Origin: Pseudanabaena mucicola str. Chao 1806
GTDB lineage: Bacteria; Cyanobacteriota; Cyanobacteriia; Pseudanabaenales; Pseudanabaenaceae
Assembly (NCBI RefSeq): GCF_030323025.1
Contig: NZ_CP097329.1
Coordinates: 3,706,001-3,770,000, forward strand
DNA: 64,000 nucleotides
Direction: 5' to 3'
The position numbers were made by a program, and so were the translations under genes. The notes beneath the pieces are model-generated. The model made no database searches, was not told the origin of the DNA, and saw only the letters and a list, made by a program, of their open reading frames with translations. Of this stretch, positions 1 to 64,000 are shown one piece after another (the stretch's first letter is position 1; every line of letters begins with the position of its first letter).

Positions 1-263
1 GCGTACCCGTTACTACTCGTCAATTGAATGGTGTCGATTCTCTCTATTCGATTGTGCAGATGCCCAAAGGAATTCCTGTAGCAACTGTGGCGATCGGTAA
101 TGCGGATAATGCAGGACTACTAGCTGTCCAAATCTTAGCAAGTCACAATCCTGAACTGCTGAAACAGGTGATTGCCTATCGCACATCCTTGAAAGACATG
201 GTGATGGAAAAGCAAGAGAAATTAGAGTCTCTGGGTAGCGAAAAATATTTACAACAAATGTAA
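1..263 (+). CDS. purE: N5-carboxyaminoimidazole ribonucleotide mutase, C-terminal part (5' end outside window)
   Basis: PurE moves the carboxyl group of N5-CAIR to C4 in de novo purine synthesis, in the cytoplasm. The reading frame is already open at the window edge and reads [16 protein letters not shown], then [17 protein letters not shown], which is the conserved C-terminal half of class I PurE. It continues through [11 protein letters not shown] and ends in a short helical tail at TAA (261-263). The N-terminal substrate-binding part lies upstream of position 1. The TTG at 24 is internal to the protein, not a start. The stop codon overlaps the ATG of the next gene (TAATG), so the two are probably cotranscribed and translationally coupled. 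Identification is firm; only completeness is unknown. Confidence 0.93.
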
Positions 264-829
264 TGGATCATGGTTGGCTTCAACTTTTGGGGGGAATCAC
301 ATTTTTGATTCTATACCTCATCTTCTCAGCTAAGACAGAAATGGGAACTAAGTATTTTATGAACCAATTTATAAATCAAGATAGCGATCGCCTAGCAGAA
401 ATCATCAACTTTCTGCAAATTTCAGATAAACTAGCGACCGCAGGACAGCCAACGGTTAAGCAATTGCTCGCAATTGCTGATGCTGGTTATGAAATCGTGA
501 TTAATCTGGCACTACCGACTTCTGAAGGCGCGATCGCCAATGAATCACAATTAGTGCAGTCCTTGGGAATGGAATATATTGCTATTCCTGTGAATTGGGA
601 AAGTCCTGCGATGGCGGATTTAGACGCTTTCCTGCAAGCAATGGAACAACGCCAAAATCAAAAAATCTTTGTCCATTGTGCTAAGAATATGCGCGTTTCA
701 GCTTTTATCTATCTCTATCGCCGCTTGCACTTAAATTGCGACTATGAGCAGGCAATCGCCGATTTACACAAAATCTGGCATCCCAATGAGACTTGGCAAA
801 ATTTCATTGATACAAAACTTACGAAGTGA
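263..829 (+). CDS. Protein tyrosine phosphatase-like / BLH-type phosphatase family protein
   Basis: This 188-residue protein has a hydrophobic segment near its N-terminus (about residues 9-22). A compact phosphatase-like fold follows, with the motifs ISDKLATAGQPT and VINLALP and a candidate signature loop HCAKNMRVSAF. That loop has Cys-X4-Arg spacing rather than the Cys-X5-Arg of classical tyrosine and dual-specificity phosphatases; X4 spacing is also seen in the related beta-lactamase-hydrolase-like/rhodanese group. The substrate is unknown. The start at 263 overlaps the purE stop (TAATG). An alternative ATG at 359 would remove the hydrophobic segment, and homologues usually begin near there. 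The function is family-level only. Confidence 0.75.
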   Translation: MDHGWLQLLGGITFLILYLIFSAKTEMGTKYFMNQFINQDSDRLAEIINFLQISDKLATAGQPTVKQLLAIADAGYEIVINLALPTSEGAIANESQLVQSLGMEYIAIPVNWESPAMADLDAFLQAMEQRQNQKIFVHCAKNMRVSAFIYLYRRLHLNCDYEQAIADLHKIWHPNETWQNFIDTKLTK

Positions 830-884
830 GTTTTGTATAGCTTTTTTCAAGCAAACCTATGTACCTCACCGGGATGTTAAATGC

Positions 885-930
885 TATAGCGGTTTTCAAA
901 TGAGTACACACTCATTTGAAAACCGCTATA
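885..930. repeat. 46-bp palindrome, short copy of repeat family F (TATAGCGGTTTTC ends)
   Basis: The ends are TATAGCGGTTTTCAAATGAG and its reverse complement, giving a near-perfect palindrome with a 6-base centre. The same end is found at 37453 and 45947 in elements of about 105 bp, so this looks like an internally deleted copy. It stops one base before the trmN6 stop codon (932-934, minus strand), in the space between convergent genes. Confidence 0.85.
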
Positions 931-931
931 T

Positions 932-1660
932 CTACAAATTGAGATAGAAGTCCTTAACTAGAGAGATGTAATCTTCTGTATAAATATGTTTACTTTTCTC
1001 AATTGTAAGCGTAGTTTCTTGTAACGGAAATTTTGTTTTGCTCAATTCCAGAGCAATCCGCTTGATCGGGCTATCTAGCCTTGGTTTGATGTTTACTTGG
1101 CGATCGCACCACAAGTCAAAAGCCTGAGCCTGATGCAAAAACTTATGGGCTAAATCTGTAGGATAAATTACGGCTAAATGACCAGATTGTTTGAGTAAAC
1201 GACTGGCTATATGGAGAATATCTGTCTGTAGCAGACTATCGCTATGTCTTGCTAGGGTGCGTGATGTTGCTAATGCTTTATAGGCTTTTTCAAAAAATGG
1301 CGGATTAGAAATAATCAGATCGTATTGCTGGTGGCAGGTAACTGCAAAGCCCTGAATTCTTGCATGATAGATCTTGATGCGATCGCCCCAAGGTGAATTT
1401 TGCATATTATCCTGAGCCTGCCTATAGGCTGCATCATCAATTTCGACGGCATCAATTTGGGTTGTTGTAGATTTTTGCGATCGCTGTGCCAGCATTAAGG
1501 CAAGTATTCCTGTACCAGTGCCAATATCCAAGATTTGGGCATTCTCAGGAACATTTACCCATGCACCCAATAAAATTCCGTCCGTCCCCACTTTCATCGC
1601 ACATTGATCTTGTTTGATCGCAAATTGTTTGAATAAGAAAGAGTGATTCTGCCTTCCCAT
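932..1660 (-). CDS. trmN6: tRNA1(Val) (adenine(37)-N6)-methyltransferase family
   Basis: This SAM-dependent methyltransferase is similar over its full length to E. coli TrmN6 (YfiC), which methylates A37 of tRNA-Val. Visible features are FKQFAIKQDQCAMKVGTDGI at the N-terminus, the SAM-binding loop LDIGTGTGILALMLAQR, and the amino-methyltransferase catalytic motif NPPF (in IISNPPFFEKA). The ATG at 1660 is preceded by AGGA at a good distance and aligns with the family start; an upstream ATG at 1693 would add 11 unrelated residues that overlap the terminator hairpin. The C-terminus DFYLNL matches the family. It lies downstream of thrC on the same strand but is separated from it by a terminator, so it is probably transcribed on its own. 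Confidence 0.88.
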   Translation of the reverse strand: MGRQNHSFLFKQFAIKQDQCAMKVGTDGILLGAWVNVPENAQILDIGTGTGILALMLAQRSQKSTTTQIDAVEIDDAAYRQAQDNMQNSPWGDRIKIYHARIQGFAVTCHQQYDLIISNPPFFEKAYKALATSRTLARHSDSLLQTDILHIASRLLKQSGHLAVIYPTDLAHKFLHQAQAFDLWCDRQVNIKPRLDSPIKRIALELSKTKFPLQETTLTIEKSKHIYTEDYISLVKDFYLNL

Positions 1661-1681
1661 ATGTGTAATTCCTGAGAAACC

Positions 1682-1708
1682 AAAAAGCAGCACAATGTGC
1701 TGCTTTTT
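1682..1708 (-). terminator. Rho-independent terminator of thrC
   Basis: Stem AAAAAGCAGCAC / GTGCTGCTTTTT with loop AAT. The 12-bp stem is followed by a T run on either strand. It lies 90 bases past the thrC stop and just before trmN6. Confidence 0.8.
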
Positions 1709-1778
1709 AGTGAATTAGAAAGATTTTGAAACCTTCGCAAAGAGACGGTTTCAAGTTAGTGCAAAGAGGTATAAATAT

Positions 1779-1808
1779 TAAACAGAATTAAACAGAATTA
1801 AACAGAAA
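1779..1808. repeat. Three tandem 10-bp units over the thrC stop codon
   Basis: The unit AATTAAACAG occurs three times in a row, and the last unit contains the thrC stop codon (TAA on the minus strand). It is probably slippage-prone, but changes in copy number would not alter the protein. Confidence 0.7.
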
Positions 1809-3105
1809 CAGTTTGCCATTCGAGTCGCTCTAGAGTGTGAGAACGTTCTAGCGCACGCTCAAAGCTATCAAGTTTAGGTTCAATCAGGAAGGGTTCGCCA
1901 ACATAACCTTGAACTGCCTCTTGAGTCTTCAAACCATTACCAGTGATATAAACCACGGTAGTTTCTTCAGGATCAATCTTGCCTGCTTCAACTAGCTTCT
2001 TCAGAACAGCGATCGTGGTTCCACCCGCAGTTTCCGTGAAAATACCTTCTGTTTCGGCAAGTAACTTCATAGCTTGGATAATTTCATCATCGTTGACAGA
2101 TTCAATGTTGCCATTAGTCTTGTTCGCAATGTCGATCGCATAGATACCATCCGCAGGATTACCGATCGCAATACTCTTAGCAATGGTCTTCGGCTTAACG
2201 GGAGTAATAAAGTCGCGACCTTCTTTAAATGCTGAAGCAATAGGAGAGCAACCCTCAGCTTGAGCACCACTGAAACGCACAGGTTTATCTTCCACTAAAC
2301 CCACCTTCACAAACTCATTGAAGCCCTTATAGATCTTGGTGAAGAGAGAACCAGATGCTAAAGGTGCAACGATATGATCGGGAAGTTTCCATCCGAGTTG
2401 CTCAATTACTTCATAGCCAAGAGTCTTAGAGCCTTCAGAGTAGTACGGACGGAGGTTGATATTCACAAAGCCCCAACCGTGAGTATTAGCAACTTCTGAG
2501 CAAAGACGGTTTACTTGGTCGTAGTTACCATGGACGGAGAAAACTTTAGGATTGTAAATGGTTGTGCCAAGTACTTTGCCTGCTTCGAGGTCAGAGGGGA
2601 TGAAGACACAACACTCCAAGCCTGCATGAGCAGCGATCGCCGCAGTAGAGTTGGCAAGATTACCAGTACTAGCGCAAGCTACGGTAGTAAAACCTAATTC
2701 ACGGGCGCGACTGAGGGCAACCGAAACAACGCGATCCTTGAAACTCAAGGTAGGCATATTCACGGCATCATTCTTAATGTAGAGATTTTTGATGCCGAGG
2801 CGCTTGGCAAGGCGATTGGCTCTGATCAGGGGAGTCATGCCTGTAGATACATCAATATAGTTGTCAGTTTTGACTGGTAAGAAATCACGATAGCGCCAGA
2901 TGGAGAGGGGACCAGCTTGAATAGTTGCACGGCTGACCTTGGCGGCGATCGCCTCGTAGTTGTAGGCAACTTCTAGAGGACCAAAGCACAATTCACAAAC
3001 GTGCATCGCCTTAGCTTCGTACTCTGCACCACATTCTTTGCATTTGAGATTACTGAAGGTATCAACACGCTCACTGGTGTAAGGAGAAGCAATGGTTGCT
3101 GTCAT
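1798..3105 (-). CDS. thrC: Threonine synthase
   Basis: ThrC converts O-phosphohomoserine to threonine with pyridoxal phosphate. The 435-residue protein begins with a zinc-ribbon-like region (CKECG and CELCF, about residues 22-40). A fold-type II PLP domain follows, with the PLP lysine K123 in the motif LSFKDR, the phosphate-binding region ACASTGNLANSTAA, and a C-terminal GGTTIAVLKKL stretch. Length and motifs fit the plant/cyanobacterial type, but I see none of the extra N-terminal SAM-regulatory domain of plant enzymes. It stands alone in its transcript. The upstream 270 bp contain no visible leader peptide. Confidence 0.95.
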   Translation of the reverse strand: MTATIASPYTSERVDTFSNLKCKECGAEYEAKAMHVCELCFGPLEVAYNYEAIAAKVSRATIQAGPLSIWRYRDFLPVKTDNYIDVSTGMTPLIRANRLAKRLGIKNLYIKNDAVNMPTLSFKDRVVSVALSRARELGFTTVACASTGNLANSTAAIAAHAGLECCVFIPSDLEAGKVLGTTIYNPKVFSVHGNYDQVNRLCSEVANTHGWGFVNINLRPYYSEGSKTLGYEVIEQLGWKLPDHIVAPLASGSLFTKIYKGFNEFVKVGLVEDKPVRFSGAQAEGCSPIASAFKEGRDFITPVKPKTIAKSIAIGNPADGIYAIDIANKTNGNIESVNDDEIIQAMKLLAETEGIFTETAGGTTIAVLKKLVEAGKIDPEETTVVYITGNGLKTQEAVQGYVGEPFLIEPKLDSFERALERSHTLERLEWQTVSV

Positions 3106-3295
3106 GTTTTTGATCGCTCTTTTAGTCGCTAAAAGTTTTTAGATTTTTTTGATTGAAATGAACCTTAACATATGAGTTTATAGTCGTCAAATATACCAGA
3201 CTAAATTAGTCGGGTATAAGAATCCAAAGCTTCAAGCAGCTAGCTACTCTAAGTTTTGGATTCTCTGAATTGCCATGCTAAGCACGACGCAAATA

Positions 3296-3340
3296 GCGGA
3301 AAATGGTAAAAACTGCACAGCAGTTTTTACCATTTTCCGC
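3296..3340. repeat. Long hairpin upstream of the amino acid dehydrogenase, shared with 23479 region
   Basis: GCGGAAAATGGTAAAAACTGC is followed by 3 bases and its exact reverse complement, a 21-bp perfect stem. The core AAAATGGTAAAAA-TGC returns at 23481-23515 behind proA. The tail TTCGTCGAACTGACGTTAA (3342-3360) resembles the ends of the AGTTCGGG family near 27540 and 37290. It is therefore a dispersed repeat, although here it sits in the leader of a gene and could affect expression. Confidence 0.75.
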
Positions 3341-3378
3341 TTTCGTCGAACTGACGTTAAATTACGCTGGAGTTACTG

Positions 3379-4662
3379 GTGTCAGAATCTTTATTTGATC
3401 AAGCAAGTGTTAGGCTTGCCGATGCGATCGCCCATGTTGATATTTCTGAAGATGCGATCGAACGTTTGAAGTCCCCAAAAGCAAGTTTACAAGTTTCCAT
3501 TCCTGTACGCATGGATGATGGAACATTAAAGGTCTTTCAAGGCTATCGGGTACGCTACAACGATTTGCGAGGACCGACCAAAGGTGGTATCAGGTTTCAC
3601 CCTAGTGTGAATATGGATGAGGTAAAGTCCTTAGCCTTTTGGATGACCTTTAAATGTGCCGCCGTGAATTTACCATTTGGGGGCGCAAAGGGTGGTGTTG
3701 CCGTTGATCCTAAGCAATTGTCCAAGTTTGAGCTAGAACGGCTCAGTCGTGGCTATATTGATGCGATCGCAGATTTTATGGGAGCTGATGTCGATATTCC
3801 CGCTCCCGATGTGCAGACGAACCAGACCATTATGGGCTGGATGGTAGATGAATATAGCAATATTCAACGTCAGCTCTGTCCTGCAGCAATCACTGGCAAG
3901 CCTTTAGCGATGGGTGGCAGTGTTGGACGCGAAACCGCAACGGGGTTAGGAGCATTTTTTGTGATTGAGACTTTGCTGCCCTTACTCAAGAGGCAAAGGG
4001 AACAGACCACAGTAGCAATCCAAGGATTTGGCAATGTTGGTGCGGCGATCGCTGATCTGCTCAGTCAAGCAGGTTACAAAGTTATAGCGGTAAGTGACTC
4101 TAAGGGCGGGATCTATGCACCGCAAGGATTAGATATTCCCAGCATTATCAGTTACAAAAATTCAACACGCAGCTTTCAAGCTGTTTACTGTCAGGATTCC
4201 GTGTGCAACATTGTCGAACATAAGAAGATTACCAATGAAGAATTACTTGAACTTGATGTCGATGTTTTGATTCCTGCGGCTCTGGAAAATCAAATTACGG
4301 AACATAATGCCCATCAAATTCATGCAAGATATATTTTCGAGATTGCTAATGGACCAGTCTCCCCTGCGGCGGATCGAATTTTAGAACAACAAGAGATTAT
4401 GGTCTTTCCTGATATTTTAGTTAATGCAGGGGGTGTCACCGTCAGTTATTTTGAATGGGTGCAAAATCGCAGTGGCTTGTATTGGACAATTGAAGAAATC
4501 AATGATCGACTTAAACAAAGCATGGTTGCGGAAACCCTCAGAATTTGGAAGATTGCCGAGCAAAAACAAATCTCCATGCGAACCGCAGCCTATGTTCATG
4601 CGTTAAAGCGACTAAGTGAAGCGATCGAGGCTAAAGGCACACGTGCTTACTATGCTCAATAA
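3379..4662 (+). CDS. gdhA: Glu/Leu/Phe/Val dehydrogenase
   Basis: This NAD(P)-dependent amino acid dehydrogenase, probably a glutamate dehydrogenase, interconverts 2-oxoglutarate plus ammonia and glutamate. The 427-residue protein shows the N-terminal dimerisation domain with GPTKGGIRFHP and the catalytic lysine K104 in PFGGAKGGVAVDP. The dinucleotide-binding domain follows, with AIQGFGNVGAAIADLL. The substrate-family signature GPVSPAAD and the C-terminal VNAGGVTVSYFEW are intact. The start is GTG at 3379 with GGAG about 8 bases upstream. Substrate choice among Glu, Leu, Phe and Val cannot be settled by eye; glutamate is usual in cyanobacteria. Confidence 0.92.
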   Translation: MSESLFDQASVRLADAIAHVDISEDAIERLKSPKASLQVSIPVRMDDGTLKVFQGYRVRYNDLRGPTKGGIRFHPSVNMDEVKSLAFWMTFKCAAVNLPFGGAKGGVAVDPKQLSKFELERLSRGYIDAIADFMGADVDIPAPDVQTNQTIMGWMVDEYSNIQRQLCPAAITGKPLAMGGSVGRETATGLGAFFVIETLLPLLKRQREQTTVAIQGFGNVGAAIADLLSQAGYKVIAVSDSKGGIYAPQGLDIPSIISYKNSTRSFQAVYCQDSVCNIVEHKKITNEELLELDVDVLIPAALENQITEHNAHQIHARYIFEIANGPVSPAADRILEQQEIMVFPDILVNAGGVTVSYFEWVQNRSGLYWTIEEINDRLKQSMVAETLRIWKIAEQKQISMRTAAYVHALKRLSEAIEAKGTRAYYAQ

Positions 4663-4796
4663 GGGAAAACTTTGTGACACAGCAATCCATATCACATAAT
4701 TTTTCTTATCGGGAAATTGGGTCTAAAACCCCGTCCTTCTAGGACGGCTTTGTATTAATCTATGCTACAATATACAGCATAAGACTTGCTAAATCC

Positions 4797-5972
4797 ATGT
4801 TAGTACTTGAAGCAAAACTAAAAGGCAAAACAGGACAGTACAACCTCATAGATGAGGCGATTCGTACTGCTCTGTTTGTGCGTAATAAGGCTTTAAGGCT
4901 ATGGATGGATGTAAAGGATAGCGACAAGTACGATCTCAATAAGTATTGTGCTGTGCTTGCCAAAGAGTTTGAGTTTGCGAAAAAGCTAAATGCTCAAGCC
5001 AGACAAGCCAGTGCTGAGAAAGCATGGTCAGCAATTAATCGGTTCTTTGAAAATTGCAAGAAGAAAGTATCAGGCAAGAAAGGTTTTCCCAGATTCAAGA
5101 AGCGTGGTCATTCTGTGGAATACAAAACTTCAGGATGGAAGCTTAGTGAAGATCGGAAATATCTAACTTTGACTGATGGCTTTAAGATTGGCAGACTCAA
5201 AATAATCGGTTCACGTGACCTTAATTTCTACCAGATAGAGCAGATAAAACGAATCAGACTGGTAAGACGGGCTGATGGTTACTATGCTCAGTTCTGTGTT
5301 GATGTGGATCGGCGTGAAGAAATAGAGCCGACTCAAACCACAATCGGATTGGATGTTGGACTTAATCACTTCTACACTGACTCAAAAGGCGAAGTAGTTG
5401 AGAATCCTAGATATCTTAGAAAGTCAGAGCGTCAACTCAAAAAATTGCAGCGCAAGGTTTCTAAGCGTAAAGAGGGATCTGCTAATCGCCGTAAAGCAAT
5501 TAAACGATTAGCCAAAAAGCATTTGCAAGTAAGTAGGCAGCGTAAAGACTTTGCGGTAAAGACTGCAAGGTGCGTAGTGAGGTCTAACGACCTGATTGCC
5601 TATGAAGATTTGCAAATTCGCAACATGGTTAAAAACCACAAATTAGCTAAGTCGATCAGTGATGCAAGCTGGTCAATGTTTTGCCAATGGGTTGAATATT
5701 TTGGCAAGGTGTTTGGCAAGGTCACAGTTGCAGTACCGCCCCAATATACAAGCCAAAACTGCTCAAACTGCGGTAAGCAAGTTGTCAAAACATTGAGTCA
5801 GCGTACTCATCACTGTGGGCATTGTGGCACTGTATTAGACCGTGACCACAATGCGGCTCTGAATATTTTAGCTATTGGTCTAAATAGGGTAGGGCATACC
5901 CAAATTCACGCCTGTGGAGAGTTCGACCTCTACCAATTAGATGCAAGTCTATCTGGCAAGTTGTCTCGCTGA
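4797..5972 (+). CDS. tnpB: TnpB, RNA-guided nuclease of an IS200/IS605-type element
   Basis: This 391-residue protein has an N-terminal OrfB helix-turn-helix region, a RuvC-like nuclease core and a zinc ribbon. The catalytic acidic triad is intact: D186 (IGLDVGLNHF), E270 (AYEDLQIRN) and D350 (LDRDHNAA). The zinc cysteines C322, C325, C340 and C343 are all present. Characterised TnpB proteins are guided by an RNA made from the element's right end to cut DNA next to a transposon-specific motif. This copy looks full-length and active. The typical start is a few residues longer or shorter in homologues; ATG 4797 is the first methionine after the left-end hairpin. There is no partner transposase, so mobility would need one in trans. 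Confidence 0.92.
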   Translation: MLVLEAKLKGKTGQYNLIDEAIRTALFVRNKALRLWMDVKDSDKYDLNKYCAVLAKEFEFAKKLNAQARQASAEKAWSAINRFFENCKKKVSGKKGFPRFKKRGHSVEYKTSGWKLSEDRKYLTLTDGFKIGRLKIIGSRDLNFYQIEQIKRIRLVRRADGYYAQFCVDVDRREEIEPTQTTIGLDVGLNHFYTDSKGEVVENPRYLRKSERQLKKLQRKVSKRKEGSANRRKAIKRLAKKHLQVSRQRKDFAVKTARCVVRSNDLIAYEDLQIRNMVKNHKLAKSISDASWSMFCQWVEYFGKVFGKVTVAVPPQYTSQNCSNCGKQVVKTLSQRTHHCGHCGTVLDRDHNAALNILAIGLNRVGHTQIHACGEFDLYQLDASLSGKLSR

Positions 5973-6012
5973 ATCAGGAATCCCCGTCACTTCAGTGCGG
6001 GGAGTGTCAACT
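5900..6012 (+). ncRNA. Predicted omega (reRNA) guide RNA end of the tnpB element
   Basis: In IS200/IS605 elements the guide RNA overlaps the 3' end of tnpB and ends at the right boundary of the element, with the guide taken from the flank. Here the tnpB stop (5972) is followed by a GC-rich hairpin (5982-6002) and then GAGTGTCA, after which the flanking sequence begins with ACTTTGCTG. The 5' limit is a guess, and the call rests on position and hairpin only. Confidence 0.5.
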
Positions 6013-6141
6013 TTGCTGTAATTTCTAAAACATACCTAGAGAGTGCATTAGGTGATAGCTTAAAAAAGACTCATACCTATTGAAGACTGTGGAAGCTCTA
6101 TTAGGTATAATTGCTCCCTCCTTATCCAAAGAAGATATCTC

Positions 6142-8421
6142 ATGTATCGATTTCAGATAAAAGCTCCCACCCAAGATGGGGAAATGATTGGTATAGTTGG
6201 CGCGATTCCTCAACTGGGATCGTGGGATGTGAAAAAATATCTGCCCCTAAATACATCTAGCGATCGCTATCCGATTTGGTCTATAGATATTGCGATCGAG
6301 CCTTTAATATTAACAAATCCGCAAGAACACATTGAATATAAAATTGAATATAAATATGTGCGAATTACTGCCAATGGGCAAGTACAGTGGGAGTCAGATC
6401 TTGGTGAAAATCGCTGGGTTCCCATTGAGCCAGAACATCTCGATGCAACCACCTCTACAATCATTATTGATGACGGAGCATTTGGCTACATTCAACCTTT
6501 TCCTTATGGATATTTAGAACATCCGATCGCTTCCAGTCCTAGCCTCACCAGTTCGCTTAGTGGAATCAAAGTACTAGTTTTGGGCAGTTCCGTTGCTATG
6601 GGCTGTAGTGCTTGGCTCCTCAAGGGATGGGCAAGTAAATTAGGACAAGCCTTGGAAGAAAAATATGGACATCAATTGGTTAATCACTCGGAATTGGGGG
6701 CAACAGTAACTAGTACAATTAAGCGTTTTGCAGCAGCAGTTGTACCCGAAAAGCCAGATATTGTGGTTATCTCTCTATCATTGGGCAATGAAGGTTTAGC
6801 CTATAGCCGTCCCCATGATCGACGTGCTGTACAACGTCGTTTTGAAAGTGGCTTACTGCAACTGGTGAAAATGGTGCGAGATTTAGGAGCTATTCCGATT
6901 ATTGGTGGCTTATACCCAAATGGTGACTATAACCCTGAACATAACTGGCTATTGCGTGACACGCACCATCGAATGCTAGGTTGGGGTGTTCCTATGCTCG
7001 ATTGGTTAGACAGTTTAGACAATGGCTATGGAGGATGGAAGCCACATCTATCGCTAGATGTGGCACATCCTAATACGGCGGGACATCAAGTGATGTTTGA
7101 GGCGATTAATCTGGAACTGTTTAACATTAGGAAAGAAGATCGCCTAAAAGAACAAAAATCTCTTGAGCATAGCCCCAACCTAGAAGAGATTTCTATTTAT
7201 GAAGATAAGTATGGTTTTAAAGTATTCGCCTGTCCTGAAGCCCAAACCTTACGCATCATTAACAAGTCTGAACATTCATACAATATCACTCCCACTTGGC
7301 TCGAATTGCAAGCAGCTTTGAAACGCAAAGCCGAACTGGGCTCTGGAACTTATATTTCCAAAAATGACGAGTTAGGAACTCTACCACTGTTGACCGTTGG
7401 TGTGCAAGGCTCGATTGAGAATACAGTCACAATACCTACTGGATCAGACTTACATTATTGCTCAGCATTGAAATTTTTTGCGCCCCAAAATTCTGAAATC
7501 ATCTACTACGATGGGTATTTAGGAATTCTGAAGGAAGGCGATCGCACGATGCGGATCATCAACGAATCTAACGAAGAATATAATATTCATCCCATGTGGA
7601 AAGAGATTCGTACAGCCCTTGCGGAAATGCCTGCGGCGGTATATCACGATCCTGTCAATCCTGATGCGCCATTTCGGACAATGATTATTGGCGATCGCGG
7701 TTTAGAGAGCCGAGTCAAAGCTCACGCCAAGTCCACGATGCTGCTCAAATACAAGTGCAAATTATCTGAGCTAAAGCGAATTGCGATTTTGCCCCTAGGC
7801 GATCGCTGTGCCGCCCGAATGCTACTCTACAAAATGGAATATGATGGGCCAGCGTTTCCCTTTGACTTAGCACGTTCTACGAATCTTGGCGATGTGACTG
7901 ACTTGGTGATTAATGACTTTCAGGATATGTGGAATCCTGCCTATCTCCATTACAATCCTACTGATCGCCGCATCTATCATTCTAAATGGTCTGGGCTATC
8001 CTTTGGTCATGAAGTCGAAGATTCAGATGATCCAGTGAATAATATGCGACCTATTCACGAACGGATGCGCGTTCGCTACTCAGCGCGTGCTAAGAGATTT
8101 CTATATACCCTCAAACATAGTGATGAGATCCTCTTCATACGCACTGGTGTAACCAATCGTGACTATGTTGTCGATTTAATGGAAAAGCTCAAAATCAAAT
8201 GTGCCGACAAGCCATTCCGAGTTTTGTTGATTTCCAAGCAAACATCCGATGAATTTGCGGGTATTCCCAATTTAATCCATTACGATTTGCATTTCAGTCC
8301 TGACTGGATGTACGACAGTCTCGACTACTGGATGGAATGCACCAGCAAAATGAAAGAGATTTTAGAAATATTAGGTATATCTAGCCAAAACCTCTTTTGG
8401 TGTCCTCCTAATCCCAACTAA
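6142..8421 (+). CDS. Four-part fusion: CBM20 starch-binding domain, SGNH hydrolase, duplicated unknown module, DUF1796
   Basis: This 759-residue protein has no signal peptide. Residues 1-105 resemble a CBM20 starch/glycogen-binding domain (VGAIPQLGSWDVKKYLPL, then EYKYV and WESDLGENR). Residues 140-325 look like an SGNH/GDSL esterase: nucleophile S150 in VLGSSVAMG, the block SLGNEG, and D306-x-x-H309 in DVAHPNTAGH. Residues about 352-545 hold two copies of one module (RIINKSEHSYNITPTW and RIINESNEEYNIHPMW). Residues about 545-755 match DUF1796, a putative papain-like peptidase family, with LGDRC (C556), PFDLA and H623. The order is seen in the sequence; the activities are inferred. It could act on or at glycogen. 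It stands alone behind the tnpB element. Confidence 0.75.
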   Translation: MYRFQIKAPTQDGEMIGIVGAIPQLGSWDVKKYLPLNTSSDRYPIWSIDIAIEPLILTNPQEHIEYKIEYKYVRITANGQVQWESDLGENRWVPIEPEHLDATTSTIIIDDGAFGYIQPFPYGYLEHPIASSPSLTSSLSGIKVLVLGSSVAMGCSAWLLKGWASKLGQALEEKYGHQLVNHSELGATVTSTIKRFAAAVVPEKPDIVVISLSLGNEGLAYSRPHDRRAVQRRFESGLLQLVKMVRDLGAIPIIGGLYPNGDYNPEHNWLLRDTHHRMLGWGVPMLDWLDSLDNGYGGWKPHLSLDVAHPNTAGHQVMFEAINLELFNIRKEDRLKEQKSLEHSPNLEEISIYEDKYGFKVFACPEAQTLRIINKSEHSYNITPTWLELQAALKRKAELGSGTYISKNDELGTLPLLTVGVQGSIENTVTIPTGSDLHYCSALKFFAPQNSEIIYYDGYLGILKEGDRTMRIINESNEEYNIHPMWKEIRTALAEMPAAVYHDPVNPDAPFRTMIIGDRGLESRVKAHAKSTMLLKYKCKLSELKRIAILPLGDRCAARMLLYKMEYDGPAFPFDLARSTNLGDVTDLVINDFQDMWNPAYLHYNPTDRRIYHSKWSGLSFGHEVEDSDDPVNNMRPIHERMRVRYSARAKRFLYTLKHSDEILFIRTGVTNRDYVVDLMEKLKIKCADKPFRVLLISKQTSDEFAGIPNLIHYDLHFSPDWMYDSLDYWMECTSKMKEILEILGISSQNLFWCPPNPN

Positions 8422-8448
8422 CACAAATAGGTGAGGTGGTACGTCTCT

Positions 8449-8523
8449 TTAACGCGAGTTCGGGATAACTTGAAACATGACTTGAGAGAGAGTTTGCTAC
8501 GCAAAACCTCTCTCAAAGCCCAA
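8449..8523 (+). repeat. Left half of an AGTTCGGG-family (B) element
   Basis: It begins TTAACGCGAGTTCGGG and shares the block TTTGAGAGAGG...CTCTCTCAAAGCCC with the copy at 37149. The right half is missing and is replaced by a family A piece starting at 8524, making a chimeric repeat. Confidence 0.7.
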
Positions 8524-8610
8524 AAGTAAACTAAAAACCGATAGATTTGTTCCGCTCGCGTGGCGGGCGGAACAAATCTCGGGCTTGGGTTTTAATTAAG
8601 TTGAGCTAAT
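8524..8610 (+). repeat. Family A element lacking its first 14 bases
   Basis: It matches the family A consensus from AAGTAAACTAAAAACC through the GTTCCGC/GCGGAAC hairpin to TTAATTAAGTTGAGCTA. The left terminus AAGTAGCTAGACAT is absent at the junction with the family B piece. Confidence 0.8.
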
Positions 8611-8671
8611 TAAAGCTATAAATGTAACAGCTTGTATCGTTGGTTACCCAAAAGCAATAAATTTAGATATC

Positions 8672-8944
8672 GTGGAAATGGTTGAGTTTGGATTTGGACA
8701 AATGTTAGTTGAACATCCCAACCATAAAGAATTGACTGCCGAAGAGTTACAAAGTTTACAAAAACTTCATGCTGTTATTGATCGCGCGATCGCTGATGGC
8801 AGAATTTCTAAATACGAGATGGAGCAAATTGACCGCTCTATTTATGCTGATGGAAAAGTTCTTGTAGAAGAAATCACGATGGTACGGCAACTTGTGAAAG
8901 ATAAAATCAATGATGGATCTCTAGTTTACGATTGGAACAACTAG
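8672..8944 (+). CDS. Small conserved-looking hypothetical protein (about 90 aa)
   Basis: I do not recognise the family with confidence. The protein is acidic and helical. Its second half (AIADGRISKYEMEQIDRSIY, then ADGKVLVEEITMVRQLV) has a paired ADG rhythm reminiscent of TerB/EF-hand-like helical domains, and it ends DGSLVYDWNN. The start is either GTG 8672 or ATG 8678; neither has a strong ribosome-binding site, though GGA at 8674-8676 lies close to the second. It is followed 45 bases later by trhO on the same strand. Codon use matches the neighbours and it contains a HIP1-like GCGCGATCGC, which supports a real gene. Confidence 0.65.
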   Translation: MEMVEFGFGQMLVEHPNHKELTAEELQSLQKLHAVIDRAIADGRISKYEMEQIDRSIYADGKVLVEEITMVRQLVKDKINDGSLVYDWNN

Positions 8945-8989
8945 AACGCAAAGCGCTATATTTAATTTGTAGCAAAAACGAATGAGCAA

Positions 8990-9781
8990 ATGAGTAGGAT
9001 TAAGCAAATCAACCGTCTGCAAGCACAGGTTGTAGCAGCAAAGGCAAAGGCTCAAGACCATAACCAAGAAAATATTGAGCTTTGTGTAGTAGCAGCTTTT
9101 TATCATTTTACTGACTTGCCTGATTATGAAGCGATGCGTACTCCTCTCAAGGAATTTTGTGATGCTCATCAACTTAAGGGGACGATCCTCCTCGCCAAAG
9201 AAGGTATCAATTCGACGATCGCAGGTAGTCGTGAAGCGATCGAAGCTTTACTAGCCCGTTTGCGTAGCGATCCCCGTCTTGAGGACTTAGAACATAAGGA
9301 ATCCTACAGCCAAGGAATTCCATTTCAACGGATGAAAGTAAGGCTCAAAAAGGAAATTGTGACCCTAGGAGTCCCTGATATCGATCCTCGCTACCGAGTT
9401 GGCAAATACGTTGATCCTAAGGATTGGAATAAGTTGCTTGCCGACCCAGATGTGATTGTTGTTGATACACGCAATAACTACGAAGTAGAATTTGGAACCT
9501 TTAAAGGAGCGATTAATCCTAATATTGAAACCTTTGGTGAGTTTCCTAACTATGTGCAAGAGCAGCTAAATCCTGAGAAGCATCAGAAGGTTGCTATGTT
9601 TTGCACGGGTGGAATTCGTTGTGAGAAGGCTAGTTCCTATATGCTTTCGCAGGGATTTTCGGAGATTTATCACCTTAAGGGTGGAATTCTCAAATATTTG
9701 GAGGAGGTTCCCCCAGAAGAAAGCATTTGGGAAGGTGAGTGCTTTGTCTTTGATGATCGCGTCAGCATAAATTCTATTTAA
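8990..9781 (+). CDS. trhO: tRNA uridine(34) 5-hydroxylase / rhodanese family protein
   Basis: TrhO (YceA family) performs oxygen-dependent 5-hydroxylation of wobble uridine in tRNA. The 263-residue protein has the N-terminal ferredoxin-like domain ([14 protein letters not shown], then [18 protein letters not shown]). The rhodanese domain follows, with [17 protein letters not shown] and the catalytic loop [11 protein letters not shown]. It ends at DDRVSINSI. Many family members continue past the DDRV motif with a cysteine-rich tail, so this copy is probably shortened at its C-terminus. The downstream 180 bp are repeat-derived, which suggests insertion cut off the tail. The catalytic part is intact. 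Confidence 0.88.
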
Positions 9782-10199
9782 CTATTCAGCAGTTTAGATT
9801 TTGCCTACTGGATTTCGCCTATGACAAAATCCAAACTACTCTTCGCGCAATCTGTAGCAGTCCTAGTAATGCAATTACATTGCATTACTACCATAAATTT
9901 TGGGGTTTGTGGAAACGTAACCTGAAGGGTTGCGCTTCCACAAACCATTTAGGATTGCTAATTGCTAAGTAGCTAGACATAAGTAAACTAAAAACCGAGA
10001 AGTTTGTTCCGCCCGCGTAGCGGGCGGAACAAACTCTCGTTTTGGGCTTTAATTAAGTTGAGCTACTTATAGGATATTCGTGACACAATCCGAAAATTAA
10101 TTTGCTATCAGGTTAATCCGATGTCAAAATATTAAGACCTAGGATAGATTTAGCTTATTGCCGCCTATCCAAATAAATCTCCCGTTGTTACAGGCTCAA
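9782..10199. other. Gene-free stretch with repeat remnants before the kinase gene
   Basis: It holds a palindrome AGTAATGCAAT-TAC-ATTGCATTACT (9866-9890), a hairpin around 9905-9947 (TTTGTGGAA... TTCCACAAA), a full family A element (9967-10068), and about 130 bp that probably include the kinase promoter. I see no gene. Confidence 0.7.
9967..10068 (+). repeat. Full 102-bp family A element
   Basis: The ends are AAGTAGCTAGACATAAGTAA and TTAAGTTGAGCTACTT (terminal inverted repeat AAGTAGCT/AGCTACTT). The centre is a GC-rich palindrome, GTTCCGCCCGCG-TA-GCGGGCGGAAC. It has the same length as the copies at 21793, 42011 and 53351. It has no coding capacity, so it is MITE-like. Confidence 0.88.
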
Positions 10200-12527
10200 A
10201 TGACTATGCTCGGCAAGACCCTGACTGGGCGTTATAAGATCATCAAAAAACTTGGTGGCGGTGGCTTTAGCCAAACATTTATTGCTGAAGATGAATATCT
10301 GCCTGATCGACCTTGCTGTGTGATCAAGCAACTCAAACCTGCATCATCACAAATAGAAGTATTAGAAATTTCACGTGGACTCTTTGACAAAGAAGCTAAG
10401 GTGCTTTATCGACTTGGTAAGCATGAGTGCATCCCTAGCCTACTTGCCCACTTTGAGCAAGATAAAGAATTTTTTCTGGCACAAGAATTGATTGAAGGCG
10501 AAGTGTTGACTCAAGAAATTAAAAATGGGGTTTGTTTAGGAGAGCAGTATACGATTGATTTTCTGACTGATATTTTAACAACCTTAAACTTTGTGCATCG
10601 GCAGCAGGTCATTCATCGCGATATTAAGCCGAGTAATTTAATTCGGCGTACTAGCGATCGCAAAATTGTCTTAATTGATTTTGGCGCAGTTAAAGAGGTC
10701 AGTACTCAAACCATTAGCCAATTAGGACATACTTCGAGCTTGGTGATAGGTTCCCCTGGTTATATGCCCAATGAGCAATTTAGCGGCAAAACCATGTTTG
10801 CTAGTGATATCTATGCGATCGGTATTATTGCCATACAAGCTTTAACAGGACTATTGCCCAATCAGATTCCTGAAGATCCCGTTACTAGAGAATTTCTTTG
10901 GCGCGATCGCGCAAAAGTAACACCAACCTTAGCCGATGTCATCGACAAGATGGTGCGGTTTGATTTCCGTCAGCGCTATCAATCCGCCAATGAGGTATTA
11001 GCCGCCATCCAACCATTATCAAGCAAGTCCCTTGCTCAAACTATTTTTAGCGCATCATCTTTGATCGACGACTTATCTCTAGTTCCTGACAATTCTAATC
11101 TTCAAAATTCCACGATCAATAACATTGCAAAGAGTCCTCTCGAACTTCTCATTCATGATATTTCTGATGATCTGGAAATGAGTGAAGATCCAGTCAGAGC
11201 CAAGAAATTTATATGCCTAGTATGTACTGGCATCTTAGAGAACGATGCCCAGCGTTTAGATAACTTCAGTTTTGTGGAACTGCTTCAAGATTTATATCAG
11301 CAATATCCAACGATTGAATCATTAAAAGATAGCTTAGTTAAATCTGTAAAGTCCATCTCTGTACCGAAGCAACGCCAGTATCTTATTGTTGCTAAAACAG
11401 TCTTTAATATAGTTTCTCAATTCTACAATTCTTCAGCACCCGAAGTCCCTTCTAATATTCCAGAATCAGTCAATCCTAATCCTCAGTTAATGAGCCAACC
11501 AATTTCCTATCAAGTTAGTAACTTAGTTGTTAATGCTGGCTCCGCGCAGATAGTTGCACCCATTGAGCATTCTCCAAATAGTCAAAATGCTTTAGAAGAG
11601 AAATTGCCCGATAGAGATATCTATCAAGATTTGCCATCAACAGAGAGTCAATTGGGATTCACTCAAGATGAGTTATCGCTCCTTAATTCTTATCCTAGTG
11701 TGGTGAAAAATGCTGACAATGATAATGCTGACAATGATATTTATGCATGGGTTGCCCATGATATTGATACAGATGCTCAACAAATGCGCTTAAAAAAGCT
11801 TCTACTCTATACCTATCAAGATGTATGGGAAAACGATCTTCGTCAATTAAATAGTATCGATTGGGTAAGTTTACTAAAGGAATTAGTCAATTTTATGCCC
11901 ACTTTTTCGCAATTAAATGCTTTAGTCCAAGAAGCAGTACAGAGAGTTTCTAAACCTGCGGAATACAGTGTAATTGGTAATATGTTACTTGCCAAGTTGG
12001 AACCCCTTTACCCTGATAGTGCTTACCCAAATAGTGTGGAAGTAGTTACGCCGCCTGTTTATCAAACCAATAGCTCCATAGATCCGAGTACTAGTTATGA
12101 ACAATCGAAGGCTCCATTTGATCCGCAAATTGTCCATGACCTATTTGATTTGCGTTTAGAGTTAATGCGGTTTACCAACTCTATGCGAACCAAAATTTTA
12201 CTATTTTCTACTCTTTATTTCCCCTTCGATCCCGATCGCGACAATTGGCAAGATTTGCGTAATCATGAGTTAGATGGTTTACTCCGACAGTTATTTTATG
12301 CCTATCCCTCCTTTGATAAAGTAGAACATACGCTCTGGCAAGTGGCGCAATCTCTTAATGAATCAACTACTTATGAACAGTCTGCTAACTACATTCTCCA
12401 AGTAATCAAACCTCTCTATGAACTGCTTATAGCCAAATCGATGCATCATCCTGCTGAAGGAGGATTGCTACCATCACAGGATAGTGATTTCACACAGCCC
12501 AGTGTCATCTTCCACAAAGGGGGATGA
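10200..12527 (+). CDS. Serine/threonine protein kinase with three C-terminal helical repeats
   Basis: The kinase domain (about residues 7-270 from ATG 10200) has GGGGFSQTF, the ATP-site lysine in CCVIKQL, the catalytic HRDIKPSN (D141), DFGAVKEV and SPGYMPNEQF, as in cyanobacterial SpkB-type kinases. A linker leads to three related helical modules of about 80-95 residues (nt 11141-11430, 11780-12015 and 12145-12430). Each follows the pattern LL..LY..YP/MP-S....L...V......Y......I...PLY. ATG 10200 has AGG seven bases upstream and gives the family-typical start near MLGKTLTGRYKI; an in-frame TTG at 10158 is less likely. It is 61 bp upstream of the pentapeptide gene on the same strand, a likely operon. 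Confidence 0.9.
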   Translation: MTMLGKTLTGRYKIIKKLGGGGFSQTFIAEDEYLPDRPCCVIKQLKPASSQIEVLEISRGLFDKEAKVLYRLGKHECIPSLLAHFEQDKEFFLAQELIEGEVLTQEIKNGVCLGEQYTIDFLTDILTTLNFVHRQQVIHRDIKPSNLIRRTSDRKIVLIDFGAVKEVSTQTISQLGHTSSLVIGSPGYMPNEQFSGKTMFASDIYAIGIIAIQALTGLLPNQIPEDPVTREFLWRDRAKVTPTLADVIDKMVRFDFRQRYQSANEVLAAIQPLSSKSLAQTIFSASSLIDDLSLVPDNSNLQNSTINNIAKSPLELLIHDISDDLEMSEDPVRAKKFICLVCTGILENDAQRLDNFSFVELLQDLYQQYPTIESLKDSLVKSVKSISVPKQRQYLIVAKTVFNIVSQFYNSSAPEVPSNIPESVNPNPQLMSQPISYQVSNLVVNAGSAQIVAPIEHSPNSQNALEEKLPDRDIYQDLPSTESQLGFTQDELSLLNSYPSVVKNADNDNADNDIYAWVAHDIDTDAQQMRLKKLLLYTYQDVWENDLRQLNSIDWVSLLKELVNFMPTFSQLNALVQEAVQRVSKPAEYSVIGNMLLAKLEPLYPDSAYPNSVEVVTPPVYQTNSSIDPSTSYEQSKAPFDPQIVHDLFDLRLELMRFTNSMRTKILLFSTLYFPFDPDRDNWQDLRNHELDGLLRQLFYAYPSFDKVEHTLWQVAQSLNESTTYEQSANYILQVIKPLYELLIAKSMHHPAEGGLLPSQDSDFTQPSVIFHKGG

Positions 12528-12588
12528 TGTCAACAACTGTCAGTTTGCACAGTCCAGATTAGTAACTTCATGAAAGAGACTTCAAAAT

Positions 12589-13647
12589 ATGGAAGCAGCA
12601 CTTACTCCTCAAGATATTTTGCGCCGTTACGCCAAAGGCGATCGCGATTTTAGTGGTATCAATCTCAATGGGATCAAACTCAGTGGTGCAAACCTAAGCC
12701 GTACTGATTGGCTAGATGTCAATTTATCCAAAGCCTATCTCAATAGTACCGTTTTAACCTTTGCGTGTCTCACCCGCGCTAATTTACGCGGAGCCGTGAT
12801 GATGGGCGCACATCTGTGCGGGGCTAATCTCAATCAAGCCAGTCTCAGTAATGCCAATCTATCCAATGCCGATCTGCATGGTGCAAGCCTTCAAGGTGCA
12901 ACTCTATTTGGCGCTAATCTCAATTTGGCAAACTTAATGGATGCGAACTTGATTGAAGCCGATCTGCGAACAGCTAATTTAAATGGAGCAACTCTAGTCG
13001 GCGCGTGTCTTAGAGGCGCAAACCTGAGACAAGAAAGAGCTATTGGCGATCAGCATGACATTATGCCTAATCAAAAAAAGCGCAATATCGCCAGTCTGCA
13101 TGGTACTAATTTAGCTGGAGCTGACCTGCGGGGAGCAAATTTATCTGGTGCAGATTTACATAAAGCTGACCTGCGGGGAGCGAATCTCCAAGAATCAACT
13201 CTCAATGGGGCAAATCTCAGTGAGGCAAAGTTAAATAACGCTAATATGCGGGGTATATTTTTGAGCGAGGCAAATCTCACTAATGCTGTGCTGTCAGGTG
13301 CAGTTTTACATAATGCGAAGTTAGAACGCGCTATCCTAATCGATGCCGATCTTAATGGGGTAAACTTGCGAAGTGCAGTCATGGCGGATGTCAAAGCAAG
13401 TCGTGTTCAGATGCAGGGAGCGGATCTAACTGATGCCAAGCTTTCTCGCGCTGATCTGAGTCGTGCCGATCTACGAGGCGCAATGATGGTCAGGGCAAAT
13501 CTGATTGAGGCTTATTTAGCAAGGACAAACTTAGCTAATGCGAATTTAACAGAAGCAATTCTCAACCGAGCCGAACTCAGCAGTGCCAATATTGTCGGCG
13601 CAATTCTCATGGGTGCAACGCTACCTGATGGGAAAATTCATAGATAA
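12589..13647 (+). CDS. Pentapeptide-repeat protein (352 aa)
   Basis: After a short N-terminus (LTPQDILRRYAKGDRDFSGI), nearly the whole protein is A(N/D)LXX pentapeptides. These are expected to fold as a right-handed quadrilateral beta-helix. The helix is interrupted by a non-repeat insert at about residues 148-172 (RQERAIGDQHDIMPNQKKRN), which should form an excursion loop. There is no signal peptide or membrane segment, so it is likely cytoplasmic. The N-terminal ILRRYAKGDRDFSG motif is common in cyanobacterial members. It follows the Ser/Thr kinase gene by 61 bp, so it may be a partner or substrate of it. Molecular function is unknown. Confidence 0.9.
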   Translation: MEAALTPQDILRRYAKGDRDFSGINLNGIKLSGANLSRTDWLDVNLSKAYLNSTVLTFACLTRANLRGAVMMGAHLCGANLNQASLSNANLSNADLHGASLQGATLFGANLNLANLMDANLIEADLRTANLNGATLVGACLRGANLRQERAIGDQHDIMPNQKKRNIASLHGTNLAGADLRGANLSGADLHKADLRGANLQESTLNGANLSEAKLNNANMRGIFLSEANLTNAVLSGAVLHNAKLERAILIDADLNGVNLRSAVMADVKASRVQMQGADLTDAKLSRADLSRADLRGAMMVRANLIEAYLARTNLANANLTEAILNRAELSSANIVGAILMGATLPDGKIHR

Positions 13648-13741
13648 CAATGGTTTTGCAATGCCCCCCTATGCTTTGGGGTTATGAAAAGCTGTATATT
13701 GGCTAGAGTTACATATTTATCGATCCAAAATTTAAAAAACC

Positions 13742-14815
13742 TTGATTGCAACTCCCATTAAACCAACTGTAACGACAAGACGACCTGTATTTCCTTTCAC
13801 CGCCGTGATCGGACAGGAAGAGATGAAGCTCGCCCTGTTGCTCAACGTCATCGATCCTAAAATCGGTGGAGTCATGGTAATGGGCGATCGCGGTACGGGC
13901 AAATCCACCACCGTTCGCGCCCTTGCCGACCTCCTACCTGAAATTGAAGTTGTTGCCGATGATCCCTTTAGCAGCCATCCTACCGATGGTGACTTACAAA
14001 GCGAAGAAGTCCGCCAACGCATTGCTAATGGTGAAAAACTACCTGTGACTACGAAGCAAGTAATCATGGTGGACTTACCTCTCGGTGCAACAGAAGACCG
14101 TGTTTGCGGCACAATTGACATCGAAAAAGCACTATCCGAAGGGGTCAAAGCCTTTGAAGTCGGTCTACTTGCTAAGGCAAATCGTGGCATTCTCTACATT
14201 GATGAAGTTAACCTCCTCGACGATCACCTCGTTGATGTATTGCTAGACTCGGCAGCCTCTGGTTGGAATACCGTTGAGCGTGAAGGGATTTCGATTCGCC
14301 ACCCTGCCCGATTTGTGCTAGTTGGTTCAGGCAACCCCGAAGAAGGCGAGTTACGTCCCCAGTTACTCGATCGCTTTGGGATGTATGCCGAAATTAAGAC
14401 CGCCCGCGATCCTGAACTGCGCTTGCAAATTGTAGAAAATCGCACCACCTTTGATAACAATCCCCATGCATTTCTAGCCGAAAAAGCTGATCAACAATCT
14501 GAAAAGCAGGCCCAGATTGTGAGAGCACAGCAAATTCTGAATGAGGTCAATATTGAGCGGGATCTCCGTTTGAAAATCTCCACAGTTTGTGCTGATCTAA
14601 ATATTGATGGTTTGCGTGGTGATATTGTGACCACCCGTGCAGCAAAGGCTTATGCAGCTTCGGAAGGACGAAAAGAAGTAGAAGTAGATGATATCAAAGC
14701 AGTAATTGGTCTTTGTCTGCGTCATCGTCTCCGCAAAGATCCTCTGGAATCAATTGATTCAGGATACAAAGTTCTCAAAACCTTCAACCAAGTATTTGGC
14801 ATCGAGGAAGAATAA
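13742..14815 (+). CDS. chlI: Magnesium chelatase ATPase subunit I
   Basis: ChlI is the AAA+ motor subunit that, with ChlD and ChlH, inserts Mg2+ into protoporphyrin IX in chlorophyll synthesis. The 357-residue sequence has VFPFTAVIGQEEMKLALLLN, Walker A GDRGTGKST (K54), Walker B GILYIDEVNLLDDHLVD, the sensor region VGSGNPEEGELRPQLLDRFG, and the C-terminal helical lid. Length and motifs are standard. The frame is closed by TAA at 13733-13735 and the first usable start is TTG 13742 (or the ATT after it). No ATG exists before VFPFTA and no clear ribosome-binding site is visible, an unusual start for an essential gene. A strong terminator follows. Confidence 0.93.
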   Translation: MIATPIKPTVTTRRPVFPFTAVIGQEEMKLALLLNVIDPKIGGVMVMGDRGTGKSTTVRALADLLPEIEVVADDPFSSHPTDGDLQSEEVRQRIANGEKLPVTTKQVIMVDLPLGATEDRVCGTIDIEKALSEGVKAFEVGLLAKANRGILYIDEVNLLDDHLVDVLLDSAASGWNTVEREGISIRHPARFVLVGSGNPEEGELRPQLLDRFGMYAEIKTARDPELRLQIVENRTTFDNNPHAFLAEKADQQSEKQAQIVRAQQILNEVNIERDLRLKISTVCADLNIDGLRGDIVTTRAAKAYAASEGRKEVEVDDIKAVIGLCLRHRLRKDPLESIDSGYKVLKTFNQVFGIEEE

Positions 14816-14852
14816 TCAAGAAGAGGCTGTCCATGGGACAGCCTCTTCTTGA
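14816..14852. terminator. Bidirectional terminator between chlI and the MerR-family gene
   Basis: Perfect 17-bp stem TCAAGAAGAGGCTGTCC / GGACAGCCTCTTCTTGA with loop ATG, placed exactly between two convergent genes (stops at 14815 and 14853). There is no long T run, but the position and stability support termination in both directions. Confidence 0.75.
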
Positions 14853-15665
14853 TTAGACCCTTTCTACAGGGAACTGAATCTCCGTAATATATGATTCGTT
14901 ATCAAATTCAGAACCACCTTGAATATAGAACTCACGGTTTGCACCGATGCAGCGATAGCCATTGTTCTCAATCCAAGTTAACAAATGCTCATAAGCCTTT
15001 GGAAAATCTTGATAACTGCCATGATGAACTACACAGGCGATCGCCTCATAGCCTTGCAATTCATAGACCTTAATACGGTCATTACCTTTAGTACCTGATG
15101 GCACAGCTAAGACAGCCTCAGCATCCACATCACTTTCCTTGTAACCAAGGTCATGCCAGATGGCAGCATCATAGCCAAACTTAGTAATGCCTTGCTGACC
15201 GAGAAATTGATACAACTCTTGAAACAGTTGCGTGATCGCAAAATAATTGGGCAAAATCTCGCGAATTGAAGCAACAGTAATTGGTTCACTTTTTTTAATG
15301 ATAACTTCGTAATCAGACATAACATTCTCCTGTTCAATTTGTCTAAGTCGGGCGGCTACTCTAATCAGTCTTGCTTGTTCCTCTTCAATTAGTTGCTGCA
15401 AATCAGCTTGCTTGATCCGCAACATACCGCGCATCTGTTCGATAGAAATCTCTTCATTTAGCAATTGCAAAATTTGCTCTAAAGAGAATCCCAAATCTTT
15501 GAAGGCAAGGATGCGATGTAATCTAGGTAATTGACTGACTGAGTAAAAGCGATAACCCGTAAAATGATCGACTGAGATTGGCTTAAGCAATCCCATTTCG
15601 TCGTAGAGGCGTAGCGCCTTAATAGACACCTGACTGAGCTTAGAAAAATCTCCAATCTTGAGCAT
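14853..15665 (-). CDS. MerR-family transcriptional regulator with GyrI-like effector domain
   Basis: BmrR-type activator of 270 residues. Residues 1-70 are the winged-helix MerR domain (MLKIGDFSKLSQVSIKALRL, then LLKPISVDHFTGYRFYS). A dimerisation coiled coil follows (about 75-115). Residues 118-270 are a GyrI-like ligand-binding domain (YEVIIKKSEPITVASIRE, and the acidic EFYIQGG region). Such regulators bind hydrophobic cationic drugs or similar compounds and twist promoters with overlong spacers. Its own promoter, directly upstream, has exactly that geometry (see 15696-15726), so autoregulation is likely. No efflux gene adjoins it; its other targets are unknown. Confidence 0.88.
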   Translation of the reverse strand: MLKIGDFSKLSQVSIKALRLYDEMGLLKPISVDHFTGYRFYSVSQLPRLHRILAFKDLGFSLEQILQLLNEEISIEQMRGMLRIKQADLQQLIEEEQARLIRVAARLRQIEQENVMSDYEVIIKKSEPITVASIREILPNYFAITQLFQELYQFLGQQGITKFGYDAAIWHDLGYKESDVDAEAVLAVPSGTKGNDRIKVYELQGYEAIACVVHHGSYQDFPKAYEHLLTWIENNGYRCIGANREFYIQGGSEFDNESYITEIQFPVERV

Positions 15666-15695
15666 TTCGTTAATCTCTTGAATCCTCTTGTTGTG

Positions 15696-15726
15696 ATTAC
15701 AACATCTCCTCTAGGGGGAGAGTCAA
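15696..15726 (-). promoter_or_regulatory. MerR-type promoter/operator with 19-bp spacer
   Basis: Read on the minus strand: -35 TTGACT (15726-15721), a 19-base spacer containing CTCCCCCTAGAGGAG, and -10 TGTAAT (15701-15696). MerR-family activators work on promoters with 19-20 bp spacers that hold a dyad. The GACTCTCCCCCTAGAGGAG core closely resembles the BmrR operator. It points at the MerR gene itself, 30 bp downstream. Confidence 0.8.
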
Positions 15727-15874
15727 TATAGAGTTTTGATTTTGCCTGCGACAATGCAAGTGCTTAGGAAATCTCCCAAAAAGATGAGTAGCACTTTGAG
15801 ACTTACAATTGACATATTGATTTATTGTGTCAAACTAGCATCAATTCTAGTCATCTAAATTACTCTAGAGCTTG

Positions 15875-17314
15875 ATGTATATGGCAATTCCTCAGCATTT
15901 AACCAAGATTGTTGCCACAATTGGACCAGCAAGCCGATCCCCTAACGTATTTCGCAGAATGGTAGAGGCGGGGATCACCGTCGCGAGATTGAATTTCTCC
16001 CATGGCAGCTATGCAGACCATGCCAAGACTATTACAATGATTCGAGAAGTATCGGAAGAATTGGATGTTCCGATCACAATTTTACAAGATTTACAGGGAC
16101 CCAAAATTCGCGTTGGTGAGCTACCTCCAACTGGGATCAAGCTGATTGAAGGTAATTCGATTACACTCATTCCCATAGATCCAAACCAGACAAGCGATCA
16201 CCATTATGCAGATTCCATCACAATTGATTATCCATACGTTGCTGAAGAAGCGACGATTGGCACTCAAATTCTCTTAGCTGATGGTATTTTTGAACTCAAG
16301 GTCACTGGGCTTGAAGGTAATGCTGTGCATTGCGAAGTCATTAAAGGCGGCATCCTCACGAGTCATAAAGGCGTAAACTTTCCCAGTTTAAATTTACGGT
16401 TGCCTTCTATGACCGAAAAAGATCAACAGGATCTCGCATTTGGTCTAGCACAGGGTGTGGATTGGATTTCGTTAAGCTTTGTCCGCCAAGCCGCAGATGT
16501 CAAGCTACTTAAATCCTTGATCGCAGAACATGGAAAGACCGATGTATCGATTATCGCCAAGATCGAAAAACCACAGGCGATCGCTAATCTAGAAGAAATC
16601 ATTGCTGTAGTCGATGGCATCATGGTGGCAAGGGGTGATTTAGGTGTAGAAATGCCTCCAGAGCGAGTGCCCATGATTCAGAAGCATATCATTCGTCGTT
16701 GCAATGAAGTTGGCATTCCTGTGATTACGGCAACCCAAATGCTAGAAAGCATGATCCAAAATCCACGTCCAACTAGAGCCGAGGCAAGTGATGTCGCCAA
16801 TGCAATTATGGATGGGACAGATGCTGTCATGCTCTCAGGGGAATCAGCAGTAGGAAACTATCCTGTGCAGGCTGTAGAGATGATGACAAGGATTGCTTCT
16901 CAAGTTGAAACGGATGCTTCATTTATCAATTATCCTGCATCTAGAACTGATGAAGTCCATGCCATTAGTGAAGCACTCCATGCTATTTCGGATGTGATCG
17001 ACTTTCATTGTATTGTGGCTTTTACCGCTAGTGGCTATACTGCAATTCTGGCATCAAAGGAACGGCTGAAGATCCCGATTATTGCCCTCACTCCCAGCAT
17101 TAATGTGTACCATCGTCTTAATTTAGTTTGGGGAGTTAAGCCTCTGTTATTAGATCAAGAAGTAAATTCCTTTGAAATGGTAATCCAACAGGTAGAGTCC
17201 TATTTAATCGGAAGGAATTTAGCATCTCAAGGCGATCGCGTTTTGATTGTGGGAGGTATTCCTATGGGTGTGCAAGGTGGCACAAACTTCCTGAAGATTC
17301 ATATCTTGTCATGA
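15875..17314 (+). CDS. pyk: Pyruvate kinase
   Basis: Pyruvate kinase makes pyruvate and ATP from phosphoenolpyruvate and ADP. The protein has TKIVATIGPAS, the substrate-binding VARLNFSHG, ILQDLQGPKIRVG, and the B-domain. The active-site signature IIAKIEKPQAI (catalytic Lys), MVARGDLGVEMPPERVP and ITATQMLESMI follow. The C-terminal regulatory domain is present (FTASGYTA). The length, about 479 residues, fits the short cyanobacterial isoform without the extra C-terminal PEP-utiliser-like domain. Start choice lies between ATG 15875 and ATG 15881. The gene is monocistronic and ends in a strong hairpin. Confidence 0.94.
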   Translation: MYMAIPQHLTKIVATIGPASRSPNVFRRMVEAGITVARLNFSHGSYADHAKTITMIREVSEELDVPITILQDLQGPKIRVGELPPTGIKLIEGNSITLIPIDPNQTSDHHYADSITIDYPYVAEEATIGTQILLADGIFELKVTGLEGNAVHCEVIKGGILTSHKGVNFPSLNLRLPSMTEKDQQDLAFGLAQGVDWISLSFVRQAADVKLLKSLIAEHGKTDVSIIAKIEKPQAIANLEEIIAVVDGIMVARGDLGVEMPPERVPMIQKHIIRRCNEVGIPVITATQMLESMIQNPRPTRAEASDVANAIMDGTDAVMLSGESAVGNYPVQAVEMMTRIASQVETDASFINYPASRTDEVHAISEALHAISDVIDFHCIVAFTASGYTAILASKERLKIPIIALTPSINVYHRLNLVWGVKPLLLDQEVNSFEMVIQQVESYLIGRNLASQGDRVLIVGGIPMGVQGGTNFLKIHILS

Positions 17315-17319
17315 TATGC

Positions 17320-17362
17320 CTAATTGTGTGTAGAGCAGCTTAGCTGCTCTACACACAATTAG
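17320..17362. terminator. Bidirectional hairpin behind pyk and the ATP-grasp gene
   Basis: 20-bp perfect stem CTAATTGTGTGTAGAGCAGC with loop TTA. It starts six bases after the pyk stop and overlaps the last codons of the convergent ATP-grasp gene (stop at 17349). Confidence 0.8.
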
Positions 17363-18149
17363 TTTCTTGATCGAGAACCTGTTCCACCTGTGCATAAATT
17401 GCCTTTGCTTCGGCAGGAGAGTTACCGATACTGGTGAGACCTAATTTACCAAATTCTGAGAGGCAGCTTATGAGATGGAATACAGTTCCTGTTTCCGTAC
17501 TGCTATCAAAATGTAGGCGATGGTAAGCGATGATATCCATCAGATCATGGGGCAGCAATCCCTTATATTGAGGCTTTTGGAGGTTATCTGTTGCCACATA
17601 ATATTTTTCTTGCCCTTGTCGGCTGTAGAACTTGCCATCTTCTAAGTTGAATTTACCATTAGTGAGAAATCTCAATGTCATAAACGGATGGGTTGTGCCG
17701 CCTTTACGAAGATTAATCTCGATCGCTTGTAAATTCCAATTACCATTCGATTGCTTCACTGCCACAAAATCCACACCATAGCGTTCTAAAACGCCCTTAA
17801 TTGCTAGATTTTTACCAATTGCTAAACCTATTTCTTGTAATTTTAGGCGATAGGCAGCATCGGCAGGAAAGCTGCAACCAAGATATACCTGACCATCGGG
17901 ACCTCCTAGGATTTGATCATGGGTAGAGAGAATTTCCACTTCACCTGTGGGCGAGATCCGACCTTGCACACTAGGCGATCGCTTTTCCTCACCTTCGATA
18001 AAAGCCTCCACAATTGCTCCTAGTTCAGGAATCCGCCGCGCATAGTTGCTCCATGTTTCATGATTGGACTGAAATCGCATAGAGGCAAAGCGATCGCGAA
18101 TAGCAGCACTGCATTCAGCAAGACTTGTTTTGCCATTTTGATTTATTTC
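17349..18149 (-). pseudogene. ATP-grasp ligase (PGM1-related), C-terminal half, cut off by IS66-type insertion
   Basis: This is the 3' half of a gene whose 5' half lies at 19739-20496. When the 1,589-bp IS and one copy of the 8-bp duplication are removed, the frame joins without error: ...CLDAIAEI + NQNGKTSLAECSAAIRDRFA + SMRFQSNHETW.... This gives a protein of about 516 residues. This half carries the ATP-grasp C-subdomain: SVQGRISPTGEVEILSTHDQ, YGVDFVAVKQ and QAIEINLRKGGTTHPF, which hold the Mg2+-binding acidic and Asn residues. The family (carboxylate-amine or peptide ligase, PGM1-like) forms amide bonds with ATP; the substrate is unknown. There is no decay in this half, so the disruption is recent. 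Confidence 0.88.
18142..18149. repeat. Left target-site duplication of the IS66-type element
   Basis: TTTATTTC is identical to 19739-19746 on the other side of the element. Eight bases is the standard IS66 duplication length. Confidence 0.95.
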
Positions 18150-19738
18150 GTAACTACTCAGGCTAAAGATTTAATTCAAGCTAAAGATTTAATAATATTT
18201 TCCAAGAAGTAATCAAGGAAGAAGTAGGATTTGAAGAATAAAGCCAGAGCGAATCGTAATCGAGATGAAAGAGAGTCCACCAAAGCAAAGAATCAGTAGA
18301 GAAGAGATCCGAGGGATCTATCAACAAGGCGAAGAAGCTGTTATTGCTTTGGTGGAAGGACTATTGCACAAGATAGAGCAACTAGAAGAGCGATTAGAAG
18401 TATTAGAAAATCAGGCAAAGAAAGATAGTCAAAACAGTAGCAAACCACCATCAAGTGACGGATTTGGAAAGCGAACAAAAAGCTTGCGAGGAAAAAGTGA
18501 ACGGCAAAGCGGAGGACAAATTGGGCATGAAGGCAACACCTTAGAGTGGCGAGAAGAAATCGATGAAACCATCGTGCATCGGGTAGACCAGTGCGAAAGT
18601 TGCGGAGCCTCGTTAGTAGGCACAGAGATATTAAATTGGGACTTGAGACAAGTGCATGATTTACCACCAATAGTCCTAAAAGTAACAGAACATCAAGCCG
18701 AAGTAAAATGCTGTAACCACTGCGGATTATTAAATCGCGGAAAATTTCCAGCCGATGTGAGCAACGTAGTGCAGTATGGATCAGGACTAAAGGGATTAAT
18801 AGTCTATCTGATGGAGGGACAATTACTGCCAACAGAGAGGGTGCGGGAACTAATCAGCGAAATATTTGACTGCAAACTATCGGAAGGGACAATCTACAAC
18901 GCAAGAGAATATTGCTATGGGCAATTAGAAACCGTAGAACAGTATCTAAAAGAGGGGATACAAGCTGCCGAAGTAGGACATTTTGACGAAACAGGGATGC
19001 GGGTCAAAGGAAAACTGATGTGGTTGCATGTGGCAAGTACATCAGGGTTAACCTACTACTTTATGCATACCAAACGGGGTCAAATAGCTATGGATGCGAT
19101 GGATATTCTGCCCAACTTTGACGGTATCAGTGTCCATGATGGTTTATCTAGTTATGCCCAATATGATTGTAAACATGCTTTGTGCAATGCACATCATTTA
19201 CGGGAATTGACGTTTATCGTTGAACGTTACCAACAGCCATGGGCAGAGTTGATGCTCTCGTTATTGGTTGAAATCAAAGACCAGATAGGAGTTGCCAAAA
19301 CTGATGGACTCAGCGCTTTACCCTCAGAAAAATCAGCAGATTTTGAGCGACGTTATCAGGAACTAATTGACCAAGGACTTAAAGCTAATCCGCCGCCTCC
19401 CATAGATCCAGATATCCCACCAAGGAAAGGTCGTCTTAAACAAAGTCCAGCCAAGAACTTACTCGACCGTCTTCAAAAAAATCAATCGGCTGTTTTAGCT
19501 TTTATGTATGATTTTCGTGTTCCTTTTGATAACAATCAGGCGGAACGTGATTTACGTATGATGAAACTCAAACAGAAAGTATCTGGCACTTTTCGCTCTC
19601 TTGAGGGCGCTCAAATGTTCTGTCGCATTCGTGGCTATATTTCGACTCTCAGAAAGCAAGGTGTTAATGTTCTGGAGTCTCTCAAACAAGTGTTTCTTGG
19701 AAACCATTTCTTCCCAAATCTCCAGCCTGAGTAGTTAC
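18150..19738 (+). mobile_element. IS66-family insertion sequence, single transposase gene
   Basis: The element is 1,589 bp. It has 15-bp perfect terminal inverted repeats GTAACTACTCAGGCT (18150-18164) and AGCCTGAGTAGTTAC (19724-19738), and it is flanked by an exact 8-bp duplication TTTATTTC. It carries one transposase (tnpC type) and neither tnpA nor tnpB accessory gene, like the ISBst12 subgroup. The perfect ends, intact transposase and perfect duplication indicate a recent and probably still active insertion. Confidence 0.95.
18265..19734 (+). CDS. tnpC: IS66-family transposase (TnpC type)
   Basis: DDE transposase of 489 residues. The N-terminal leucine-rich coiled coil (LIEQLEERLEVLENQ-like, about residues 30-52) is followed by a basic, Ser-rich segment (SSKPPSSDGFGKRTKSLRGK) and a zinc-finger region with CESCG and CNHCG. 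The catalytic domain has D241 (HFDETGMRV), D292 (SVHDGLSSY) and E427 (NNQAERDLRMMK), with the CNAHHLREL block characteristic of IS66. The stop codon lies inside the right terminal repeat. The gene is intact and reads opposite to the gene it disrupts. Confidence 0.95.
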   Translation: MKESPPKQRISREEIRGIYQQGEEAVIALVEGLLHKIEQLEERLEVLENQAKKDSQNSSKPPSSDGFGKRTKSLRGKSERQSGGQIGHEGNTLEWREEIDETIVHRVDQCESCGASLVGTEILNWDLRQVHDLPPIVLKVTEHQAEVKCCNHCGLLNRGKFPADVSNVVQYGSGLKGLIVYLMEGQLLPTERVRELISEIFDCKLSEGTIYNAREYCYGQLETVEQYLKEGIQAAEVGHFDETGMRVKGKLMWLHVASTSGLTYYFMHTKRGQIAMDAMDILPNFDGISVHDGLSSYAQYDCKHALCNAHHLRELTFIVERYQQPWAELMLSLLVEIKDQIGVAKTDGLSALPSEKSADFERRYQELIDQGLKANPPPPIDPDIPPRKGRLKQSPAKNLLDRLQKNQSAVLAFMYDFRVPFDNNQAERDLRMMKLKQKVSGTFRSLEGAQMFCRIRGYISTLRKQGVNVLESLKQVFLGNHFFPNLQPE

Positions 19739-19746
19739 TTTATTTC
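19739..19746. repeat. Right target-site duplication of the IS66-type element
   Basis: TTTATTTC, an exact match to 18142-18149. Confidence 0.95.
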
Positions 19747-20496
19747 AGCGATCGCATCTAAACATAAAATCGCATTCCCTTCCCCCGAAAAGCCTTCATT
19801 GAGCTTAACGACCATCCGCTTTAGATCGGGTTGTCTTTGCCACAGTTCAGCAGCAGCGATCGCTAAATCTTCAACTGTCCAAATAAGCTGACTGCCATCA
19901 GGATGAGGAATTCCTGTTTCCGCAAATACTTGACGACTGCCACTTTTAGTTCCCAAATACAATAAATCGGGATCGACTGCCCATAGAGGAATATCCAGTT
20001 GAGTTGCTAATTCTCTCTCTAAAGGTGTAGAATTGTAGCAAATCATATATGCCTTATCAATGCGTAATGATTGACGAATCCTTCCGATTAATCGTGGACG
20101 TTCGAGAATTTTCTGAGATAGTGGCTTCTCGGCGGCATCATAGGTCGTAAGCGTGACTAAGCGTTCTCTTGCATGGGAAAATGGAATCCCTGGAAGTAAT
20201 TGCAGATAATAATCGATGATGATCGGAGCTAAGGGTTGCGAAGTCAGATAAACTAAGCGATTGCGAGGGTTACGCAGGCGAATTAGCGAAAATAATAAAC
20301 GCTCTTCGTAGTGATGGCTACCTTCAACTTTTTTTAGTTCCGATGGGTCAAGGGTTAGGGAGGGTACAACGAGAATATCGTAATCACTTTGCTCAAATTG
20401 CTCTATATTTTGCCAGCGATCGCGTAGTTGTATCTGTAATTCACGAAAGCGCTGTGTAGATTTTTGCGTAATGAAGCCCATATTTTGACTATTCAT
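19739..20496 (-). pseudogene. ATP-grasp ligase (PGM1-related), N-terminal half, cut off by IS66-type insertion
   Basis: This is the 5' half of the gene continued at 17349-18149. It reads MNSQNMGFITQKSTQRFREL..., then LVVPSLTLDPSELKKVEGSH, HYEERLLFSLIRLRNPRNR, LVYLTSQPLAPIIIDYYLQL and MVVKLNEGFSGEGNAILCLD, the last being the ATP-grasp nucleotide-binding strand. It runs into the IS at AEI and stops one codon later. The start ATG 20496 has AGAGG a few bases upstream; an in-frame ATG at 20559 lacks one. It follows a LuxR-type response regulator gene on the same strand, probably one transcript. An enzyme lacking its C-subdomain should be inactive. Confidence 0.88.
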
Positions 20497-20567
20497 GACA
20501 ACCTCTAGCGACGCAATAGCGGTTTTCATCTGGCATTTATTGTAAATTTTGGTTGGCATTTTATGAA

Positions 20568-21209
20568 TTACGAATAGTTAAGAATGGAATTCACTAAAAT
20601 AGCGATCTGAGTTCTATTTCGTAAATTTAGCTGACTCAAAATATTGGTAACATGATTTTTTACAGTTTTCGTGGATATATAAAGCTGACTCGCAATTTCT
20701 TCATTATTTACCCCTGTAGCGATTAATTTCACGATTTGCTGTTCCCTAGGCGTGAGCTTAACCCAATCAGTTGTGGAAACCTCTACATTTTCGGGAATGC
20801 GAGCTATCACCTTACGTCCTAAGTTCAAATCTAAATGCATATAACCGCGATACACTGCCTGAATCGCAAAGGATAATTCCTCAGGTTGTGTATTTTTTAA
20901 AATATAGCCCGATGCACCATATTTCAGTGCTTGAGAGATATATTCTTCTGTATCATCAACCGTAAGAATTAATATCTTCGTTTCGGGAAAGCGATCGCCA
21001 ATTTGTCTAGTTGCCTCCACTCCATCCATGACTGGCATTTGAATATCCATGAGCACCACATCTGGCTTCAGATTTTCTATTTGAGCGATCGCTAATTGTC
21101 CATTTTCCGCTTCGCCGACAATCTCCAATGCCGATTCATCACCGAGAGCAATTCGCAAAGCACGACGTATAAAGGAATGATCATCAACAAGTAAAACACG
21201 GATTTTCAT
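20568..21209 (-). CDS. NarL/FixJ-type response regulator
   Basis: This 213-residue two-domain regulator has a receiver domain (about residues 1-120: VLLVDDH, phospho-acceptor D55 in VVLMDIQMP, and YILKNT with the conserved Lys). It also has a LuxR-type DNA-binding domain (about 148-210: LTPREQQIVKLIATGVNNEEIA, then ISTKTVKNHV). It controls transcription upon phosphorylation by a sensor kinase that is not encoded nearby. The stop is 71 bp before the ATP-grasp gene start, so the regulator and ligase probably form an operon whose second gene is now broken. Confidence 0.92.
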   Translation of the reverse strand: MKIRVLLVDDHSFIRRALRIALGDESALEIVGEAENGQLAIAQIENLKPDVVLMDIQMPVMDGVEATRQIGDRFPETKILILTVDDTEEYISQALKYGASGYILKNTQPEELSFAIQAVYRGYMHLDLNLGRKVIARIPENVEVSTTDWVKLTPREQQIVKLIATGVNNEEIASQLYISTKTVKNHVTNILSQLNLRNRTQIAILVNSILNYS

Positions 21210-21259
21210 GGGAGCTACCTATTCAATCAAAGGCTGCTGTGGCATTGACGGTGATCGCA

Positions 21260-21297
21260 TTAGATTCAGATTAGCGTTTTCACTAATCTGAATCAAG
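21260..21297. repeat. Inverted repeat between two divergent response regulator genes
   Basis: GATTCAGATTAG and its exact reverse complement CTAATCTGAATC are separated by about 9 bases. It is positioned upstream of the minus-strand LuxR regulator gene. It could be a dyad operator or a remnant hairpin; a second small hairpin (AGTCCTAATTTGGCATAGGACT) follows at 21306-21327. Confidence 0.5.
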
Positions 21298-21416
21298 TGG
21301 CGATAGTCCTAATTTGGCATAGGACTAAAGTACTAAACAAATTCAGGACTTCCGCTTCATGCACTATTTCTAGCTCAACTATAGGATAGAAATGTCGAAA
21401 TTAGGAGATTCTTCTC

Positions 21417-21794
21417 ATGTCTAAGGTTCTCGTTGTTGAAGATAGTAAGCCACAAAGGGAAATGATTGCTAATTTGCTCCAAAATCACCAATTTGAAGTA
21501 GTAACGGCTAATAATGGATTGGAAGCTTTGTCGCAAGCAGAATTAATCCATCCTGATGTTGTAATTTTGGATGTTATTATGCCGACGATGAATGGCTATG
21601 AACTCTGTCGGAAATTAAGAGATAATCCTGAAACTTGGGATGTCAACATCATTATCTGTTCAACTAAGTCCACAAGCGCTGATCGCCATTGGGGATTTCG
21701 ACAAGGTGCAAACGCTTACATTAGCAAACCTTTCTCTCCAGAAGATTTAGTTGATACGGTCAAAGAAATGCTTAAGAGTAAGAAGTTAAGCTAA
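21417..21794 (+). CDS. Stand-alone CheY/PilH-like response regulator
   Basis: This 125-residue protein is a single receiver domain: KVLVVEDSKPQREM, phospho-acceptor D52 in VVILDVIMPTMNGYEL, the Thr/Ser switch region IICSTKST, and YISKPFSPEDL with the conserved Lys. It has no output domain, so it acts through protein contacts, as PilH/PixH-type regulators of motility or hybrid kinase relays do. No partner kinase lies nearby. AGGAG (21403-21407) gives a good ribosome-binding site. The stop codon TAA shares its last two bases with the left end of a repeat element (21793). Confidence 0.9.
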   Translation: MSKVLVVEDSKPQREMIANLLQNHQFEVVTANNGLEALSQAELIHPDVVILDVIMPTMNGYELCRKLRDNPETWDVNIIICSTKSTSADRHWGFRQGANAYISKPFSPEDLVDTVKEMLKSKKLS

Positions 21795-21894
21795 GTAGCT
21801 CAACTTAATTAATACCTAAAACCAGAGTTTGTTCCGTCCACTACGCGGGCAGAACAAACTTCTCGGTTTTTAGTTTACTTATGTCTAGCTACCT
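21793..21894 (-). repeat. Full 102-bp family A element abutting a stop codon
   Basis: Inverted orientation: AAGTAGCTCAACTTAATTAA ... TTACTTATGTCTAGCTACCT. The first two bases form part of the TAA stop of the upstream response regulator. A second copy follows 50 bp later in the same orientation. Confidence 0.88.
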
Positions 21895-21944
21895 AGATCA
21901 GAACAAAGCGCTGTAACATAAGAGAAAGTGAGTAGAGAGTTACT

Positions 21945-22044
21945 AAGTAAACTTAAATTAAAACATAAACCAGAGTTTTGTTCCGCCTGCGTAGCGGGCA
22001 GAACAAAACTATCGATTTTTAGTTTACTTATGTCTAGCTACTTA
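21945..22044 (-). repeat. Second family A element, same orientation, left end diverged
   Basis: It begins AAGTAAACTTAAATTAAAAC instead of AAGTAGCTCAACTTAATTAA, while the GTTCCGCC palindrome and the right end TATGTCTAGCTACTTA are conserved. Together with 21793-21894 it makes a direct tandem arrangement in front of proA. Confidence 0.82.
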
Positions 22045-22105
22045 GTTTCTGTAGCTGATATCTTTACCTAAAAACAGCAATTTACGAAAATTGATAGGGA
22101 ATCAA

Positions 22106-23458
22106 GTGTCTGAGAATGTATCTATGAACTTGGCAGAGAATTTAACAGAGAATTTAGTAGCGTCGATTCAACGTACTCGCACAGCCGCGATCGCCTTAGC
22201 AAAATTACCAACTGCCGCCAAAAATGCTGCACTAGAAATGATCGCCGTCGCCCTAGAGCAAAACTCGGAAACCATTTTGACAGCTAATCAAAAGGATGTC
22301 GCAGCCGCAAATGCTGCCCAATTGCCTAGCGCCTTGATTGCCCGTCTTAAGCTCGATCCGAGTAAGCTCAAAAGTATGGTTGCAGGCGTGCGTGATGTGA
22401 TTCGCCTTGCCGATCCTATTGGCGATCGCCAAATTCATCGCGAATTAGATGCAGGCTTAATTCTGGAACGTCGCTCCTGTCCCTTAGGTGTCATTGGAGT
22501 CATTTTTGAAGCGCGTCCCGATGCCGTTACCCAAATTGCGGCTCTTGGTATTAAATCAGGCAATGGCGTAATTCTCAAAGGCGGGAGTGAAGCGGTTAAT
22601 TCCTGTGAAGCGCTCGCTGCTGTAATGCGAAAAGCTTTAGAGAAGTTATATGCAACAACTGAAGATGCCACCAGTCAAGCAGTATCGCCTCATGTAGTGC
22701 AGTTATTAACCACCCGTGATGAAACATTAGCCATTCTCCAGATGGATAAATTAATTGATCTGATTATTCCTAGAGGTTCCAATCAATTTGTTCGATATAT
22801 CCAAGACAATACAAATATTCCCGTACTTGGTCATGCCGATGGAATTTGTCATTTGTACGTTGATGCATCCGCTGACCTCAATAAAGCTGTTGCGATCGCT
22901 GTTGATAGCAAAACCCAATACCCTGCCGCCTGTAATGCGATTGAAACTCTTTTAGTACATAGTGAGATCGCCCCTCAATATTTACCTTTAGCTTTAACTG
23001 CTTTTCAAGAACGTGGCGTGAAATTACTGGGATGCGATCGCACCCAAAAAATTATTGATATTCAACCTGCCACCGAGTCGGACTGGGCAACAGAATATTC
23101 CGACTTAATTTTATCGATCAAAATTGTTGATACATTAGAGGAAGCGATCACCCATATCACCACCTATGGCTCTAAGCATACAGAAGCGATCGTTACTGAA
23201 GATCAAGCGATCGCAGATATCTTCACCAATGATGTTGATGCAGCAGGTGTATTTCACAATTGCTCTACTAGATTTGCCGATGGCTTCCGCTATGGCTTTG
23301 GGGCAGAAGTCGGCATTAGTACCAATAAAATGCCTCCACGCGGTTCCGTAGGCTTAGAAGGACTCGTTACTTATAAATACCGTCTTGTCGGTAATGGGCA
23401 TATTGTCGCCGACTATGCAGGAGATAATGCCAAGGCTTTTACCCATCGGGATTTATAA
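22106..23458 (+). CDS. proA: Gamma-glutamyl phosphate reductase
   Basis: ProA reduces gamma-glutamyl phosphate to glutamate semialdehyde with NADPH, the second step of proline synthesis. The protein (about 450 residues) belongs to the aldehyde dehydrogenase superfamily: [46 protein letters not shown] and the catalytic cysteine region [14 protein letters not shown]. The C-terminal signature [20 protein letters not shown] is followed by [18 protein letters not shown] 22106 has GGGA just upstream and is preferred; TTG 22091 and ATG 22124 are alternatives. It stands alone behind two repeat elements. Confidence 0.93.
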
Positions 23459-23478
23459 AAGCCATAGCTATAAAAATA

Positions 23479-23520
23479 TGAAAATGGTAAAAATTGCTTC
23501 ACAATTTTTACCATTTTTTA
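23479..23520. repeat. AT-rich hairpin behind proA
   Basis: AAAATGGTAAAAATTG-loop-CAATTTTTACCATTTT, the same core as the hairpin at 3296-3340. It is a member of a dispersed repeat and possibly also an RNA hairpin stabilising the proA 3' end. Confidence 0.65.
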
Positions 23521-23535
23521 CACTTTCGGCAAGAT

Positions 23536-23577
23536 AAAAAAGGGAAAAGATTGATTAATTAATCTTTTCCCTTTTTT
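23536..23577. terminator. Bidirectional terminator between proA and petA
   Basis: AAAAAAGGGAAAAGATT and its exact reverse complement around GATTAATT. A run of six T follows on either strand, 80 bp after the proA stop and 70 bp after the petA stop. Confidence 0.8.
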
Positions 23578-23647
23578 ATTTAAAGCGAGTTTCATATAGA
23601 CATTTACACTTTGTTTTGCATAGCGTAAATATCCATATAGGTTTGAT

Positions 23648-24643
23648 TTAGAAGTTCAACTCAACAGCTTGAACTTTCTCGACTTGTTTCTTCTTCAGTA
23701 CTAATAGAATTTGAGTGACGATTACTGCGGCGAAGAATGCCAGCAAGCCTTGAATTCGGCGAGGATCTTGAAGGACAATTTCTCCATCTCTCTGACCAAA
23801 ACCACCAACATTAGGGTTTGTGGTTAGAGGTGAACCTGCTCTCACTTCACTACCAGGTTCGACAACTAGCTCAGCACCAGCAGGAACCTTTTCTACAGCA
23901 ATGCTACCATCGCTAGTCTGGATAGAGATTTCATAACCACCGTAGATACCTTCATCTTCATTAGGAGTGATCGGGCTAACCTGAGTAACTAGACCAGATA
24001 CAGAAGAAGTGTATTCATTATTATTGCTCTTTTCACCAGTGGGGTAAACTTGACCACGACCACGGTTACCGCCTGCATATACAGAATACTTCAAGAAGTG
24101 GATATTCTTGTCTGTTGCAGGATCAGGAGATAGAACTGGGAATACAATTTCAGAATACTCATCACCAGAGATAGGACCAACGAGAACGATATTTTCTTGA
24201 TCGTCGCTGTAGGGTTGGTAGTAGATATCTTTAGTTTTTTCTTTTAGTTCTTCAGATAAGCGCTCTTCAGGAGCAATCTTGAAGCCTTCTGGCAATACTA
24301 AAACTGCACCAATATTCAAGCCTGTTTTGCTACCATCAGCAGCTACTTGCTGCTTGGAGTGGTCATAGGGAACCTTGACTACTGCTTCAAATACGGAATC
24401 TGGCTTAACAGATTGAGGTAATTCTAACTCAATCTCCTTTTTCGCTAAGTGGCAGTTTGCACAGACAATTTTACCAGTCGCTTCACGAGGGGTTTTGTAA
24501 GCTTGTTGGGCAAAGTAAGGATAAGCAAAGGCAGACTGGTTATTTAGTCCAAATAACAAAGCTAAGCTGGTGAGGACACAGAGGCTAACGCCGACAAGCA
24601 AGCGCTTCGCAAGGGATAAAGCTTTTTTCATGTATGAGTTCAA
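23648..24643 (-). CDS. petA: Cytochrome f precursor
   Basis: PetA is the c-type cytochrome of the b6f complex and passes electrons from the Rieske protein to plastocyanin or cytochrome c6 in the thylakoid lumen. It is 331 residues. The signal peptide is about 1-40, ending NNQSAFA; the mature N-terminus YPYFAQQAY (Y41) supplies the axial heme ligand. The heme-binding motif is CANCH (C61, C64, H65). Near the C-terminus (about 293-315) a membrane anchor, [20 protein letters not shown], carries the stromal basic tail. All expected elements are intact. It is 41 bp downstream of petC, the usual petCA operon. Confidence 0.97.
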
Positions 24644-24684
24644 ATTTGATTTAAAGACTACTTGTTAAGTTTTCTGGCAAACTA

Positions 24685-25224
24685 CTAAGACCACCAAGGT
24701 GCTTCATTGGTGCGGAAGTCGGTTTCTGTCCAAGGACTAAATTGCACAATGTCATCCTCAACAGTGGCATGAGCGAGGGCAAGAGACAAGGGAGCAGGTC
24801 CACGAACAACTTTACCTTCGTTGTTGTACTGAGAGCCATGGCAAGGACAAATAAATTTGTTCTCAGCAGCATTCCAAGGTACAACGCAACCAAGGTGAGT
24901 ACAAACTGCATTCAAGCCAAAGGAGGCAATTTCTTTATTTTCAGTGACGACAATGTAGGTAGGGTCACCCTTAAGTCCTTGAGCAAGTTCGCGATCGCCA
25001 GGTTGATGACTTGCCAAAAAAGCCGAAGCACTTATATCTTTGCCCAAGGCATCTTTAGCAGAAACACCGCCACCAGCACCACCACGGGAAGGAGGTACAA
25101 AATATGCCAAGAAGGGGTAGGCAGCACCAAGGGTGGTTACGGCCGCAGACCCGCCTAAAACTAGGTTAAGAAATCGACGACGACCAATGCTAGGGACATC
25201 GGCGGATGCAGAAGCTTGACTCAT
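24685..25224 (-). CDS. petC: Rieske iron-sulfur protein of the cytochrome b6f complex
   Basis: PetC carries the [2Fe-2S] cluster that accepts electrons from plastoquinol. It is 179 residues. The N-terminal region has a twin-arginine-like motif ([12 protein letters not shown]) and one membrane anchor (about 20-42). A Gly-rich hinge ([11 protein letters not shown]) follows, then the cluster-binding loops CTHLGC and CPCHGSQY in the soluble domain. The cluster ligands (2 Cys, 2 His) and the disulphide cysteines are all present. It is the first gene of petC-petA. The 460-bp upstream region separates it from a divergent kinase gene. Confidence 0.96.
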
Positions 25225-25686
25225 AAATTTGAATAACGGTTTTGCTGAGAAATATTACGTTTTATATATCAATCTCTACCATGATATCGACAATCTTTGG
25301 ACATCTCTCTAGATGTTTTGCAACAAAATGTTAAGCAGAGCGATCACCAACATCCGTAAAAACCTAAAAGTAATCTCAATTCTTGATAGTTTAAAGACAC
25401 TGTATATAGCCAAAAGCTTTACAGACTATTGTTTTCAAATACATAAAGTATAGCAATATATCGCTATTTAGTATAAATCGATACATAAAATTATCTCACT
25501 GTTTTTAGGCTTTTCGGTTGATGATTTTCGTAGCATCGTTTTAGGAAATATTACAGTCTGTTGAGGCTTGGAGTATTTCTGGATTTTTAGTAAGTGCAAA
25601 GGGCTGTATTAAAGCTTAAAGAAGTGAGATAGCTACCCTATTTCAAGGTATGAATAAAGCAATTTGGGAGACTTGAAACTGCTCGT
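25225..25686. other. 462-bp AT-rich intergenic region between divergent petC and a kinase gene
   Basis: No gene and none of the window's recurrent repeats are visible. It must hold the petCA promoter (leftward) and the kinase promoter (rightward). Long A/T stretches near 25437-25500 are the only visible structure. Confidence 0.6.
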
Positions 25687-27444
25687 ATGATTGCAAAAGC
25701 TACTTCGCAATTCTCTAAATATCGTATTTTAGGCTTAGTTGGCAGAGGTCAATTTGGCAAAGTTTTATGTGCAAGTATGCGAGACATGGGCAAATTGGTT
25801 GCACTCAAAGAACTTGAAAACAAGAGATTTTCTACAAGTAAGCTTCTTAGAGAACTGCGTTTTTTATTGACTCTACAGCATGAAAATATCGTCTCTTGTA
25901 TGGCGCTAGTTCATCACCAAAATTATCGTTATTTGGTGATGGACTATTGCGAGGGTGGCACATTACGAGACTTGATGAACTATCCCAAAGCTTTATCAAT
26001 CCAGCAAAGTTTTGATTTGGTAAATGATATTTTACTGGGACTAGAACATATCCATGAAGCGAATATCATTCATTGCGATATCAAACCTGAAAATGTGTTG
26101 CTGAAAATCACAGCTAAGGGTTGGCAAGCGAAGATCTCAGATTTTGGGATAGCTCGTCTCAGTCAAGAAATTAGTTTGGATGGAAGTAATACAGGTTCCC
26201 CTAGTTACATGGCTCCTGAACGTTTTTATGGACAATTTTCGGTAGGGTCAGATCTGTATGCTGTGGGGATTATTTTGTATGAATTAGTAGTGGGTAAGCG
26301 ACCTTTTTCAGGGATGCCCACAGAGTTGATGAATGCTCATTTAAATCAGAGGGTAATTGTGCCCGATAATTTGCCCAAATCAATCCAAAATGTAATTGCG
26401 CGATCGCTGGAAAAGTTACCAAAACGTCGCTATACCTCAGCGCAAGAGATGCGTTTAGATTTATTAGCTACTATTAGTTCTGAAGATTTCAACACAATTA
26501 ATTTTGGTCAGACTAAGGTAGCTGCTGATGTCGACAACTGTGTAACTATTCTTTTTGCTCAGAAGGCAGCTTATTTCAATCAAAAAGATATGCCTAAAAA
26601 AATTGTGAGTCTAGTGGGTACTGGGAAATCACGGTTTTATAGTACGTCAGAACTGCATTTACATTGGCATAGTTTATCCCTCGATCAAGAAGAACAAATT
26701 GCCAAGTCTGAGCAACAAATTGAGGAAATTATCTTTGCAAAAAAGTCTTTATTTGCTGTGACTAAGCGATCGCTTTATCAATTTGTACAGGGAAAACCCA
26801 AATCTTTATATCAATCTTCTCAACCTTTTAAATGGACAATTTCCCCAAATGGCGATTGGTTTGCAGTCTCTACAGGAAAACAACTCGAAATTAGAAATAT
26901 TGTTTATGGGCGTGCGATGCGCCTAGAGTTTGTGACAAGGGAATTAAGCTGCATTATTGCCTTTGATCAACATCATTTAGTAGCGATCGCCAATAAGCTA
27001 GAAACAAGTGAGAGTAGGGCGCTCGTCATTTCTCGTCGTTGCAATATTATGTATCGGCTAGCTTTGCCAATACCGATTGAGACTGGGATTGCCACCTTTA
27101 CAAGCGATCGCATCATGTTATTAGAAGCAGGCAATCGCCACAATCTATATTTACTCGATCTCAAACCCTATCGCTTAGTGCGAATACCACTAGAGTATGA
27201 AGTCATCTTAATGACTGCAACACTTTGGGGTTATGCAATTACAGCTAATTACAATGGCTATCAAACAATTTTAATGTTATTAGATTTACGTGGTAATAAC
27301 ATTAGTAACTTAATTGTTGATGGTGAAATTACAGCGATCGCCCCAGTTGATATTAATTTATTAGCGATCGGTACTTCAGATATATCAGGCTACAAAATCT
27401 ATGTTATTGATCTAAAAAAATTGGATGTAGATTTAGTTTTTTAA
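25687..27444 (+). CDS. Serine/threonine protein kinase, non-RD type, with a C-terminal beta-propeller-like region
   Basis: The 585-residue protein starts with a kinase domain (about 12-270): GRGQFGKVL, the ATP lysine in VALKELENK, and the catalytic loop HCDIKPENV. Cys130 replaces the usual Arg before catalytic D131, so it is a non-RD kinase that may not need activation-loop phosphorylation. SDFGIARLS and GSPSYMAPERF follow. Residues about 300-585 lack a membrane segment and alternate short beta strands in blocks of 40-50 residues (SKSLFAVTKRSLYQFVQGKP, WTISPNGDWFAVSTGKQLEI and others). This fits a WD40/PQQ-like propeller acting as a sensor or scaffold. The substrate is unknown. It stands alone. 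Confidence 0.88.
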   Translation: MIAKATSQFSKYRILGLVGRGQFGKVLCASMRDMGKLVALKELENKRFSTSKLLRELRFLLTLQHENIVSCMALVHHQNYRYLVMDYCEGGTLRDLMNYPKALSIQQSFDLVNDILLGLEHIHEANIIHCDIKPENVLLKITAKGWQAKISDFGIARLSQEISLDGSNTGSPSYMAPERFYGQFSVGSDLYAVGIILYELVVGKRPFSGMPTELMNAHLNQRVIVPDNLPKSIQNVIARSLEKLPKRRYTSAQEMRLDLLATISSEDFNTINFGQTKVAADVDNCVTILFAQKAAYFNQKDMPKKIVSLVGTGKSRFYSTSELHLHWHSLSLDQEEQIAKSEQQIEEIIFAKKSLFAVTKRSLYQFVQGKPKSLYQSSQPFKWTISPNGDWFAVSTGKQLEIRNIVYGRAMRLEFVTRELSCIIAFDQHHLVAIANKLETSESRALVISRRCNIMYRLALPIPIETGIATFTSDRIMLLEAGNRHNLYLLDLKPYRLVRIPLEYEVILMTATLWGYAITANYNGYQTILMLLDLRGNNISNLIVDGEITAIAPVDINLLAIGTSDISGYKIYVIDLKKLDVDLVF

Positions 27445-27728
27445 CACTAATTAATAGTGAGTTCGATAACGCCATTTGTAAGGCGCAAAGCGCCGCACAT
27501 AAAAATTGCTAAGCAATTTTTGCATTTTTTCACTTTCGTCGAACTAACATAAATTAACGTCAGTTTGATAGCTTAGATTTGTCGAACTGATATTAATTAA
27601 CGCGAGTTCGGGCTAATTTAAAACAGGCTTTAAGAGAGGACTTGCCAGCTTAATCCAAACTTACTTACGTTAATTAGAGTTGAAGATATGATGACAAAGG
27701 GGTTGCGTATCAACCCCTTTGTCAAAAA
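27445..27728. other. Repeat-rich spacer between the kinase gene and rne
   Basis: It contains GCGCAAAGCGCC and AAAAATTGC-TAA-GCAATTTTT hairpins (27480-27525), a degenerate family B end (TTCGTCGAACTAACATAAATTAACG), a short family B piece (27597-27676, TTAACGCGAGTTCGGGC... TTACGTTAATTA) and the rne terminator. There is no gene. rnhB, which often follows rne in cyanobacteria, is not here. Confidence 0.65.
27692..27724 (-). terminator. Terminator of rne
   Basis: 14-bp stem TGACAAAGGGGTTG / CAACCCCTTTGTCA with loop CGTAT, ending four bases before the rne stop codon (27729). A good hairpin, weak T run. Confidence 0.75.
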
Positions 27729-29897
27729 TTATTGTGAAGCAGAAGAACGCTTGCGACGTGAAGCTTCAGGAGATTGAATTGGTACGAATTCTTTAGAACT
27801 ATCTAAAAAGTCATTTTTAGAGTTATTTGCCTCATCATCAATCGGCTCCGATGGTTGTGCTCGATTAACTTTCAGAATCACACCATTAGGATTAGTAATC
27901 CCATTGTTAGTAGTTACAATGGGCAACTCATTGACCACAGCCTCAGAGTCTATCTCTTCTGGAGTTTCTGGCTCAACGACATCTTCAGCAATACTCGCGT
28001 TTAGTATCGCAGGACTGGACTTAATGGCATTTTTTGGGGCTTGACCAGGTAGGGCTACAGTAACGATCACATTGCGAGGATCTTTCACTTCCCGATCAAC
28101 TAAGACCAAGGGAGAAACCCCGATTAAGGAATATACATCCTGTTCTTCCTCAGTCATTTCCACCACAATAACCTCTGGTGGTTCCACAACTTTAGTCCTT
28201 AATTCGCGTTTATTAGGACGTTCAGGTATGGAGACTTCGGGTGCAGCGATAATTGGTGCAGGCTCGACTATTTCCACCAACTCTTCAACGGGTTCCGCAA
28301 TATGCTTGGTGGGTGAAATGCTTGGTAATGCGATCTTGCTAGGAATAGCACGTTCAACAATTTCGCGATCGACACGAGGCTCAAAGCGCGGTTCAAAACG
28401 AGACTCTACCCGCGATCGCACATCCACGGGTGCAACCTTTTCCAATTCACGCAAATCACGAGAATCCTTATTGAGTAATGTCCGTTTGCTTCGTCTCCGC
28501 AAATTGCCACGTTCTTGATAGCTCGGATGATTAACCAAATTTGGTTCCAGACCACCACCCAACTCCGAATCTCCATCCTCATATTCAGAGGTAAAGTCTA
28601 GTTGGTTAGACTGTTTTGATTCCCAAGTCCGTGAAGTCGAATCGACAGGCTGACCTGCCACTTCCCCGGGTAAGTGCATCAAATGTCCAAGACCACCACA
28701 AGTTGAACAGGGGCGACCAAATAACTCATAAATGCTCTGACCTTGGCGCTTACGGGTCAACTCAACCAGTCCTAACTCCGTCAATTGTGCGATTTGCGGA
28801 CGAGACTTATCTGCTCGCAAAGCCTTATTAAAGTATTCCAATAGCTGCAACTGGTCTCGGCGCGTATCCATATCGATAAAGTCCACCACAATCACACCCG
28901 CAATATTTCGCAAGCGGATCTGACGGGCAATCTCCACCGCTGCCTCACAGTTTGTCCACAGTACTGTCTCACGAGAGGTTTGGGATTTTGTAAAGGAGCC
29001 AGAGTTAACGTCAATCACAGTTAATGCTTCGGTTGGCTCAATGATGACGTAGCCACCACTAGGCAGATCGACGCGAGGCTTAAGTGCTTCACGAATACCT
29101 GCATTGACGCGAAAATATTCCAAAATAGGGGTACGCTCACGGTGATGATCGAGCAGCAATCCACTAGGAATTTTGCCATCGCCCCAGTTAAGTAAATGTT
29201 GCTTAATGCGGCGTAAACCATCGCTAGAGTCTGTGACAATTCGATTGACATCAGTGCTATAAAGGTCACGCAATACCCGTTGTACAAAATCTCTTTCGCG
29301 ATCAAGCAGAGTGGGTTGGCGCGTGGTTGCTACATCCTGCTGAATGCCTTCCCACTGACGTTGTAAATTATCGAGGTCCTCAATAATCTGCTCTTCAGGC
29401 ATACCATCTGCCTCAGTCCGCACCAAAATCCCCATCCCCGCAGGTTTAATCAAAATCGCAAGAGCCCGAAGACGATTACGCTCAGACTCACTACGAATAC
29501 GCCGAGATAGGTTGACCCCACGACCAAAGGGCAGTAGTACCACATAACGACCAGGTAAGGAAATATTTCCTGTTAAACGAGGACCTTTATTACCTGTTGG
29601 CTCCTTCATGACCTGCACTAACACGCGCTGTTGCGGTACAACTAGATCGCTAATCGAACCAGATGATCGCCGCATTTTTAAAGGTCCCAGATCCGTAATG
29701 TGAATAAACCCATTGCGATCGCCATCGCCAATATTTACAAAAGCCGCATCAATACTGGTTAAAACATTTTCGACAACGCCCAAGTAAACATCCCCAACTT
29801 GGTGAGTTCCTGCGGCAACAACAATTTCTTCAATTTGATCTTCACTAAACACGGCAGCAATTCGATACTGCTCGGCAATAATTATTTGCTTTGGCAT
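27729..29897 (-). CDS. rne: Ribonuclease E/G
   Basis: This endoribonuclease is central to mRNA decay and rRNA/tRNA processing. It is 722 residues. The N-terminal S1-containing RNA-binding region (about 35-110) has GDVYLGVVENVLTSIDAAF and GFIHITDLG. The 5' sensor follows, then the DNase-I-like catalytic part with VIDVNSGSFT and VVDFIDMD supplying the metal-binding Asp residues, and the Zn-link CSTCGG. The C-terminal 280 residues are low-complexity and acidic, as in cyanobacterial RNase E, and end RRKRSSASQ. That resembles the cyanobacterial Arg-rich motif reported to bind polynucleotide phosphorylase, so degradosome assembly is likely. The 950-bp gene-free region upstream may hold a long regulated leader. 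Confidence 0.94.
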   Translation of the reverse strand: MPKQIIIAEQYRIAAVFSEDQIEEIVVAAGTHQVGDVYLGVVENVLTSIDAAFVNIGDGDRNGFIHITDLGPLKMRRSSGSISDLVVPQQRVLVQVMKEPTGNKGPRLTGNISLPGRYVVLLPFGRGVNLSRRIRSESERNRLRALAILIKPAGMGILVRTEADGMPEEQIIEDLDNLQRQWEGIQQDVATTRQPTLLDRERDFVQRVLRDLYSTDVNRIVTDSSDGLRRIKQHLLNWGDGKIPSGLLLDHHRERTPILEYFRVNAGIREALKPRVDLPSGGYVIIEPTEALTVIDVNSGSFTKSQTSRETVLWTNCEAAVEIARQIRLRNIAGVIVVDFIDMDTRRDQLQLLEYFNKALRADKSRPQIAQLTELGLVELTRKRQGQSIYELFGRPCSTCGGLGHLMHLPGEVAGQPVDSTSRTWESKQSNQLDFTSEYEDGDSELGGGLEPNLVNHPSYQERGNLRRRSKRTLLNKDSRDLRELEKVAPVDVRSRVESRFEPRFEPRVDREIVERAIPSKIALPSISPTKHIAEPVEELVEIVEPAPIIAAPEVSIPERPNKRELRTKVVEPPEVIVVEMTEEEQDVYSLIGVSPLVLVDREVKDPRNVIVTVALPGQAPKNAIKSSPAILNASIAEDVVEPETPEEIDSEAVVNELPIVTTNNGITNPNGVILKVNRAQPSEPIDDEANNSKNDFLDSSKEFVPIQSPEASRRKRSSASQ

Positions 29898-30845
29898 TCA
29901 ATTTCCTCAGAATTTCTTCGATTCAAAAGAGCCAGTCTAAGAACTTATCTGAAAAATACTTTTTTACACAAACTTTAGAAAAATGTTGAGAAAAATATTT
30001 TCAGACCCCTGTTTAAAAGCCTCAAAGAGTCATAGTGTGAGCTTTATCCAGAACATACCAATAACGAAAGTAAGAAAAAATTTCGATTACAAATAGCCCT
30101 TATCGTAAACCTAATATTTAGCCATGTACCGAGCTAGTAATTGGGCGATTTGTCTGCTCTGACATCACGATAGTTAAGACATGTTGATTTGTTCGGAATG
30201 GCTTAGATACCAAAAACTATGACGCTCTTAGGTTCATCAATAAGCTAGTTTCTATAAAAAATAGGTAGTTTACTCTATCTACTTTGTGTAAAAACTAAGT
30301 TTTAAAACCTTGTAGGCTACTTATGCTAAGTTTTGCTTATCATCAGCAACCTAATTGAGCAATACTCATGGCAATACTTATGGCAATGCAATATGAATAT
30401 AGTTATTGGGAAGTTTGGTGGGGGTTCGTTAAAAGCTAAGGCTATTTCTTAGACTGACTTTTATTAAACTATCTAGAAGGTGCTTACACTATTTTCCTAC
30501 AGCATTCAGACTGTAGGTGAAAGAGCGTACTTGATGATTCAAGTTTATGATGATGGTAGGTAAGCTTGATTGCTTAACTAACAGCTAAATGCACTTTAGC
30601 TAGATGCACTTTAGCTAGCAGCTAGCTTAAGCCTATCGTAGTATTATAGCGCAGCATTGAGCGTTACTATTTCTTAATAGTGTTTTAATATTACAAATAG
30701 TAATCCTAAATAATTTGTGATTTTCAGTTTTGCGGAAGCCCCAAAAAAGAGGATTGTTCCCATGAAACATTGAGGATTGCTATAGTTGTGATGGATATAT
30801 GGATTAGCCCTATGTCCAAATTGAAGTGAAGATGAGGGTAAGGTT
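29898..30845. other. 948-bp gene-free region upstream of rne and the phosphatase gene
   Basis: No open frame looks real. I see a hairpin CCTACAG/CTGTAGG (30498-30519), two tandem 15-base units TGCACTTTAGCTAG(A/C) (30590-30619), and short repeated ATACTCATGGCAATACTTATGGCAAT (in two parts, 30362-30387). The left part (29898-30120) is likely the rne 5' leader, a known site of RNase E autoregulation in bacteria. No match to a structured RNA I know is evident. Confidence 0.5.
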
Positions 30846-32192
30846 CTGAGTACGCGAGTAGTTATCGTCCGTCACGGCGAAAGTAATTTTAATATCCTGA
30901 GTAAAATTCAAGGACGGGGCAATTATGATCGCCCAGAATTGCAGTCTGTATTAACTGATAAAGGTAAACATCAAGCCAAGCTTGCAGGAAAAGCGTTAGC
31001 AAACTTAGGTATCGATATCGCCTATGCTAGTCCTCTAGTTCGCGCTCAGCATACTGCTCAGATCATTTTGTCCGAAAATTTTCAACCGCCAGTGTTAAAT
31101 ACCACTGAAGGTTTACTTGAAATTGATCTCTCCGAGTGGGAGTCAATGATTGCCAGTGATGTCAAAGCGCAATTTCCTGAAAAATATCATTTTTGGCAAA
31201 ATGAACCAGAAAAATTTCAACTAGGCAATCGCTATCCTATTCTTGATCTGTTTGAGCAAGCTAAGGGCTTGTGGGCAGAAATCCTACCTAAGCATCAAGA
31301 TAAAACCATTTTGCTCGTGGGGCACAGTGGCATTAATCGAGCGCTAATTTGCTCTGCGATCGGCATTCCCGTTAGTTTTTACCACAATATCCATCAGGCT
31401 AATTGCGCGATTAGCGTCCTCAATTTCCAAAGCACAAGCATTAGTGATGGTGTCCAGTTAGAGTCACTAAACCTTGTCAGCCATCTCCAAGAGCTAACAG
31501 AGTCACCATTGCCACCCTTCAAGAAAAATCACAATGGTCCCCGTCTATTGCTAGTGCGTCACGGCGAAACTGAGTGGAATCGCCAAAAACGATTCCAAGG
31601 ACAAATTGATGTCCCCCTCAATAATAATGGTCACGCTCAGGCAAGACGTGCTAGCGAGTTTCTCGCCAAAGTCAAAATCGACAAGGCTTTCAGCAGTCCT
31701 ATGCTCCGTCCCAAGGATACAACGCTAGAAATTTTGAGCAAACATCCTCATATCAAACTTGAGCTATTCGATGAACTCAAGGAAATTTCTCATGGTCTTT
31801 GGGAAGGAAAATTTGAGCATGAAATCGAGGCTGAATTTGCAGGTCAATTAGCGCTTTGGCAGTCACAGCCAGAAACTGTACAAATGCCTGAAGGTGAGAA
31901 TTTACAGCAGGTATGGGAGCGCGTCGAAGTAATTTGGCAAAAAATTGTAGAGGCAGTGCCCGCAGGCGAAACGGCTCTAGTTGTCGCCCATGATGCGGTG
32001 AATAAGGCAATTCTTTGTTTATTATTTGGCTTTACCCCAGAGCAATTTTGGATCTTTAAGCAAGGTAATGGCGGTGTGAGTGTCATTGACTATCCTCAAG
32101 GCGCACAGGATAAACCAGTTTTACAGTCTTGCAATATCACCACCCACCTCTCTGAAGGCATTCTTGATCGCACTGCCGCAGGAGCTTTGTAA
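30846..32192 (+). CDS. Histidine phosphatase family protein with two phosphoglycerate-mutase-like domains
   Basis: Two tandem branch-1 histidine phosphatase domains. The first has VVIVRHGESNFN with YASPLVRAQHTA, and VGHSGINRAL. The second (about residues 218-420) has LLLVRHGETEWNRQKRFQG, FSSPMLRPKDT and VVAHDAVNKAIL. Cyanobacteria commonly encode this double form, annotated as phosphoglycerate mutase; both catalytic His are present. Homologues start MSTRVVIVRHG. Here the codon in that place is CTG (30846), with GAGG 8 bases upstream and no ATG, GTG or TTG between the upstream in-frame stop (30822) and the RHG motif. Starting at TTG 30939 would delete the first active-site motif, so CTG is the likely start. 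Confidence 0.85.
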   Translation: MSTRVVIVRHGESNFNILSKIQGRGNYDRPELQSVLTDKGKHQAKLAGKALANLGIDIAYASPLVRAQHTAQIILSENFQPPVLNTTEGLLEIDLSEWESMIASDVKAQFPEKYHFWQNEPEKFQLGNRYPILDLFEQAKGLWAEILPKHQDKTILLVGHSGINRALICSAIGIPVSFYHNIHQANCAISVLNFQSTSISDGVQLESLNLVSHLQELTESPLPPFKKNHNGPRLLLVRHGETEWNRQKRFQGQIDVPLNNNGHAQARRASEFLAKVKIDKAFSSPMLRPKDTTLEILSKHPHIKLELFDELKEISHGLWEGKFEHEIEAEFAGQLALWQSQPETVQMPEGENLQQVWERVEVIWQKIVEAVPAGETALVVAHDAVNKAILCLLFGFTPEQFWIFKQGNGGVSVIDYPQGAQDKPVLQSCNITTHLSEGILDRTAAGAL

Positions 32193-32219
32193 TTTCAAGT
32201 AAATTAATCAAGAACTAGA

Positions 32220-32256
32220 TTTTTTGGTAGCGCGGCGAAGCCGCGCTACCAAAAAA
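32220..32256 (+). terminator. Terminator behind the double phosphatase gene
   Basis: 17-bp stem TTTTTTGGTAGCGCGGC / GCCGCGCTACCAAAAAA with loop GAA. Stable, 27 bp after the stop. Confidence 0.7.
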
Positions 32257-32366
32257 TCGGGTCTTTACCCCATTTGCTTCAACCCTTAAGAGAGACGCAT
32301 TTTCTGCTAATTTGGTGTAAAGGATTTATTTTTGGTATTTTGTTTTAGTACTTGGAGTTAAAAAAA

Positions 32367-32555
32367 ATGACTATTTTATTTCAGCTTTTATTAGCTGCAT
32401 TTGTGCTGTTTTCCTTCGTTTTGGTGATTGGCGTACCCGTCGCATACGCATCCCCCAGCTCTTGGAACCAAACCAAGCCCCTATTGTTTCTTGGCTCTCT
32501 AATTTGGGTAGCTTTTGTCATCGTTATCGGCATCTTAAATTCTTTTGTAGCTTAA
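32367..32555 (+). CDS. psbZ: Photosystem II protein PsbZ (Ycf9)
   Basis: The 62-residue core-associated PSII membrane protein has two transmembrane helices joined by a short loop: [20 protein letters not shown], then [20 protein letters not shown], with the second helix continuing to NSFVA. It is a full-length match to the family, which stabilises the PSII-antenna interface. ATG 32367 has GGAG 9 bases upstream and gives the exact family start; an in-frame ATG-less extension to 32352 is not needed. ribH follows 75 bp downstream, a neighbourhood common in cyanobacteria. A hairpin separates the two. Confidence 0.97.
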
Positions 32556-32561
32556 TCAATA

Positions 32562-32590
32562 TTTGATGGAGCGCTTAGCGCTCCATCAAA
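32562..32590 (+). terminator. Hairpin between psbZ and ribH
   Basis: 13-bp perfect stem TTTGATGGAGCGC / GCGCTCCATCAAA with loop TTA, seven bases after the psbZ stop. It probably ends or stabilises psbZ mRNA; read-through to ribH is possible because no T run follows. Confidence 0.65.
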
Positions 32591-32629
32591 GCCTTAAATT
32601 TTTATTTTTGACTTTACATAATCAACTCT

Positions 32630-33118
32630 ATGGCTGTTTTTGAAGGTAGCTTTACCAATACTGATAGTTTGCGTTTTGCGATCGTGGTTGCGAGGTTTAA
32701 TGACCTGATCGTTGGTAAGCTCCTCCAGGGATGTCAAGACTCACTATTACGTCATGGCGTTGATGTCTCCGAAAATGGAAGTCAAGTTGACTACGCATGG
32801 GTTCCAGGAAGTCTGGAAATATCAATGGTCGCAAAGGAATTAGCCCTTTCGGGTCGTTATGATGCGATTATTTGCCTAGGTGCGGTTATTCGTGGCGATA
32901 CACCACATTTTGACTATGTATCCAATGAAGTTTCTAAGGGCGTTGCGGCGGCTTCTTTTCAAACAGGTGTGCCAATTATTTTCGGGGTATTGACTACTGA
33001 CACAATGCAGCAAGCTCTCGAACGCGCTGGTATCAAGAGCAATAAGGGTTGGGAGTTTGGCATGGGTGCGATCGAAATGGCTAACCTCATGCGCCAGATT
33101 CGCCCTAAATCCGCATAA
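32630..33118 (+). CDS. ribH: 6,7-dimethyl-8-ribityllumazine synthase
   Basis: RibH condenses 5-amino-6-ribitylaminouracil with 3,4-dihydroxybutanone phosphate in riboflavin synthesis. The 162-residue protein has [53 protein letters not shown] with the catalytic His in the GDTPHFDYV motif, and [20 protein letters not shown]. Length and motifs are normal for the icosahedral lumazine synthase. It sits behind psbZ and ahead of a convergent Rrf2 regulator. Confidence 0.96.
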
Positions 33119-33121
33119 CAA

Positions 33122-33157
33122 TTTAGAGAGGGAGCGCGAAGTGTCCCCCTCTCTAAA
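33122..33157. terminator. Terminator between ribH and the Rrf2-family gene
   Basis: TTTAGAGAGGG / CCCTCTCTAAA stem around a 14-base loop, starting four bases after the ribH stop and overlapping the end of the convergent gene. Confidence 0.7.
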
Positions 33158-33596
33158 CTATAAATCCAGCACTTTGCCCCTGGGAGGCTTGCCAACTGCG
33201 AGCATCGTAATATAAATCTTCTAGACAAATTTCATAAAGAGCATCCTTAATCTTGCGATCAAGTCTTTGCCAAAGCGCAAATGTGACCCAATCAGAAGCT
33301 AGTTTTTCCTGTGGTTTTAATCTCGGTAATGGATAGGTATCTTCACCGACGGCGGATAATATTTCACCAAGAGAGATATCTTTGGGCGATCGACTCAATC
33401 GATATCCCCCCTGTACACCCCGCACTGATTCAACTAAATCTGCCTGACGCAGTGCTATTAAAATTTTTTCTAAATATGGAGCAGGTATTGATTGGCGATC
33501 GCTAATTTCTCTGACAGAGGCAGGCTTACGCTTGGCCCAAACCACCAGATCGAGCATCGCTTTCACGCTGTAATGTCCTTTTCTAGTTAGTTTCAT
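33153..33596 (-). CDS. Rrf2-family transcriptional regulator without a cysteine cluster
   Basis: 147-residue winged-helix regulator: KLTRKGHYSVKAMLDLVVWA, SVREISDRQSIPAPYLEKIL, and the wing VESVRGVQGGYRLSRSPKDIS. IscR-like members bind an Fe-S cluster through three cysteines near residues 90-110. Here only one Cys (in YEICLEDLY) is present, so cluster binding of the IscR type is unlikely. The C-terminal region (WQRLDRKIKDALYEICLEDL) matches the cyanobacterial Slr0846-like group, which has been linked to photosystem gene control. The start is ATG 33596 with GTGGA upstream; GTG 33605 is an alternative. Upstream lies a 16-bp hairpin. Confidence 0.85.
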   Translation of the reverse strand: MKLTRKGHYSVKAMLDLVVWAKRKPASVREISDRQSIPAPYLEKILIALRQADLVESVRGVQGGYRLSRSPKDISLGEILSAVGEDTYPLPRLKPQEKLASDWVTFALWQRLDRKIKDALYEICLEDLYYDARSWQASQGQSAGFIV

Positions 33597-33609
33597 AAAA
33601 TCCACTTAA

Positions 33610-33644
33610 TTTAGCCAAGATTCGCAAAGCGAATCTTGGCTAAA
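33610..33644. repeat. Perfect 16-bp hairpin just upstream of the Rrf2-family gene
   Basis: TTTAGCCAAGATTCGC-AAA-GCGAATCTTGGCTAAA, 14 bases before the start codon. It may be a leader hairpin, a repeat, or a terminator of leftward transcription from the small membrane protein gene. Confidence 0.6.
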
Positions 33645-33683
33645 TTTATTCACGAACTTAGATAGCGTCACTATCGACAAATT

Positions 33684-33764
33684 GGTAGTGCTGCAAAGTA
33701 ATTTTTTGGGTAATTGTGTTGCGGGCGCGGAGCGCCCGCAACACAATTACATTGCATGACTACC
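33684..33764 (+). repeat. Family E element (GGTAGTGCTGCAAAGTAA ... TTACATTGCATGACTACC)
   Basis: 81 bp. The centre is the palindrome TGTGTTGCGGGCGC / GCGCCCGCAACACA around GG(A)G. The outer arms read GGTAGTGCTGCAAAGTAA and TTACATTGCATGACTACC and are imperfect inverted repeats. Two more copies lie at 46391 and 62944. Non-coding, MITE-like. Confidence 0.85.
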
Positions 33765-33771
33765 GACAAAT

Positions 33772-33915
33772 TTAAAAAAGAAAAGACAAATCAATGGGAG
33801 CAGGCAACATCTCACCACCACGCCAATCGAGGATCTGCACCAAAATTAAATAGACTAAACCCAAAATCACGGCGATAACGCCTGTTAGTACTGATATCCA
33901 CTGCGATCGCTGCAT
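33772..33915 (-). CDS. 47-residue single-span membrane protein, conserved-looking
   Basis: The gene encodes MQRSQWISVLTGVIAVILGL, then VYLILVQILDWRGGEMLPAP, then IDLSFLF. One transmembrane helix (about residues 7-28) is followed by a short polar segment with MLPAPIDL. I recall similar tiny proteins in cyanobacteria without a known function, but this is recognition by eye only. A HIP1 octamer lies at the N-terminal codons, as in the neighbouring real genes, and codon use is normal. It ends eight bases from a family E repeat. It is in the same direction as the Rrf2 gene but separated from it by 175 bp of repeat. Confidence 0.7.
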   Translation of the reverse strand: MQRSQWISVLTGVIAVILGLVYLILVQILDWRGGEMLPAPIDLSFLF

Positions 33916-34140
33916 AAGTAAATTTAAGTAAAAGAGTCATGTAAAAAATCTAAGGAAATCTATGTATTAGCAAAAACACACAAACTAACTGCTATTATCC
34001 CTCTTGAAATATGTTTTTGGTAGGAACAAACTTTTTCGATCATCGTCCTAAGATTTGAGTATTAGAGATGCAGATTATTTGATTTTGATGAATTCTGCTA
34101 ACTATACTGCTAATTAAAGTCCAGTAGGAGCGATTGATTG

Positions 34141-34800
34141 ATGAGTTACAGCCTATCTTGGTCAACCAGCATCGGAGGGTATACACCCTCCAACTCCGTG
34201 TCCGTTGATAAGCTACCCATCTTTGAATTGGTACAACTGTGCCAGCAAGAAGCGCAACCCAAGAGGTCTGCGTTTGCCGAGCTGATGCGCCGTAATCAAT
34301 CCTATGTCGATCAAGTTTTGTACAAGCTTGCTCCTGACTGGTCAGATCGTGCCGACCTCGCCCAAGAGGTTTGGTTGCGTGTCTATCGCAATATCAAGCG
34401 TTTGCAAGAACCTGAAAAATTTCGTGGTTGGCTTAGTCGTATTGCCACCAACTTGTTCTATGACGAGTTGCGTAAACGCAAAAGGGTAGGAAACTCCGTT
34501 TCCCTTGATGCTCCATTTATGTCTAGTGATGGTGATGAAATGTCTTGGGACTTGCCTAGCTCAGCCCCTAGTCCCATCGATAATATGTCTACACAGGAGT
34601 TTTATGAGCAACTCCGTAAAGCTATTGAAGATTTGCCTTCCAGTTTTCGTGAAACTATTGTGCTACGAGAAATTCAAGGTTTATCCTATGAAGAGATTTC
34701 TGAACTAACAGGTGTATCGCTTGGTACAGTAAAATCACGTATAGCAAGAGCAAGATTGAAGCTCCAAGCGCAACTACAACCCTATTTATCTAGTATGTAA
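34141..34800 (+). CDS. sigG: ECF-type RNA polymerase sigma factor (SigG-like)
   Basis: Group 4 sigma factor of about 219 residues. Region 2 (about 55-120) has AFAELMRRNQSYVDQVLYKL, the core-binding/-10 segment DLAQEVWLRVYRNIKRLQ and FRGWLSRIATNLFYDELRKR. Region 4 (about 155-215) has LPSSFRETIVLREIQGLSYE and the helix-turn-helix LTGVSLGTVKSRIARARLKL. It is followed 17 bp later by a membrane anti-sigma factor and then a HtrA protease, an arrangement that points to an envelope or membrane stress response. ATG 34141 has AGGAG 10 bases upstream. Confidence 0.92.
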   Translation: MSYSLSWSTSIGGYTPSNSVSVDKLPIFELVQLCQQEAQPKRSAFAELMRRNQSYVDQVLYKLAPDWSDRADLAQEVWLRVYRNIKRLQEPEKFRGWLSRIATNLFYDELRKRKRVGNSVSLDAPFMSSDGDEMSWDLPSSAPSPIDNMSTQEFYEQLRKAIEDLPSSFRETIVLREIQGLSYEEISELTGVSLGTVKSRIARARLKLQAQLQPYLSSM

Positions 34801-34817
34801 GGGGGTGTATTTAAGTT

Positions 34818-35306
34818 ATGAGTGCTAACCAAATTTCTAATAATTCTATGATTACCCCAAATGAGCGCTTTGAGTTACTCAGTGCTTATATAGATGGTGA
34901 ATTAACTGAGGCTGAAGAGCAACTCGTTGAGCAATGGCTATCTGACGATGTTGATTTTCGTCGCATCTATCTGCAACAAATGAAACTGAGACAATCGCTA
35001 ATTGATTTGCCAGTACCAGTAGCTACCAATTCCTCTGCAAAAAAAGAAACTGAGATCATGATTGATCGTGTCTTTGCAGAAATTGACAAGCGATCGCAGC
35101 GCCGTAAATGGAAAATTGCAGGTATTGGTATATCTGTGGCGGCGGTGGTTGGTGTATTTGGATCACTATTTACCTTAAGTTCATCGCCCCAATTTAGCCC
35201 AGTTGCTAATAGCGTTAAATCACCTGCTCCAGTAGTCGAGGAACCAGTACTCATTGCTATGGAAGAACCACTAGTACCATTGCCAAAGTCAATGAATAAA
35301 AAGTAA
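34818..35306 (+). CDS. Anti-sigma factor, single-span membrane protein
   Basis: 162 residues. The N-terminal segment NERFELLSAYIDGELTEAEE is an anti-sigma (RskA/zinc-finger-like) helix bundle, here without the usual His-X3-Cys-X2-Cys metal motif. A membrane helix follows at about residues 97-118 (WKIAGIGISVAAVVGVFGSL), then a Pro-rich outer segment. It should hold the ECF sigma factor encoded 17 bp upstream at the membrane until a signal removes it. The HtrA-type protease encoded 125 bp downstream could be a target of the sigma factor or take part in signal processing. Confidence 0.85.
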   Translation: MSANQISNNSMITPNERFELLSAYIDGELTEAEEQLVEQWLSDDVDFRRIYLQQMKLRQSLIDLPVPVATNSSAKKETEIMIDRVFAEIDKRSQRRKWKIAGIGISVAAVVGVFGSLFTLSSSPQFSPVANSVKSPAPVVEEPVLIAMEEPLVPLPKSMNKK

Positions 35307-35430
35307 GGGACTCGCTGAAAGAATCTGCCCTTAATTAGGAATGGCTTTGACGGTTTTCCGTTAATTGCGGAAATTAACATAATTGGAATTTTTTTGTAGA
35401 ATCTAAGTATTATTGGTCGCAGAAATAGCT

Positions 35431-36663
35431 ATGAGAGACTCAAATAAAAAATCTCGTTACAAGCAACCCTTGATCTATGCTTCGATGCTACTGCTAGGCG
35501 TAATTTTAGGTGCATGGGCAGTTGTTTCTGGAGTGCGATCGCCAAATATGACAGTTGTTACCCCTTTGCCTCAAGTTGCCTCAGTATCCCCTGCAATCGC
35601 CCAAGATAGCGATAAAGCGAAATCTATTGCCGTCCCCCGCAATTACGTTGTTGATGCTGTAAATCGCACTGGTCCTGCTGTGGTCAGAATTAACGCTTCA
35701 CGCACCGTTACCAACAATCAACAAATCCCCGATGTTTTCCTAGAAGATCCGATGTTTCGTCAGTTCTTTGGCGATCAGTTGCAACGGATGCCAAGGGAAC
35801 GAGTTGAGCGCGGCACTGGTTCAGGTTTTATCATCAACAAGGAAGGCGACATTATCACCAATGCTCACGTTGTGAGTGGGGCTGATAAAGTGACCGTTAT
35901 CCTGAAGGATGGTCGCCAAATAGAAGGTAAGGTAATTGGTAGCGATGAACTTACGGATGTGGCGGTTGTCCAAGTTAAAGCTGATAACCTACCAACAGTT
36001 AGTCTTGGCAGTTCTGCGAGTTTGCAACCTGGAGATTGGGCGATCGCGATCGGTAATCCTCTTGGTCTCGACAACACGGTAACTGCAGGCATCGTCAGTG
36101 CGATCGGTCGTAAGAGTGGGCAAATAGGTGTAGACAAACGTGTGAGCTTCATTCAAACCGATGCAGCAATTAACCCTGGTAACTCAGGTGGTCCTTTGCT
36201 CAATCAAAATGGTGAAGTCATCGGCGTAAATACCGCCATCATTCAAGGCGCACAGGGTTTAGGTTTTGCTATTCCCATCGAAACTGCCCAAAGAATCTCC
36301 AAGCAACTCATCCAAAATGGCAAGGTCAGCCGTGCTTACTTGGGTATCCAAATGGTAACGGTTAATCCTAATGTGAAAAAACAAGTCAACCAAGACGCAA
36401 ATTTAGGTATTCAAATCTCTGAAGATACAGGGGTATTGATTACTAGAGTTGTGGAAGATTCCCCTGCAGCAAGAGCGGGTGCTAAACGTGGTGATGTGAT
36501 CGTCAAGTTTGATAATCAAGAGATTATCACAGCGGATCAAGTTACCCAACTAGTAGAAGATCGTGCTGTTGGTGACAAAATTCGGATGGAAGTGAAGCGA
36601 AACGGGCAAACCATATCGCTTAATGTCGAAGCGGCTCAATTTCCGCAAAAGTTCCCTAATTAA
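35431..36663 (+). CDS. HtrA/Deg-family serine protease (HhoA/HhoB/HtrA type)
   Basis: 410-residue trypsin-like protease with an N-terminal membrane anchor or signal (about 14-37) and a processing-like stretch ASVSPAIAQ. The catalytic triad is H146 (TNAHVV), D176 (TDVAVV) and S252 (NPGNSGGPL). A single C-terminal PDZ domain follows (about 300-400: GVLITRVVEDSPAARAG and VGDKIRMEVKRNG). The family degrades or refolds damaged proteins in the periplasm or lumen. It follows the ECF sigma/anti-sigma pair on the same strand. ATG 35431 is chosen; TTG 35413 would add six residues. Confidence 0.93.
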   Translation: MRDSNKKSRYKQPLIYASMLLLGVILGAWAVVSGVRSPNMTVVTPLPQVASVSPAIAQDSDKAKSIAVPRNYVVDAVNRTGPAVVRINASRTVTNNQQIPDVFLEDPMFRQFFGDQLQRMPRERVERGTGSGFIINKEGDIITNAHVVSGADKVTVILKDGRQIEGKVIGSDELTDVAVVQVKADNLPTVSLGSSASLQPGDWAIAIGNPLGLDNTVTAGIVSAIGRKSGQIGVDKRVSFIQTDAAINPGNSGGPLLNQNGEVIGVNTAIIQGAQGLGFAIPIETAQRISKQLIQNGKVSRAYLGIQMVTVNPNVKKQVNQDANLGIQISEDTGVLITRVVEDSPAARAGAKRGDVIVKFDNQEIITADQVTQLVEDRAVGDKIRMEVKRNGQTISLNVEAAQFPQKFPN

Positions 36664-36672
36664 TTTTGATAT

Positions 36673-36723
36673 CTCATAAAGTGGAGAGGTGAGTGCTAAT
36701 CACTCACCTCTCCACTTTATGAG
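36673..36723 (+). terminator. Terminator behind the HtrA gene
   Basis: 23-bp perfect stem from CTCATAAAGTGGAGAGGTGA to its complement, with loop CTAAT, beginning nine bases after the stop. Very stable; the T run is weak. Confidence 0.75.
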
Positions 36724-36732
36724 AATAAACTG

Positions 36733-37030
36733 ATGAATAAATTTATTGGTTGGCTTAGTGCTTTGCTCCTGATCTTTTTGGTAGGATTTGGATTAGCTAC
36801 TCAATGGCTCAATTTAACCTTTGGCAGTTTCCTTATATGAGCAGTTTGCCGATGAAACAAGAAAGGATTTAGCAAAACTAGGGGTAAATATTGAAAACTT
36901 GAGGGCAACTAATGAACGTGATCATGATCGCCTGTCACGGGAGTCACGACAAGCGATCGCCCAATTGAGTACTGATAGTCAAGTTTTAGAGCATGTTCGC
37001 GAAATTATCCGTTTCTTTAAAGGTGCTTAA
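36733..37030 (+). pseudogene. Small membrane-anchored coiled-coil protein gene with a frameshift
   Basis: The first frame (36733-36840) encodes MNKFIGWLSALLLIFLVGFG, then LATQWLNLTFGSFLI, and stops at TGA. The +1 frame continues with SFLYEQFADETRKDLAKLGV... and ends ...EIIRFFKGA at 37030. Joined near 36825-36835 (GGCAGTTTCCTTATATGAG), the two give one protein: a transmembrane helix plus a helical, charged tail of about 65 residues. The reading shift could be a one-base mutation, a sequencing error or programmed frameshifting. An alternative is that the second part starts on its own at TTG 36821. I do not recognise the family. Confidence 0.55.
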
Positions 37031-37148
37031 ATTCAGTAAAACAACACATCTTGCTAGAATGGAAATCTTGTTATGGGTAGATAAAACAACATTAGTAGAT
37101 GTTTTGCTCCTTAAAAGGTTGCTTCTTGCTCTCGCAAACATACAACCT

Positions 37149-37303
37149 TAACGAAACGCGAGTTCGGGATAATTTAAAATAGGCTTTGAGAGAGGGTTTG
37201 CGTAGCAAACCCTCTCTCAAAGCCCAAAAGTAAAAGTCTTACTAAGCAAGGCTTTTACTTTTGGGCTTTTAAAATTTGCTAGCTTAACTCAAACTGACGT
37301 TAA
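37149..37303 (+). repeat. Family B element, 155 bp (AGTTCGGG ends)
   Basis: It begins TAACGAAACGCGAGTTCGGG and ends AACTCAAACTGACGTTAA. Inside are two hairpins: GAGAGAGGGTTTGCG/CGCAAACCCTCTCTC-like, and CCCAAAAGTAAAAG / CTTTTACTTTTGGG. A copy in the opposite orientation lies at 40310. Non-coding. Confidence 0.82.
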
Positions 37304-37434
37304 CAAACTTTATTACTGATCACCTCTATTTCAGTTATTTCGAATGAGTGATGGTGATACCGAAATAGACAAAAGTACCAATGGATTGCAAATTAATGGA
37401 GAGCACCGTGATCAAATCAAATGAGATGTTAGTG

Positions 37435-37604
37435 GCTTCGACTTCACTCAGCTATAGCGGTTTTCAAATGAGTACACACTCATTTGAAAACAAAAAATCA
37501 GTCCCAGTAAGAGTTTTGAGTTTTCATTTTGCCTACGGCAAAATGAAAACCGATATAGCGGTTTATAGATGGCTGAGTGATGTCGAAGTTGTAGTTTTTA
37601 TTTG
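37435..37604. repeat. GCTTCGACTTC hairpin repeat interrupted by a family F element
   Basis: GCTTCGACTTCACTCAGC (37435-37452) and GCTGAGTGATGTCGAAG (37572-37588) would form one hairpin but are separated by the 105-bp family F insert. The uninterrupted form, with the same GTAGTTTTTATTT tail, is at 53522-53590. Confidence 0.75.
37453..37557 (+). repeat. Full family F element, about 105 bp
   Basis: Starts TATAGCGGTTTTCAAATGAG and ends CAAAATGAAAACCGATATA. It has two internal hairpins (AAATGAGTACACACTCATTT and CATTTTGCC/GGCAAAATG). Close copy of 45947-46051. Confidence 0.85.
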
Positions 37605-37629
37605 AATTATCTGTAACTGCATCAAATTT

Positions 37630-38667
37630 TTACCAAATGGTAAAAAACAATCCATATCTGCTGAAGAATGTCGGAAAGTCAGTAAATAGAACCGCTAGAC
37701 TCAGCCAAAGCACAAAACAAATCCTCGTTAAGTTGAGCGCCTGTTGAATTTTGGACGTTGTGATCTCATCAATTACATCGCCTAATAGGGGCTTGTACTT
37801 GACCATCCCGCTATAACGATTTTCGCCGCCCAATTGCACTTGCAAAATGGCAGCATAAACACATTCACTCCATCCCGAATTAGGACTCGGATCTTGATGG
37901 GCATCGCGTTGGCAAATTTTCCACACAGCAATTGGTTTTCCAGAGACTAGGGCTAGAGTAATCACAGTTAGGCGACAGGGCAGCCAAGTCAACACATCAT
38001 CAGTTTTGGCGCTAAACCAACCTAAATCGCTATAGGGTGCTTCACGATAGCCTACCATCGAGTCAAGGGTGCTAGATGCTTTGTAAGCGATCGCCAGAGA
38101 AACACCACCATAGGGAAATAAACAGGAACCAACCAAGGCATAAAACAAGGGTGATGTCACAGCATCGATCGCATTTTCGGTAACAGTCTCGAGTACCGCC
38201 CGTAAAATCTCTAGTTCTGACAAGTCATCAGTATCGCGCCCCACATAGCGACTGAGTTCTTGACGAGCTTGCTCAAGATTTCCTGTTGACAATACTTTTA
38301 AAACGGATTCGGCAGCTTCACGGAGGCTACGCCCCGCAAAACAGGCGGCTAATAAAATACTGGATAGGGCGATCGCGAATATAGTGTGAATTTTGGAAGC
38401 AATGAAGAGCATCAGCCAAGTTATTGCCCCGCTTCCTACAACCATACTGATACCTAAGACAAATCCTGCAATTCTCATCATCAATGGCAAAAATCGAGGA
38501 ATCCGCTTATGAGTGGCAGCATCGTCAATAAAGACCAAATTAGTAAATCGGGAAATCATCCAACCCATCACCTGTACTGGATGTAACCAATTCACAGGAT
38601 CACCTATTAAGCGATCGAGAATTGCCGCAAAAATTAAAATTAGAAAATTAGGAGATAGTTCTAGCAC
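37630..38667 (-). CDS. cobD: Adenosylcobinamide-phosphate synthase
   Basis: CobD/CbiB amidates adenosylcobyric acid with aminopropanol (phosphate) in the late stage of cobalamin synthesis. The 345-residue integral membrane protein has the family start LILIFAAILDRLIGDPVNWL, then HPVQVMGWMISRF, the segment ARQELSRYVGRDTDDLSELE, and FPYGGVSLAIAYKASSTLDS with MVGYREAPYSDLGWFSAKTD. About six hydrophobic helices are visible. It is divergent from cobQ, which acts one step earlier, with only 69 bp between the starts, so the two are probably controlled together. Confidence 0.93.
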   Translation of the reverse strand: MLELSPNFLILIFAAILDRLIGDPVNWLHPVQVMGWMISRFTNLVFIDDAATHKRIPRFLPLMMRIAGFVLGISMVVGSGAITWLMLFIASKIHTIFAIALSSILLAACFAGRSLREAAESVLKVLSTGNLEQARQELSRYVGRDTDDLSELEILRAVLETVTENAIDAVTSPLFYALVGSCLFPYGGVSLAIAYKASSTLDSMVGYREAPYSDLGWFSAKTDDVLTWLPCRLTVITLALVSGKPIAVWKICQRDAHQDPSPNSGWSECVYAAILQVQLGGENRYSGMVKYKPLLGDVIDEITTSKIQQALNLTRICFVLWLSLAVLFTDFPTFFSRYGLFFTIW

Positions 38668-38678
38668 TAAAAGTCAAT

Positions 38679-38725
38679 GATAAGTTAGGGTAGACGGTGC
38701 AAAGCGCTGCCTATCCTAACTTATC
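38679..38725. repeat. Inverted repeat in the cobD-cobQ promoter region
   Basis: GATAAGTTAGGGTAG and CTATCCTAACTTATC pair with one mismatch around a GC-containing loop (CGGTGCAAAGCGCTGC). It fills the 69-bp divergent spacer. It may be a dispersed repeat (a similar GGTAGGGATGGGTAACGCTTCG hairpin is at 59815) or an operator. It does not look like a cobalamin riboswitch. Confidence 0.6.
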
Positions 38726-38736
38726 GTAATAATCTT

Positions 38737-40221
38737 ATGAAAGCCATCTCTGTTTTAGGAACTTCATCAAATGCTGGTAAAAGCTGGATGGTGACAGCGT
38801 TAGGGGCTTGGCTACGACGCAATGGTATAAAAGTTGCTCCCTTTAAAGCCCAAAATATGTCGAATAATTCCTATGTCACTTTAGAAGGTGGGGAAATTGG
38901 TCGAGCGCAAGCTGTGCAAGCGATCGCCTGTAGAATACGACCCATAGCCGAAATGAATCCGATTCTGTTAAAACCATCGGGAAATGGAACTTCGCAATTA
39001 GTGCTATTAGGAGAAGCGCGTCAACATATTGCTGCCGTTGATTATTATCGGCATATTGAAACTCTTTGGGAAACTGTGCGCGATACTCTCGAATTTTGGC
39101 GCGATCGCTGCGATGTTTTATTACTTGAAGGTGCAGGCAGCCCCGTGGAGCTAAATCTTATGCAGCGCGATCTCGTAAACTTACGACCGATTGTATATTT
39201 ACAAGGAAGGTGGCTATTAGTTGGCGATATTGAAAAAGGGGGGGTATTCGCCCAGATTATTGGTACACATCACTTGATTCCTCAATCTGCGAAGGAATTA
39301 GGATTAGGGTTTATTGTCAATAAATTTCGGGGAGATTTGCGCCTTTTTAGCGATGCCGAAAAACACTTTCGTGAACATATACCACACTTGCCCTATTTGG
39401 GAGTTCTTCCCTATGCCACAGAACTCCAGCCTGAGAGTGAAGACAGCTTATGCAGTGAAGCGGAATCTAAAGGGAAAGGCGCAAAAATTGCATGGATTCG
39501 GTTTCCCCATTTATCGAATTCTCAAGACAGCCAACCTTGGCAATTAGATTCAGGAATTGAGACTGTTTGGGTAAAAACGGTTGCGGAACTAGAGAATGCG
39601 CGGATTATCGTACTCCCCGGGAGTAAGAATACTCTAAGCGATTTGCAATGGTTGCGAACTACGGGGTTAGATCGCGCAATTCTCAAAGCTCATCAACAGG
39701 GCATACCGATAGTCGGCATTTGCGGCGGCTATCAGATGTTAGGAAAATATCTCTGCGATCGCGAAGGTATTGCTGGTACATCAGGGGAAGTCGCAGGGCT
39801 AGGACTATTACCTATTAGTACAGAATTTCTCGCATCAAAGCAGGTGCGTCAAGTACAGGCAATTTGGAAATCAGCAAAATCTTCTGATCAATGGATGGCG
39901 TATGAAATCCATATGGGAGTGACTAAACTAATTGATGGCGTGGAACTCGAACAGGTAAAGCCTTTACTGCAAGTGCTACAAACAGATAGCGATCGCCAAT
40001 ATTACGATGAAGGGATCAATGGCGATCGCGTTTGGGGTACTTATTTACATGGTCTCTTTGAGTCAGCCTATGCTCGTCAATCCTTAACTCAATTAGCCAA
40101 TATTTCGCAACATCAACCTGCTGCTATCTCTTGGCAAGAACATCAACAAAATCTCTATAACTGCATGGCAGATCTCCTAGAAGAACATCTAGATCTCTCG
40201 ATAATTTCCCGCTATCTATAG
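38737..40221 (+). CDS. cobQ: Cobyric acid synthase
   Basis: CobQ/CbiP amidates four carboxylates of adenosylcobyrinic acid a,c-diamide using glutamine and ATP. The 494-residue protein has the N-terminal dethiobiotin-synthetase-like P-loop (ISVLGTSSNAGKSWMVTALG), FKAQNMSNNSYVT, EIGRAQAVQA and LLEGAGSPVELNL. A C-terminal class I-like glutaminase domain (about 270-475) has the nucleophile in GICGGYQMLG and the His in YEIHMG and GTYLHGLF. It is complete and of normal length. Divergent from cobD. Confidence 0.95.
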   Translation: MKAISVLGTSSNAGKSWMVTALGAWLRRNGIKVAPFKAQNMSNNSYVTLEGGEIGRAQAVQAIACRIRPIAEMNPILLKPSGNGTSQLVLLGEARQHIAAVDYYRHIETLWETVRDTLEFWRDRCDVLLLEGAGSPVELNLMQRDLVNLRPIVYLQGRWLLVGDIEKGGVFAQIIGTHHLIPQSAKELGLGFIVNKFRGDLRLFSDAEKHFREHIPHLPYLGVLPYATELQPESEDSLCSEAESKGKGAKIAWIRFPHLSNSQDSQPWQLDSGIETVWVKTVAELENARIIVLPGSKNTLSDLQWLRTTGLDRAILKAHQQGIPIVGICGGYQMLGKYLCDREGIAGTSGEVAGLGLLPISTEFLASKQVRQVQAIWKSAKSSDQWMAYEIHMGVTKLIDGVELEQVKPLLQVLQTDSDRQYYDEGINGDRVWGTYLHGLFESAYARQSLTQLANISQHQPAAISWQEHQQNLYNCMADLLEEHLDLSIISRYL

Positions 40222-40309
40222 CTAACCGCAGCTATACAGCGCTTCACGCTTCCAAAAATATTTCTGTACTACTCAAAGTCTTAACAGGCTATAAGGGGCT
40301 TGCTATTAA

Positions 40310-40460
40310 TTAACGTCAGTTCGGGTTAAGCTGGCAAATTTTGAAAACCCAAAAGTAAAAGCCTTGCTTAGCAAGGCTTTTACTTTTGGGTTTTGAGAAA
40401 GGGTTTGCGTAGCAAACCCTTTCTCAAAACCTGTTTCAAATTATCCAGAACTCGCGTTAA
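40310..40460 (-). repeat. Family B element, about 151 bp, opposite orientation
   Basis: Starts TTAACGTCAGTTCGGGTTAA and ends ATTATCCAGAACTCGCGTTAA. It carries the CCCAAAAGTAAAAGCC and GGGTTTGCG-TA-GCAAACCC hairpins seen in the copy at 37149, in reverse order. Confidence 0.82.
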
Positions 40461-40570
40461 TTAAAAGTACCTGTGGCTTTGAATTTGCTCAGCCAACGTT
40501 ATCTGAGCAAATTCAAAGCTAGATAACTTTGGTGGGACATTTTTTATCCGCAATAGCCTTAGCTTGGTAA

Positions 40571-40599
40571 GAGAAAAGCACCCATAGGGTGCTTTTCTC
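40571..40599 (-). terminator. Terminator of the M23 peptidase gene
   Basis: GAGAAAAGCACCC-ATA-GGGTGCTTTTCTC, a 13-bp stem directly after the minus-strand stop at 40601. Confidence 0.8.
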
Positions 40600-40600
40600 A

Positions 40601-41536
40601 TTAATCTTTGAAACTATTAGAAGCGAGGTCAAGGGTGACTTGGCTCATTTGTAAATAATCCATTGGATCAACGGCATTTTTACCATCGGGCTGTACTTCA
40701 AAATGGAGATGTGGACCAGTACTGCGACCTGTTGTGCCAACTTCAGCGATCGCTTGTCCCCTATTAACTACCTGTCCTTTAGAGACATACACCCTACTAG
40801 TGTGGGCATATAGAGTCACCGAGCCGTCACTATGGCGCAGTTCAACAATATTACCGTAACCACCATTTGTCCAACCTGCCTCAGTAACCACACCATCCGC
40901 CGCCGCAAAAATTGGCGTGCCAGTGGGAGCCGCAAAGTCCACCCCTTTATGCATTCTTTTTTCTCCCGTGACAGGATGCACCCGCCAACCAAATCCTGAA
41001 CTAATGACCGCCCCTGTAATCGGTAAAACAAAACTAGAAACGCTATTCAAATCGATCGCCGCAATATTTTGGGGCAACTGCATTGACCATTTCCCTGGTT
41101 GCCGCGACTTGAGCTTTAACTGTTGTGGATTAATTGTGACATAAGGAGAAAACTCAACTACCATTCTGGTGGTATTCGCATCAACCTGTCCTACCCGCAC
41201 AGCCTGCACTCCGCGACCAACTCTACGCCGCACCGTTGGTCCTTGATAGACAATCCCCGGTAAATCAATCACGATTCTGGTGGGATTGCTGATGACTGTT
41301 CCCTTTGGCTCAATGTCATCTTTAAGGGAAAACTCGATCTTGCTATCGGTCAAATCGTAAACAAAAGTCTCGAGACGGTTCGCATTGGCAATTGGTGCAG
41401 CGATCGCTAAACTGCTAGTCAAACTGCCAAGGGTAAGTAATAGAAGACGCATATTCACAGATCTTGCTTTCCCATTGATCTGGGAATTAGGCGATCGATG
41501 AAAGAAGTTGAGGGAACGAGACATAAAATATTGCAT
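40601..41536 (-). CDS. AMIN-domain M23 (LytM-type) peptidase
   Basis: 311-residue secreted protein. A hydrophobic signal (RLLLLTLGSLTSSLAIAAPI, about 30-50) precedes an AMIN domain (about 55-155: LETFVYDLTDSKIEFSLKDD and NPTRIVIDLPGI), which binds peptidoglycan or glycan. The peptidase domain (about 175-295) has the zinc ligands in HKGVDFAAPTGTP and HLHFEVQPDG, plus SGFGWRVHPVTGEKRMH. These keep the H-x3-D and HxH motifs, so an active endopeptidase that cuts peptidoglycan cross-links is likely. ATG 41536 and ATG 41524 are near-equal start candidates; the signal peptide would be shorter from ATG 41452. Confidence 0.88.
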   Translation of the reverse strand: MQYFMSRSLNFFHRSPNSQINGKARSVNMRLLLLTLGSLTSSLAIAAPIANANRLETFVYDLTDSKIEFSLKDDIEPKGTVISNPTRIVIDLPGIVYQGPTVRRRVGRGVQAVRVGQVDANTTRMVVEFSPYVTINPQQLKLKSRQPGKWSMQLPQNIAAIDLNSVSSFVLPITGAVISSGFGWRVHPVTGEKRMHKGVDFAAPTGTPIFAAADGVVTEAGWTNGGYGNIVELRHSDGSVTLYAHTSRVYVSKGQVVNRGQAIAEVGTTGRSTGPHLHFEVQPDGKNAVDPMDYLQMSQVTLDLASNSFKD

Positions 41537-42196
41537 TGGAACGTTGCGCTAGAGGAGTTTAAAGGGCAAGCTACAAGCAGTATGAAACTACGCAAAGTGT
41601 GTTGCAGGATCAGAAAAGTTTTGGCTAGGCTAACTTTTCTAATTTCTAAATTACTTGTAGAAGAATAGGAATAAATACTCTGGAAATTTATGTAACAAGA
41701 ACGAATGAGATTCTACATCAATTTCGAGAAAATAGGACAACTCGCAATCATGAATCAGACGAAAAATTATTTTTTCCTACAAGAAATTATTGAGAAAAAC
41801 AAGCTTTTGTAGTGACAGAGGTTAAGAGTGTTCGCAAATCTAAACCTTTATTTCTTAGGTGTCATTACTTCGCACTTTCACCTAGGTCACTATAGCAATC
41901 CTCAATAAAATGTGGGCTTAGCGAAACCGAATCCACCACCTAGCCACTTAGTTATCGCTGGCTTAGCGAAGCTGAAGCCAATAATTTTTACAACTGAATC
42001 TAGGACTACTAAGTAGCTAGACATAAGTAAACTAAAAACCGAGAGTTTTGTTCCGCCCGCTACGCGGACGGAACAAAACTCTGGTTTGGGGCTTAATTAA
42101 GTTGAGCTACTTATATAAACTTCAAAATAATGAATGCCGAAGCAGTATATTTGTTGCAGTCTGCAAACCGATGCTTCTAAATAACCCATAAAATTT
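41537..42196. other. 660-bp gene-free region between the M23 peptidase gene and pyrF-pyrE
   Basis: It holds an AGAAAAGTT/AACTTTTCT hairpin (41612-41640), AT-rich sequence likely carrying the peptidase promoter, a diverged TAGCGAAGC-type hairpin with CAATCCTCAATAAA (41893-41980), and a full family A element (42011-42112). No gene is seen. Confidence 0.6.
42011..42112 (+). repeat. Full 102-bp family A element
   Basis: AAGTAGCTAGACATAAGTAA ... AATTAAGTTGAGCTACTT with centre GTTCCGCCCGC-TACG-CGGACGGAAC. Same length and orientation as 9967 and 53351. Confidence 0.88.
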
Positions 42197-43714
42197 ATGA
42201 GCTTTGCCTCGAAACTCAGGGCAGCGATCGCCACTAATCAAAGTATTTTGTGCTTGGGTTTAGATCCTAATCCTGAAGTGATGCCTACTATATATCAGGC
42301 GCAATATGAAGCTGAGTCGGCAATCCATAGCGATCATGCTGTTGCTTATCTCTGGGAATGGATGAATTTTATTATTCAGTCCACTGCTGATCTTGTCTGT
42401 GCCTACAAGCCCACGTTGGGATTCTATACCGCCTTGGGTTCCGCAGGTTTAGAGCTATTAGCCAAGACCCTTGCGGCGATTCCACCTGAAATTCCGATTA
42501 TTCTCGATGCTAAGCACGCTGACCTCAATAGCAGCACGGTAATGGCAAAAACTGCCTTTGAGCAATGGGGTGTGGATGCAATCACCTTAAGTCCCTATGG
42601 TGGGCAAGATTTGGCGGCACGTTTTTTGATGTACCCCGATAGAGCCATATTTGTTAGTTGCTATGCCTCAAACACCACTGCCCAAGATTTTCAGGAATAT
42701 CCTAACCGCGATCAGCCTTTATACCTAAATGTGGTGCAAAACTGTCAAGCTTGGGCAGGGATGGAAGCCTTAGCCCTAGAAGTAGGTGCGGCAAATATTG
42801 AGGCACTTGCTAAGGTGCGATCGCTTGCACCTGAAAGATTAATCCTCGCCCGTAGCATCTGGGCAAATAATCAGGGTAACGGACAGGAGAATACCCACAA
42901 AATTGACAACTTAGCCGCCATTCTCAATGCGGGGTTAGATGCTCACGGTGGCGGCTTAATTCTGCCAGTCAATCAGGACGCTTTAGCTATTGGTGAACCA
43001 GCCGAATTTGTGCGATCGCTCAGGGATGAAGTTAATCAAGCGATCACCTTGACTGCCCATCAACGTCCTAGTTGTGAGCTATGGGTTCCGAATGTATGTT
43101 TACTGGATCGCCAAGGTCAACCTGACTCAAAGTCACACACCAATTTAATTTTGCAATTGTTTGACATTGGTTGCATTACTTTTGAAGAAACCGTGCAAGC
43201 CTCTGGTCAAGTTTTTCCCTATTACATCGATTTACGCAAGATTATCTCCAATCCACAGTTGTTTGATTCGGTGATTGCTACCTATGCCGAGATTTTGCAA
43301 AATCTGCAATTTGATCGTATTGCAGGGATTCCCTATGGTTCTCTGCCCACGGCTTCAGGGCTTGCCTTACGGCTTAATTTTCCGCTAATTTTTCCACGCA
43401 AGGAGGTCAAGGCATACGGAGCGAGACGCTTGATCGAGGGCAACTATGAGGCTGGTGAAACGATTGTGGTTGTCGATGATATTTTGATTTCTGGCAAAAG
43501 TGCGATCGAAGGGGCACAAAAAATTGAAAGCTGTGGTCTAAAGGTACGCGATATTGTTGTATTTATTGATCATGAAGCAGGAGTCCGTGATCGCATTCAA
43601 CAAAGTGGCTATTCACCCCATGCGGTGTTAAAAATCTCGGAAATAAATGAGACACTATATCAATCAGGGCGTATAAATGAGAAACAATTTCTTGCGTTGT
43701 CTCACCCCCACTAA
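42197..43714 (+). CDS. pyrFE: Bifunctional orotidine-5'-phosphate decarboxylase / orotate phosphoribosyltransferase
   Basis: Fusion of the last two steps of UMP synthesis. Residues about 1-285 are a type 2 OMP decarboxylase: ILCLGLDPNPEVMP, YKPTLGFYTALG, the catalytic ILDAKHADLNSST, and AITLSPYGGQD. Residues about 310-505 are an orotate phosphoribosyltransferase: FEETVQASGQVFPYYIDLRK, FDRIAGIPYGSLPTASGLAL, KEVKAYGARRLIEGNYE and the PRPP motif ETIVVVDDILISGKSAIEGA. The order PyrF-PyrE is the reverse of the PyrE-PyrF order of animal UMP synthase and is a known cyanobacterial arrangement. It is complete, with both active sites present. No neighbouring pyrimidine genes are seen. Confidence 0.93.
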   Translation: MSFASKLRAAIATNQSILCLGLDPNPEVMPTIYQAQYEAESAIHSDHAVAYLWEWMNFIIQSTADLVCAYKPTLGFYTALGSAGLELLAKTLAAIPPEIPIILDAKHADLNSSTVMAKTAFEQWGVDAITLSPYGGQDLAARFLMYPDRAIFVSCYASNTTAQDFQEYPNRDQPLYLNVVQNCQAWAGMEALALEVGAANIEALAKVRSLAPERLILARSIWANNQGNGQENTHKIDNLAAILNAGLDAHGGGLILPVNQDALAIGEPAEFVRSLRDEVNQAITLTAHQRPSCELWVPNVCLLDRQGQPDSKSHTNLILQLFDIGCITFEETVQASGQVFPYYIDLRKIISNPQLFDSVIATYAEILQNLQFDRIAGIPYGSLPTASGLALRLNFPLIFPRKEVKAYGARRLIEGNYEAGETIVVVDDILISGKSAIEGAQKIESCGLKVRDIVVFIDHEAGVRDRIQQSGYSPHAVLKISEINETLYQSGRINEKQFLALSHPH

Positions 43715-43751
43715 ATCCCATCATTATTAGGTTATTGACTTAGAGTTACGC

Positions 43752-44627
43752 ATGTTCAAACGAATTGCTCTGTTCCTTGTTTCTGCCACAGTTACAGCGA
43801 TCTCACCGATCGTCAACCCTATACTTGCAGCCCAATCATCGAAGCCTGCCCCACCTGAGCTAGCAAATATCGTCTATGCACTGGATAAAGCGGCTAGTAG
43901 TCAGGATATTGAAGCAGTGATGAAATACTATGCCCCAACTTTTAATCACGCTGATGGATTAAACCGCGATCGCTATAAGCAGGTTCTACGCGAACTCTGG
44001 CAGCGTTACAAAACTATTAGTTATCGCACCGAAATTTCCAAATGGGATAAGCAAGGCGACACGATTACTGCGGAAACAGTAACGATGGTGCAGGGTGCAA
44101 AGGGTTCTGAGAACGATAATTTTAAGCTAGATGCAAGGCTGATTTCTAAACAAACCTATAAAAATATCAATGGGCAATTGCAGGTGACTTCGCAGCAAGT
44201 TCTCTCAGAGCAGTCATCACTGAGTACAGGTGAAGCGCCGCCAATAGTCAAACTAAGGGTTCCTGAATTGATTGGTGTCGGTCGTCAGTATGTCCTTGAT
44301 GCGATCGTCACTGAGCCACTCGGCACGAATCTGTTATTAGGTGCAGCGATCGAAGAACCCGTCGAAGCAAAAAATTATCTAAATGACAATACGATTAATC
44401 TTAAGCCTTTGAGGGCAGGCGGCTTGTTTAAGATTGGACAGGCTCCTTTTACATCAGGCGATCGCTGGATTTCGGTCGTGCTAGTACGCGAGTCAGGCAT
44501 CACGATCACTAGCCAAAGGCTCAGGGTCAGCAAAGATTTTACTGGCAATCAATACACTCCTCTACCTGAGCCAGATGTTACCCCCAGCCGTGTTCGTCCT
44601 CGCCCTAATAACGAGCAAACCTTGTAA
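43752..44627 (+). CDS. Secreted NTF2-like (SnoaL-fold) protein, cyanobacterial
   Basis: 291 residues with a clear signal peptide (FKRIALFLVSATVTAISPIV ... ILAAQ, about 1-27). Residues about 35-155 fit an NTF2-like cone: ANIVYALDKAASSQDIEAVM, YYAPTFNHADGLNRDRYKQ and ISYRTEISKWDKQGDTITAE. The C-terminal half (about 170-270) is beta-rich: IGVGRQYVLDAIVTEPLGTN and GDRWISVVLVRESGITITSQ. Such proteins occur widely in cyanobacteria without a known role. It starts 37 bp after pyrFE and may be cotranscribed. No catalytic residues stand out. Confidence 0.75.
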   Translation: MFKRIALFLVSATVTAISPIVNPILAAQSSKPAPPELANIVYALDKAASSQDIEAVMKYYAPTFNHADGLNRDRYKQVLRELWQRYKTISYRTEISKWDKQGDTITAETVTMVQGAKGSENDNFKLDARLISKQTYKNINGQLQVTSQQVLSEQSSLSTGEAPPIVKLRVPELIGVGRQYVLDAIVTEPLGTNLLLGAAIEEPVEAKNYLNDNTINLKPLRAGGLFKIGQAPFTSGDRWISVVLVRESGITITSQRLRVSKDFTGNQYTPLPEPDVTPSRVRPRPNNEQTL

Positions 44628-44629
44628 AC

Positions 44630-44661
44630 AACCCAAAGATCCCATAGGGGGGCTTTGGGTT
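44630..44661. terminator. Hairpin between convergent genes at 44.6 kb
   Basis: AACCCAAAG / CTTTGGGTT with an inner TCCC-ATA-GGGG stem, two bases after the stop of the NTF2-like gene and overlapping the stop of the convergent pentapeptide gene. Confidence 0.65.
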
Positions 44662-45280
44662 ACGAAAATAGTTTAGGGATATCTAGTAAATTAACCCCTT
44701 CCATATTGGCATTATTTAAACTTGTCCCATCGATCACGGCATCAGTCAAATCACTTTTCCGCAAATTAGCATTATTCAGATTTGCTTCCGTTAAATTCGA
44801 TTTTTTGAGATTGGTATAGCTAAGATTGCAAGAAAAACAATTTGCCCCCGTTAAGTCAGTCTCTTGCATATCCGCAAATTCTAAATGAGCATTACTTAAA
44901 TTCGCCCCGCGTAAATTCGCATTTCTGAGAATCGCTCCCCTGAGAATCGCCCCACTTAAATCTGCTCCCCCTAGATTTACACTCCTTAAATTTGCATTAC
45001 TCAAATCAGCATTACTAAGATTGCTAAAATTTAGGCTTGAACGCTCTAAATTTGCCCCTTTCAGATCAGCTCCACTTAAATCAGTCAGGTCAAGATCAGC
45101 ATCTCGGAGATCAGAACTAGTTAAATTAATTGCTGGTAGCTTGCAGCAAGATAGTTTCAGTCCTGAAAAGTCTTCGGAATCAAAATCTTTACGTCCCAGT
45201 TCATACATATTCTTTAATGCGATTCCCCTCGCAAAGGCCTTGCTCATGGGAGAGTGAGTTTTATGGTTAGTAGACATCAT
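44660..45280 (-). CDS. Pentapeptide-repeat protein (206 aa)
   Basis: After a 40-residue N-terminus (SKAFARGIALKNMYELGRKD), the protein is almost entirely A(N/D)LXX pentapeptides (about residues 45-200). Examples are LRDADLDLTDLSGADLKGAN and LRSVNLGGADLSGAILRGAI. It should fold as a right-handed beta-helix of roughly eight coils. It ends MEGVNLLDIPKLFS. No signal or membrane segment. It is unrelated in sequence detail to the 352-residue protein at 12589 and has no nearby partner kinase. The role is unknown. Confidence 0.88.
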   Translation of the reverse strand: MMSTNHKTHSPMSKAFARGIALKNMYELGRKDFDSEDFSGLKLSCCKLPAINLTSSDLRDADLDLTDLSGADLKGANLERSSLNFSNLSNADLSNANLRSVNLGGADLSGAILRGAILRNANLRGANLSNAHLEFADMQETDLTGANCFSCNLSYTNLKKSNLTEANLNNANLRKSDLTDAVIDGTSLNNANMEGVNLLDIPKLFS

Positions 45281-45500
45281 CGCAATAGATTTCTAGCTGG
45301 ACTTTTAGCGTTTTTAGCTATTGACCTTACTATAATGCGATCACTCTAAATAATGATTCACCCTAATGGATTGCTTGAGTAGGGAGCATTTTGAGAATTG
45401 AAGCATCTCAATTTCTACACATTGCCAGAGTCACAAAAAAGGGAAGTTCGCTGATAATGAAAAAATAAAATACAAAATTAAAGCTTGCGATAAAACTGTA

Positions 45501-45929
45501 ATGTCTAGCCAAACCTTGTCTCAATCACCCCAAAGTGATCATCAAAATTTTGTGGAGTATGAAGCACATATTCTGCAAAGAGCCGAAATTGCTTTGCGCT
45601 GTGCACCATTTACAATGAAATTGTTTGCAGATATGGCAAGCCAAGGCGTAAACCTACGGGCGATCGCTGGCAATGAAGGACTCAAAAATCAATACCTTAC
45701 TCGTGCCAGCAACTTAATTATTACCGAGAATGCTTTACTCTGGCTGATCCAAGTCGGCGTTTTACGTCGTGAAGTTGATGGACAAGGTATCACTGATAGT
45801 TTTCGACTCACACCTATGGGGCATTTGTTGCTAGATAAATGGAAACAGCAATCAAGATTTCCAGTAGCCAGTATTAGCGATCGCCTGCAAAACTTCTGGA
45901 CGCAAATTCAAATTTCCAGATTTCTTTAA
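45501..45929 (+). CDS. Cyanobacterial conserved protein, Npun_F0494-family-like
   Basis: 142 residues. Core: ILQRAEIALRCAPFTMKLFA, DMASQGVNLRAIAGNEGLKN, and NALLWLIQVGVLRREVDGQG, then DSFRLTPMGHLLLDKWK. The helical layout with a short wing (VGVLRREVDG...FRLTPMG) resembles a winged helix-turn-helix, so DNA binding is conceivable. I match it by memory to the Npun_F0494 family, which is cyanobacteria-specific and uncharacterised; that match should be treated as moderate. Monocistronic; a family F element begins 18 bp after the stop. Confidence 0.75.
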   Translation: MSSQTLSQSPQSDHQNFVEYEAHILQRAEIALRCAPFTMKLFADMASQGVNLRAIAGNEGLKNQYLTRASNLIITENALLWLIQVGVLRREVDGQGITDSFRLTPMGHLLLDKWKQQSRFPVASISDRLQNFWTQIQISRFL

Positions 45930-45946
45930 TTTTTAAATATAGCGTT

Positions 45947-46051
45947 TATAGCGGTTTTCAAATGAGTGTGTACTCATTTGAAAACAAAAAATCAGTCCCA
46001 TTAAGAGTTTTGAGTTTTCATTTTGCCGTAGGCAAAATGAAAACCGCTATA
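45947..46051 (+). repeat. Full family F element, 105 bp
   Basis: TATAGCGGTTTTCAAATGAG ... CAAAATGAAAACCGCTATA. It differs from 37453-37557 at only a few bases (for example GTGTGTAC for GTACACAC). Confidence 0.85.
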
Positions 46052-46236
46052 CCAGTCTAGTGAAGTATAGGTTTGTTTCCCCCGCCGAAACAAACCTATA
46101 TACCTCTCTTGCTTAAAAAGCACTGTATACAGCACTTGGCGCAGCCATAAAATGCGGATTAGATTTAGTTGCGTTAAGCATTGTGGCAATCGCTACACAT
46201 AATTGTCATCATCACTACACAAGTGTCAAGATTTAG

Positions 46237-46343
46237 ATACAGCGCTTTGCGCTTACTCAAAAACCAGAAATATTTTGAAAAGTGTCGCGAAGTGCCACTT
46301 TTCAAAATATTTCTGTACTACTCAAAGCCTGAATAGGCTGTAT
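46237..46343. repeat. ATACAGC-ended element (family H), 107 bp
   Basis: Ends ATACAGCGCTTTGCGC and AGGCTGTAT, with an internal long hairpin ATATTTTGAAAAGTG...CACTTTTCAAAATAT. Partial relatives at 40234-40292 and, more diverged, 61215-61310. Confidence 0.7.
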
Positions 46344-46390
46344 CTATAACGAAATTAATTTTGTCTAAGGCAAAACCAATTTCCAAAATC

Positions 46391-46472
46391 GATAGTCATG
46401 CAATGTAATTGTGTTGCGGGCGCTTCGCGCCCGCAACACAATTACTAAAAAAATTACTTTGCAGCACTATCT
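46391..46472 (-). repeat. Family E element, opposite orientation
   Basis: GATAGTCATGCAATGTAATT ... AATTACTTTGCAGCACTATC with the central GTTGCGGGCGC/GCGCCCGCAAC palindrome. Copy of 33684-33764. Confidence 0.85.
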
Positions 46473-46553
46473 CAAAATCTTTAATTCAACTGACTTTTGT
46501 TTTGGAAATGAGATGAACTCACTGCGAGAACTCAATATTTTATAGTTAACGAT

Positions 46554-47906
46554 ATGAAAAAGACTTTTGTACTTGATACTAATGTGCTGTTGTATGACCC
46601 AACTGCCATGAAGCGCTTTGAGGATAATGAAGTAGTCTTGCCAATGACCATTATCGAAGAGCTTGATCGCTTTAAGAAACAACCTGAAATGATCGGACGC
46701 AACGCTCGACAGGTTTCTCGTGAACTCGATGAATTACGTAGTCAAGGGAATATTATCAAGGGGATTGATTTAGAAAATGGGGGACTGCTCAGGGTTGCCT
46801 TGTGCGATCGCGAAACTTTGAAGACTTTGCCCATTGAACTTGAAGGTGATCGCAATGACAACGCCATTTTAGCCGTAGCACTCGAATTGAAGAAACATTG
46901 TCAATGTCGTGTGGTGATGGTCAGCAAGGATACTAATTTGCGGATTAAAGCCGATGCCCTCGGGCTGGAGGCTGAGGACTATGAAACCAATAAGGTGGAT
47001 ATTTCCGAACTCTATACAGGGCTTGCAGAAGTAACAGTTAACTCTAGCAAAATCGATCAGCTTTTTAAACATGATGCGATTGCCCTTGATGGTGAGTTTT
47101 GTCCTAATCAGGCGATTATGCTTGTGGATGAAATCAATCCTTCCCATACAGCTTTGGCGATCGTTAAAGATTGTCACCAAGATTCCAGCAAAGTGGTTAC
47201 CCTTAATGAACTCGCCAACGCAGGGATTTTAGGAATTAAGGCTCGTAATCGCGAACAGAAATTTGCTCTTGATCTTTTATTGAACGATGCAATTCCCCTT
47301 GTTACCCTCGTTGGTAAAGCGGGGACTGGCAAAACTCTATTAGCGATCGCAGTGGGATTGCATAAAGTCGCCGATGAGCGTAGCTATACTAGACTACTAA
47401 TTTCACGACCTGTCATTCCGATGGGGAAAGACATCGGCTACTTACCAGGGGACATCAAGGAAAAGCTCACACCATGGATGCAGCCGATTTATGACAACTT
47501 CGATTTAATTTTTGGCGCACAGTCTCCTAAAGATCCGAAGGAAAAACGCAGCCTCCATCCTCATGTACGGCGCGGACATGAGGACTTAATTGAGCGTGGT
47601 CTACTTCAGATTGAGCCGCTTACCTACATTCGGGGGCGGACAATTCCCCAACAATTCTTGATTGTCGATGAAGCCCAAAACCTAACCCCTCATGAGGTCA
47701 AAACTATCCTCACCCGTGCTGGGGAAGGGACTAAAGTAGTTTTGACGGGCGATCCAGAACAAATCGATAGTCCTTTTATTGATGCAGCAAGTAATGGGCT
47801 TACTTATGTTGTGGAACGATTTAAAAATGATCCGTTAGCAGGGCACATTACCCTCAACAAAGGGGAGCGATCGCCACTTGCCGAACGTTCTACAGAATTG
47901 CTCTAA
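46554..47906 (+). CDS. PIN-PhoH family protein (PhoH2-type ATPase)
   Basis: 450 residues. The N-terminal PIN nuclease domain (about 1-150) keeps the acidic residues: D8 in KKTFVLDTNVLLYDP, E in IEELDRFK, and D in RNDNAILAVA and VMVSKDTNLRIKA. The C-terminal PhoH ATPase (about 225-445) has Walker A VGKAGTGKTLLAIA, Walker B ILIVDEAQNLTPHE-type (FLIVDEAQNL) and VVLTGDPEQIDSPF. PhoH2 proteins are reported to act as ATP-driven RNA helicase/ribonucleases, sometimes as toxins. No antitoxin-like gene adjoins it, so a housekeeping RNA role is as likely. Confidence 0.93.
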   Translation: MKKTFVLDTNVLLYDPTAMKRFEDNEVVLPMTIIEELDRFKKQPEMIGRNARQVSRELDELRSQGNIIKGIDLENGGLLRVALCDRETLKTLPIELEGDRNDNAILAVALELKKHCQCRVVMVSKDTNLRIKADALGLEAEDYETNKVDISELYTGLAEVTVNSSKIDQLFKHDAIALDGEFCPNQAIMLVDEINPSHTALAIVKDCHQDSSKVVTLNELANAGILGIKARNREQKFALDLLLNDAIPLVTLVGKAGTGKTLLAIAVGLHKVADERSYTRLLISRPVIPMGKDIGYLPGDIKEKLTPWMQPIYDNFDLIFGAQSPKDPKEKRSLHPHVRRGHEDLIERGLLQIEPLTYIRGRTIPQQFLIVDEAQNLTPHEVKTILTRAGEGTKVVLTGDPEQIDSPFIDAASNGLTYVVERFKNDPLAGHITLNKGERSPLAERSTELL

Positions 47907-47992
47907 CATAAGATAGTCAGTGTATAGAGATTAGTATCTCCAATCATTACCTATTTCCATGAGCTATCTCGAAACTACCACCAAAGTTGCTA

Positions 47993-48769
47993 ATGAAGTT
48001 CCCAAATCTTCTTAAATTTCTTCTAAATGGCAAAGATAAATCCAGATTTTGGATGATGAGTTTAAATGCGATCGCCTTTTTATTGGTAAATTTATTAATT
48101 CATACCATCTTTGCTAGTCCTGTATTTGCCCAAACAAGCATAACTATCAGCACTTTTGATCCTCAAAGACTATTTCTCAATATCTTGCAATGGATTGAAG
48201 GTTTGGGCTACGTTGGTGGAATTATCTTCATTTTGATTTATATTCTCGCTACCATTGCCTTTATCCCTGGGTCTGCTTTGACTCTTGGCGCAGGTACATT
48301 GTTTGGCGTGATTTGGGGCTCGCTCTATGTCTTTATCGGTGCAACCTTAGGGGCGATCATAGCCTTTTTGATTGGACGATATTTAGCCCGTGATTGGATT
48401 AGTAAAAAGATTCAGGATAATGAGAAATTTGCTGCCATTGATCGCGCTGTTACCCATGCAGGTTTTAAAATAGTGCTATTAACGCGCCTATCACCTGCTT
48501 TTCCCTTTAATTTATTAAATTACGCCTTTGGAATTACTGGTGTGAGATTAAAGGAATATGCGATCGCTTCCATTGGCATGATTCCAGGAACGGTGATGTA
48601 TGTTTATATTGGCTCTTTTGCTGGCGAGTTGGGGCGTATTGGCAGTGATTCACAATCTCCAGACCCGACATTAAAATGGGCGATTCGGATTATTGGTTTA
48701 ATTGCCACAGTTTTAGTAACGCTATACATGACTAACATTTCCCGTAAGGCAATTAAAGACCTAGTATAG
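47993..48769 (+). CDS. TVP38/TMEM64 (VTT/DedA) family membrane protein
   Basis: About 258 residues, with an N-terminal hydrophobic segment and 5-6 further helices. The VTT core is IEGLGYVGGIIFILIYILAT, IAFIPGSALTLGAGTLFGVI and GATLGAIIAFLIGRYLARDW, then RLSPAFPFNLLNYAFGITGV and IGMIPGTVMYVYIGS. The PGS and R-x-SP-x-FPFN motifs are family hallmarks. VTT proteins are lipid scramblase or transporter-like; the substrate is unknown. ATG 47993 is the likely start; TTG 47987 is an alternative. A short frame at 47959-48015 overlaps the start and is probably not a gene. Confidence 0.9.
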   Translation: MKFPNLLKFLLNGKDKSRFWMMSLNAIAFLLVNLLIHTIFASPVFAQTSITISTFDPQRLFLNILQWIEGLGYVGGIIFILIYILATIAFIPGSALTLGAGTLFGVIWGSLYVFIGATLGAIIAFLIGRYLARDWISKKIQDNEKFAAIDRAVTHAGFKIVLLTRLSPAFPFNLLNYAFGITGVRLKEYAIASIGMIPGTVMYVYIGSFAGELGRIGSDSQSPDPTLKWAIRIIGLIATVLVTLYMTNISRKAIKDLV

Positions 48770-48876
48770 AGATCAGCATTAGATGCATTGCTTAACGGTG
48801 CAACTCTCCAATTTGGGCTAAAGGGAGCCATACACATAAGGAAACGTAAGTTCGATAGTATTTGATTAAGTAAAAG

Positions 48877-49260
48877 CTATAACGGTGGAATACGGGCTAT
48901 TACACCACTTTTGAGGGGAGCAGGACGCTCTTTCCATGACAGCATCCCATCAACGCGATCGCTATATAACTCTGCACAGGACAAAATCGCTGAGGCAGTT
49001 TTGAGAATATTGTCATTATCAATAGGTAAGTCGCCGAATAAATAGGAATATTTCCCCTCGGAGGCAAAAGTAACTACACAGGCATGACTACAAGCACTCA
49101 TGCAAGAAACAGGACGGATTGTAAACTGCGATCGCCTATCCCAGTCATGATGTAACTGAGAAATTTCCTTAAGTAGCATCTCGCCACCACTTATACCTAT
49201 CTTTTGGCCATCTAGCCAATTGCTCGCACAGGTAGTACAAACGAACAAACTATGGGTCAT
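48877..49260 (-). CDS. DUF1636 family metal-binding protein
   Basis: 127 residues: FVCTTCASNWLDGQKIGISG, VSCMSACSHACVVTFASEGK, YSYLFGDLP and a C-terminal RVDGMLSWKERPAPLKSGVI. The CTTC and CMSACSHAC cysteines could bind a [2Fe-2S] cluster or a metal, in a thioredoxin-like ferredoxin fold. DUF1636 genes are often found with cobalamin or metal-uptake genes, but here the neighbours are a VTT protein and the DUF2973/DUF2605 pair. Exact role unknown. Confidence 0.85.
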   Translation of the reverse strand: MTHSLFVCTTCASNWLDGQKIGISGGEMLLKEISQLHHDWDRRSQFTIRPVSCMSACSHACVVTFASEGKYSYLFGDLPIDNDNILKTASAILSCAELYSDRVDGMLSWKERPAPLKSGVIARIPPL

Positions 49261-49342
49261 TTACGCCTCAATACGATACACAATATAAATTAAGCCTCAT
49301 ATTTTTTAATGAGGCTTAATTTTTAATAAATTTTGTACAAAT

Positions 49343-49621
49343 CTATGATTTCTCACCATTAGGAGAAGAATTGTAGAGAGCATCAAGTCGTGAACGCGCA
49401 TCATCAACATTAATTGATCTAATTACCATTAACGGCTCATCAATATACTTACCATCTTTATCCCACAATTCAGGATGGGTAAATTGAGGCGATACACGGC
49501 GGCGATTGTCTTGATAGCTTCGTGAATCATTTTGAGAAAGCGATATCATGCTACGGATAAGATTGCTGATCGCAAAAATAGAGAGGATAGTAAAAGCGAG
49601 TATGTAGATGATTTGTACCAT
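49343..49621 (-). CDS. DUF2973 family small membrane protein
   Basis: 92 residues from ATG 49621, which has AGGAAAG upstream: MVQIIYILAFTILSIFAISN forms one N-terminal membrane helix. A cytoplasmic tail follows with PQFTHPELWDKDGKYIDEPL, VIRSINVDDARSRLDALYNS and SPNGEKS. The pattern matches the cyanobacteria-specific DUF2973. An upstream ATG at 49696 would add 25 residues without a ribosome-binding site. It is the neighbour of a DUF2605 gene, a pairing I recall as typical in cyanobacteria. Function unknown. Confidence 0.82.
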   Translation of the reverse strand: MVQIIYILAFTILSIFAISNLIRSMISLSQNDSRSYQDNRRRVSPQFTHPELWDKDGKYIDEPLMVIRSINVDDARSRLDALYNSSPNGEKS

Positions 49622-49796
49622 GTCTGCTTTCCTAAATAAGTATATAAAATGAGTGAGTGGGTCTAAATTTTTGAGGATTTGGTAGATCTTAAACAAGAAC
49701 TAATGATGATTAAAATCTTTACGTCCCCAAGCTTTTGTGAACAAAGTTTTTTATAAGAGATCGCTGCATGAGGCTAGCAGATCAGAAGTAAAAATT

Positions 49797-50114
49797 TTAA
49801 TTTGACTGATTACGATAGTAACGCATCCCTACGCTCTGGCAATCCATAAGTAGTTTATGCCAAGGCTTCATTGCTGCCATATCTACCCCAATCTGATGTC
49901 CTGTAGCTCGAAACAAAGAGGTCGCGGCACTGACCTCCTTAAGAGCATTTTCAACTTGTGCCAATAGGTTTTGCTGTTCTACCTCTGTCAAGAAAGTGAT
50001 GCGTTCACTAGCAAGCAATTTCTGAGCACGATCAAACCAATATGTAAAGTCTTCTAGTAAAGGTTCTAGAAGCTGTCTAAGCATTTCAGGATCTGGGTTG
50101 GAGGTATTACTCAT
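49797..50114 (-). CDS. DUF2605 family protein
   Basis: 105 residues, all helical, no membrane segment: MLRQLLEPLLEDFTYWFDRA, then FLTEVEQQNLLAQVENALKE and ATGHQIGVDMAAMKPWHKLL. It matches the cyanobacterial DUF2605 family. It is encoded 175 bp upstream of the DUF2973 gene on the same strand, so the two probably form a functional unit. Function unknown. It is divergent from mazG. Confidence 0.82.
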   Translation of the reverse strand: MSNTSNPDPEMLRQLLEPLLEDFTYWFDRAQKLLASERITFLTEVEQQNLLAQVENALKEVSAATSLFRATGHQIGVDMAAMKPWHKLLMDCQSVGMRYYRNQSN

Positions 50115-50236
50115 GTGGGTATATGTCTAGCAGCATTAATAGCGCTATATATATTTTCGTAAAGACATTTATTTTTATAGTAAACAATATAGCATTTTGT
50201 TACTTTTCTTAACATTAAACAATTCTTACAAATCCT

Positions 50237-51046
50237 ATGAATTTTGACTCTTCGGCTAAATTGGTCGCGCTGCAACATTTGATTGATGTGGTGGCAAAGT
50301 TGCGATCGCCTGATGGTGGCTGTCCTTGGGATTTGGAGCAAACTCCTGAAAGCTTGATTCCCTATATCATTGAAGAAGCCTATGAAGTCGTGGATGCGAT
50401 TCAGGGCGGTGACAAAAAGGCGATCACGGAGGAACTAGGAGACTTATTGCTACAGGTGGTCTTGCAGTCGCAAATCGCCAGTGAATCACGAGACTTTAGC
50501 ATTGCCGAAGTTGCCGAAGGGATTGCTCAAAAGCTAATCCGTCGCCATCCCCATGTTTTTGGAGATGTCAAAACCGAAAATATAGAGGAAATTTATCAAA
50601 ACTGGGAAAAAATCAAGGCTGAGGAAAAAGGTGAAGACTTGGCTGCAACCCAAAAGCTGAGTTATAAGCTCAAACGCTATGCGCGATCATTACCACCCTT
50701 AACAGCTGGCATGAAAATTTCTCAGAAAGCGGCGGCGAATGGCTTTGAGTGGGACAATGCTGATGGGGTATGGGCAAAATTTCATGAGGAGTTAGATGAG
50801 TTGCGCCATGCCCTAGAACATGAATCAAAGGCAAATCAACAGGCGGAGTTAGGCGATTTATTATTTACGCTGATCAATGTGGCGCGTTGGTATGACCTTG
50901 ATCCTTCGGAGGCGTTGCAGTCCACAAATCGTAAGTTTATTCAGCGCTTAGAGACGATTGAGGCATTAAGCGATCGCCCCATCGATAGCTTTACTACCGA
51001 GGAGTTGGACAATCTCTGGCAACAAGCCAAGGCAAAGCTCAAATAA
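50237..51046 (+). CDS. mazG: Nucleoside triphosphate pyrophosphohydrolase MazG
   Basis: MazG hydrolyses (d)NTPs to (d)NMPs and pyrophosphate, removing aberrant nucleotides. The 269-residue protein has two all-alpha MazG domains. The first has CPWDLEQTPESLIPYIIEEA, the metal-binding E-E-x-x-E...E-x-x-D pattern (EEAYEVVDAI, EELGDLLLQVVLQ) and RRHPHVFGD. The second (about 160-265) has GFEWDNADGVWAKFHEELDE and AELGDLLFTLINVARW. Length and motifs equal the E. coli type. Its stop codon lies within a terminator hairpin shared with the convergent small gene. Confidence 0.94.
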   Translation: MNFDSSAKLVALQHLIDVVAKLRSPDGGCPWDLEQTPESLIPYIIEEAYEVVDAIQGGDKKAITEELGDLLLQVVLQSQIASESRDFSIAEVAEGIAQKLIRRHPHVFGDVKTENIEEIYQNWEKIKAEEKGEDLAATQKLSYKLKRYARSLPPLTAGMKISQKAAANGFEWDNADGVWAKFHEELDELRHALEHESKANQQAELGDLLFTLINVARWYDLDPSEALQSTNRKFIQRLETIEALSDRPIDSFTTEELDNLWQQAKAKLK

Positions 51047-51079
51047 GAAAAGCCGCGCTTTGCGCGGCTTTTCTTATTT
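51041..51079. terminator. Bidirectional terminator holding the stop codons of mazG and a convergent small gene
   Basis: 18-bp perfect stem AAATAAGAAAAGCCGCGC / GCGCGGCTTTTCTTATTT with loop TTT. The mazG stop (51044-51046) and the stop of the minus-strand gene (51074-51076) both lie inside the stem. Confidence 0.85.
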
Positions 51080-51253
51080 AGCAGTAGGGGCATCTGGTGG
51101 CAAAAATCGCGAATCAGAAATTTCGATCAACTTATCAATGGAGGTTTCTGCTAACAACTTACGGGCTTTGGCTAGATACTCTAAATTTGGGCATTGATCT
51201 CCGAGGATACAGCCATTGGTGCATTCTTCTTGACAGTTGACTTGGCGAGACAT
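51074..51253 (-). CDS. Small cysteine-rich conserved protein (59 aa)
   Basis: MSRQVNCQEECTNGCILGDQ begins the protein, followed by CPNLEYLAKARKLLAETSID and KLIEISDSRFLPPDAPTAK. The four cysteines C7, C11, C15 and C21 (C-x3-C-x3-C-x5-C) suggest metal or Fe-S binding or a disulphide knot; a short amphipathic helix follows. I recall related short proteins in cyanobacteria without a function. ATG 51253 is chosen because the upstream extension to 51316 is Ser/Phe-rich and unlike the rest. Convergent with mazG. Confidence 0.7.
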   Translation of the reverse strand: MSRQVNCQEECTNGCILGDQCPNLEYLAKARKLLAETSIDKLIEISDSRFLPPDAPTAK

Positions 51254-51303
51254 GAGGTTAAAGGACTGAGTAAACTTAAACTTAAGGCTACTACACGAGC
51301 AAT

Positions 51304-51331
51304 AAAAAAAGAGCACTGAGTGCTTTTTTTT
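51304..51331 (-). terminator. Terminator of the tRNA-Leu gene
   Basis: AGCACT-G-AGTGCT stem flanked by an A run and a T run; read on the minus strand it has eight T after the stem, about 25 bp past the tRNA 3' end. Confidence 0.7.
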
Positions 51332-51352
51332 TATTTTTTATTATTTTTATTA

Positions 51353-51433
51353 TGCGGTCAGAGAGACTCGAACTCTCACAGCTTTCGCCACCACCACCTC
51401 AAGATGGCGTGTCTACCATTCCACCATGACCGC
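51353..51433 (-). tRNA. trnL-GAG: tRNA-Leu (anticodon GAG)
   Basis: Read on the minus strand, the acceptor arm GCGGTCA pairs perfectly with TGACCGC, followed by discriminator A. The anticodon arm is CCATC-TTGAGGT-GGTGG with anticodon GAG. The variable arm is long (TGGCGAAAGCTGT) as in leucine tRNAs. The T arm is GAGAG-TTCGAGT-CTCTC. CCA is not encoded. It decodes CUC/CUU. Confidence 0.93.
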
Positions 51434-51587
51434 AACTGCAATTTAGCTTTTCAGTTAAGTGCTTTACTATATTACAGCAATGGCACAAATATGCAATATT
51501 TTTGATTAATCCAGATTATTTAGGCTAACCAGTACTATAGGTACATTAACCACAAATGTTTCATAGGCAAATCCAGAAACTAATCTC

Positions 51588-52508
51588 ATGACTGAATCAT
51601 CTTTGGAATCAGCAAAAAATCAGCAAACTCAATCCGAATCGCCAAAGAAGTGGTTGCGTCCCGCCGCAATCACAGGCATTGTGATCGCTAGTTTTTATGG
51701 TTCAGTTTGTGCAGGACTATGGTTTGGACAAACAAGGTTAGTATTTTCTCCCGAAAAAGAACTGACGACCACACCAGCTAAGTTTAATGCAAAATATGAG
51801 GATGTCTTAATTCCCGTTAAAAAGGCAGATGGCTCAAGTGAAAATATTCATGGCTGGTGGCTACCCAATGCCAAACATTTTCAGAGTAGTAATCTTGGCG
51901 ATCATAAAGTGATCTTGTATCTGCATGGTAAGGGTAAAAATATTAGTGCTAATGCCAAGCATGCCAATCGCCTCATGCGAATGGGATTTTCGGTCTTAGT
52001 AATTGATTACCGTGGCTATGGCAGAAGTGAGGGTGATTTCCCTTCTGAGTCATCAGTTTATGCCGATGCCCAAACAGCATGGGACTACCTCATCGAAAAG
52101 GGTTACAAAGCAAATCAAATCATGATTTATGGGCATTCCCTAGGTGGGGCGATCGCGATCGATTTGGCACTGAAGTATCCCAACGCTCTAGGGATTATTG
52201 TCGATGCTTCGTTTACTTCAATGAGCGACATGGCGCAGCTTGACCTTAAATATCGCATTTTTCCTATTGATTTGTTGATTCATCAGCGTTTTGATTCGAT
52301 CTCTAAGGTGCGATCGCTTGCTGTACCTGTCCTCTATATTCACGGTACTGCTGATGAGTTGGTTCCCCCGATGATGAGTTGGCGCTTATACGACGCAACA
52401 CCAACTAGAAAACAAATTGTTTTTATTCCCAATGGTGGACATAACAATAATGCAGCCACTAATGAGCCGTTATATTTGAATTCTATTAGCAGTTTCTTTA
52501 ACTTGTAG
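51588..52508 (+). CDS. Alpha/beta hydrolase (membrane-anchored)
   Basis: 306 residues. An N-terminal membrane helix (about 25-47: AAITGIVIASFYGSVCAGLW) precedes a hydrolase domain with VILYLHGKGKNISANAKHAN, VIDYRGYGRSEGDFP, and the nucleophile elbow MIYGHSLGGA (S184). IHGTADELVPP supplies the Asp and PNGGHNN the His of the triad. It resembles the ABHD13/BEM46-type serine hydrolases of cyanobacteria. Substrate unknown (lipid, ester or peptide). It stands alone; an old transposase fragment begins 15 bp past the stop. Confidence 0.88.
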   Translation: MTESSLESAKNQQTQSESPKKWLRPAAITGIVIASFYGSVCAGLWFGQTRLVFSPEKELTTTPAKFNAKYEDVLIPVKKADGSSENIHGWWLPNAKHFQSSNLGDHKVILYLHGKGKNISANAKHANRLMRMGFSVLVIDYRGYGRSEGDFPSESSVYADAQTAWDYLIEKGYKANQIMIYGHSLGGAIAIDLALKYPNALGIIVDASFTSMSDMAQLDLKYRIFPIDLLIHQRFDSISKVRSLAVPVLYIHGTADELVPPMMSWRLYDATPTRKQIVFIPNGGHNNNAATNEPLYLNSISSFFNL

Positions 52509-52522
52509 TAGAAATTACTTAA

Positions 52523-52890
52523 CTAAATTAACTGATGTGACGTGGAAGGAAGAGCCAGTTTTTGAAGAAGAGAGAAACTAGCCCTAATGACTTTGAAGTA
52601 GAGTTTAGACTTGAGAACAAAGTGATTAAGTTTAGTTTTAAGGTGGAGACGTTCCAACTTAACAAAAGCAAAAAAGCAAGCAAAGATGTGATTTTTCTGA
52701 GTATGAGGAATCCCAGTGGGAGACTTAGCAAGAGCGAGATTAGATTTCAAAAACTTGTGAAACTCTTCAACTTTCCATCGTTTTTCTATCGTTTTTCCAT
52801 CGTTTTTGATAGATTGTGTTGATATCAGGTGCGTTTAGGTCTAGATTACTGCAATCTAAATACAAGATGCCAGTCGATTGATTTTGGTTT
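52523..52890 (-). pseudogene. C-terminal fragment of an IS701/IS4-type transposase, frameshifted
   Basis: Minus-strand reading: LDAPDINTIYQKRW-like sequence (QNQSTGILYLDCSNLDLNAP, then DINTIYQKRW), then after a frameshift VEEFHKFLKSNLALAKSPTG, HTQKNHIFACFFAFVKLERL and KTKLNHFVLKSKLYFK. The IYQKRW-VEEFHK-LKSN...QKNH...LNHF-LK series is the C-terminal DDE region of this family. The frameshift coincides with three 11-base tandem units (CATCGTTTTTC-like, 52786-52818), where 22 extra bases shift the frame. The right end of the IS (CTGATGTGACGTGG, 52532-52545) follows. Confidence 0.75.
52786..52818. repeat. Three 11-base tandem units inside the dead transposase
   Basis: CATCGTTTTTC, TATCGTTTTTC, CATCGTTTTTG in a row. 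Expansion by two units (22 bases) accounts for the frameshift in the surrounding transposase frame. Confidence 0.75.
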
Positions 52891-52898
52891 ATAAAAAT

Positions 52899-52989
52899 AG
52901 GACTTACGCATTGGGTCGATGTGGTGCGGGCTTTGCCCGCACCACATCGACCCAAAACCTAATAAATTCATTCGGTTTGCGTAAGTCCT
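52899..52989 (+). repeat. Family C element, 91 bp, TA-flanked (GGACTTACGC ends)
   Basis: TA-GGACTTACGCATTGGG ... GTTTGCGTAAGTCC-TA with centre GATGTGGTGCGGGC-TTT-GCCCGCACCACATC. Same length as 55098 and 63289. It lies within the broken transposase. Confidence 0.9.
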
Positions 52990-53045
52990 AACTTTATCAA
53001 AACTACTGATTAGGTAATCTGAGTATAGGTCTAAGAATTTTCTGT
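52990..53045 (-). pseudogene. N-terminal scrap of an IS701-type transposase (second copy)
   Basis: The minus strand reads KFLDLYSDYLISSFDKV, matching the N-terminal NMLDLYSDYLISSF of the neighbouring copy (53114-53228). An IS-like end CTGATGTTACGTAG (53116-53103 on the minus strand) lies just before it. It probably belongs to the same element as the C-terminal fragment at 52523, with the middle lost and a family C element in its place. Confidence 0.6.
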
Positions 53046-53111
53046 CTATGCCTGTTTACCCATTTCTGACCCTATCTTTACTTTACTCCTTTTGCCTTCT
53101 ACGTAACATCA

Positions 53112-53228
53112 GTTACTTCGTCATGATTTATGTTCCCTTGCAATAATCGTGCTAGTCCTGTAGCTGTAGTTGCCCCCGAAAGAACTGATTAGGTAGTCGC
53201 TATAAAGGTCTAACATATTCTTTTTCAT
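53112..53228 (-). pseudogene. N-terminal scrap of an IS701-type transposase (first copy), frameshifted
   Basis: Minus strand: MKKNMLDLYSDYLISSFG, then after loss of frame at a GGGGG run, ATTATGLARLLQGNINHDEV. The frame is then cut by an IS-like end (CTGATGTTACGTAG). It is an older copy into which a second element inserted. Confidence 0.6.
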
Positions 53229-53350
53229 ATCTTTATCCTTTTTGCCTCTCTTACTTGCTTTTTGACGAAGCAACTATTCTCTAATCTCTATCCAGTATAC
53301 TTTCTTAGCCTATCTTATCTTATTCAAATCTCTCTCTTTTCTATCTGCGT

Positions 53351-53452
53351 AAGTAGCTAGACATAAGTAAACTAAAAACCGAGAAGTTTGTTCCGCCCGC
53401 TACGCGGGCGGAACAAACTCTCGGTTTGGGTTTTAATTAAGTTGAGCTACTT
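53351..53452 (+). repeat. Full 102-bp family A element
   Basis: AAGTAGCTAGACATAAGTAA ... AATTAAGTTGAGCTACTT with the palindrome GTTCCGCCCGC-TACG-CGGGCGGAAC. Confidence 0.88.
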
Positions 53453-53591
53453 AACATGAGATCTTAAAACTTTTAAATAATTCAGATTAAATTAAAGAAC
53501 CTTATGGCAGAAGTAGCAGATGAACTTCGGCTTCGCTCAGCAATCGGTGTAAGGTTGCTGAGCGAAGTCGAAACTGTAGTTTTTATTTAAC

Positions 53592-54533
53592 TTATCTACT
53601 TAACTCTTTAGCAGCAATCCCTAACTGATTAAACATTTCTGCATCATCTTGCCAATCTGGATTAGCAGTAGTCAACAACTTCTCACTAGAAAAGATTGAA
53701 TTTGCCCCTGCAAGGAAACATAGAGCTTGGTCAGAAACACTAAGGCGATCGCGTCCTGCGGAGAGTCGCACAATTGCCTTAGGCATCAGAATTCTTGCCG
53801 TTGCCACCATTCGCACTAACACTAAAGGGTCGATGGGTGCGAGATCACCAAAGGGAGTTCCCTTGACAGGGGAAAGGGCATTAATAGGAACTGATTCAGG
53901 TTGTGGGGTGAGATTTGCCAAGGTGTGCAAAAGCTCAATGCGATCGCTGTCAGTTTCGCCCATGCCGACGATGCCCCCACAACACACTTGAATCCCTGCG
54001 GCAGAAACATGCTGAATGGTTTCGAGGCGATCGCGATAGGTGCGGGTCGTAATAATTTCGGGATAGAAGCTTTCGGATGTATCCAGATTATGATTGTAAG
54101 CAGTTAAACCCGCTTGGGCTAAGCGTTGAGCTTGATCAGGACGTAACATACCCATAGTGACACAAGCTTCCATTCCCATACCAGCTACCGCCTCTACCAT
54201 CTGCAACACTCGATCAAACTCCTCCCCATCGGGAGCATTACGCCATGCTGCTCCCATACAAAAACGAGTTGCACCATGCTGTTTCGCTTCTTGAGCTTGG
54301 GTGATAACTTTCTCTAGTGGTAACAAAGGATAATTCTCTACACCCGTAGGATAACGCGCACTCTGAGGGCAATACTTGCAATCTTCAGGACAACGTCCCG
54401 ATTTAATATTGGACAAGGTACACATTTGCACAGTATCAATTTGATGATGCTGGCGATGTACAGATTGCGCCTCAAATATCAGAGACAACAAGGGTTGATG
54501 GTAAATTTTGGTAACGGATTCGAGTGAAATCAA
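53592..54533 (-). CDS. bioB: Biotin synthase
   Basis: BioB is a radical SAM enzyme that inserts sulfur into dethiobiotin. The 313-residue protein has the SAM-cluster motif C48-x3-C52-x2-C55 (GRCPEDCKYCPQSARY). Also visible are FCMGAAWRNAP, the AYNHNLDTSESFYPEIITTR segment and CCGGIVGMGE, with the second-cluster ligands present. LPINALSP-like PINALSPVKGTP and LSAGRDRLSVSDQALCFLAG follow. Normal length and all motifs. It is alone on its strand, surrounded by repeats; no other biotin gene is near. Confidence 0.95.
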   Translation of the reverse strand: MISLESVTKIYHQPLLSLIFEAQSVHRQHHQIDTVQMCTLSNIKSGRCPEDCKYCPQSARYPTGVENYPLLPLEKVITQAQEAKQHGATRFCMGAAWRNAPDGEEFDRVLQMVEAVAGMGMEACVTMGMLRPDQAQRLAQAGLTAYNHNLDTSESFYPEIITTRTYRDRLETIQHVSAAGIQVCCGGIVGMGETDSDRIELLHTLANLTPQPESVPINALSPVKGTPFGDLAPIDPLVLVRMVATARILMPKAIVRLSAGRDRLSVSDQALCFLAGANSIFSSEKLLTTANPDWQDDAEMFNQLGIAAKELSR

Positions 54534-54784
54534 GAGAGTGTATATGCTTACAACATAGAGATAGAGATTGCCATTGTACTGTGAAGGAATACCGCTTGAA
54601 AGAGCAATCGCAATACTTCTTTAAATTTAGCCCCAGAAATATCAGCGCTAGAACTAAGTAACGCATCGAATGAATGTGGCGCAGGCAAAGCCTGCGCCAC
54701 ATTCATTCAAAACCCAGTAAATTTGTTAGCATTGCCTAAATCTAAAAAAATGTATTTTTTAGCATACCCTAGACCATTAAGACT

Positions 54785-54900
54785 TAGGGACTTGACGAGA
54801 AAAAAGGTACCACCGAGTTTGTATGGCTTCGACTTCGCTCTGCCAAATTTGGCAGAGCGAAGTCGAAGCCGTAGATACTTTAATTAATCGCAAGTCCCTA
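54785..54900 (+). repeat. Family D element, TA-flanked (GGGACTTG ends)
   Basis: TA-GGGACTTGACGAGAAAAA ... AATTAATCGCAAGTCCC-TA, about 116 bp. Its centre is the hairpin GGCTTCGACTTCGCTCTGCC / GGCAGAGCGAAGTCGAAGCC. Second copy at 63038-63154. Confidence 0.85.
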
Positions 54901-55097
54901 AAGCACTTTTACGATTTTTATGTCTGAATAGTCATGAGGATTGCTATATTAGATACAGCAGTCCTAAATCAGTTATTGACATCATTGGCTTCAGCTTTGC
55001 TCAAATCCCATAAACTGATGGCTGTAAGAAACTGAAGCTATCCACATCCCATCTATAAATTGCTGATATATATAGAAATAGATGAGTTAAGTAAATT

Positions 55098-55188
55098 AGG
55101 ACTTACGTATTGGGTAGATGTGGTGCGGGCTTCGCCCGCACCACATCTACCTCAAGCCTAATAAATTCGTTCAGTTTGCGTAAGTCCT
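55098..55188 (+). repeat. Family C element, 91 bp, TA-flanked
   Basis: TA-GGACTTACGTATTGGGTA ... GTTTGCGTAAGTCC-TA with the GGTGCGGGC-TTC-GCCCGCACC centre. Confidence 0.9.
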
Positions 55189-55387
55189 ATAAATATTAAG
55201 TATATGGCTTATGCAATGCTAAAGAGTTTACTGGATTTTGAATGAATGTGGCTAAGGCTTTGACCGCATCATATTTACTCAATGCGTAAGTCCTAAATAT
55301 AAAGATCATAAAATTTAATAGACTGGAATTAGTTAAGAGCATTTTTCTTGGGAACCCCTTGTCCAAACAATTTAAATTGAAACTCAA

Positions 55388-58300
55388 ATGATTCCTGCAC
55401 AAAAGCCACTTAATGAACTGGAGAGAATCGCTGCTCTACATCAATGTAATATTTTGGATACTGAGGCTGAGCAAAACTTTGACGATATTACGCAATTAGC
55501 AGCTCACATTTGCCAAACACCTATTGCACTGGTCAGCTTGATTGATAGCGATCGCCAATGGTTTAAATCCAAGGTTGGCATAACGACCACCGAAACACCC
55601 AGACAGTTAGCTTTTTGTGCCCATGCAATTCTCCAAGATGGAGTCTTTATTGTTTCAGATACCCTACAGGATGAACGCTTTGCGGATAGCCCTTTAGTTA
55701 CTTGTCCACCCAATATTCGTTTTTATGCTGGTGTTCCCATTAAAACATCTGAAGGTTATCCCCTAGGAACTTTATGTGTAATTGACAACAAACCTAGAGA
55801 ATTAAGAACAGAGCAAATTGCAGCACTCAAAGCTCTCAGTAACCAAATTAGCTATCTCATCGAAACTCGACGTAGCTTCAAGGAAGTTAATAACACGTTA
55901 ATATCATCGATTAAAGCACACTATCCTAAAGGCAAGTTTATTAAAAAAATTGCTTTTGGTTTAGCGATCGCTGCATCAATGATCATAGGTATGGGAATCA
56001 TTTCCTATGTTAGTTTTAGCAAATTACAAGAAACAAGCAATGCTTTTTTACAGCAACAAGAATCATTGGAGACAATTAATCGACCTCTCGATCATCTGCG
56101 TGAATTGAGAGTTGCATTAATGCATTATTTAATCTCAGACAATCAAGATAGTTTAGTAAAGTATCAGAAATTAACTCTTCAGTTAGAGCAAGATTTAAAA
56201 TCACTACGAGAGTTATCTTTTATTAAAGAAAATATACATAAATCATATAGCTCACCAAATATTGAACGACAGAAAAGAATAATTAGTTTACTAACAAAAT
56301 ATATTCAAAGAGAATTAGTTAGTTCTGAAGAAGTTATACTTTTGCATCAAACTGCTAGCATTAAGGTAACGCAAAAGCAAATATTTGACAAAATCAATCA
56401 AAAAGATTTATATCTTGCTGATATTCAGTTGGATAACTTAATTAATCTTGAGAAGATTAATCTGGAAAATTGGTTACAGAAACAGCAGAATTCGAGTATT
56501 AGTGCTACAAGTATTTCATTGATTGCACTACTATCTACTCTAATTATACTAGGTATTCTATTTTACTCAGTTTATTATGAAATTATTGCCCGTCGTCGCT
56601 TAGAAGTTGATCTTGCGAAAGAAAGAGATTTTACAATTGCTGTACTTGATACCGTAGGAGCATTAGTAATTGTTTTAGACCCTGATGGCAAAATTATTCG
56701 CTTTAACCGTGAATTTGAGCGAGTTACAGGATATCACTACGAAGAAGTCCGCAATCAAAGCTTCTACAAGATTTTCCTGTTGCCTGAAGATATAGAATTA
56801 GTGCGTAACACAATTACTCAATCTACTTATAAAAATTCTGCTAGTACCTATGAACAATATTGGAAATCCAAATCTGGAGAACCGAGATTAATTTCATGGT
56901 CAACAACAATTTTACTAAGCCCAGATCATAAAACTGATTTTATTATCGGCACAGGTTTAGATATCACTGAGCGCAAACAGGTTGAAGAAGAAGTTAGAAT
57001 GCAAAATTGGCGATCACTAATCTTATCACAAATTACCTTACGCATTCGTAAATCATTAGATATTAATGAAATATTAAATACAACAGTCTATGAAGTCAGG
57101 AAATTTCTAAAAGCTGATCGCGTAGTTTCCTATCAGTTTAATGGTGCTTGGGAAGGAAAAGTTATCGCCGAATCCGTGGAATCACCTTGGATCTCATCTA
57201 TGAGTATGGATATTCAAGATCAATGTTTTCGTGAGGGACTATGGCAAAAATATCGAGATGGGAACAAGGTGATCAATGATGATATTCCTAACTCAAATAT
57301 GCCTGATTGCTATAAGGAATTGATGTCACAATTTCAAGTAAAGGCAAACTTAGTAGTTCCCATTCTAGAAAGTGATCAACTCTGGGGACTATTAATCGTG
57401 CATCAATGCAGTAATACCCGTCATTGGCGGAATTTTGAAGTCGTATTTTTAAAGGAACTAGCCGATCAAGTTGGTGTTGCTATCTATCAAGCATCTCTCT
57501 TGGAACAAGAAACTAAACGCCGTGAACAACTTTTTCAACAAAATATTGATTTACAAGTTGCTCGCAATGAGTCTGAAACTGCTACAAAGATGAAAAGTGC
57601 CTTTTTAGCCACCATGAGTCATGAAATCCGTACTCCGATGAATGCAGTTTTAGGAATGACCAGTTTACTTGCAGATACTGATCTTTCTCCTTTACAAAAA
57701 GATTTTGTAGATACGATTAGAGTCAGTGGTGAAAATTTATTAGGTTTGATCAATGAAATCCTTGACTTCTCTAAACTTGAAGCTAATGAAATGGAATTAG
57801 AGAAAATTAATTTTGACCTGAATACTTGCGTTGAGGAAGTTACAGATCTCTTAGCTACATTAGCTCAAGCGAAGGGCTTAGGACTTGCGGCTCTGATTCA
57901 TCAAAATGTACCTCATTATCTATGTGGCGATGTTACAAGACTAAGACAGGTATTAATGAATTTAGTAAGTAATGCAATTAAATTCACAACTAAAGGGGAA
58001 GTGATTATTAAAGTTTCCCTAATCGATGAGACGGATATAGATGCCAAAATTGAGTTTCGAGTTATTGATTCAGGTATTGGCATCAGCACTTCAGCCCAAA
58101 AGAAACTCTTTCAGCCATTCACTCAGGTTGATGCTTCGACAACACGCAAATATGGAGGTACAGGCTTAGGATTAGCAATTTGTAAGCAAATTGTGGATTT
58201 GATGGATGGTGAGATTGGGATTGATAGTGAAGAAGGTAAAGGTTCTCAATTTTGGTTTGTAGTTACATTTACCAAACAAACCTCTAGTGAAATTGTGGAA

Positions 58301-59617
58301 CTAAAAACTCGCCGTGAAACCAATCTCAAGGATATTCGGGTGCTAGTAGTCGATGATAATGAAACCAACTGCAAAATCTTGACCTATCAACTTACATCTT
58401 GGCAGATGCGGGTTGATGCAGTCCAAAATGCAGTAGATGCTATCCCCGTCCTACATGCGGCAATTGCTGAAGGTGATCGCTATCATCTAGCTATTCTTGA
58501 TATGCGAATGCCTGAAATTGATGGCGAAATGTTAGGATCACAAATTAAAGCTGATCCCATTCTCAATTACCTCAAGTTGATCATGCTGACATCAATCAAT
58601 CAGAAAGTTGGCTTAAATTACATCAAAGGAATTGGATTTTCTGACTATTTGGTTAAACCTGTCAAACAATCTCGCTTACTTGATGCTTTAACCAAAGTAG
58701 TTGCAGCATCCCAGAATAATTTAGTCTGCGATCCCATCATTAGTTCAACCACAGATCTATATCCTAATAATGACCATCAAGCAATCAAGATGTCTAAGTT
58801 AAGGATTCTCATTGCTGAAGATAGTCAGATCAATCAAAAGGTTGCCTTGCATCAATTACATAGTATTGGATATGAAGCGGATGTCGTGGGAAATGGGAAA
58901 GAAGTTCTAGATTTATTAGAGCAGATTCACTACGATATTATTCTAATGGATTGCCAAATGCCAGAGCTAGATGGATATGAGACAACAATTGCTATTCGTA
59001 ATCTCAATTCAGATAAATCTATGACTGTGATTATTGCTATGACTGCCAATGCGATGAAAGAGGATCGAGAACGTTGCTTTGCCTGTGGGATGGACGACTA
59101 TCTCAGCAAACCGATCCGCAAAGACGATCTTGCCCAAAAACTTGTAGAGTGGGAGATTAAGATTTTTGGTCAGAATGTCATCATCCCTTCACCCGAAAAT
59201 ACTATCCTAGCTCATCGCGATAACAATAGTATAGAGAGCGATTACATGCTTGCTAGCGTAGAAATTCCAGAGACTTTACCTGTATCTTTGCCGTTAATCG
59301 ACTGGACATGCATTGATAGTATCTCTGAAGGTAGTGAAGAATTTAAGATAGAAATACTCGAAACTTTTTGCGAATCAATATCTGAGAAATTAATAAAACT
59401 GGAAAATGCGATCGCTGATAGTGATTTTCAAGAACTAGAAAAAATTGCTCATTTCATTAAAGGTTCCTCCAGTAACATAGGTATCTCCTCAATTGCGGAA
59501 ATCGCTTATAAGCTAGAACAAATTGGACGTAAGCAGCAATTGGATGAAGCGATCAATTTATTTAATAGAATGCAAGATCTATTTTCTCAAATTCAAAAAA
59601 TTTCTTTAAATTACTGA
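55388..59617 (+). CDS. Hybrid sensor histidine kinase (GAF-TM-TM-PAS-GAF-HisKA-HATPase-REC-REC-HPt)
   Basis: 1409-residue phosphorelay protein. The N-terminal GAF domain (20-165) is of the short ...[20 protein letters not shown] type. Two membrane helices (about 188-210 and 375-398) enclose a helical extracytoplasmic segment. Then follow PAS (412-530), GAF (556-710), HisKA with H745 ([11 protein letters not shown]), HATPase (845-960; [22 protein letters not shown]), receiver 1 (D1038 in LAILDMRMP), receiver 2 (D1188 in IILMDCQMP) and HPt with H1355 ([12 protein letters not shown]). All phospho-sites are intact, so an internal His-Asp-His relay is possible. No response regulator follows. The stop codon TGA is formed by the left end of a repeat element (59614). 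Confidence 0.93.
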
Positions 59618-59763
59618 TGTTACGTGAAAGTTTCTAAGACCCTCACCCCTAGCCCCTCTCCCATTAAGGGAGAGGGGAACAAGAAATTAGTCTAGCTCCC
59701 CCTCTCCCATTAAGGGAGAGGGGGCAGGGGGGTGAGGGTGATATTTGTTCCACGTAACATCAG
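59614..59763 (+). repeat. 150-bp CTGATGTTACGTG element (family G) that supplies the kinase stop codon
   Basis: Ends CTGATGTTACGTG and CACGTAACATCAG (13-bp perfect inverted repeats). The interior has two copies of the CCCTCTCCCATTAAGGGAGA hairpin plus CCCTCACCC/GGGTGAGGG. The TGA of the preceding gene (59615-59617) is within the left end. The same terminal sequence is seen at the ends of the IS701-type remains (52532, 53103), so it may be a non-autonomous derivative. Confidence 0.8.
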
Positions 59764-59868
59764 TAAATTAGACATTATGATTTGGTAGTCCTAAAAAGGA
59801 AAGGATTTATTTTGGTAGGGATGGGTAACGCTTCGCGATGCCTATCCCTACCTATTTAGCGCTACCTA

Positions 59869-59913
59869 TGATTTAACCAAGAGTGCCGCATTGCGGCACT
59901 CTTGGTTAAATCA
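59869..59913. terminator. Terminator of the Nfu gene
   Basis: TGATTTAACCAAGAGTGCCGC-ATT-complement, a perfect 21-bp stem ten bases after the minus-strand stop at 59923. An imperfect GGTAGGGATGGG hairpin lies next to it (59814-59852). Confidence 0.75.
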
Positions 59914-59922
59914 TATAGAGAC

Positions 59923-60159
59923 TTAAAAAACCTGTTCGATTTCGCTAATATCAGGAATTTCTTCCTTCAACTTGCGCTCAATTCCCATTCTCAAAGTCAT
60001 TGCCGAACTAGGGCAAGAACCGCAAGCACCTTGCAACCGTAATCTCACAATGGGACCTTCAATTTCTACTAATTCTACATTGCCACCATCGGACATAAGA
60101 TAGGGACGCAATTCGTCGAGAACATTTTCTACATTTTCAGTGGTTAAAGTTAGAGCCAT
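59923..60159 (-). CDS. nfuA: NifU-like (Nfu) iron-sulfur scaffold protein
   Basis: 78-residue single NifU C-terminal domain: [20 protein letters not shown], then [20 protein letters not shown], with the CGSC cysteines that hold a transient [4Fe-4S] cluster. In cyanobacteria this small Nfu is the major Fe-S scaffold and is essential. It ends [11 protein letters not shown]. It lies near sufR and sufB on the opposite side and reads in the same direction as sufR, 105 bp downstream of it, so the group forms an Fe-S assembly neighbourhood. Confidence 0.94.
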
Positions 60160-60263
60160 ATTTTTGAAGTTAGGTAATTATTTAAAACTATTGTCTATGT
60201 TAACAAAAGGCTGTGAAAGTGCCATATTTTTGGGAGTGTGGCAAATCCGTACTCCAAATTTCT

Positions 60264-61007
60264 CTATACATCTCTATCAGCCATATCTTTGATCAAATAT
60301 CCACACCGATGCTCACCATTAACCATCCAGTGAGTTCTCTCTACTGGACAATCTAGTACCGTTGCAAACATTTCTAATTCATGCCCACACACATTAGGAA
60401 AGGATTCCGCCACATGGGCGATCGCACAATTATATTCTGTAAAAATAAAACTTTGTTTTTTCCCTTCTACGGGAAACCACTCCGTTACATAGCCTTCAGA
60501 ACGGCGGATTTCAGCTAATTTCTCTATTCTTTGCTTGAGCGAACCTCCTCCCAGTTGTGACCTATAATTTTGGGCTTTGCGTTGCCATTGCTTTTGCAGT
60601 ACCTCAGACACTTGTTCTTTACCTAATGTATCAATCAGCGTATCCAAGAAATTGATGGCAAACTGGTTATAGCTATCGGGAAAGCGATCGCGCCCTGCCA
60701 CTGTCAAAGCATACACAAACTGCGGTCTACCCATGCCCACCTGCTCGGTCGTGTGATAGATCAGTCCCTCAGTTTCTAAATCCTTTAAATGTTTGCGAAT
60801 TGCTTGAGGACTAATATCTAGTCGATCTGCTAAATCTTGGGCGGTCACTTCGCCACGCTTGAGCAAATGTTGCAAAATATCTTGCTTAGTGTCATGTTTT
60901 GATTCAGACTTAGCATCACTTTTTTCTGCGCTCTTGTCTAACTGCTTATCTTGAGGATCTAGCGTTAAATCTGGCGTAATCTCAGCAACACCGATGGGAG
61001 TTTTCAT
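60264..61007 (-). CDS. sufR: SufR, Fe-S-dependent repressor of the suf genes
   Basis: DeoR/ArsR-like winged-helix repressor. The helix-turn-helix region has ILQHLLKRGEVTAQDLADRL and ISPQAIRKHLKDLETEGLIY. The C-terminal half contains four cysteines (CAIAHVAESFPNVCGHELEM, then LDCPVERTH and HRCGYLI), three of which match the SufR cluster ligand pattern. SufR represses sufBCDS when its cluster is present. ATG 61007 has GGAG eight bases upstream; GTG 61067 would add 20 residues. It is divergent from sufB, with a CAAC-N6-GTTG operator between. Residues 10-40 are a Lys/Asp/Ser-rich linker not typical of the family. Confidence 0.92.
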   Translation of the reverse strand: MKTPIGVAEITPDLTLDPQDKQLDKSAEKSDAKSESKHDTKQDILQHLLKRGEVTAQDLADRLDISPQAIRKHLKDLETEGLIYHTTEQVGMGRPQFVYALTVAGRDRFPDSYNQFAINFLDTLIDTLGKEQVSEVLQKQWQRKAQNYRSQLGGGSLKQRIEKLAEIRRSEGYVTEWFPVEGKKQSFIFTEYNCAIAHVAESFPNVCGHELEMFATVLDCPVERTHWMVNGEHRCGYLIKDMADRDV

Positions 61008-61352
61008 GAAATAAGCTCCTGATGGCAATTCGAGCGTCTGCTCATCATACTTTGCATGATGAGACACCTTAGCTGGAGTTGTAAAGTTATAAAAAAATAG
61101 ACTTTGACAACTTGTATGTTGTTAATGTACCGTACAATGAGTAAAGAAACAAGCAAGTTGTTTTAATTTTGTAAATTTAATGTGATTAATGTGAAGCACT
61201 ATAACTTATAGAAGCTTTGCTGATGAGTACAAAAATATTTTTGAAAGTATTGCGAATTGCCACTTTCAAAAAATATGTCTGGGCTTTAAATAAGCGTAAA
61301 GCGCATGTAAAGCATTAAGTTTACCTATCAACTATCAGGAGCCTTAACTGAC
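61008..61352. other. 345-bp divergent sufR-sufB promoter region
   Basis: Besides the operator it contains a second CAAGTTG half-site-like sequence at about 61151-61160. A diverged family H hairpin (about 61215-61310, with TTTTTGAAAGT/ACTTTCAAAAA) lies in the probable sufB leader. ATCAGGAG (61331-61338) is the sufB ribosome-binding region. Confidence 0.6.
61108..61121. promoter_or_regulatory. SufR operator CAAC-N6-GTTG
   Basis: CAACTTGTATGTTG matches exactly the SufR-binding palindrome described for cyanobacteria. It overlaps a TTGACA (61105-61110) that could be a -35 element for sufB, so repression by occlusion is plausible. It lies in the sufR/sufB divergent region. Confidence 0.85.
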
Positions 61353-62789
61353 ATGACTGCAACGGTTCAAGCACTTGTCAACCAACCATACAAATACGGA
61401 TTTGTTACGTCTATTGAGTCAGACACAATTCCTCGCGGGCTTAGCGAAGATGTTGTCCGCATGATTTCGGCTAAGAAAAATGAGCCAGAATTTATGCTCG
61501 AATTTCGCCTCAAAGCGTATCGCCAATGGTTAAAAATGCAAGAACCAACTTGGGCACATGTGGATTATCCAGCGATCGACTATCAAGATATCGTCTACTA
61601 TTCCGCTCCTAAGCAGTCTAAGAAAAAGGCAAGCCTCGATGAGGTCGATCCCGAACTGCTCGATACCTTTGAGAAATTAGGTATTTCCCTATCTGAGCAA
61701 AAGCGTCTCGCTAACGTTGCCGTTGACGCAATTTTTGACAGCGTTTCCGTGGCGACTACCTTTAAAAAAGATTTAGCCAAAGTCGGCGTAATTTTCTGCT
61801 CGATTTCCGAAGCGATGCATGAATACCCTGAACTTATCAAAAGATATTTAGCCAGTGTCGTTCCAATTACTGACAACTACTTCTCAGCCCTCAATTCCGC
61901 CGTATTCAGCGATGGTTCATTCGTTTATATCCCCAAAGGCGTTAAATGTCCAATGGATCTATCCACCTATTTCCGCATTAATAATGGTGAATCGGGACAG
62001 TTTGAGCGTACCCTAATCGTTGCAGAAGAAGGCAGCTATGTGAGCTATCTCGAAGGTTGCACCGCGCCAATGTTTGATACAAATCAACTGCATGCTGCCG
62101 TAGTAGAAATCGTAGCCCTTGATGATGCAGAGGTAAAATACTCCACTGTCCAAAACTGGTACGCTGGCGATAAGAATGGCAAAGGCGGCATTTATAATTT
62201 CGTAACTAAGCGTGGTTTGTGCAAGGGCAAGAACTCTAAAATCTCTTGGACTCAAGTAGAAACTGGCTCAGCAATCACTTGGAAATATCCTAGCTGTGTC
62301 TTAGTCGGTGAAAATTCCGTTGGTGAGTTTTACTCGGTAGCACTTACTAACAATAAGCAACAGGCAGATACAGGCTCCAAAATGGTGCATATCGGCAAAA
62401 ATACCCGCAGTAAAATCGTTTCTAAGGGCATTTCCGCAGGAGGTTCCCAAAATAGCTATCGCGGCTTAGTAAAGATTTCTCCAAAGGCGGAAGGTGCGAG
62501 AAACTATTCTCAATGCGACTCAATGCTAATTGGTGACTGCTCACAGGCGAATACCTTCCCCTACATCCAAGTCCAAAATAATACTGCCAGAGTTGAGCAT
62601 GAAGCCTCCACTTCTAAGATTGGCGAAGAGCAACTCTTCTATTTCCAACAACGCGGCATTGCTGTAGAAGATGCCGTCTCGATGATTATTAGCGGCTTCT
62701 GTAAGGAAGTGTTTAATGCTTTACCGATGGAGTTTGCGGTGGAGGCAGATAAGCTTTTGGCTTTGAAGTTAGAGAATAGCGTGGGATAG
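61353..62789 (+). CDS. sufB: Fe-S cluster assembly scaffold SufB
   Basis: 478-residue SufB of the SufBCD complex. Visible motifs are [60 protein letters not shown] (ligand Cys in EGCTAP), and the C-terminal [40 protein letters not shown] and [20 protein letters not shown]. These make a right-handed beta-helix that accepts sulfur from SufS/SufE. It is complete. In most cyanobacteria sufC, sufD and sufS follow at once; here about 600 bp of repeats and an unrelated convergent gene follow. Confidence 0.95.
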
Positions 62790-62830
62790 TTAGTAGCTTT
62801 TAGCGATTAGTCTTTAGCTCTGATAAATAT

Positions 62831-62918
62831 AGGACTTACGCAATAAGACTTTAAGCCCTCATCTTATCTTAAAGGCAATCATGAATTGCCTCTAAGATAA
62901 GCAATTTTCGTAAGTCCT
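62831..62918 (+). repeat. Family C relative, TA-flanked, with a different centre
   Basis: TA-TAGGACTTACGCAATAAG ... TTTTCGTAAGTCC-TA, but its centre is TTATCTTAAAGGCAAT-CATG-ATTGCCTCTAAGATAA instead of the GGTGCGGGC palindrome. Ends are conserved and the interior is exchanged. Confidence 0.8.
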
Positions 62919-62943
62919 AAAATATTTAGTCATACAAAAAATT

Positions 62944-63023
62944 GTAATGCTGCAAAGTAACTTTTTTAGTAACTGTGTTGCGGGTGCTTCGCGCCCGCAA
63001 CACAGTTACATTGCATGACTACC
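62944..63023 (+). repeat. Family E element
   Basis: GTAATGCTGCAAAGTAACTT ... TTACATTGCATGACTACCC with the GTTGCGGG(T/C)GC / GCGCCCGCAAC centre. Same orientation as 33684. Confidence 0.85.
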
Positions 63024-63037
63024 CAATAAATTAAAGC

Positions 63038-63154
63038 TAAGGGACTTGACAAGAAAAAAGATCCCACCGAGTTTGTATGGCTTCGACTTCGCTCAGCCAA
63101 CGTTGGCTGAGCGAAGTCGAAGCAGTAGGTACTTTAATTAGTCGCAAGTCTCTA
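63038..63154 (+). repeat. Family D element
   Basis: TAAGGGACTTGACAAGAAAA ... TAGTCGCAAGTCTCTA with centre GGCTTCGACTTCGCTCAGCC-AACGTT-complement. Copy of 54785-54900. Confidence 0.85.
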
Positions 63155-63288
63155 ACCGCGAAAAGCTAATAAAAGACAATATGGAAGAAATCATAGAACT
63201 ATGATCGCTAATTCAGAGAGGAGATACCCAGTCTACTTTAATGCCCATTAATGAGTTAGAAGAAATGAGCAAATTAGAACACATGGTT

Positions 63289-63379
63289 AGGACTTACGCA
63301 TTGGGTAGATGTGGTGCGGGCGAAGCCCGCACCACATCTACCTCAATCCTAAGAAATTCGTTCGTTTTGCGTAAGTCCT
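63289..63379 (+). repeat. Family C element, 91 bp, TA-flanked
   Basis: TA-GGACTTACGCATTGGGTA ... TTTTGCGTAAGTCC-TA with centre GGTGCGGGC-GAA-GCCCGCACC. It marks the border between the cyanobacterial-composition DNA and the GC-richer permease gene. Confidence 0.9.
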
Positions 63380-63384
63380 AATGG

Positions 63385-64000
63385 TCATCTGGTGAAAATC
63401 AACTTTGAGCCTGCGAGGATGAGAACTAATGACAAAAGCATCGAGACGGTGCGAACTGGAAAACAGTGGCTACCTAATTGCGAACCGAACATGCCACCCA
63501 CAATCGCAGGTAACGCCAACACCCACGCAAACGAAGGGATGGACTGACCACTACTAAAATAACCGACTAGCCCAGCAACCGAATTCACAAGGATGAACAA
63601 TGCTGAAACTGCCGCAGCCGATCGCGTGTGTGCCCACCGACGGAATAGCAAGAGCGGCGTGAGAAAAATCCCACCACCAGTGCCTGTAAGCCCTGATAAT
63701 AACCCGATGCCCGTTCCCACTCCAAACGATATCAGCTTGGACGGCGGTGAAACCTCAAGCGGGTCGCTGCTGCGAAAGAACAGGCGGACAGCCGAGAAAA
63801 GCAGAACAAACCCGATCATCGGCTTGAAGATGGATGGAGGCAGGTGCATAAAGCCGCCGACAAACGCCGCAGGCACAGAGAGCAACGCGAACGGCCAAAA
63901 CAGATTCCAAGAGAAATATCCCGCCCGCCAAAACTGAAACGTGCCAATAGATGCGACCAAGATGTTAAGGACGAGTGCAGTCGGCTTGATGAGTTCGGAG
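63385..64000 (-). CDS. Sulfite exporter TauE/SafE (TSUP) family permease, 5' end outside window
   Basis: The open frame runs to the window edge, reading SELIKPTALVLNILVASIGT, FQFWRAGYFSWNLFWPFALL, VPAAFVGGFMHLP and GVGTGIGLLSGLTGTGGGIF, and ends LVLILAGSKLIFTR. At least five membrane helices are visible. The LKPTALVLN and GLTGTGGGIF motifs are TSUP hallmarks. These transport sulfite, taurine-derived sulfonates or other anions. The missing part is the first 60-80 residues. Composition is clearly GC-richer than the rest of the window and lacks the HIP1 octamer, so acquisition from another bacterium is plausible. The TTG at 63960 is internal, not a start. Confidence 0.88.
   Translation of the reverse strand, partial: SELIKPTALVLNILVASIGTFQFWRAGYFSWNLFWPFALLSVPAAFVGGFMHLPPSIFKPMIGFVLLFSAVRLFFRSSDPLEVSPPSKLISFGVGTGIGLLSGLTGTGGGIFLTPLLLFRRWAHTRSAAAVSALFILVNSVAGLVGYFSSGQSIPSFAWVLALPAIVGGMFGSQLGSHCFPVRTVSMLLSLVLILAGSKLIFTR

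Follow-up and report, generated by a model that had tools for sequence, protein, structure and literature searches.

We describe a family of cyanobacterial proteins in which a CBM20 starch/glycogen-binding domain, an SGNH hydrolase domain, a duplicated module and a DUF1796 domain are joined in a single polypeptide with invariant residues at the presumed active sites, and whose gene co-occurs with, and in many loci lies near, a gene for a ligase related to malonyl-CoA synthetases. We propose, with a probability of about 0.35, that the protein is an acyl esterase, and perhaps a demalonylase, docked on glycogen, that the ligase would re-activate the released acid, and that the DUF1796 domain would act on the same glucan. 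The component families are known; as far as our searches reach, their combination and the linkage to the ligase are new.

Gene and domain architecture

The window, i.e., the whole stretch of 64,000 nucleotides analysed here, carries on its forward strand an open reading frame of 759 amino acids (positions 6142-8421), with an ATG start at 6142 and a stop codon ending at 8421; no in-frame ATG, GTG or TTG was found upstream of 6142. The genome of origin is a single contig of 4.53 Mb, in which the only CBM20 match and the only DUF1796 match both fall within this frame. The features of the gene are as follows:

6142..8421, + strand: whole gene, CBM20 - SGNH - module x2 - DUF1796 (Pfam; near-full-length relatives in 49 loci)
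6148..6432, + strand: CBM20 starch/glycogen-binding domain, residues 3-97 (PF00686, 4e-19; 68.7 bits against a gathering cut-off of 23.3)
6562..7125, + strand: SGNH hydrolase domain, residues 141-328 (PF13472, Lipase_GDSL_2, 2e-13, residues 146-317; VIA Z 22.6)
6589..6591, + strand: Ser150, presumed SGNH nucleophile (invariant, 36/36)
7057..7068, + strand: Asp306-xx-His309, remainder of the presumed SGNH triad (both invariant, 36/36)
7174..7485, + strand: first module copy, residues 345-448, a beta domain resembling GH13 domain C (VIA Z 9.1 to CGTase)
7498..7767, + strand: module copy 2, residues 453-542 (hhalign with copy 1)
7774..8412, + strand: DUF1796 domain and C-terminal extension, residues 545-757 (PF08795, 4.8e-8, residues 550-698)
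7807..7809, + strand: Cys556, presumed DUF1796 nucleophile (invariant, 36/36)
7978..8010, + strand: stretch with His613 and His623, candidate DUF1796 catalytic histidines (both invariant, 36/36)

The preliminary description of this DNA had recognized CBM20, SGNH and DUF1796 domains, and the HMM search bears this out, since all three families exceed their own Pfam gathering cut-offs (for Lipase_GDSL_2, 51.7 against 32.9 bits; for DUF1796, 33.4 against 23 bits). Pfam found no glycoside hydrolase domain in the protein and no match for either module copy. A hydrophobic N-terminal stretch was likewise not found, the best 19-residue Kyte-Doolittle mean within residues 1-43 being 0.56; the overall maximum (1.7) lies at residue 142, within the SGNH domain, and values above 1.6 occur somewhere in 14 of the 36 aligned proteins. 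In agreement with the earlier claim, no signal peptide was thus seen by the hydrophobicity scan, and the protein is predicted to be cytoplasmic. A full-length structure model reached a pLDDT of 83.4 and a pTM of 0.61, and at this pTM the arrangement of the domains is uncertain.

Conservation and taxonomic spread

A scan of 84,980 species genomes returned relatives in 49 loci, every one with a cyanobacterial title, sharing 49-99% identity along almost the entire length (one relative at 99% belongs to a Pseudanabaena sp. MAG); such a scan reaches close relatives only, so that confinement to cyanobacteria is not proven by it. Among related genomes, 37 of 58 were matched, G042 and G054 only weakly, in the SGNH part. 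In one of the 49 loci, L070, the relative is encoded as two neighbouring open reading frames, CBM20-SGNH and module 2-DUF1796, with module 1 absent, which suggests that the protein has two functional halves and can dispense with its first module.

For residue-level comparison, the window protein was aligned with those of 35 of the 49 loci, the remaining 14, mostly near-copies, being omitted. CBM_20, Lipase_GDSL_2 and DUF1796 all match in each of these 36 members, and W28, W83, S149, S150, G186, N216, D306, H309, C556, H613 and H623 are invariant, including the residues Ser150, Asp306, His309, Cys556 and His623 that had been singled out beforehand, correctly numbered, as putative catalytic positions. 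Invariant positions amount to 47/185 in the SGNH domain and 46/156 in DUF1796, compared with 18/112 in CBM20, 7/101 in module 1 and 18/85 in module 2, so constraint is strongest in the two domains presumed to be catalytic.

Among 291 genomes drawn from the class, 58 have DUF1796 above its cut-off, at one place each, and all 58 matches fall inside the CBM20-SGNH-DUF1796 protein (coordinates compared by eye); in this sample the domain therefore occurs only within this architecture. We defined as holders these 58 genomes plus G278, which has a split copy (59/291). The protein matched 86 genomes in total; the 27 not counted as holders comprise genomes matched in the SGNH or the CBM20 part only, in nearly all cases weakly (E >1e-7), and G282, in which a frame of 120 aa shares 44% identity with the CBM20 part (1.8e-19).

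The CBM20 domain and the duplicated module point to an alpha-glucan

The closest PDB sequence relative of the CBM20 part is a glucoamylase starch-binding domain (3.8e-7), and the invariant W28 and W83, which we take to be the aromatic residues of the CBM20 sugar site, align with Trp residues of glucoamylase. CBM20 domains can bind other alpha-glucans besides glycogen; for this predicted CBM20, glycogen would be the ligand.

Residues 345-542 had been described as a twice-repeated module without known identity. The repeat was recovered by hhalign, which aligned copy 1 with copy 2 at 98.5% probability (68 columns, 32% identity), against 0.3-0.8% for four control domain pairs; judged by this profile alignment, it is a true duplication, with copy 2 homologous to copy 1. 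The lack of an identity may not hold for copy 1. A model of residues 345-759 (pLDDT 90.9, pTM 0.85) was compared with solved structures by VIA, and its residues 1-104 superposed on residues 405-495 of a CGTase chain (Z 9.1, 88 residues, rmsd 2.9), a range that presumably corresponds to GH13 domain C; nearly all of the best 50 matches listed were CGTases or alpha-amylases, and one was a beta-arabinopyranosidase. The best Foldseek E value for this model was 1.5e-3, so the resemblance of module copy 1 to domain C of GH13 alpha-glucan enzymes is suggestive. Together, the CBM20 domain and the GH13-like module point to an alpha-glucan.

CBM20-tailed amylolytic enzymes such as glucoamylase and CGTase share with this protein both the CBM20 domain and, by predicted fold, a domain-C-like module. 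Here, in contrast, CBM20 is N-terminal, a signal peptide and a glycoside hydrolase domain are lacking, and the catalytic place is occupied by SGNH and DUF1796.

The SGNH domain points to de-esterification

SGNH hydrolases are recognized by blocks containing Ser, Gly, Asn and Asp-xx-His, and the corresponding residues (S150, G186, N216, D306 and H309) are all among the invariant ones; block I of the window protein reads GSS, not GDS. The top VIA match of residues 124-329 of the model was the carbohydrate esterase PbeAcXE (7tog; Z 22.6, 194 residues, rmsd 2.4), followed by a polyvinyl alcohol esterase (Z 20.6), TesA (Z 19.2) and the SGNH-fold acyltransferase 8zbc (Z 17.5), with 3w7v and 2vpt further down the list than 7tog; the Foldseek order was headed by designed scaffolds, putative acylhydrolases and the acetylxylan esterase Axe2. 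Since carbohydrate esterases are structurally nearest, the domain points to de-esterification. SGNH carbohydrate esterases (PbeAcXE 7tog, Axe2 3w7v, CE3 2vpt) have in common with it the SGNH fold and the Ser-Asp-His residues, whereas their titles refer to esterases of xylan or other carbohydrates, and we know of none that carries CBM20 and DUF1796. An origin of the SGNH and DUF1796 domains as copies of each other was discarded (hhalign 0.3%).

By sequence, the closest PDB relative of the SGNH part is the thioesterase TesA (2.1e-6), which is also among the structural matches given above. With the co-occurring ligase described below, this would suit a glycogen-sensing acyl-CoA thioesterase, in which the TesA-like domain cleaves malonyl-CoA, the ligase regenerates it from the malonate, and glycogen stores are thereby coupled to fatty-acid synthesis. 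We hold this to be quite improbable, as the carbohydrate esterases fit the structure better (Z 22.6 against 19.2) and the DUF1796 domain and GH13-like modules would be left unexplained.

A malonyl-CoA synthetase-like ligase often accompanies the gene

Neighbouring genes were clustered in 50 loci (the 49 and the window). Outside 17 loci of the Pseudanabaena group, the commonest neighbour family was an AMP-binding ligase of ~496 aa, found in 20 of 33 loci; some of the 33 (L059, L063 and L070) have too little flank to show it. In these 20 loci the ligase is always 3' of the gene, its start lying ~0.04 to 3.7 kb beyond the gene end, on the + strand in 11 and the - strand in 9, with varying intervening genes. 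It is also adjacent in G144 (same strand) and G253 (head to head). Two ligase types, A and B, form separate, strongly supported clades in the tree, together on one side of a 100/99 branch; a type B ligase adjoins the gene in the Pseudanabaena locus L068, and in the window's genome the ligase lies ~477 kb from the gene, outside the window.

A type A query at E 1e-80 matched 38 of the 291 genomes, all of them holders; 17 scored >500 bits, and the other 21, which belong to the window's genus, scored 281-334 bits. With the type B ligase of the window's genome as query, 22 members of the genus exceeded 500 bits, again all holders, and other ligases at 200-330 bits appeared in holders and non-holders alike; a looser search covering 21 holders and 5 non-holders, 26 chosen genomes in all, yielded one further type B copy, in the holder G001. 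All type B ligases known here come from a single genus.

Both types share LERYGMTE with the solved malonyl-CoA synthetases 4gxq and 4fuq, while 3nyq has IERYGMTE. We chose ERYGMTE, whose Arg presumably has a role in malonate binding, after seeing it in both ligase types; it is present in 23/23 type A and B rows and in 0/27 other ligase rows (25 of them distinct, best-scoring picks from holders and non-holders). A whole-genome scan of the 291 class genomes for ERYGMTE-coding DNA, blind to ligase family, detected it in 39 genomes, all within the 59 holders, and in 0 of 232 non-holders, with 0 hits for the reversed-pattern control; the second sites present in G066 and G103 encode ESYGMTE, since Ser is also allowed by the degenerate codon, and leave the genome counts unchanged. 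The association of motif and holder status gave Fisher p values of 7e-34 by genome, 2e-12 by genus (14/25 vs 0/105) and 3e-17 outside the window's genus (17/36 vs 0/230), all of which are optimistic, since the genomes are related and the counts not independent. Within the window's genus, the motif is missing in the non-holders G018 (99% complete) and G016 (76%) and in the holder G010. Non-holders were also considered as carriers of malonyl-CoA synthetases: other ligases of 200-300 bits exist there, but ERYGMTE was absent from the 27 examined rows and the 232 genomes. The ligase is not required by the holders, given that the site is missing in 20 of the 59 and in 7 of 49 genomes (present in 42) of the 49-locus set, which overlaps the 291.

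Regarding ligase identity, the nearest solved structures of type B are malonyl-CoA synthetases (347 and 345 bits; next enzyme, 270), as are those of type A (257 and 251 bits), the latter by a small margin over the next (227). The best NCBIfam match of the type B ligase of the window's genome is malonyl-CoA synthase (PRK07514), at 528 bits, with the next family at 435; two type A ligases score 382 and 389 bits, one of them equally with a general acyl-CoA synthetase family (383). As the curated cut-off for that family is 558 bits, the ligases are not filed as malonyl-CoA synthases. Hence, the partner ligase, which we take to resemble ACSF3, has in common with MatB/ACSF3 enzymes the ERYGMTE motif and the best solved relatives, differs in falling below the curated cut-off, with malonate as candidate substrate, and in this sample occurs only in genomes with the CBM20-SGNH-DUF1796 protein.

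The two genes might simply have come to reside in the same lineages of cyanobacteria while sharing no chemistry: holders cluster by lineage, and the ligase-free holders include some with small genomes, but also some as large as 6.4-8.1 Mb. Such a by-product of lineage appears very unlikely to us, because the motif is absent from all 232 non-holders, including genomes up to 9.4 Mb, is present in 17 of the 36 holders from other genera than the window's, belongs to two ligase clades, and the ligase is adjacent in several orientations. A functional link between protein and ligase is, in our judgement, highly probable.

A third gene of the module was also sought. In 16 ligase neighbourhoods, beyond close relatives, only common superfamilies were found, which by sequence reading include two-component proteins in 5, ABC transporters in 3 and a dehydrogenase family in 3; around the gene, the 50 loci likewise show common superfamilies, with response regulators in 18 at scattered positions, protein kinases and ABC ATPases, plus two small neighbour families in 4 related loci each. 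No third component was retained. An anti-phage defence role (no PADLOC match) and a phage origin (one weak PHROG esterase match, and nothing in phages matched by tblastn with the DUF1796 part) were rejected as well.

DUF1796 and the peptidase label

DUF1796 is named for putative papain-like cysteine peptidases, with which this domain shares the HMM match and the invariant Cys and His. PDB searches with the 345-759 model gave, among the 50 matches listed, matches to module 1 and no papain enzyme, and barely probed the DUF1796 part, so they have no bearing on a papain fold. In BFVD, the same model retrieved giant-virus proteins named papain-like cysteine peptidases, the best at 6.2e-10, as well as a Pyramimonas orientalis virus glycosyltransferase of 615 residues (2.4e-9); from their names and lengths, these matches appear to cover the DUF1796 part. 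They include proteins of the Moumouvirus group, the one from M. australiensis only at E 0.03.

A tblastn search with the DUF1796 domain found 19 plasmids, all of Priestia, at ~27% identity (best E 5e-4). In the two that were examined, the DUF1796 genes share a region with glycosyltransferase, epimerase and polysaccharide genes and encode short stand-alone proteins within this glycan cluster, unlike the fused domain described here; at the edge of both regions lies an S8 peptidase gene. According to PMC10117803, Moumouvirus australiensis and Cotonvirus each have two papain-like proteins inside glycan gene clusters, HHpred assigned 'papain-like' at >99% to two M. australiensis proteins, and the authors describe the relation of these papain-like proteins to glycosylation as not strict or not direct; the same genes are also described in PMC9614988. 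These giant-virus cluster proteins are likely relatives of DUF1796. Our literature search found no mention of DUF1796 itself.

The company of DUF1796 in Priestia glycan clusters, together with papain-like proteins in those of giant viruses, suggests glycan chemistry, and its presence elsewhere in glycan gene clusters makes 'peptidase' doubtful. The domain assignment of the preliminary description is therefore retained by virtue of the PF08795 match, while its putative peptidase function is called into question. A papain-like protease processing glycogen-bound proteins, the SGNH domain having a separate role, would accord with the Pfam name, the naming of the giant-virus BFVD matches, the HHpred assignment and the S8 peptidase gene in both Priestia regions. 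Nevertheless, DUF1796 genes occur in glycan clusters and one structural match is named glycosyltransferase, and we give a protease poor odds.

Proposed mechanism

With the integration of these findings, we propose that CBM20 docks a cytoplasmic enzyme on intracellular alpha-glucan (glycogen), perhaps aided by the two GH13-domain-C-like modules; that the SGNH site (Ser150-Asp306-His309) would strip short acyl groups, most likely malonyl half-esters, off the glucan or a glucan-bound sugar; and that the linked MatB/ACSF3-like ligase would re-activate the freed acid to its CoA ester. The DUF1796 site (Cys556-His) would probably work on the same substrate, acyl transfer or hydrolysis being a better candidate than proteolysis. 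We infer both the direction of the SGNH reaction and all of the DUF1796 chemistry. The glycogen-bound deacylation enzyme envisaged in the preliminary description is a predicted role that fits this evidence. Malonyl as the acyl group is a tentative assignment, somewhat short of even odds.

The reverse direction deserves consideration, namely an acyltransferase that receives malonyl-CoA, or a similar CoA ester, from the ligase, the DUF1796 Cys or the SGNH site acylating glycogen and the other site editing it. The invariance of Cys556 and the two His, the ligase co-occurrence and the SGNH-fold acyltransferase 8zbc (Z 17.5) among the structural matches are in its favour; however, 20 of 59 holders are without the ERYGMTE ligase, and acetyl-CoA carboxylase already makes malonyl-CoA, so that a dedicated ligase is needless as donor source. 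The distribution bears on the direction as well: in this sample the ligase is never found without the protein, which points to an acid being set free, and the protein occurs without the ligase and never the converse, which fits salvage better than donor supply. We thus regard acyl transfer onto glycogen as unlikely and favour the docked esterase.

In its broadest form, the proposal would state that many cyanobacteria reversibly malonylate their storage alpha-glucan, with the protein as docked editor, the MatB/ACSF3-like ligase returning malonate to malonyl-CoA, and DUF1796 being a domain for acyl transfer or hydrolysis on glycans that has been wrongly labelled a peptidase, in bacteria as well as in giant viruses. 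This extension is speculative and rather unlikely as a whole; a narrow literature search returned nothing on malonylated glycans of cyanobacteria.

Relation to known systems and significance

The domain order had been presented as undescribed. Among the matches listed in our literature search, which covered titles and abstract openings and few subscription journals, neither the architecture nor the ligase link is described, but the protein is not a one-off, belonging instead to a conserved cyanobacterial family (49 loci). A likeness is offered by mycobacterial methylglucose lipopolysaccharide, an intracellular glucose polymer acylated by an SGNH-type enzyme (OctT); to our knowledge, no CBM20, DUF1796 or linked malonyl-CoA synthetase belongs to that system.

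If the proposed reading is true, cyanobacterial glycogen would carry, or pass through, an acyl modification connected with the pool of malonyl-CoA used for fatty-acid synthesis, and we know of no report of such a modification. It would also provide a first testable function for DUF1796, a domain named a peptidase yet located in glycan clusters of Priestia and, in its likely relatives, of giant viruses. The link between the two genes makes the question experimentally testable.

Neighbourhood of the main gene

The following features surround the gene for the CBM20-SGNH-DUF1796 protein (6142-8421, + strand) in the window:

263-829, gene whose product (188 aa) has a match to the PTP-NADK phosphatase family
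4797-5972, IS605 OrfB/TnpB-like gene with OrfB_IS605 and Cas12f1-like_TNB domains
8672-8944, 90-aa ORF between the main gene and a UPF0176/rhodanese gene
18265-19734, IS66-family transposase gene (489 aa)

The IS605 OrfB/TnpB-like gene lies immediately upstream of the main gene, and the sole match of the 90-aa ORF was DUF533, below threshold. Relatives of the PTP-NADK-family protein were found close to the main-gene counterpart in 5 other Pseudanabaena-group loci.

Partial architectures and DUF1796 on plasmids

At the cyanobacterial locus L070 (7905-10078), two adjacent ORFs separately encode CBM20-SGNH and module 2-DUF1796, module 1 being absent from the pair. A 120-aa CBM20-like frame (contig 37, 32898-33185), displaying 44% identity to the CBM20 part alone of the main gene, was identified in genome G282, which lacks the remainder of the protein. 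On two Priestia megaterium plasmids, 3 (L117) and 2 (L118) DUF1796 genes are located inside a glycosyltransferase/epimerase cluster, which is bordered by an S8 peptidase gene.
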